Source: a virus. From it: a stretch of DNA of 21,991 nt. The notes under the pieces are model-generated. The model was not told the origin of the DNA. It saw nothing but the letters and a program-made list of their open reading frames with translations, and made no database searches. Within the stretch, counting starts at the first letter, position 1. Each line of letters starts with the position of its first letter. The stretch lies in IMG/VR virus record IMGVR_UViG_3300007533_000024, positions 1 through 21,991 of that record. One strand, 5' to 3'. A program made the position numbers and the translations under genes. Below are positions 1-21,991 of the stretch, in pieces.

Positions 1-463
1 GGGTTATGGCCAACGGTACATTCTTGGTGGTCTCGTCCTTGTTGCCCGGGTTCCAGAGGTATATCTGTCCGGACGTGGAGTCGTCCACCTGCCTGACCAG
101 CTCTATGCCCACGTAATTTGTGGTCCCCGGGGAGAAGCCCCCGTCAACCCTGTCGTTTGTTACGCTGTTTAATACCTCCGGGGACGTGCCTGGGGGTACT
201 ATGAAGAAGGTGCCGCTCTCGTTGGACTTCCCATGTAGCAGGGCCGAGTCCTCGACCAGCATCTGTAGACCCGAAGCTGACGACCCTATGGCCCCTGTCA
301 TGTTGAGCTTGAAACCCCTTATGACATAGCTCTCGCTGTCTCCTATGGTCAAGCCCGCCAGCAGCTCATCGAAATCGTTGCTTGTGGCCGACTCTATAGA
401 TTTGATGTGCGGGACATCAACCCTGGCTTGAGAAATAAAGTTAAATCTACGTCTTACAGACAT
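1..463 (-). CDS. Virion structural protein, probable tail fibre or baseplate periphery (partial, N-terminus only)
   Basis: The frame is open from an ATG at 461-463 to the left edge, giving 154 codons with no stop, so the C-terminus lies outside the window. The start MSVRRRFNFISQARVDVPH, followed by a segment about location in the particle (SIESATSNDFDELLAG) and then 'YVIRGFKLNM', resembles N-termini of virion and fibre proteins in large myoviruses; this is a recalled resemblance, not a search result. The visible part is rich in beta-type, Gly/Ser/Thr sequence. An AGAGG ribosome site lies about 8 bases upstream of the ATG. It is the first minus-strand gene after the plus-strand island at 634-2247 and diverges from it across 170 bases. 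Role as an exposed structural protein is inferred from context and composition. Confidence 0.6.
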   Translation of the reverse strand, partial: MSVRRRFNFISQARVDVPHIKSIESATSNDFDELLAGLTIGDSESYVIRGFKLNMTGAIGSSASGLQMLVEDSALLHGKSNESGTFFIVPPGTSPEVLNSVTNDRVDGGFSPGTTNYVGIELVRQVDDSTSGQIYLWNPGNKDETTKNVPLAIT

Positions 464-502
464 CTTGTGGCCTCTTGTATACCAATGCTAGTTCATACCT
501 AT

Positions 503-515
503 TGTTTAAAGATTT
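503..515. promoter_or_regulatory. Shared 13-base intergenic motif, copy 1
   Basis: TGTTTAAAGATTT is identical to 13499-13511. A TACCT lies just left in both copies, separated by two bases here and one base there. Orientation is unresolved: read on the minus strand it is AAATCTTTAAACA followed by an AGGTA, and on the plus strand it lies 118 bases before the ATG at 634. Confidence 0.45.
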
Positions 516-529
516 GTGATTGGGAATAT

Positions 530-549
530 TTGCATGTACGGGCATGCAA
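530..549. repeat. Inverted repeat, 7-bp stem with 6-base loop
   Basis: TTGCATG (530-536) pairs with CATGCAA (543-549) around the loop TACGGG. There is no following T-run, so it is not a classical intrinsic terminator. It lies in the divergent intergenic region and could be an operator or a transcript hairpin; chance is possible for a stem this short. Confidence 0.3.
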
Positions 550-633
550 TCAAGATTAGCACTTAATTGCAGTCTGGGGTCAAAGCACTTGCATTTTGGC
601 TCATTTCGTGTTATATTTAGCATAGGAGGTACG

Positions 634-885
634 ATGAGCACATATAAACTGTTAAATTTCATAGCATTAACGACACTGGCCTGCACCCCCAGCTTATCCT
701 CAGCTGGGGAAATAAACTACTACCAGAACAATGTGACACCGGGAAACGAGGTCTGGGAGTACGTTGACGACTGCGGGGCCAGCCACAAGCTCGTCACCAA
801 AAAGGAGAATGTCCCGGGCAAAGAGAAAGCCATAAAAGAATGGCTAGGGAATATATTAAAACTAACCTCTTCCTACGGGTGTTAA
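634..885 (+). CDS. Small secreted protein with two cysteines, unknown function
   Basis: Encodes 83 residues. The ATG at 634 is preferred over an upstream in-frame TTG at 520 because a strong AGGAGGT site (624-630) sits four bases before it. Residues 1-24 form a signal peptide: a basic start (MSTYK), a hydrophobic stretch through LLNFIALTTLA, and an SSA cleavage site before GEINYY. There is a cysteine at LAC inside the hydrophobic part, but the -3 residue is Thr, so a lipobox is weak. The mature part of about 59 residues has two cysteines, in DDCGAS and at the very C-terminus (YGC), which could form a disulfide in the periplasm. It is the first gene of the plus-strand island. I do not recognise the family; an envelope or lysis-associated role is only a possibility. 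Confidence 0.7.
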   Translation: MSTYKLLNFIALTTLACTPSLSSAGEINYYQNNVTPGNEVWEYVDDCGASHKLVTKKENVPGKEKAIKEWLGNILKLTSSYGC

Positions 886-886
886 A

Positions 887-1297
887 GTGAGTCTAAGAGA
901 AGGGGACGTGGTGCAGTGCGGCTCGGGCAGGGGCGTGGTTCAGCACGTAGGTCAGGGGCATGCAGTAGTGGCGATGGAAGACGGCACTCTAGAAATCTTT
1001 AAAGAGGACGGCACTTATATGGAAGACAAACACTTCTTCCCGGGTTACTGGGTATATTCTAAACTCTCTGGTATATTCTTCAAGATAACAAAGATAGTTA
1101 AAAAGACCAATATATGCACGACCATGAGGATGAGGTGGTTTTCCTTTGAGAAAGGAGACATGTATGTAGAGAGCCAGGAGAACGTTTACAGGCACGAGTA
1201 CGGTAATTGGAATCCACTAAGTAAAGTAGGAACATTATGTCCAAGGGCAAAAGAAACTACAAAGGAGAGAAGGAGTTCGATGAGCTCCAGAAGCTGA
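887..1297 (+). CDS. Hypothetical protein with an SH3/KOW-like N-terminal segment
   Basis: Encodes 136 residues from a GTG at 887, one base after the preceding stop, so translation is likely coupled; no strong ribosome site is seen. The N-terminus (REGDVVQCGSGRGVVQHVGQGHAVVAMEDG) has the alternating pattern of a small SH3-like or KOW-type barrel, with GDVV and GRGVV strands. The middle is aromatic and basic (FFPGYWVYSKLSGIFFKITKIVKK). The last 20 residues are overlapped by the next gene in another frame and are Lys/Arg/Ser-rich, so the true functional end may be earlier. No catalytic motif is visible and I do not recognise a family. Confidence 0.6.
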   Translation: MSLREGDVVQCGSGRGVVQHVGQGHAVVAMEDGTLEIFKEDGTYMEDKHFFPGYWVYSKLSGIFFKITKIVKKTNICTTMRMRWFSFEKGDMYVESQENVYRHEYGNWNPLSKVGTLCPRAKETTKERRSSMSSRS

Positions 1298-1632
1298 AGT
1301 TCGAGAACAAGAAGCTGAAGAGGGAGATAAGTTCACTCAGGAGACAGGCTAAAAGGAACCTGCAAAACTACGAAAATGTAAAAGATTTAATAGATTTACA
1401 GCACGAAGAAGAGAAGCTTGCTTCGCGCAAGAAGAGCTACACGGAGTTGAAGAGACAGTACTCGTGCCATAAGTGTGACGGGTACTTGAGGATAAGGCTG
1501 CTACCCATAAGACACAGGGTTTACTACAAGAGGGTGTGTAGCAACCACCCGAAGTGCATGAACATGACGCAAAAGAAGCTTTATGATCCTGAGAGGGTCG
1601 AGGGCATAATGGAATCTGAAGACAAGGGGTGA
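1237..1632 (+). CDS. Coiled-coil protein with a C-terminal zinc-ribbon-like motif
   Basis: Encodes 131 residues. The ATG at 1237 follows a GTAGGA site. Residues about 10-75 are highly charged, Lys/Glu/Leu-rich and predicted by eye to form a long helix or coiled coil. Residues 77-107 hold two cysteine pairs, C77-x2-C80 and C101-x5-C107 with H104 between, separated by a basic segment (RIRLLPIRHRVYYKR); this looks like a zinc ribbon that could bind nucleic acid or a polymerase. It overlaps the preceding gene by 61 bases and ends 3 bases before the next. Phage transcription accessory factors often look like this, but that assignment is inference. Confidence 0.65.
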   Translation: MSKGKRNYKGEKEFDELQKLKFENKKLKREISSLRRQAKRNLQNYENVKDLIDLQHEEEKLASRKKSYTELKRQYSCHKCDGYLRIRLLPIRHRVYYKRVCSNHPKCMNMTQKKLYDPERVEGIMESEDKG

Positions 1633-1635
1633 TAT

Positions 1636-1836
1636 ATGTTAAAAGCGTTGTTTGGCAGAAACAATGGCAAGAGCACCATAGCGAGATTAAATAGGCAGGA
1701 AGAGCTCATAAGGAGGGTAGTTGAGGATAGGGGCATGTACGCACTCGAGACATCCCTGGTAAATGATCTACTGCGACACTTAAACGCAAAGTGCGGAACC
1801 TGTAGTTCTTGTAAGTGCGGTAAGAATAAGAAGTAA
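1636..1836 (+). CDS. Small cysteine-rich protein, unknown function
   Basis: Encodes 66 residues from an ATG at 1636, three bases after the preceding stop. The first 50 residues are mostly helical and basic. The C-terminus carries four closely spaced cysteines (C53, C56, C59, C61) in CGTCSSCKCG followed by a lysine tail, a pattern suited to binding one zinc ion or an iron-sulfur group. It follows the zinc-ribbon protein immediately, so the two may be functionally related metal-binding proteins. Family not recognised. Confidence 0.6.
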   Translation: MLKALFGRNNGKSTIARLNRQEELIRRVVEDRGMYALETSLVNDLLRHLNAKCGTCSSCKCGKNKK

Positions 1837-1855
1837 CCTTTGATGCGGAGGAAGC

Positions 1856-2077
1856 GTGAACGGTAAAATACAAGAGATCATAAGTTTCTTGAACGGGTTC
1901 AGGAAATTCACAGTAATGATGTTGCTCATAATCATAGGGGTGACATTCAAGCTCACTGGCCAGCTGAGCGGGGCCGAGTTTGTGGACCTGCTTAGGTACA
2001 CCACCGTGGCATTTATGTCCGCAAACGGAGTAGAGCACATAATGAACGGAGTCAAGGAATGGCTCAAGAAAAAGTAA
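1856..2077 (+). CDS. Small membrane protein, holin-like candidate
   Basis: Encodes 73 residues from a GTG at 1856, chosen because GGAGG lies four bases upstream and no closer ATG exists before the membrane segment. A single strong transmembrane segment runs about residues 18-31 (FTVMMLLIIIGVTF), followed by a second weaker hydrophobic/amphipathic part (GAEFVDLLRYTTVAFMSANGVEHI) and a Lys-rich C-terminal tail (EWLKKK). The size, short charged N-terminus and basic tail, and a second tiny membrane gene overlapping its end, resemble phage holin arrangements; similar 'AFMSANGVEH' proteins are common in phage late regions as I recall. No endolysin is visible in the window, so holin is a candidate call only. 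Confidence 0.6.
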   Translation: MNGKIQEIISFLNGFRKFTVMMLLIIIGVTFKLTGQLSGAEFVDLLRYTTVAFMSANGVEHIMNGVKEWLKKK

Positions 2078-2247
2078 CAATACTGGACAGGGCATTTTTC
2101 GTCTCTGTGATATTCATTGTGCCATTCCTCGTGGACAAGACAGACGAGTACGGCTTCCTGGCGTGCTCTGCCGCAGCGGTGCTGTACGCGTGCGCAGCTG
2201 CCAATGTTAACAAATTTTTGGTCAGTTACTTCTATCGAGAGGATTAA
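2059..2247 (+). CDS. Small two-pass membrane protein, possible holin partner
   Basis: Encodes 62 residues from an ATG at 2059 within the end of the preceding gene, overlapping it by 19 bases; AAGGA directly before the ATG may help initiation. Two hydrophobic segments are seen: about residues 13-25 (FFVSVIFIVPFLV) and 33-55 (FLACSAAAVLYACAAANVNKFLV), with an acidic linker DKTDE between. Its 3' end overlaps the end of the convergent gene 2222-2650 by 26 bases. The overlapping pair of small membrane genes fits a holin/antiholin-type or pinholin unit, but the assignment rests on size and topology only. Confidence 0.55.
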   Translation: MAQEKVTILDRAFFVSVIFIVPFLVDKTDEYGFLACSAAAVLYACAAANVNKFLVSYFYRED

Positions 2248-2650
2248 AGGGTACGAGGCCCTCGAACTTGAAAGACACTCTGGCGATTCCCTTGGCTACT
2301 ACATTAAAACTCTCATCATCGTATGTGGTGCTGGGGACGTAGAGTATGTCCTCGCCAGTAGATCTGTCCGTTATCCTTAGGCTTATATAGGGTTCGTTCA
2401 ACACGTCTTTTATGAGGGCGGTGATCCCGCGGCCTTGAAGTCCGCCGCTATATCTTATGCGTATGCCGGTCACCGAACCCTTTACGGAAACCTTGGTCGG
2501 CGGTATCTCTTGGGGGAAGACCTGATCTATACCATATATGGCTGTCTTGCCCTTGTTTATGGTGTAGGATATCTGCTGAACCTCTTTGTAGAGCTTGCCG
2601 TTTATGTACAGTTTTATATCCGCGCCCCTTAGGACTATTGACTTAGACAT
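2222..2650 (-). CDS. Tail-tube-like virion protein (gp19/XkdM-like fold suspected)
   Basis: Encodes 142 residues. The start 'IVLRGADIKLYINGKLYKEVQQISYTINKG' and following SVKGSVTGIRIRYSGG have the alternating beta pattern seen in tube-type tail proteins, in which an 'INGK' hairpin precedes a strand pair; this is resemblance by eye. The ATG overlaps the stop of the upstream baseplate gene (TGATG), and AAGGA lies upstream. It is the last gene of this minus-strand segment, right after the baseplate-J partner, so it could be a tube initiator or a baseplate peripheral copy rather than the main tube. The 3' end is antisense to the last 26 bases of the convergent membrane gene. Confidence 0.6.
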   Translation of the reverse strand: MSKSIVLRGADIKLYINGKLYKEVQQISYTINKGKTAIYGIDQVFPQEIPPTKVSVKGSVTGIRIRYSGGLQGRGITALIKDVLNEPYISLRITDRSTGEDILYVPSTTYDDESFNVVAKGIARVSFKFEGLVPFNPLDRSN

Positions 2651-4320
2651 CAGCTTTCCTTGTTTATCTGCAGAGATTTAGGCCAATTATCTTCTCCCCA
2701 AACATACTCCTTCTCCGAGAACGGTGTGCCGTACTTGCCGAGACCTATATCGTTGGGATACAGTATCGTTATAACCAGATTTATGCCGGTGGCCGTCACG
2801 GACCTCACAAGGTCTTCGGCATACAGCCTTCCTGAAACACTGTCTGTTATGTAGAAGGGATAGTCCGAACCGTCCTTCGCGGGAACGTACGGGGAGTTCT
2901 GTATTATGAGAGAGACATCGGTACCGGCAGGGTGCACGTTCTTGAAGGTGTAGGCCGGGCTGACAAGTATAGAGCCGCCGGATGGCCTGGATATGTACGG
3001 TATCGGTCCCTCCTCGTGGGAAGTGCCATAGCCTATAACTATGTTGCCAGACTCGTCCGGAAACTCGGAGGAATCACTTACGCTTATTATATTGTCCGAG
3101 CCCGAGTTTATCTCTTGCTGTGTCTCCGTTGCAACGCCCCCTATCGTGTAGGGCTTGGTTAGGTCAAATATGTAAGGTCCGTTCTCATCTCCCGTGTTTG
3201 GCGGAGAGGTGGGGCCGTGCAGGTGAGCCGCGCCCTCCCTGCTCCTCCTAACCACCTTCGTAGTGGCCGGTAGGAATACCTCCAGCAGTCTGGACTCTGT
3301 CTGGTACGCGGCCGCGTACCTGATCTTACTGTTTATGGTCCTCCTGACAGGTGCGAAGAAAAGCATGCCGTCGAGCGTGCCCTGCAGCACAGTCTCTGTG
3401 ACTCCAAACGGGTTCTCGTACTCAAAGTACGCGTTGCCTACCGTGCCGCCCTGGACGTCCACTACCGTGAATGTGCCCTTGTTGTCTTCATCGAAAGAAG
3501 AACCGTATATGTTGACGTAGTCATTTACCTTTATTTTCCCCACTCCGGGGTCGGGTCCCCCAGACCAGGTGGCCCGCATGGTGCCGCTGGGCTGCTGTTC
3601 TACCGTCCACTGAGTGGTGGCCTCCCCGCTGGTAGGCCTTATAAGATCAAACCTTAGCTGATTCTGGGCCTTGCCGCCGAGGACCCTGACCGATGAGCTG
3701 GGACCTAAGGTATTGGAGAAAAGCTCCACATATCCGCCCAGACCGTCGTCCTTGGCTACAGCAGAGCCCCTTAGGCCCAGCCCGCGTATGTACCTGGTTA
3801 TAGCGTCAGCAACCTCCTGCGCGGTGGCTGCCGATATGTTGGTGAAGTCAGAAGACTTGAAAACTATCTCGAAACTGTCCTGATCATCAAACGACACTAT
3901 CAGCTTGTCACCGTCCTCCAGGTTGTATGTCTCTAGCTGGGTGCTCTTCATCGAAGCCTTCGTGAAGTCATCGCCGTACATTATATTTAGAAGCTTGTGT
4001 ATGAGATCCCTGACCTGTGTCCTGTTCTTCAGTTCTATGCCCAGCTCGCGGAATATATCGTCAGACAGACCTACCTTTGTGGGCCTCACTATGTTGTAAC
4101 CCGCCAGCCTAATGTCCAGGTACCTGTCCACGGCGGAGACTATGTACAGCTGCGCGTCCACGGCCTGCACGTTGTGTATCAGGTTCCTGCCGGTGGCCGC
4201 CATGGACTGCAGTATGGCGTCCGTGTTGGGCCCTTTTATGGAAGAGCTAAGGAAGCCCCTGAGCCTCTGAAACTCTTCCTCTATGTCTTTCTGCTTCTGC
4301 TCTTCGTCAGTTAACGCCAT
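2650..4320 (-). CDS. Baseplate structural protein, partner of the giant baseplate J protein
   Basis: Encodes 556 residues with an AGGTGG site 6 bases before the ATG. It starts 1 base after the baseplate J stop. Residues 1-120 are helical (baseplate wedge-like, with VDAQLYIVSAVDRYLDIRLAGYNI). Residues about 130-205 contain a 'TAQEVADAITRYI' alpha/beta module. Residues 262-289 contain the DYVNIYG...NKGTFTV module and residues 410-470 a 'SVSDSSEFPDESGNIVIG' module; both are also in baseplate J. The C-terminus (YPNDIGLGKYGTPFSEKEYVWG) is typical of phage baseplate proteins. Position right after baseplate J suggests the tail-protein-I/gp7 role of completing the wedge. Exact homology not established here. 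Confidence 0.65.
   Translation of the reverse strand: MALTDEEQKQKDIEEEFQRLRGFLSSSIKGPNTDAILQSMAATGRNLIHNVQAVDAQLYIVSAVDRYLDIRLAGYNIVRPTKVGLSDDIFRELGIELKNRTQVRDLIHKLLNIMYGDDFTKASMKSTQLETYNLEDGDKLIVSFDDQDSFEIVFKSSDFTNISAATAQEVADAITRYIRGLGLRGSAVAKDDGLGGYVELFSNTLGPSSSVRVLGGKAQNQLRFDLIRPTSGEATTQWTVEQQPSGTMRATWSGGPDPGVGKIKVNDYVNIYGSSFDEDNKGTFTVVDVQGGTVGNAYFEYENPFGVTETVLQGTLDGMLFFAPVRRTINSKIRYAAAYQTESRLLEVFLPATTKVVRRSREGAAHLHGPTSPPNTGDENGPYIFDLTKPYTIGGVATETQQEINSGSDNIISVSDSSEFPDESGNIVIGYGTSHEEGPIPYISRPSGGSILVSPAYTFKNVHPAGTDVSLIIQNSPYVPAKDGSDYPFYITDSVSGRLYAEDLVRSVTATGINLVITILYPNDIGLGKYGTPFSEKEYVWGEDNWPKSLQINKES
3463..3537 (-). repeat. NxGTFxV protein module, copy in the 556-residue protein
   Basis: Residues about 262-286 (KIKVNDYVNIYG...DEDNKGTFTVV) match the pattern GDxVxxxg...dxxNxGtFxV found five times in baseplate J. 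A preceding 'W' segment (TWSGG) also matches the copies at 5591-5662. Confidence 0.6.
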
Positions 4321-4321
4321 A

Positions 4322-7300
4322 CTAACCCACCTGGCTCACTATGATATCGTTTACGCTGTCTAAGACAAGTGTCTTCTCCGATGGCTGCACCGATATGACA
4401 TCATTGCTTGAATCGTACTGAGGACTATCGATGGATACAGCACGTACCCCGGGTATGGAGTTTACCGCACTCACTATGCTGGATATTGCTATCGAGCTTC
4501 CAACGTCGTTAGAGTTTATTAGGGAGGACACCACGTTCCTGACCTGCTCGGATATCCTCGCGAAAGGTATGCCGGTCTTCACGCGCACGCTTATAGAAAC
4601 CGTGATGCGCCTCTTGAGAGGTTCTTGAACAAATATCTCAGCGCCCGCGGCGCCCACGCCGGGGTACGTCACGTTATCCCTTGGATCTCCGTACACTATC
4701 CTGTTGGCCTCCGCTATCAGCCCTGTGTGGTATCTGTAGCTGTCCAATCCCCTCTTGATGCCGGACGGGAAGCTTAACTTTGACACGCTGCCCAGCTGCA
4801 CCCTGCCGACGCTGTTTATCTTATCGGCGTTCTCCTGGCTGTCAAAGATCAGGTCTAACCTGTTGGCGTTTCCTGTGTTCACGGCAGTGGTAACAACTTT
4901 CTTGAAGCCGCTATACTTGACGCCTTCTTCCACGAACAAAGAGGAACTGTTGTTCAGCAGCGGGGTCTCCTCCAAGGTGCTGAGATTGGTGCCTAGGATT
5001 ACTCTGGACTTGTCCACCACTTCTTCTATGGCGTACACGCCTACGTTCCCGGAACCTCCCAGGCTCTCTGTCGTTATGTTCAGCAGATCACCGGGCACGC
5101 TCGCCTCGTACTCCCTGAACTTCATGCCGGGAATGTGGAAATTGAACTCGTCCGTTATGGTTATCCCAGACTCGGGCGTGAAATAAGATTTGTGAAACTC
5201 CACAAAAGTGGTGTTGCCCGACTGTAGCGTATCCACGGAGAAGTTACCGCCTATGTTACCATCAGAGGCGTCAGTTGTGGTATCGTACCCGGCAGTGGTA
5301 ATCGTCACGGAAGAAGAAGACACCGTGGCCGAAAAGTCCCCCAGAGCGTTTATCACGTTCCTAGTCTTGGAGGCGACAGTGTCCGAGGAGTCCACAGCGT
5401 TTATCGCCACCATTACGCCGGTCTTACCGCCTATGGAAGGGTCGCCCCCGCCGCCGTCTACGTTGTACCACACGTAGTACTGCGTGGAGTCCCCTGCTGC
5501 GTTAAGCAAGAAGTAATCGCCGGTGGTAATTTCTGTGCCGGCAACACAGTTAGCAAGGGTTATCTGCTGCTGCTTGGATCTGCTCTTGAATACGCTCAGC
5601 TGACCCTGGTTACTCGCGTCAAAATCTGTTCCCAGGGTGGCCACGTCCCCTGCCTTCAAGGAACCGAAATCGGGCTCGGTTCCCGAACCGTCCCACTCAA
5701 CCCTCATATTTCCTTCTGCCGAGACAACCCTGTACGTTGTCATACCGTCGCCCCCAAAGGTCCTCAAATTCTCAACAACAGTAACCATCTCCTCCACGGC
5801 CTTGTCGTTCTCTATGTAGAAGGAATCACCATAGGTGCGTATGACCCTAAATGTTCCCTGATTAAGGATGTCGAAGGGCTCGCCCATGGTGACCGAATCC
5901 CCCTCCCTTACGAAGGCGGAGGCACTGAGCTCCGAGTCTGTGAACGACTCGCCCTCCAGCACTGGCCCACTAACCGCGGCGGCAACCCCGCTTCCGCTGT
6001 CCGTGTACGAAAGACTCTTGGTATCTAGCTGAGAAAGCGCGGTGATGGTTACTACATTTGAAGATGCCGTGGCGTTCACGCCCGTTATGACGGCCGCGAC
6101 CGCTGCCAGGTTCGCTGCCGTGTCGTCAGCAGTGGCGCCTGCACTAAAGTCAACGCCCTCTGTGAGCGTGGTGGAGCCTACCGTGAAGGAGTCGGCAGAT
6201 ACGTTCGCATTATTTGTTATGGTTATGGTCCCCTTAGGCAGGCTGGTGACGGCCTCGAAGTTTCTTATGATGGCAAGTTTGCCGTCGGAGCTGACCCCCA
6301 GTACCTCGAAGGTTCCATTGTTCTGTTCGTCCTGAAAACCGGAGAAAGTCACCCTGTCACCGAACGAAAGCTCCTTAAAGGACGCGTCACCGCTCTCTAT
6401 TGCATACGTCACCGTGCTCGTGGAGGTGTCCGAGAGCACACTCATGGTCCCACCCCCTGAGTCGTTAAGGTCGACGCTGTGCTGAAACCCAGGGCTTGCT
6501 GAAACACCGTCGTGACTGACGCACACGAATCTGCCCTGCTTCTCAACCCTGAATGTCCTGCCCTCGTCTCTTACGAAGTTCTTGTAAGATCCGAAGTGCC
6601 TCTCCCCGGTGGAGGCATTCGTTATGTCTATTGTTGTCTTCCCGGAAGTCGGGGTGTTAGGTCTTATCCTTACCCTATCGGTGGAGGAAAAGCCCGTTAT
6701 CTTGTTCTGCCTGTCTAGGGCGGTGAGCTCCAGCCACTGACCGCTGTACACACCCTTCCTGTTGGCCTCCAGTATGTTGGCTATCATGTAATCGTTGCCC
6801 ACCTTTATGGACGACCCCTCTACCGGAACTGACACCGAGTTACCAGATCCGCCTATCACCTGCACCGCTCCTCCGGAGCCCAAAACATCAGTGGTTAGCT
6901 CAATATTTTTGGAGCCGTCGTTGAGTTTTACAGACCCTAGGGTGGTGTAACCTGTAACGGCTAAGATGTTCAGGAAGTCCCGTATATGCTGGGCGGTGGT
7001 GGGCACCAGCCTTATCTCTGTGCCCTCGTTAAAGGAATAGCCGCTTGTGCTGGACACCTGCAAGGATTTCTTAAAGGTAAACTGTGGAGTGGAGGCCAGG
7101 TCGGAGGACAGCACCCAGTTGACACCGTCCACTAGGTATACTTTGTCATAAGAAAAGCCGCTGTCCTCTGCCGTGCTGTAGGTTATGACACCTGATCCGC
7201 TAGACCCCGAATCATCTAGTATAGAGGCCAGCACATAGTCAGACATATTGTTGGTCACGTAGTCGACAACTTCTTGGGCAGTGGTCGCGTCCGGCAAGTA

Positions 7301-10300
7301 GAATTGCACAGACCCGCTTACCAGAGTGTCCACCGCGCTCTCCGCCAGGGCCTCCCCGCTCTTCCTTGCAACCGTGAAGGAAGTGGGCGTGGGCGTGAAT
7401 CCCACCTCGTCGGACACCCTGAAGGTTCCTTTGTTCTGATCACTGAAGCCAGAAGAGTCCTTTATCGTAACATACTCACCTCCGGATAGGGAGCCAAGGG
7501 CAGGAGAGGTACCTGTGCCTGAGTAGCTGTACGTAACCTGGTCCACGCCGACCACCGGGGTGTTTGGCGTTATTGCAACGTTCCACTGGGTGGTCCCGTC
7601 TATTGACGTTGAAACGGCGTTGCCGGACTTTAGAACTATGTTTATATCCACTTCGCTGTCGACGGACACTGTGTGTGTTATGCCGAGGTTAGGTTGCGTA
7701 GGGTATTCGTAGGATACCTTGTACCTCTCGCCGCCGCTGCCCCAGATGGCCGCCCTGAACAAAACAGAGTTCTCTGTCCCTGAGGGATCGAGCACGTTCT
7801 TCGCCCTCATGAGGGCCTTGTAATTCTGGAAGTCGAAAGATGATCCGAAGCTGTCTACCAGCGATGCTGTGGGGCCCGACTCAGTGTCGTAAGCGTTAAA
7901 TGTTGTGTTGCTGACGGTGGCAGTCGTGTTGGTCGTAAGCTTCCTGTACAGGGGAAGCGTGAACGCTTTGTTTGTCGGGTCCGCGTCCAGCACCACCACA
8001 ACCTCGTCCTCGTGGCCGAAATTGAAAGGGCTGGAAAGGTAGTACCTGTCTCCGTCGCGCAGCCTCTTGATGTAGTCGTTCCTCTCTATGTTCAGCGTGA
8101 CAGGCCCTAGTGTTTCAACCTGCACCTCTTCGCCCTTTGCTATAACGTCGTCTGTGCTGGAGTAGGGGTTCAGCACTCCTAGCAAGAAGTTCGAGCCGTA
8201 GTCCTGTAGGTCGGTGTCAACGTCTACGGATGCTATGTAGGAGTCCGGTGGGTACGCGCTTTCTTCTGACGCGAACGCGCCGTGAACGAATATGGGGAAC
8301 TCGCCTTCGTACCCTCCGCTCTGGTAGAAGGATATGAGCGAAGTCTTGCTGCCCTGCTTGTCGTTTACCGAGAAGCCGAGGTTCTTGGCCGGGTCGTCGA
8401 AAGTTACCACGTGAACATACCCGTCTTCCGTCCTGGTGTTCGTGGATATGCTTATAACCTCGTCGTTGTCCACGTCCACCACGGCGCCGCTTAGCTGTGA
8501 CTGTATCTCAGAGGCCACGTCGTTTATGTTCTTGGTACCCGCGCCCACCTTGATCTTCTTGGGCGTCTTTTCAGACCTCAATACAACTATTCCCTCGTTA
8601 TACTCTACGAGCGCCTCGGCCGTGGCCAGGGCGTACTCCGTGGCGGTGACCCTGAACTCTAGGTAGTCATCATCCCTTGCCGTTACCCTGAACTCTCCCC
8701 TGTTAGTAGGAGACAGCTCTTCGGACCACACTATAACGTAGTCGCCCGCCTGGACGTTTGAGAAAACCCCAGAAGTCTCCGAGCTGAGCCTCAGCGTATT
8801 GGAACCCTCCTTTGTGACGTTCAAGAAGGTCCCGGCGACAAGGCCAGTGTTTATGTTGGTAGATACTGCGTCGTCCAGTACCAGCCATAGGTAGGCGTCT
8901 GAAGTTAACGATACCACGCCTCCCAGGATTTCCCTGGTATAAACAGTGCCGTTGGTGAGCTGAGAGCCTGCGGTCAGCTTATCGCCCCTGCTCAGGGGCT
9001 CCTTTAGCTTTATCTGCGCCGTGTTCCTGGATATGGTGTAATCGGCCTCTAGCCCGGTCGCTGCAAGCCCCTGGTTTGCTGTGAACATTCCCTTTGAGAC
9101 AAGGGTAGATGAAGGGTCTATCATTATGGCAGCACGGGTGCTGGTTCCGAGGTTGCTGTTTATTTTTATCTGCTCCCCGTCCACTTCTGCGGTTATGCCA
9201 GTCACCTTAGAGTTTATGACGTTCACCCAAGAAGACAGCGTGTTGGAGGAGGAAACGACGGAGTGGCTCCCCTCCTCTATGAAGTCGGAGTTTGTGAAGG
9301 TGTATGTTATGTAGGACGTGCCATCCACGGATATGGTTAGGGTGTCTCCGCTGGCTATGGAAGAGGACCAGACAGACTGCGCCTCGGTCCTCAGTATGGC
9401 CGACCTGCCGTTCTTGTTCAGCGGAACGTCGTTCTTGTACAGCCTAAGCGTCTCTATTTCATTTGTTGGGAAGCCCATGGCACCGTTCGCGTCTGTGCCG
9501 AAGGAGGGTTCTGTTATCTGTATGAACTCGTCGTCTTCGGTCTTTGCAGACAGCACAACCTTCCTGCCGTTATCGGATGTGGTGGCCTGGAACAGGAGAT
9601 CAAAGTTTGCGTTTATTGAGGCCACTATCTCAAAGGCGGTGGCCGCGCCCTCGCTGACAAAGTCCCCTGAGACGAAGGTGTGCTCGCTGACGTTCCCGCC
9701 TACTAGCACGGCTATCCTGTCGCCGACGCTAACGTCGAAGGGTACCGAGTTGGAAGATTCTATGAAGGCCTTGGCTACGGATGTCTGACTTCCGCCTGTG
9801 GCTAGCTGAAAGCTGTCCTCGCCGCCCAGGGCGGAGTCCACTATGAACTCGAGCCCCACGCCTGTGGTCTTGGCCTCGTAGCCCTCTCCGTTGTCCACGT
9901 AGAGCACGGTGTTGTCTGTGGTTACTATCTGGTTGGACGTTATGGTCGCCGCTTCGTCCTTCGCGGTGGCGCCTCTTGTAGCACTTTCTATGGCCAAGGG
10001 CGTGCCCAGGCCTTTGCTCAACCTGGCGGACTTGATTCTTGTCCTAAGGGACTCGTTCGTCTCCTCGTCTCTGCCCGTGCTGAACTTCTCGGTGTTTATA
10101 ACCGTGGCACCCGAGAACGGCGGCGAGGCAAAATCTGTGATGGCCCCGCTTGGAACGTTGTTCCTGGAACCCGTCTTCTGGGACACCACTGGTACCTGCG
10201 TTATGGTGTTCTCTCCGTCCAACAGCGTAACGTTCTCTGTTGTGGAAAAACGTATGTCCTCGGCCGCGCCCGAGGAGGGGGCCAGCACAACCGTGCCAGC

Positions 10301-10867
10301 AGGGACATTCCTATTTCCACCCTGGGACAGTATCACGGACTCTCCCCTGTTGTGGAACTTGGTTGTGGGGTTGTCTAGTGTTATCTCCCAATAGCTGCCT
10401 ACCTGCTGTACGTTGCTGTAAGATATGGGCCCTTCTATGTTGGGAGTTGTCCTGCCCAGGTATACAGCACCGCTAGCCGGGAAGTCAGAGGCGTCCGAAA
10501 CCTTTATCGTGGTGGAGCCCACGTTCGGGGGCTTGCTGCCGGTGTAAACCTTGGTCACTATCTTATCGAAAGAAGAATCGCCTAATGTCACAGTGCCTGT
10601 GGTTACGCTGGCGGAAAGTATGGTCACCCTCTCGTCTCGCGCTATCTTTCTCAGGGCCTCGCCCTTCGCGCGGTCCACGTTCTGGTCCTTTAGAATCTGG
10701 AATATATCACCAGTGGCCCTGTAGACCATCTGCGCGTTCGTCTCTAGAAAAGAGAGAAGGGGGCCGCCCGGTATAAGGTCGTTGCCTCCGGACCTCTTCG
10801 CTTCGTAGGTTGATATAGCATCGCCTAGAATCTGCTCGTAAGATCTTACTTCTGGTGTCCTAGCCAT
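4322..10867 (-). CDS. Giant baseplate J-like (gp6-like) wedge protein, 2181 residues
   Basis: The N-terminus to about residue 300 is baseplate-J type: ILGDAISTYEAKRSGG with a helical start (LSFLETNAQMVYRATGDIFQILKDQNVDRAKG), then VPAGTVV, FSTTENVTLL, 'VVSQKTGSRNNVPSGAITDF' and DEETNESLRTRIK. The C-terminus from about 2040 returns to the family: RYHTGLIAEANRIVYGDPRD, then 'RRITVSISVRVKTG' and a final 'IVSAVNSIPGVRAVSID'. Family members are usually about 300-650 residues; here roughly 1700 residues lie between the halves. That insert is beta-rich and carries five NxGTFxV modules and about seven 'tAxEi' alpha/beta modules. A GAGGA site lies 4 bases before the ATG. It forms the wedge ring of the baseplate; the insert probably forms radial arms or binds fibres (inference). 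Stop TAG at 4322 leaves 1 base before the next gene. Confidence 0.85.
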   Translation of the reverse strand: MARTPEVRSYEQILGDAISTYEAKRSGGNDLIPGGPLLSFLETNAQMVYRATGDIFQILKDQNVDRAKGEALRKIARDERVTILSASVTTGTVTLGDSSFDKIVTKVYTGSKPPNVGSTTIKVSDASDFPASGAVYLGRTTPNIEGPISYSNVQQVGSYWEITLDNPTTKFHNRGESVILSQGGNRNVPAGTVVLAPSSGAAEDIRFSTTENVTLLDGENTITQVPVVSQKTGSRNNVPSGAITDFASPPFSGATVINTEKFSTGRDEETNESLRTRIKSARLSKGLGTPLAIESATRGATAKDEAATITSNQIVTTDNTVLYVDNGEGYEAKTTGVGLEFIVDSALGGEDSFQLATGGSQTSVAKAFIESSNSVPFDVSVGDRIAVLVGGNVSEHTFVSGDFVSEGAATAFEIVASINANFDLLFQATTSDNGRKVVLSAKTEDDEFIQITEPSFGTDANGAMGFPTNEIETLRLYKNDVPLNKNGRSAILRTEAQSVWSSSIASGDTLTISVDGTSYITYTFTNSDFIEEGSHSVVSSSNTLSSWVNVINSKVTGITAEVDGEQIKINSNLGTSTRAAIMIDPSSTLVSKGMFTANQGLAATGLEADYTISRNTAQIKLKEPLSRGDKLTAGSQLTNGTVYTREILGGVVSLTSDAYLWLVLDDAVSTNINTGLVAGTFLNVTKEGSNTLRLSSETSGVFSNVQAGDYVIVWSEELSPTNRGEFRVTARDDDYLEFRVTATEYALATAEALVEYNEGIVVLRSEKTPKKIKVGAGTKNINDVASEIQSQLSGAVVDVDNDEVISISTNTRTEDGYVHVVTFDDPAKNLGFSVNDKQGSKTSLISFYQSGGYEGEFPIFVHGAFASEESAYPPDSYIASVDVDTDLQDYGSNFLLGVLNPYSSTDDVIAKGEEVQVETLGPVTLNIERNDYIKRLRDGDRYYLSSPFNFGHEDEVVVVLDADPTNKAFTLPLYRKLTTNTTATVSNTTFNAYDTESGPTASLVDSFGSSFDFQNYKALMRAKNVLDPSGTENSVLFRAAIWGSGGERYKVSYEYPTQPNLGITHTVSVDSEVDINIVLKSGNAVSTSIDGTTQWNVAITPNTPVVGVDQVTYSYSGTGTSPALGSLSGGEYVTIKDSSGFSDQNKGTFRVSDEVGFTPTPTSFTVARKSGEALAESAVDTLVSGSVQFYLPDATTAQEVVDYVTNNMSDYVLASILDDSGSSGSGVITYSTAEDSGFSYDKVYLVDGVNWVLSSDLASTPQFTFKKSLQVSSTSGYSFNEGTEIRLVPTTAQHIRDFLNILAVTGYTTLGSVKLNDGSKNIELTTDVLGSGGAVQVIGGSGNSVSVPVEGSSIKVGNDYMIANILEANRKGVYSGQWLELTALDRQNKITGFSSTDRVRIRPNTPTSGKTTIDITNASTGERHFGSYKNFVRDEGRTFRVEKQGRFVCVSHDGVSASPGFQHSVDLNDSGGGTMSVLSDTSTSTVTYAIESGDASFKELSFGDRVTFSGFQDEQNNGTFEVLGVSSDGKLAIIRNFEAVTSLPKGTITITNNANVSADSFTVGSTTLTEGVDFSAGATADDTAANLAAVAAVITGVNATASSNVVTITALSQLDTKSLSYTDSGSGVAAAVSGPVLEGESFTDSELSASAFVREGDSVTMGEPFDILNQGTFRVIRTYGDSFYIENDKAVEEMVTVVENLRTFGGDGMTTYRVVSAEGNMRVEWDGSGTEPDFGSLKAGDVATLGTDFDASNQGQLSVFKSRSKQQQITLANCVAGTEITTGDYFLLNAAGDSTQYYVWYNVDGGGGDPSIGGKTGVMVAINAVDSSDTVASKTRNVINALGDFSATVSSSSVTITTAGYDTTTDASDGNIGGNFSVDTLQSGNTTFVEFHKSYFTPESGITITDEFNFHIPGMKFREYEASVPGDLLNITTESLGGSGNVGVYAIEEVVDKSRVILGTNLSTLEETPLLNNSSSLFVEEGVKYSGFKKVVTTAVNTGNANRLDLIFDSQENADKINSVGRVQLGSVSKLSFPSGIKRGLDSYRYHTGLIAEANRIVYGDPRDNVTYPGVGAAGAEIFVQEPLKRRITVSISVRVKTGIPFARISEQVRNVVSSLINSNDVGSSIAISSIVSAVNSIPGVRAVSIDSPQYDSSNDVISVQPSEKTLVLDSVNDIIVSQVG
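5591..5662 (-). repeat. NxGTFxV module, copy 5 of baseplate J
   Basis: Residues about 1736-1759 (SLKAGDVATLG...DASNQGQLSVF). The core F is replaced by L. A 'VEWDGSGTEP' segment precedes it, matching the copy in the neighbouring 556-residue protein (ATWSGGPDP). Confidence 0.6.
5843..5911 (-). repeat. NxGTFxV module, copy 4 of baseplate J
   Basis: Residues about 1653-1675 (VREGDSVTMG...DILNQGTFRV), followed by a strand ending in YIEN. Confidence 0.6.
6302..6370 (-). repeat. NxGTFxV module, copy 3 of baseplate J
   Basis: Residues about 1500-1522 (LSFGDRVTFSG...DEQNNGTFEVL), following a TSTVTYAIESGD strand. Confidence 0.6.
7415..7489 (-). repeat. NxGTFxV module, copy 2 of baseplate J
   Basis: Residues about 1127-1151 (SLSGGEYVTIKD...DQNKGTFRVSD), following the VTYSYSGTGTSPALG strand. 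Confidence 0.6.
8678..8755 (-). repeat. NxGTFxV module, copy 1 of baseplate J
   Basis: Residues about 705-730 (NVQAGDYVIVW...LSPTNRGEFRVTA), followed by a strand ending in LEFRV. Confidence 0.6.
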
Positions 10868-10909
10868 TTAATCCTCTTCTCATGCTATTAAGATTCATTA
10901 ATCGACAAC

Positions 10910-13489
10910 CTATATATCTACCTTGAAATCTATTGGAAACAGGCCGTTGCTTCCCGCCAGTCTTACGCTCATGCTTATCTCCAACACCGGAGCCTTTATC
11001 TTGAAAACCAGCCTATCCAGACTGCTGAACCTGGGGTCCTGCGTTATCATCTGGTTGACGTCGTTAAAAATATCCTTGGCCGCTATATCGGCAACAGACG
11101 TGCCTGGTGTTATTCCAAGGCCGTACTCCGGGTGCCTTATCAGGGACTTCTTCTTGGTCACTATCATGAGCTTGAGCGCCTGTATGAGGTTGGTCATGCC
11201 GTTTGCCAGCATGATCTCCCCGCGAGCGTCGGTGGCGACGTCCCCGTCGTCTGTGAGCAGCCAGTTGACCCTGCTTATGCCTGTGAGCTCGTCTTCCTGA
11301 AGGTAGGGCACCTTGAAGGTGTTGTCCTGCTCGGGCGGCTCCGCCGTGCTGGGAACGAATATTGTGTTCTGTGAGTTTACCGTCCCAGGCAGGTAGGCTA
11401 TCATCCTGGCGCTGTCCGCCGTCGTAAGCTGGTCCAGGTCGGCCAACCCGTTAACGGTGATAAGGTAAGTGCTGTCCGATATCTTCTCTATATCGCTTAT
11501 CTTTCTGGTGAACTGAGGAACCGTGTTGCTGCCTAGTGTAACCCTCTGTCCGATGTAAATATCCTCGTCAGAATCTACGGTGAACTGCCTACCGTTGCCA
11601 TTTGATAGGAACTGCCTCACAGTGCCTTCCTCGTCTATATAGGGGCTCTTGAGGTTATTGAGGGTGGCTATCTCTATCCACCTGTCTGGGTCGCCCAGGT
11701 ACCTGGACGCTATCTGCTCCATGGTCCTGCCGTACGGAACGGGAACCAGTGTCTTGCTAGATGAAAGCGTGAAGTCTATCCCGGCCTCGTCCGCGAGGCC
11801 GCCCACGTACTGCATAGGGCTCACGGTGTTGTCGGTGTCCAGGGACTTGTTGGCGGTCAGGTAGTCCATTCCCTGTATAACTTCCCACAGCGCCACCAAG
11901 AACTCGTTCTCCTCAACCGTCATGTCTATTACCCTGTTCCTGGGCGCGGGTCTGTCGTACGTATCGGAATACGTCTGGTCAGCCGCTCCGTACTGGTTGG
12001 ACACCCCCAGGGCGAGGTCTTTAATAGTCTCTTTGATGTCTCTCAGATCTTCGACAGTGTAGGCCCTGACTGTCTCGACCTCATTGTCTATGGCGTCTTG
12101 CTGGTTCTGGTTCAGGTTCAAGATCCCCAGGTCTATTGCGTTGAAGAACTCGAAGCTGCCTTCTGGTTCGCTGAATATGTTGTTGGCGGGGTCGCTCTCT
12201 ACTAGGTCCTTACGCTCCGTGCCCAGGGCCCCGGCCTTAACCTGGTTGTTGGAGAGCCCCTCGTTGCTCTTCCTCTCCTGCCTCAGAGATTCGAAGGTCC
12301 CGCCCGGCAGCAGGTTCTGGAAATCGTCCACCGCATCTTCTAGTATAGAAAAGCTCTCTTTTATCGAGGATTTGTAGTCCTCCACCAGCTGCCTGGGTAG
12401 ATCTGCGACGGACTTAGCGACGCCGACAGAGTCCTTCACGAACAGAGAGGCCTGCCTGAGGGCGTTCAGCGGCTTCTGGAAGTCAGACCTGACCGCCTTT
12501 ATGAGGTCCAAGGAGCTGGCAGCCAGGCGTCTCGCCTCGTTTATGGAACCCAGCACCCTCTGAAGGGTGTTTGAGTTTATCTCGGTGGCACCTGGCGCCG
12601 GAGCCGGGACTGCTGGACCGAGCCTTATCCTCTTCCAGGCCTTAAGCTGCAGCTTATACAGCCACTCGGACGGCCTGTTGTGATTCTGGTGAGAGTCGTG
12701 AAGAACAGGCGTAACCACGTAGCTCTCGTTTCTCTTCGGTATATCAAAAACCAGCCGCAAATCCTTGTTTTTGGGGTCTTTCTTGGCTATGGCGTACTGC
12801 TCCAGGAACTTGTCCAATAGCTGGGCCTGGTAGTAGCCTGTCTGCTCCTCAATCGTGCCCTTGGGCTCCGGGGACCTCATCGCCTGTGCCGGGTGCTTGC
12901 CGCCGGCCACCCTCTGAAGCCTGTTCACAGATCCCGCCACGTTGGACAGCGCCTCAAAGCTGCCGCTGAATAGGGTGCTAGCTATGGAGGGGGTGGAGTC
13001 CGGGGGTGCGCTTATATTCGGCCTGCCAGGCCACACGCCCATAGTGCCTGAGAGGTTTATGATCTTGAACTTTACACCGTTGTGCTCTTCAAGGATTCCC
13101 TGCAATGTACTGGAGGTCCTTATGGCAAAGGGGTCCAGCACGGATAGTGTCTGCGGCGTTATGGGGAAGTTGAATATCCAGGAGTTACCTATGGGCTCTA
13201 CGAGTATGGTGGTCGAGTCCTCTTTCCTCGTGACACTGGCCTCCGCCGGCACGGCATCGCCGCCGTTTACAACCTCTTTGGTCGTTATGTCTATGACCAT
13301 TAGCCTGTACGGGAAGAAGCCGTTCCAGTTCTCGCCTTTTATAAGAGGTGCTTGAAAAAACACATCTTTTTGGTCCTGCCACGGGGTAGAACCCGTGGCG
13401 GCGCCCTTATCCTCCACGAAACCAGACTGATCCGTGGAAGAGGATATGGCCTTCTTACTCTCCTCTAGCATATCATCGAAAATGCTCAT
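10910..13489 (-). CDS. Baseplate wedge protein with LysM (gp53-like) and C-terminal gp25-like domains
   Basis: Encodes 859 residues; ATG at 13487-13489 with AGAGGT four bases upstream. Residues about 95-155 hold a beta segment (WIFNFPITPQTLSVLDPFA, then LEEHNGVKFKIINLSGTMGV) known to me from large-phage LysM proteins. Residues 300-500 are helical and probably a coiled-coil linker. Residues about 578-625 form a LysM-type domain (LVPVPYGRTMEQIASRYLGD, then WIEIATLNNLKSPYI). Residues about 745-859 are gp25-like (IRHPEYGLGITPGTSVADIA...RFSSLDRLVFKIKAP...MSVRL), a sheath-like wedge domain that starts sheath assembly. In T4 these are the separate proteins gp53 and gp25. Next downstream, 42 bases away, is baseplate J (gp6-like), matching the usual gp25 to gp6 order. 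A single chain with both functions is plausible. Confidence 0.8.
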   Translation of the reverse strand: MSIFDDMLEESKKAISSSTDQSGFVEDKGAATGSTPWQDQKDVFFQAPLIKGENWNGFFPYRLMVIDITTKEVVNGGDAVPAEASVTRKEDSTTILVEPIGNSWIFNFPITPQTLSVLDPFAIRTSSTLQGILEEHNGVKFKIINLSGTMGVWPGRPNISAPPDSTPSIASTLFSGSFEALSNVAGSVNRLQRVAGGKHPAQAMRSPEPKGTIEEQTGYYQAQLLDKFLEQYAIAKKDPKNKDLRLVFDIPKRNESYVVTPVLHDSHQNHNRPSEWLYKLQLKAWKRIRLGPAVPAPAPGATEINSNTLQRVLGSINEARRLAASSLDLIKAVRSDFQKPLNALRQASLFVKDSVGVAKSVADLPRQLVEDYKSSIKESFSILEDAVDDFQNLLPGGTFESLRQERKSNEGLSNNQVKAGALGTERKDLVESDPANNIFSEPEGSFEFFNAIDLGILNLNQNQQDAIDNEVETVRAYTVEDLRDIKETIKDLALGVSNQYGAADQTYSDTYDRPAPRNRVIDMTVEENEFLVALWEVIQGMDYLTANKSLDTDNTVSPMQYVGGLADEAGIDFTLSSSKTLVPVPYGRTMEQIASRYLGDPDRWIEIATLNNLKSPYIDEEGTVRQFLSNGNGRQFTVDSDEDIYIGQRVTLGSNTVPQFTRKISDIEKISDSTYLITVNGLADLDQLTTADSARMIAYLPGTVNSQNTIFVPSTAEPPEQDNTFKVPYLQEDELTGISRVNWLLTDDGDVATDARGEIMLANGMTNLIQALKLMIVTKKKSLIRHPEYGLGITPGTSVADIAAKDIFNDVNQMITQDPRFSSLDRLVFKIKAPVLEISMSVRLAGSNGLFPIDFKVDI

Positions 13490-13567
13490 GGGTACCTCTG
13501 TTTAAAGATTTTGATGTGGCTTTAGTATTAATCTTTACTATAAATCCTAGCAAATATAGGAGAAAAC
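13490..13567. promoter_or_regulatory. Divergent intergenic region with shared motif and inverted repeat
   Basis: Seventy-eight bases separate minus gene 10910-13489 from plus gene 13568-13933. They contain the 13-base motif (13499-13511), an inverted repeat of 8 bp (TAAAGATT at 13503-13510 and AATCTTTA at 13530-13537, 19-base loop), and an AT-rich TATAAATC (13539-13546) about 21 bases before the plus-strand ATG. TATAAATC differs in one base from the T4 late promoter box, but its relevance is unproven. A promoter for the plus genes is likely here; one for the minus genes is possible. Confidence 0.45.
13499..13511. promoter_or_regulatory. Shared 13-base intergenic motif, copy 2
   Basis: TGTTTAAAGATTT, identical to 503-515. 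Read on the minus strand it runs directly into the AGAGGT ribosome site of gene 10910-13489. It overlaps the left arm of the 13503-13537 inverted repeat, which could be an operator. Confidence 0.45.
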
Positions 13568-13933
13568 ATGTCAAAGATGGATATTTACCTAAGCCTCAAA
13601 GTGTATGACAGCAACTGTGATAAGTCAGAGGACTGCGTAAATATAAGAGGCGCCGACTCCGGGGTCCTCAAGAAAGAGAAAGTCACAATCCCGGCGTCCG
13701 GCTCGATCAGTGTACTCACGTCGGGCACCGCTGTGGACAGGAGTGTCTTTGTCAGGTCTGACTCTGACTTCCAGGTAGACGTGAACTCTCTAGGAGCGCA
13801 AGACGTGAAGAGAGTCCCATTTGGGACTTCTTTCCAGGACGCACTATACCTCGCAAGACTGAGTCTGACTTCTCTAACCATAACAAACCCATCTTCCACA
13901 GATGAAATTGTGGTAGAATACACGCTCTCATGA
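13568..13933 (+). CDS. Small beta-rich protein, possible virion component
   Basis: Encodes 121 residues from an ATG at 13568, with AGGAG 6 bases upstream, which also argues against the antisense reading. The sequence alternates hydrophobic and polar residues (KVTIPASGSISVLTSG, VFVRSDSDFQVDV, SLTSLTITNPSSTDEIVVEYTLS), typical of a small beta-sandwich found in phage decoration or fibre-tip proteins. There is no signal peptide. It is cotranscribed with the next gene: its stop overlaps the next ATG (ATGA at 13930-13933). Family not recognised; virion role is inferred from beta content and location only. Confidence 0.6.
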   Translation: MSKMDIYLSLKVYDSNCDKSEDCVNIRGADSGVLKKEKVTIPASGSISVLTSGTAVDRSVFVRSDSDFQVDVNSLGAQDVKRVPFGTSFQDALYLARLSLTSLTITNPSSTDEIVVEYTLS

Positions 13934-14721
13934 GAACCCTGCTAAGATCCCTTGCCTTGGTGTTCATGTTTATAATAAGCCAGGGCTGTGCCACGATAGA
14001 CGTAACACCCAGCATGATAAACCTGGAACATGGATACTGGGTGGACAAGCAGTTCGTCAAATATCTTACTTCTTTCAAGAAAGACAGCAAAGGCAAAGTA
14101 AAAAGACTCAACACACACGTTGTCTTCGGCGACCTCTCCTACAGCACCGGAGAAGACAAAAGCAACACAATAGGTCTGTGCAACTTCTTTACCAGGAGGA
14201 TAACAATAGACAGAGGGTGGTGGGAGGAGCACAGCTCTGTGCTCAAGAGAGAAGAACTGATATACCACGAGCTGGGGCACTGCCTGCTTTTCAGGGGGCA
14301 TACCGCACTGAAAAAGTGTGACGGTTCGATATCATACTATATAGATAAGACCCTGATATCTTTGGGTATAGTGGAAGAAAAAGGATACCTAGAAGACGGG
14401 TGCCCGAAGAGCTACATGCACCCGTACTCTCTGAAGCTAGATTGCATAGCTAAACACAGGAAGTACTACATAAAAGAGATGTTCGGATCCAGTGATGAGA
14501 GGATAATAAACGAAGAAATAAACCAAGCCTACTCGCAAGTATTTAAGGGCGCGTGCCCAAAAACCATTAAGGAGAACAAATCCGGCGAACCCTGGAACAA
14601 CACCGACGAGAATAACATGCTATATGCAAAGAAGAGGTGCCCCAAGGTCACCGGACTGCCTTGCCTTAAAAAATTTACAAAGAAGGAGCCGCAGGTCTAC
14701 TGGGCGATATGCGGGCACTAG
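13930..14721 (+). CDS. Secreted or lipoprotein zinc metallopeptidase-like protein (HELGH)
   Basis: Encodes 263 residues. Residues 1-20 form a hydrophobic signal (LLRSLALVFMFIISQGC); C20 may be lipidated although Ser at -3 is atypical for a lipobox. Residues 113-117 are HELGH, the zinc-binding and catalytic motif, with another His at 124 (HELGHCLLFRGH), and residues 161-166 (SYMHPY) resemble the Met-turn of metzincin-like enzymes. This HExxH, His at +7 and 'S-x-M-x-P' layout is like small secreted lipoprotein peptidases I recall from other bacteria. The C-terminal half has several cysteines (C158, C172, C209, C237, C245, C261) that could form disulfides, consistent with export. It shares CTAG with the convergent gene 14718-16025, so both stops lie in four bases. 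Substrate unknown. Confidence 0.7.
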   Translation: MRTLLRSLALVFMFIISQGCATIDVTPSMINLEHGYWVDKQFVKYLTSFKKDSKGKVKRLNTHVVFGDLSYSTGEDKSNTIGLCNFFTRRITIDRGWWEEHSSVLKREELIYHELGHCLLFRGHTALKKCDGSISYYIDKTLISLGIVEEKGYLEDGCPKSYMHPYSLKLDCIAKHRKYYIKEMFGSSDERIINEEINQAYSQVFKGACPKTIKENKSGEPWNNTDENNMLYAKKRCPKVTGLPCLKKFTKKEPQVYWAICGH

Positions 14722-16025
14722 GTTAGATCTTTGTATACCCTGCCCAGGTTATCTCTCCTGTAGCCAACAGGAATCTTGTCCGCCAGCTTTAACCTGTTAC
14801 CGGTGATGCTTTTTATGCTGCTCCTGAGCTCTTGCTTGCCAGAGGCCGCGACGTATACTATATCCTTTACAGAAAATCCAGAAGCATCCTCCAGGGAAAG
14901 CACGTCAGTGCCTGTGGACGGCGCCTCTAGTATGGAAACTTTAAGAACTGCCTGGTAGGCGGCCTCTGCGTTATCATTGCTGCTCTGTATCTGACCCTGC
15001 GCCTTCTCTGCCTGCTGCAGTCCCCTGAGCTTAGAGAGTGTGCCTGTCATGAGGTTCAGTCGAAGCTCTATGAAACGGTAGCGCTCACCGTAAAGACCAG
15101 TGGCTGAGGCGATGGTACCGTCTGCACTTTGCGATACACTACCCAAGAATCCCTCTACCTCGTTTTGTCTGTTGTTGGCAAACGCCTGCCTCGTGATAAG
15201 CGAGCTTTTGAAAAGTGTGAGCACGGACGGCTTGAACTTGGTGTCGTCCAGTGTGGATATGTCTGTAGAGTTGAAGGTCGAGCAGGAACTGCCGCCCACG
15301 GGGTCGAAGTCCGGGGCCGACTCCCAGGTGGATATCGCAGGTAGTATTACGTTAGCTATGTCGTTCTTGGCGGCATCGTTGGCAGTCTGCCTGGTGGCGT
15401 CACTGTCGTTGGTGATTATGCTGGAGCTTTCATTGTTTAGTATTGATTTTAGCTCGGTGACCTTGGCCTTGATATCCGTCATGTACCCTTGCATGGTGGC
15501 ACTGGGCTGCACCGTGTCGGTCATGCCAACTGTGACGCACTCCTCGCCTGTTACTCTCGTAACGTCTGACTCTACCTCTACCAGGTTTATTATATTGAGT
15601 ATCTCAGACAGTTTGTCTAGCTCGTTTTCCTGGCTCCCGTAAGCTTCATCGTAGTCCTTCCCTACGGCGGCGCTGCCTGCGAAAGACTGAAAATTCTTCC
15701 AAACACCGTCCGATGCCGAGGGTATGGGTCTCTGGGTATTATTTGGGAAGAATAGGCTGTTTAGCTTTTTGTCAGCCGAGTCCAGCATGTCCTGCTCTGT
15801 CAACGTGGTACGAACATCCCCATCGATTAGACCAACCTCCTCCTGGTAACCGTCTACAAGTGGCTTAAGATTATCTATGAAAGACTTGTTTGTATTGTCC
15901 CTTTTCTGAACCTCTGCCTTCTGCGCCTCTATCTTGGATACCAGATCCTGTGCTGTCTTGTTTTCTGAAGGTATCGAAACCACCTTTTCTGATATGGTCA
16001 GCCTTTCTTCTTGGGTAAGAGCCAT
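14718..16025 (-). CDS. Structural protein with helical N-terminus and C-terminal beta module
   Basis: ATG at 16025 is taken as start (435 residues); a GTG one codon upstream (16028) is the alternative. Residues 1-140 and 180-340 are mainly helical and acidic (DLVSKIEAQKAEVQKRDN, ELDKLSEILNIINLVEVES), suggesting coiled-coil parts. The last about 60 residues are a beta module (SLEDASGFSVKDIVYVAAS, then LKLADKIPVGYRRDNLGRVY) related to DaSxF segments of baseplate J and the 556-residue protein. Its ATG shares a base with the stop of the small gene upstream (TGATG), so translation is coupled. It is the last gene of the upstream minus segment, before the metallopeptidase island. Baseplate or tail role is inferred from context. 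Confidence 0.6.
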   Translation of the reverse strand: MALTQEERLTISEKVVSIPSENKTAQDLVSKIEAQKAEVQKRDNTNKSFIDNLKPLVDGYQEEVGLIDGDVRTTLTEQDMLDSADKKLNSLFFPNNTQRPIPSASDGVWKNFQSFAGSAAVGKDYDEAYGSQENELDKLSEILNIINLVEVESDVTRVTGEECVTVGMTDTVQPSATMQGYMTDIKAKVTELKSILNNESSSIITNDSDATRQTANDAAKNDIANVILPAISTWESAPDFDPVGGSSCSTFNSTDISTLDDTKFKPSVLTLFKSSLITRQAFANNRQNEVEGFLGSVSQSADGTIASATGLYGERYRFIELRLNLMTGTLSKLRGLQQAEKAQGQIQSSNDNAEAAYQAVLKVSILEAPSTGTDVLSLEDASGFSVKDIVYVAASGKQELRSSIKSITGNRLKLADKIPVGYRRDNLGRVYKDLT

Positions 16026-16183
16026 CACTCTTCACCCAAGTATACGGCGTAGTCATCCATGTGAACCTCGCTGTCTAGGAAAAGAAGATTCTTCTCAACC
16101 GAGTCCCCGTCTGATAGCAAGAAAATAATCTCCGTGTCTTCGTGAAGACCTTCTATAAGGTCCTTAAGCTCTTTTACCGTCAT
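16025..16183 (-). CDS. Small acidic protein, unknown function (52 residues)
   Basis: Reads MTVKELKDLIEGLHEDTEII, then FLLSDGDSVEKNLLFLDSEVHMDDYAVYLGEE. The helix-strand start 'VKELKDLIEGL...EI' resembles small phage proteins with a 'kelieeLk...ev' pattern, function unknown. The gene is supported by coupling at both ends: its ATG lies in TGATG with the stop of the gene upstream at 16183, and its stop lies in TGATG with the start of the structural gene at 16025. AGGAG is two bases before its ATG, a short spacing. Confidence 0.65.
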   Translation of the reverse strand: MTVKELKDLIEGLHEDTEIIFLLSDGDSVEKNLLFLDSEVHMDDYAVYLGEE

Positions 16184-16452
16184 CACTCCTCATATATATC
16201 GCTTATGTGGTTGTATTCTCCTATGAAGGTGTTGTAGCAACCAGAGTCGTCCGTCTCGTAGAACCGTGTGTTGATACCAGAGTCATATAGGCTGCTTATG
16301 CTATAAGAGTCGTACTTATCTGACTGAACATTTAAAGCTCCCGCGAACGATTTCTTTTGCGTATAGTCATATCTCTTAGAGTAACTTGTGGCAGCCCTCA
16401 TCGCAAGAATTTCTTCTAATTCTTCTTCGTACGCAAAAGCATCAGTGCTCAA
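16183..16452 (-). CDS. Hypothetical Tyr/Ser/Asp-rich protein with TTG start
   Basis: Encodes 89 residues from a TTG at 16452. This start is chosen because a strong GAGGTGAT ribosome site lies about 7 bases upstream and no in-frame ATG gives a comparable site. The protein is rich in Tyr, Ser and Asp (SYSKRYDYTQ, SDKYDSYSISSLYDSG) with one cysteine and no membrane segment. Its TTG overlaps the stop of the 16449-16664 gene. Family not recognised; low complexity suggests a disordered or structural adaptor role. Confidence 0.55.
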   Translation of the reverse strand: MSTDAFAYEEELEEILAMRAATSYSKRYDYTQKKSFAGALNVQSDKYDSYSISSLYDSGINTRFYETDDSGCYNTFIGEYNHISDIYEE

Positions 16453-16664
16453 TGTATGATCACCTCTTCTATCCTCACGCTTTCCAGCTGAGACTGGTAT
16501 ATATCAAGCTTTATAGGGTCCTGCGTCTTGTCGATCTCGTACTTGAGTGACTTCACGTAGTTGTGGAATATCTCCTCGCAGTCTTGGCGGTTCCAGTTGT
16601 ACTTACCGGACACCATCAGTGGGGAGTCACCTACCAGTACCATATATCTCTTAGATTCAGCCAC
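16449..16664 (-). CDS. Hypothetical small protein (71 residues, GTG start)
   Basis: Reads AESKRYMVLVGDSPLMVSGKYN from a GTG at 16664. An AGGA lies about 6 bases upstream, supporting this start. The N-terminal part looks beta-like, and residues 25-71 are helical (CEEIFHNYVKSLKYEIDKTQ, then a strand RIEEVIIH). It overlaps the membrane-protease-like gene by 8 bases and hands over to the TTG gene downstream. Family not recognised. Confidence 0.6.
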   Translation of the reverse strand: MAESKRYMVLVGDSPLMVSGKYNWNRQDCEEIFHNYVKSLKYEIDKTQDPIKLDIYQSQLESVRIEEVIIH

Positions 16665-17160
16665 AGTACATCCTGAGCATTATGAGAGCACACATGTCAA
16701 ACAAGAAGTGAAGGTATATCAGCGTAAGCATTCCCTTGTTGTGGGCGAGCCACATGAACACGAAGAGCACAGAGGTCGCGGCCAGGGCACCGTACAAGCC
16801 CTGGTACAGATGACCCGCACCAAAAATCAAGGACATGACTATAGCTATGGGTATCCAAAATTTCTTTGACACTCCTCTCCTGAGCATGTACACGACCGGG
16901 GCCGAGAAAACCATATCCTCCCACCACACAGTGAACGGCACCCACAAGGGTATCTTATGTGTTATGCCACACATAAGCGACGGGGACACGCCCGCTGCAT
17001 TCATTAACACATATTTAGCCGCCATCAGCATTGGGATGAATATGCTTATCTGTACAAACTCTTTCCTGCTCAGCTTGAACATATCTCTGTCCAGGCCTAC
17101 AAAGAACACCAGAAGCAAAAAGCCCAAAAACCAGCTAGGCGCCATACTAAGCGCATCCAC
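16657..17160 (-). CDS. Membrane protein resembling CPBP/CAAX-type intramembrane protease
   Basis: The GTG at 17160 is chosen (167 residues) since GGAGG lies 6 bases upstream; a TTG at 17166 sits too close to that site. About five transmembrane segments are seen, starting with SWFLGFLLLVFFVGL. Three spaced motifs match the CPBP family: E81-D82 in WWEDMVF (the family has EE followed by R), F113 to H117 in FGAGHLYQG, and H151 to D155 in LHFLFD. Replacement of the second E by D and loss of the usual R make activity uncertain. CPBP proteins are used for peptide processing or, in some phages and plasmids, for protection against other agents; this is family knowledge. The gene sits between the spike and small structural genes, overlapping the next by 8 bases. 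It is unlike its tail-protein neighbours and may act on the host envelope. Confidence 0.7.
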   Translation of the reverse strand: MDALSMAPSWFLGFLLLVFFVGLDRDMFKLSRKEFVQISIFIPMLMAAKYVLMNAAGVSPSLMCGITHKIPLWVPFTVWWEDMVFSAPVVYMLRRGVSKKFWIPIAIVMSLIFGAGHLYQGLYGALAATSVLFVFMWLAHNKGMLTLIYLHFLFDMCALIMLRMYCG

Positions 17161-17202
17161 GATCAACCTCCCAAATGTCTAAACTGTACATACTTTGCCT
17201 CA

Positions 17203-18261
17203 TCAACTGCTTATGAAAACCTTAGAGCTGAACGGTCCCATCATGGACCCAACAGTCGGGGCGCCCAAGTTTCCGGTCCCTATGACCTGCGTGTTCAGTG
17301 TAACAGCCGGGGTGCCACCAGCTCCCCCTGCGAAAGTGGTGCCGTCCAGAATAATCCTCCCGGCCATGAGCTGATAATTGCCGTCAGACGTAACCTTCAC
17401 GCTGGCCGCCTTCACAGTCAACGCGCCGTCGGTGGAAAAGTCTAGGGAGGATTTAACGTTCACATTTGCCTTTCCCTCTATGCTCATCTTGCAGTCTTTG
17501 GCCGCTTTGACCTGCAAGTTGGAGCCGCTGTCTATTGACACGTCTTTTTCAGCCGTTACGCCTACATTGTTGCCGGCCCTTAGGAGCACGTCCTTGTTTT
17601 TCTTATCGATCCTGACGTAGTCTTCGTTGCCCGTGTTAAGATCTATCTGTCCGTCCTTGTCTATTTCCAGGTACGATCCGCCCGCCTCCTCGTTGGTGTA
17701 GTTCCCGTCGTTGTCTCTAGGGCCCTTGAACTCTATCTTGAACGCGCCGTCCTTGTCCACCTGTATATTCAATCCGTTATACTCCCCGTGCAAGTGTAAA
17801 CCCTTATCTTTTGTCAGCTCCTCCTTTCTTGAAGGATGCCTCAAAGCACCTACTATTATGCCCTTTTCAGATGCACCGTCCAGACACAACATCAAAACTA
17901 TAGCACCGTTCTGTTTTCTAGGATCTCTGCCGTCGTCACCTTCTTGTTTGGTCTGCTTCCTGTATCTAAATTCGAAAAAGTCAGCTACATTTCCAAACAT
18001 GTCCATGGTGGCACAATTCTTGTACTGTATAGCCGATATGTCTCTGTTTTCGTTCTGTTCTATAACAAGTACGTCATACTCAGGCCCTAGCTTGGATATG
18101 TTCCTCTCATCATCATCATCATAAACCTGAGTGACAATGCCAGACTTGAGCTGGAAATTCTTGTAAGTGCTATTAAAGGCCGAAATCTGTTCCGTGTCTT
18201 CCAGAGAAAGCAGACTTGAGTTAAGAACAGATCCACCTGGGAGGTCACTGTTGTTTATCAT
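17203..18261 (-). CDS. Baseplate central spike protein (gpV/gp5-like)
   Basis: Encodes 352 residues. Residues about 35-145 are an OB-fold-like segment, with KSGIVTQVYD and NGAIVLMLCLDG...GIIVGALRHPSRKE typical of gpV/gp5 proteins. From about 155 to 305 comes a regular beta series (NIQVDKDGAFKIEFKG, YLEIDKDGQIDLNTG, YVRIDKKNKDVLLRAGNN) that predicts a trimeric intertwined beta-helix; the C-terminus (GGAGGTPAVTLN) is the tip. There is no lysozyme domain such as T4 gp5 has. It likely pierces the outer membrane or cell wall when the sheath contracts. A strong AGGAGG lies 7 bases before the ATG. It follows the hub and a 56-residue gene, the normal order. Confidence 0.85.
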   Translation of the reverse strand: MINNSDLPGGSVLNSSLLSLEDTEQISAFNSTYKNFQLKSGIVTQVYDDDDERNISKLGPEYDVLVIEQNENRDISAIQYKNCATMDMFGNVADFFEFRYRKQTKQEGDDGRDPRKQNGAIVLMLCLDGASEKGIIVGALRHPSRKEELTKDKGLHLHGEYNGLNIQVDKDGAFKIEFKGPRDNDGNYTNEEAGGSYLEIDKDGQIDLNTGNEDYVRIDKKNKDVLLRAGNNVGVTAEKDVSIDSGSNLQVKAAKDCKMSIEGKANVNVKSSLDFSTDGALTVKAASVKVTSDGNYQLMAGRIILDGTTFAGGAGGTPAVTLNTQVIGTGNLGAPTVGSMMGPFSSKVFISS

Positions 18262-18415
18262 CCGATATCCTCCTCTCGATATCTGTTATAACATCGCTGC
18301 ACTCATTCGCCTTCTTTTCTCTCTTGTATATGCACAGAAGCACCGGCCTCATGAGCTTGCTTTTTTTAAATATCCGTTTCAGATCTTTTCTATTTAGCCA
18401 CTTTAGAAAACTCAC
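18245..18415 (-). CDS. Small basic protein (56 residues, GTG start)
   Basis: Reads MSFLKWLNRKDLKRIFKKSK, then LMRPVLLCIYKREKKANECSDVITDIERRISDDKQQ. It is too short for usual gene lists but is flanked tightly: its GTG shares GTGA with the hub stop, AGGA lies about 8 bases upstream, and its stop overlaps the spike start by 17 bases. The N-terminal half is strongly basic; a short hydrophobic piece (PVLLCIY) is in the middle. Function unknown. The coupling between hub and spike suggests a baseplate assembly chaperone or connector, which is inference. Confidence 0.6.
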   Translation of the reverse strand: MSFLKWLNRKDLKRIFKKSKLMRPVLLCIYKREKKANECSDVITDIERRISDDKQQ

Positions 18416-20226
18416 TTCTTTTTCCTGTTTCTGCTAAGGGGATCGAAACTGATAGATATTGTCTCATCTACCTCCTCACCGTTAACCCTGCCCGGTATGT
18501 TCTGGGTGTCAGAGAATCCTGGCAATATTTTATTGAATTTGTTGTCGTCTAGTTTCTGTTCATAAGCATCAGTGTATTGCATCTCTGGATAAAACGGTGC
18601 TTTTTCATTACTCCTTTTATCCATTCCGTTGACAACCTTGGCTGTAGTCCTGAATTTCTTAGGGCCATTCATTATATTCTGGTACGTGTGAGTCAGGGCT
18701 TCTATGTGATAAACGACACCGTCAAATTCTAAATTATCACCTACCGCTATGGGCTCTTGTATACCTACCATGGGTATTGTGCCACTTTCTTTGAGCTGGG
18801 AACCTATGAGCATATCCGCTATGACTCTTGTCCATTTAGGCGCCTTAGAGCCCGTGGCGTCTCTGTTTTCGGGAAAGTCAGCGTTAGACACAGCTATATA
18901 CGGCTTCAAACCGTTCCTTTGTATATCCTCTCTGTCATAAACATAGTTACCATTGCCTATCTGGTAAGATATATTTGTATTGCTATTGGGTATAACACAT
19001 CTACCGAATACTTGAACAAAATTTATCCTGGCAGCTTCGTCTGAGCCAAGATTCAGGGTTCCAACTATTATGGAGGGATCAATCTTCCATCTGGGAAGGT
19101 TAAAAAACCTTGTAGATCTGCCTGCTAACGGTCCCTTGTAGTGTTCGGTGGTAAAAGGCTTCTGCCTTATCACTACAGTTGGCATGACCTTGCCGTCTTT
19201 AGAAACCCTGTTTGTGGTGTACATTTCATTAAGTACGCTGTTCACATACTGCTTCATTATACTCCATACTTGTTTTTGATTCCAGTATTCTGGTTTTACT
19301 ATACTGATTCCGTCTATGGGCAGATGTGTCTCATAAAACCTACCCTCTATTTTTGCTATATTAGCACTAAAACCTGAGCTAGGGCTTGCGTTAACTGCTG
19401 TATTAGAATATTTCTGTATGCCCATCAGAAAATTATATATATCCGCTGCTTTTTTGGCTCCGCTTATGCCCAAAAGTTTACCCACTTCTTCTGGTACAAA
19501 AAACAGATCATTAGCACTTTTGAGTATTCCCTTGAACTTCCTACCCTCGTCGGTTATGCCTTCGCCAAGGAAGGCCGTCACAAAGAGTTTTAATATATTC
19601 TGTATGTTCCTTTCGGATTTTCTGCCCACTATCTTATTCCACTGATCACTTATCCTGGACACAAACAGGGTATCATTAGCTCTATCTCCTGAAGTCAAAA
19701 GAAAGGGGTTAAAATACATCTTGTTGTTAAACTCTGTGAAAGAATAGGCCTGTATTACATAAAACAACTGTTTTTTGCCATCCGGTGCCGTCCTTATAAC
19801 TCTGCGTACTGCCTGAACCTTATATAACCCCTTGAAGCCATCATGGTACTGATTTATAGGTTGTAACTTACGTGCTCTTTTAGCAATACTCTTGACCGTT
19901 ATCTTCCCGTCATCACTGGAATCTGTCCAGTCAAGCATGTTTACAAAAACAAAGTCCCCAGGGGCTATAGCCGTTCTGTAGTTTATATCGCCAGACAACA
20001 ATGTGGCCTGCATAGAGCCATTAAGTCCAGACTTGCTTTCTGTGATAGTCAACTGTGTACAATCATTTTCTACCACCAAAGGTATCCTTGTCTCTCTGGC
20101 AGGTATACTGGGATATCTCTTAGGGTCTCTATTTTTCCATCTAAGAAAGGTAAGTACCACCCCGGGACTTATTTGGTGACTGTCTTCGGAATTAGCGATA
20201 AGATTTCTGACGTATGCGTCTGCCAT
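18412..20226 (-). CDS. Baseplate hub protein (gp27/gpD-like)
   Basis: Encodes 604 residues from an ATG at 20226 that overlaps the stop of the preceding gene (TAATG); an upstream in-frame ATG at 20265 lies inside that gene and is less likely. The pattern LTITESKSGLNGSMQATLLSGD, then IAPGDFVFVNMLDW and YKVQAVRRV is the hub barrel seen in gpD/gp27-type proteins. The late segment IAVGDNLEFDGVVYHIEALTHTY is a typical hub signature before the C-terminus. It sits between a tape-measure-like gene and the spike, and would form the trimeric ring that the spike plugs into. Confidence 0.75.
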   Translation of the reverse strand: MADAYVRNLIANSEDSHQISPGVVLTFLRWKNRDPKRYPSIPARETRIPLVVENDCTQLTITESKSGLNGSMQATLLSGDINYRTAIAPGDFVFVNMLDWTDSSDDGKITVKSIAKRARKLQPINQYHDGFKGLYKVQAVRRVIRTAPDGKKQLFYVIQAYSFTEFNNKMYFNPFLLTSGDRANDTLFVSRISDQWNKIVGRKSERNIQNILKLFVTAFLGEGITDEGRKFKGILKSANDLFFVPEEVGKLLGISGAKKAADIYNFLMGIQKYSNTAVNASPSSGFSANIAKIEGRFYETHLPIDGISIVKPEYWNQKQVWSIMKQYVNSVLNEMYTTNRVSKDGKVMPTVVIRQKPFTTEHYKGPLAGRSTRFFNLPRWKIDPSIIVGTLNLGSDEAARINFVQVFGRCVIPNSNTNISYQIGNGNYVYDREDIQRNGLKPYIAVSNADFPENRDATGSKAPKWTRVIADMLIGSQLKESGTIPMVGIQEPIAVGDNLEFDGVVYHIEALTHTYQNIMNGPKKFRTTAKVVNGMDKRSNEKAPFYPEMQYTDAYEQKLDDNKFNKILPGFSDTQNIPGRVNGEEVDETISISFDPLSRNRKKK

Positions 20227-21991
20227 TATTTCCCAGTGCCTCCTGTAGGCTGTTGAGTGGTCCAATTACCAGCCGGGGCGCCTTCGTTTTGTATATCTGC
20301 CATTTCATTGGCTATTTGCTTGAACACTTCTGCGTATTCCTCTACCGACTTGGTTGCGTCTTCGTCTATCACCTTTGCTAGCTTAGACAGAGCCTCCATC
20401 GCGGATCGTGCACTTGTGGTCATCTGCCTGGTAGCCTCAGCCGTATCTCTTATATCATCTTTTATCTTATTGAACTGTTCTAAGCCTGCCTGTTCTGATT
20501 TTGCCATACCGGCTATGGCCACGTCACTCAGCCTGCCCATGCCTTCGGCTTTTAGCTTTTTCTTTATGCCTTGCTCCGGAGCCGCGCCGATCTGTTCTCG
20601 TGTCAACGCATTAACGTACGACTCTAGCTCAGGTTTTTTCATTTTACCAAATGTTGCGTTGTCTTCTGCCTTTAAGGCACTTTCTATGTCAGCACGGACA
20701 TTCTCCAGCTCTTGGCTTGTTTCCTTGTTTCTCAAATATTTCGGTACACCAGCTATTTCTTTTGCCCTGTCTATCAGTTGTTGTGTGTGTGATCTTAGTC
20801 CAGCTTGTTTTCTCTTTACGCTTATGGCCTTTTTCTGAAAATCTTCAGTGCTCAATCCCGTCGCCGCCGCCATACGTTCTATCTCTCTGCCACCTGCATT
20901 TATCCTCTGCTCACTCATCTGCATAAGGGACATTCTCTGGTTATAGTCAAGCTTCTTAAGGTCCTCATCGCTCATTATGTTTGCTGCCTGTATCGCGCCG
21001 CGTATACCAGTGCTGGAACTGGATATGTTTTGCATAGTTTGGTAGGCGCCCTGCGCTGCCTGAAGACCTCTCGTTGTGCGCCTGTTTACGAATTGCCCAA
21101 AGCCGCCGGTCAGCCTCTCCGCTGCATTTTCTCCCGTAGCTCCTGCTTGATATACTATCTGGCTCACGCTACTAGCAAACTTCCTCTGTTCTTCTGCGTA
21201 GTCGGAAGAGTCCAGGCCTTTTCTCATACCCTCTGCCAGTATGTCTATGGTCGCGTTACGGCTCTTCTCTGTACTTCCCAGCGTGCCAGAAAGCCTTCCC
21301 ATAACCTGACCAGCGTTGGTAAGGTCCATGTTCCTCACAAACTGTAGCGCCTGCTCGGGAGTTCTTGCCATTCTTGTAGACGCACCGGCACCTACCAGCT
21401 GCTGAGTCATCTGTCTGCCCTGTCTAGTAGTAAAGCCTTCACCGTACAATCCTTGCAGATAACCCTGTTTCCCATACAGTTCCTCGTCTGTCAGCCCCAG
21501 CGTGCGCTGCGTTTGCAAATTAGGCATGAAATTCTTCTGAAAATACTCCATACCCATCTGCTTGAAGGGCTTCAGCTGCCTCTCGGACCGCCTGTTCTGC
21601 TCAAAATTCTGCATAAGTTCTTGGGCAAGCTGAGAACCATACCTCTGTTTGAAGTACCCTCCGCCCATGCTTTCCGGTAGCATAGACAACATCCTGTTTC
21701 TCATTCTCTGGTCTGCTATAAAGTTGTAGGCACCGTAGCCCAAGCCGGCCGCCAAGCCCAGACCCCCGTTGGCCAGGCCGCCGGATATTGCAGAGCCTGT
21801 AATTCCTAGCTTGAAAGTGTCAAGTTTACGCTGTCTCTGCATCTCAGTCATGGCACGCTGCATGGCTTTTTGATTCTCCGGAGCCCAGTAATAGTTTTGC
21901 ATCGCCTGACCCTGCATTATATTCCTGGACAAGAAACCGGCGGTCTGCACTGCGCCCCCCTGCTGTGCACGCATGCGCCTAGGTGCGGTAA
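20226..21991 (-). CDS. Tape-measure-like tail protein (C-terminal part, 5' end outside the window)
   Basis: An ATG lies at 21974, but the frame stays open to the right edge with no stop (TAPRR before it), so the true start is probably outside. A Gly/Ala-rich hydrophobic stretch (ITGSAISGGLANGGLGLAAGLGYGAYNFIA) near the visible N-terminus could cross or insert in a membrane. The rest is helical, rich in Gln, Met, Ala and Arg, with coiled-coil parts, for example QQLIDRAKEIAGVPKYLRN and RDTAEATRQMTTSARSAMEAL. The position directly before the hub is the usual tape-measure position. Only part is visible, so total length and lytic domains cannot be judged. Confidence 0.6.
   Translation of the reverse strand, partial: TAPRRMRAQQGGAVQTAGFLSRNIMQGQAMQNYYWAPENQKAMQRAMTEMQRQRKLDTFKLGITGSAISGGLANGGLGLAAGLGYGAYNFIADQRMRNRMLSMLPESMGGGYFKQRYGSQLAQELMQNFEQNRRSERQLKPFKQMGMEYFQKNFMPNLQTQRTLGLTDEELYGKQGYLQGLYGEGFTTRQGRQMTQQLVGAGASTRMARTPEQALQFVRNMDLTNAGQVMGRLSGTLGSTEKSRNATIDILAEGMRKGLDSSDYAEEQRKFASSVSQIVYQAGATGENAAERLTGGFGQFVNRRTTRGLQAAQGAYQTMQNISSSSTGIRGAIQAANIMSDEDLKKLDYNQRMSLMQMSEQRINAGGREIERMAAATGLSTEDFQKKAISVKRKQAGLRSHTQQLIDRAKEIAGVPKYLRNKETSQELENVRADIESALKAEDNATFGKMKKPELESYVNALTREQIGAAPEQGIKKKLKAEGMGRLSDVAIAGMAKSEQAGLEQFNKIKDDIRDTAEATRQMTTSARSAMEALSKLAKVIDEDATKSVEEYAEVFKQIANEMADIQNEGAPAGNWTTQQPTGGTGK

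Follow-up and report, generated by a model that had tools for sequence, protein, structure and literature searches.

A Giant Baseplate J Protein with a Modular Insert in a Phage Related to Myxococcus Phage Mx1

Introduction

The J protein of the phage baseplate is usually a compact part of the structural core. What, then, is to be made of a J gene whose product appears to be interrupted by about 1,700 residues? Such a gene lies in the stretch of DNA analyzed here, a 21,991-base IMG/VR fragment (hereafter, the window) that represents only part of a phage genome. The locus raises the questions of whether it encodes a single J protein, how exceptional such a protein is, and what the additional residues might do. 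We report that the phage, a relative of Myxococcus phage Mx1, has a contractile tail and that the gene encodes the J (gp6-type) protein of its wedge.

Results

A J Fold Split by an Insert

The gene occupies the minus strand as an uninterrupted open reading frame of 2181 amino acids plus a stop codon, whereas the plus strand of the same interval is closed and full of stops. A first-pass annotation, made from the letters of the sequence, had given the ends and the length of the frame exactly but had left its strand unstated. The frame is not a product of chance, as full-length homologues exist that are 27–59% identical to its product. Its main parts are as follows:

4322..10867, minus strand: giant baseplate J gene (open reading frame; Pfam; PHROG_6; about 37% identity and synteny to the Mx1 J)
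9833..10867, minus strand: N-terminal part of the J core, residues 1–345 (Pfam, PHROG_6, model, and matches to structures and PDB profiles)
4748..9832, minus strand: insert, residues about 346–2040 (between PHROG_6 positions 286 and 296; mostly beta in models)
4325..4747, minus strand: C-terminal part of the J core, residues 2041–2181, the rest of domain III (PHROG_6; Foldseek match to 5ces; identity)

Both ends of the product belong to the Baseplate_J/gp6 wedge family. In the N-terminal part, residues 10–78 are predicted to form a helical bundle and residues about 87–181 a beta wing, and domain III starts at residues about 300–345. Pfam Baseplate_J matched residues 184–282 (E = 6.1e-12; score 45.8 bits, cut-off 21.1), and PHROG_6 ("baseplate wedge subunit") matched the N half with E = 1.4e-24, the best stretch being residues 186–346, which align with PHROG_6 positions 162–286. 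PDB profile matches were to phi812, phiCD508, Bas63, and diffocin. In the C half, residues 2064–2169 correspond to PHROG_6 positions 296–398 (E = 1.2e-7), a match that was also found in 16 of 16 homologues, and a Foldseek search with the C-half model matched the C-terminal domain of pyocin J (5ces; TM 0.73 of the target). Pfam gave no match in the C half of the window J itself, and the C half alone gave no match to the PDB by sequence; the C end of one homologue (L004) matches positions 190–254 of Pfam Baseplate_J. Residues 2041–2181 are the best-conserved part of the whole protein (identity 0.52–0.68 in the family alignment), and structure comparison matched the core fold at both ends to solved J proteins. 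As shown by this comparison of sequence and structure, the whole J fold is present, divided in two by the insert. The two halves had been recognized in the first pass at residues 1–300 and 2040–2181, boundaries that were correct to within tens of residues, and a search for Baseplate_J in both ends, which it had called for, located the family at the N end by Pfam and PHROG_6 and at the C end by PHROG_6 and structure, not by Pfam.

PHROG_6 positions 286 and 296 adjoin in the family, and the window residues that match them, 346 and 2064, are about 1,720 apart; the insertion point is thereby defined. When the protein is aligned to phi812 ORF62 and phiCD508 and compared with the description of the XM1 domains (PMC10457771), this point would fall within domain III, after the first strands (about 300–345) and before the remainder of the domain (2041–2181). 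The chain would therefore leave domain III after residue 345 or so, build some 1,700 mostly beta residues, and re-enter at about residue 2041 to finish the domain.

A Family of Giant J Proteins

The sole full-length relative in an annotated phage collection was Myxococcus phage Mx1. A scan of viral contigs with the single sequence returned nothing, whereas queries built from alignments found 96 relatives for one J end and 201 for the other. From the DNA fetched we recovered 89 distinct open reading frames with both J ends, window included (median 2,182 amino acids), among which there was no short J. About 87 other distinct giant homologues range from roughly 1,760 to 2,930 amino acids (median about 2,180); the lower figure leaves aside an entry of 1711 amino acids (L137) that was excluded as partial, with 47% of core columns filled. 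The largest J (L021) measures 2,947 amino acids from stop to stop and 2,932 from the first start codon. This J, at positions 5642–14440, is also the most divergent member found; the genome of its species is about 1.8 Mb, and it carries five copies of the module B6 described below.

Four relatives with a frame that matches only the N-terminal J end are not short J proteins. In three of them J lies in two overlapping frames (L013, 1012–6868; L020, 9001–16492; L076, 1347–6600), and the fourth (L087) ends at a contig end. Other baseplate genes of L020 are split too, which suggests sequencing errors, with programmed frameshifting as an alternative. Since the split frames show that frame errors occur in such contigs, they could be taken as a hint that the window frame is itself an assembly or fusion artefact in which two genes, or J and a fibre gene, were wrongly joined. 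Against this stand the other intact versions, roughly 87 distinct ones drawn from many samples, the cultured phage Mx1, and the J homology at both ends of a single frame. The family of intact relatives already rules out a frame fusion, and we give an artefact next to no chance of being the explanation.

How exceptional is this size? Our survey of Baseplate_J in 299 Pseudomonadota genomes found 78 places, with a median open frame of 385 amino acids. Sixty-three of these were at most 650 amino acids long and two exceeded 1,500, both of which were members of the Mx1-type family. By that type we mean a protein with the J ends, an insert longer than 1,000 residues at PHROG_6 positions 286/296, and similarity to the Mx1 J over its full length, all of which were found in the window J. 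Few J proteins generally are giant, and for phages at large such a J is unusual, yet it is universal in the Mx1-type family as sampled, and standard in that lineage. The first-pass annotation had expected few J proteins with so large an insert. This holds across J proteins generally, but not within related phages, in which versions of about 2,000 residues are routine, as judged by the giant homologues, Mx1, and UniProt entries; a unique enlargement of the window J is ruled out by the family.

The window J and that of a 168.5-kb contig (L014) form a pair in a J-core tree, are 59% identical over the whole protein, and fall inside a 64-member clade that is distinct from the Mx1 side. The window J is, in short, quite a typical member of the giant variant. 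The contigs of several relatives are 150–182 kb long, similar to the 169.6 kb of Mx1, and so the window phage probably belongs to the same size class.

Neighboring Genes

J sits in a contractile-tail cluster: it adjoins a phrog_975 baseplate protein, and synteny is kept with Mx1 and with other contigs. The neighbors in this cluster are as follows:

10910..13489, minus strand: upstream baseplate protein, 859 amino acids (phrog_975, E = 1e-22; Mx1 homologue of 806 amino acids)
2650..4320, minus strand: downstream wedge partner, 556 amino acids, gp7/I-like by position (modules in common with J; Mx1 homologue with a Kelch propeller)
2222..2650, minus strand: conserved virion protein of the same cluster, 142 amino acids (phrog_985, E = 9e-7; 40% to Mx1)
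2..463, minus strand: fibre-like protein, N-terminal 154 amino acids, cut by the window edge (Mx1 and relatives)

The 859-residue protein has a LysM/gp53-like region at about 584–622 and a sheath-initiator/gp25-like C end at about 747–842 (for which Pfam Sheath_initiator gave only E = 0.15), and it seems to be a fusion of a gp53-like LysM protein with a gp25-like sheath initiator. In L021 two genes (319 and 527 amino acids) take the place of its homologue, and L020 encodes the C end in an open reading frame of its own (112 amino acids). The downstream 556-residue protein has no detectable homology to the J core, and its gp7-like role therefore stays positional. In relatives the fibre-like protein is 660 to more than 1,690 amino acids long and often carries module B6.

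Two genes for putative proteases are also found in the window. At 13930–14721 (plus strand) is a weak match to a phage metallopeptidase (PF18894, E = 0.001) with the motif YHELGHCL and a lipoprotein-like start, homologues of which adjoin the J cluster in L008, L011, L012, L014, and L017. Within the tail cluster, at 16657–17166 (minus strand), is a gene for a membrane protein of 169 amino acids that resembles CAAX/Rce1-like proteases (PF02517, E = 3e-6, over the cut-off); L017 has a gene at the same place whose product is 28% identical to it. The recurrence of the metallopeptidase-like gene near J would suit a model in which the giant product is a precursor that is cleaved after assembly, leaving an ordinary mature J and the insert as a separate chain. 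The residues C-terminal of the insert complete the J fold, however, so that the chain would have to be cut twice and the parts of J joined non-covalently, and no cleavage site was identified. We judge such processing to be very improbable.

A Conserved Base and Repeated Modules

Two AlphaFold models, of residues 1–1195 and 1000–2181, were built from 16–17 sequences (mean pLDDT 67.9 and 68.6); single domains in them are usable, and the arrangement of the domains, including any outward direction, is not. Strands dominate both models, and the insert of about 1,700 residues is mostly beta in them. Over the family, residues 301–660 are conserved at the level of the core, residues 661–1440 are less conserved, and residues 1441–1920 are optional. 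Profile–profile comparison with HHalign revealed a repeated module of 45–95 residues, here called A, with the motif GD..N.GTFxV, which is present in at least four copies and probably six; plain BLAST within J gave no significant repeats. The elements identified are as follows:

8888..9832, minus strand: insert base, residues 346–660 (conserved like the J core; mean identity to the window 0.48–0.57 over the family)
8606..8761, minus strand: probable A module, residues 703–754 (HHalign 76%)
7340..7621, minus strand: A module, residues 1083–1176 (HHalign 97% (96.8%) to 1700–1779; blastp to neighbor)
6188..6373, minus strand: A module, residues 1499–1560 (HHalign 89% and 85%)
5798..5920, minus strand: A module, residues 1650–1690 (HHalign 80–89%)
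5531..5770, minus strand: A module, residues 1700–1779 (HHalign 97%)
4958..5095, minus strand: possible A module, residues 1925–1970 (HHalign 58–61% alone, 79% in a longer alignment)

By blastp, a copy related to residues 1083–1176 was detected in the wedge gene downstream of J as well. The secondary structure prediction shows a repeated arrangement of a helix and then a hairpin, at about residues 411–452, 544–583, 781–823, 1292–1338, 1580–1622, and 1828–1859, which we take to be a putative second type of module. The first-pass description of some 1,700 residues of beta-rich, repeated modules between the J halves thus agrees with the models and with the HHalign repeats (up to 96.8% probability). 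No solved relatives of the insert were found by sequence, and the window protein has no Pfam domain except J and no known receptor-binding domain.

Exchange of Domains in the Distal Insert

Two optional modules lie in the distal part of the insert:

5954..6241, minus strand: optional module, residues 1543–1638 (45 of 89 members by alignment occupancy)
5210..5581, minus strand: optional module B6, residues 1763–1886 (46 of 89 members by alignment occupancy)

On the J-core tree the first has undergone at least seven changes and B6 at least eight, with tree labels (B6/B5) that were taken from alignment occupancy and may err where Kelch domains are misaligned (L018, L086, and L094). The first module occurs also in two homologues of neighboring genes. 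B6 was located in 59 distinct J frames, 16 wedge-partner frames, and 31 fibre-like frames, and in no other open reading frame of the DNA fetched, which was centered on J. Copies from J and from the fibre-like gene are up to 49% identical (E down to 5e-25). B6 has no credible solved relatives. It weakly matches the tail sheath family phrog_165 (E = 7e-6), which suggests that the same domain decorates some sheath proteins and that B6 may be a generic decoration domain. The sheath link touches L144, L162, L033, and L159 (fibre-like and related genes).

Other domains have entered the J proteins of relatives at several sites. Kelch propellers follow the equivalent of window residue 741 in L067, L071, L073, and L095 and lie near residues 1424–1661 in L018 and L094, and Ice_binding (PF11999) follows residue 903 in L070 (E = 6e-31) and residue 1634 in L052 (E = 1e-37). 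The Kelch propeller of Mx1 is encoded by the gene after J, the counterpart of which in L019 has Kelch and a Laminin_G-like lectin fold. These adhesion-type domains are found in relatives only, not in the insert of the window J. As judged by sequence comparison, residues about 1440–1920 appear to be a plug-in region, whose modules would be gained, lost, and exchanged with the neighboring wedge gene and the fibre-like gene.

Could the insert instead be mainly architectural, widening the baseplate periphery in the role that separate peripheral proteins (gp8, gp10, and gp11) play in T4, with the domain changes as neutral drift of stalk or decoration modules? Consistent with this, conservation over the first 315 insert residues equals that of the J core, the wedge partner gene has A modules too, and there are links to tail sheaths: a weak match of B6 to tail-sheath families, and matches of the C-half model to sheath chains of A-1(L) and Milano over about 105–125 columns. 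But a fixed scaffold would not need optional distal modules, or Kelch and Ice_binding domains that were inserted independently at several places, and a module in common with the fibre-like gene speaks for a surface location. We regard a mainly architectural role as rather unlikely.

Discussion

We lean toward the view that the insert is an outward modular arm for adhesion or surface contact, for fibre docking, or for both. Four features point to an outward contact surface: the base is conserved, the tip is exchangeable, the cargo found in relatives is of the adhesion type, and wedge and fibre genes have a module in common. The first-pass annotation had likewise proposed arms that reach receptors or hold fibres, a proposal that gains indirect support from the adhesion-type domains of relatives, the module in common with the fibre gene, and the A-1(L) precedent (PMC10966104). 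It is conceivable, if far from assured, that the Mx1-type J goes further and is a receptor-binding, domain-swapping display platform of 12 arms, in which Kelch propellers, ice-binding-like domains, and B6 are traded with the neighboring wedge and fibre genes.

How would such arms be arranged? Solved wedges are heterotrimers of two J subunits and one partner, six of which surround the hub (PMC10457771 and PMC10966104), a composition that the trimer model suggested in the first pass does not fit; in this family the two J copies of a wedge would touch through domain III. By analogy, we infer 12 J subunits per baseplate: each of six wedges would contain two J subunits and one product of the next gene, with 12 insert arms radiating from the baseplate. 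The base of the insert, being conserved, probably packs against the wedge, and the distal part (about 1440–1920) would most likely face outward and serve for host contact or as a dock for fibres.

Giant J proteins have already been deposited in GenBank (Mx1) and in UniProt, with automatic "J-like" annotation only. We found no description of J enlargement or domain exchange in the open-access literature, and the announcement of the Mx1 genome passes over the J protein (PMC10720576). What is new here is the distal insert as a site of domain exchange. A lineage in which every J found has about 1,300 or more extra, partly exchangeable residues would be evidence that contact with the host can shift into the wedge. 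If J is indeed a display platform, then host range would evolve not in the fibres alone but in the wedge too. The question can be approached experimentally, since Mx1 grows in culture on Myxococcus xanthus, to the cell poles of which it is reported to adsorb (PMC6070905).

Comparison with Known Systems

The closest known counterpart is the J-like protein of Mx1 (WNM70274.1 in OR576727.2), which has both J ends and a giant insert in 1,925 amino acids, is about 37% identical to the window J, and lies in the same gene order: an 806-residue LysM/initiator-like protein, J, a 982-residue wedge partner, a 140-residue protein, and a 663-residue fibre-like protein. In Mx1 a block of genes on the opposite strand separates the 806-residue protein from J, and its J lacks the window modules at about 1462–1649 and 1699–1913 and has three other insertions. 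The best structural matches of the C-half model were J-like proteins of uncultured Caudovirales phages in UniProt (A0A6J5L250, A0A6J5KUV1, and A0A6J7WUL1; E = 6e-40 to 2e-18), which, being stored as pieces of 927–1306 amino acids, are evidently giant as well.

Ordinary J wedge proteins have the same core fold at both ends, as in phi812 ORF62 (348 amino acids), phiCD508 gp65 (378), XM1 gp16 (404), A-1(L) gp31 (390), Mu J, P1 J, and T4 gp6, but they have no insert at the place of that of the window J, or only about 100 residues elsewhere. For the overall architecture of T4 gp6 (660 residues), Foldseek gave matches to its chains with a probability of 0.1–0.6. The wedge proteins of the eCIS particles AFP/PVC, Algoriphagus, and Anabaena are enlarged too, to about 1,000–1,200 amino acids, or about half the size of the window J; some gave weak Foldseek matches to its models, and we found no sequence similarity between them and the window insert.

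Wedge proteins that contact the host or hold a tail fibre are known. In phage K8 a variant of the wedge protein binds the LPS core (PMC9887876). In A-1(L) an insertion of about 100 residues (residues 81–180, a different place from that of the window insert) reaches outward in one J copy and holds the long tail fibre, whereas in the other copy it sits in the hub (PMC10966104). As the position of the insertion differs between the two copies in A-1(L), the two giant-insert copies of each wedge may differ as well.
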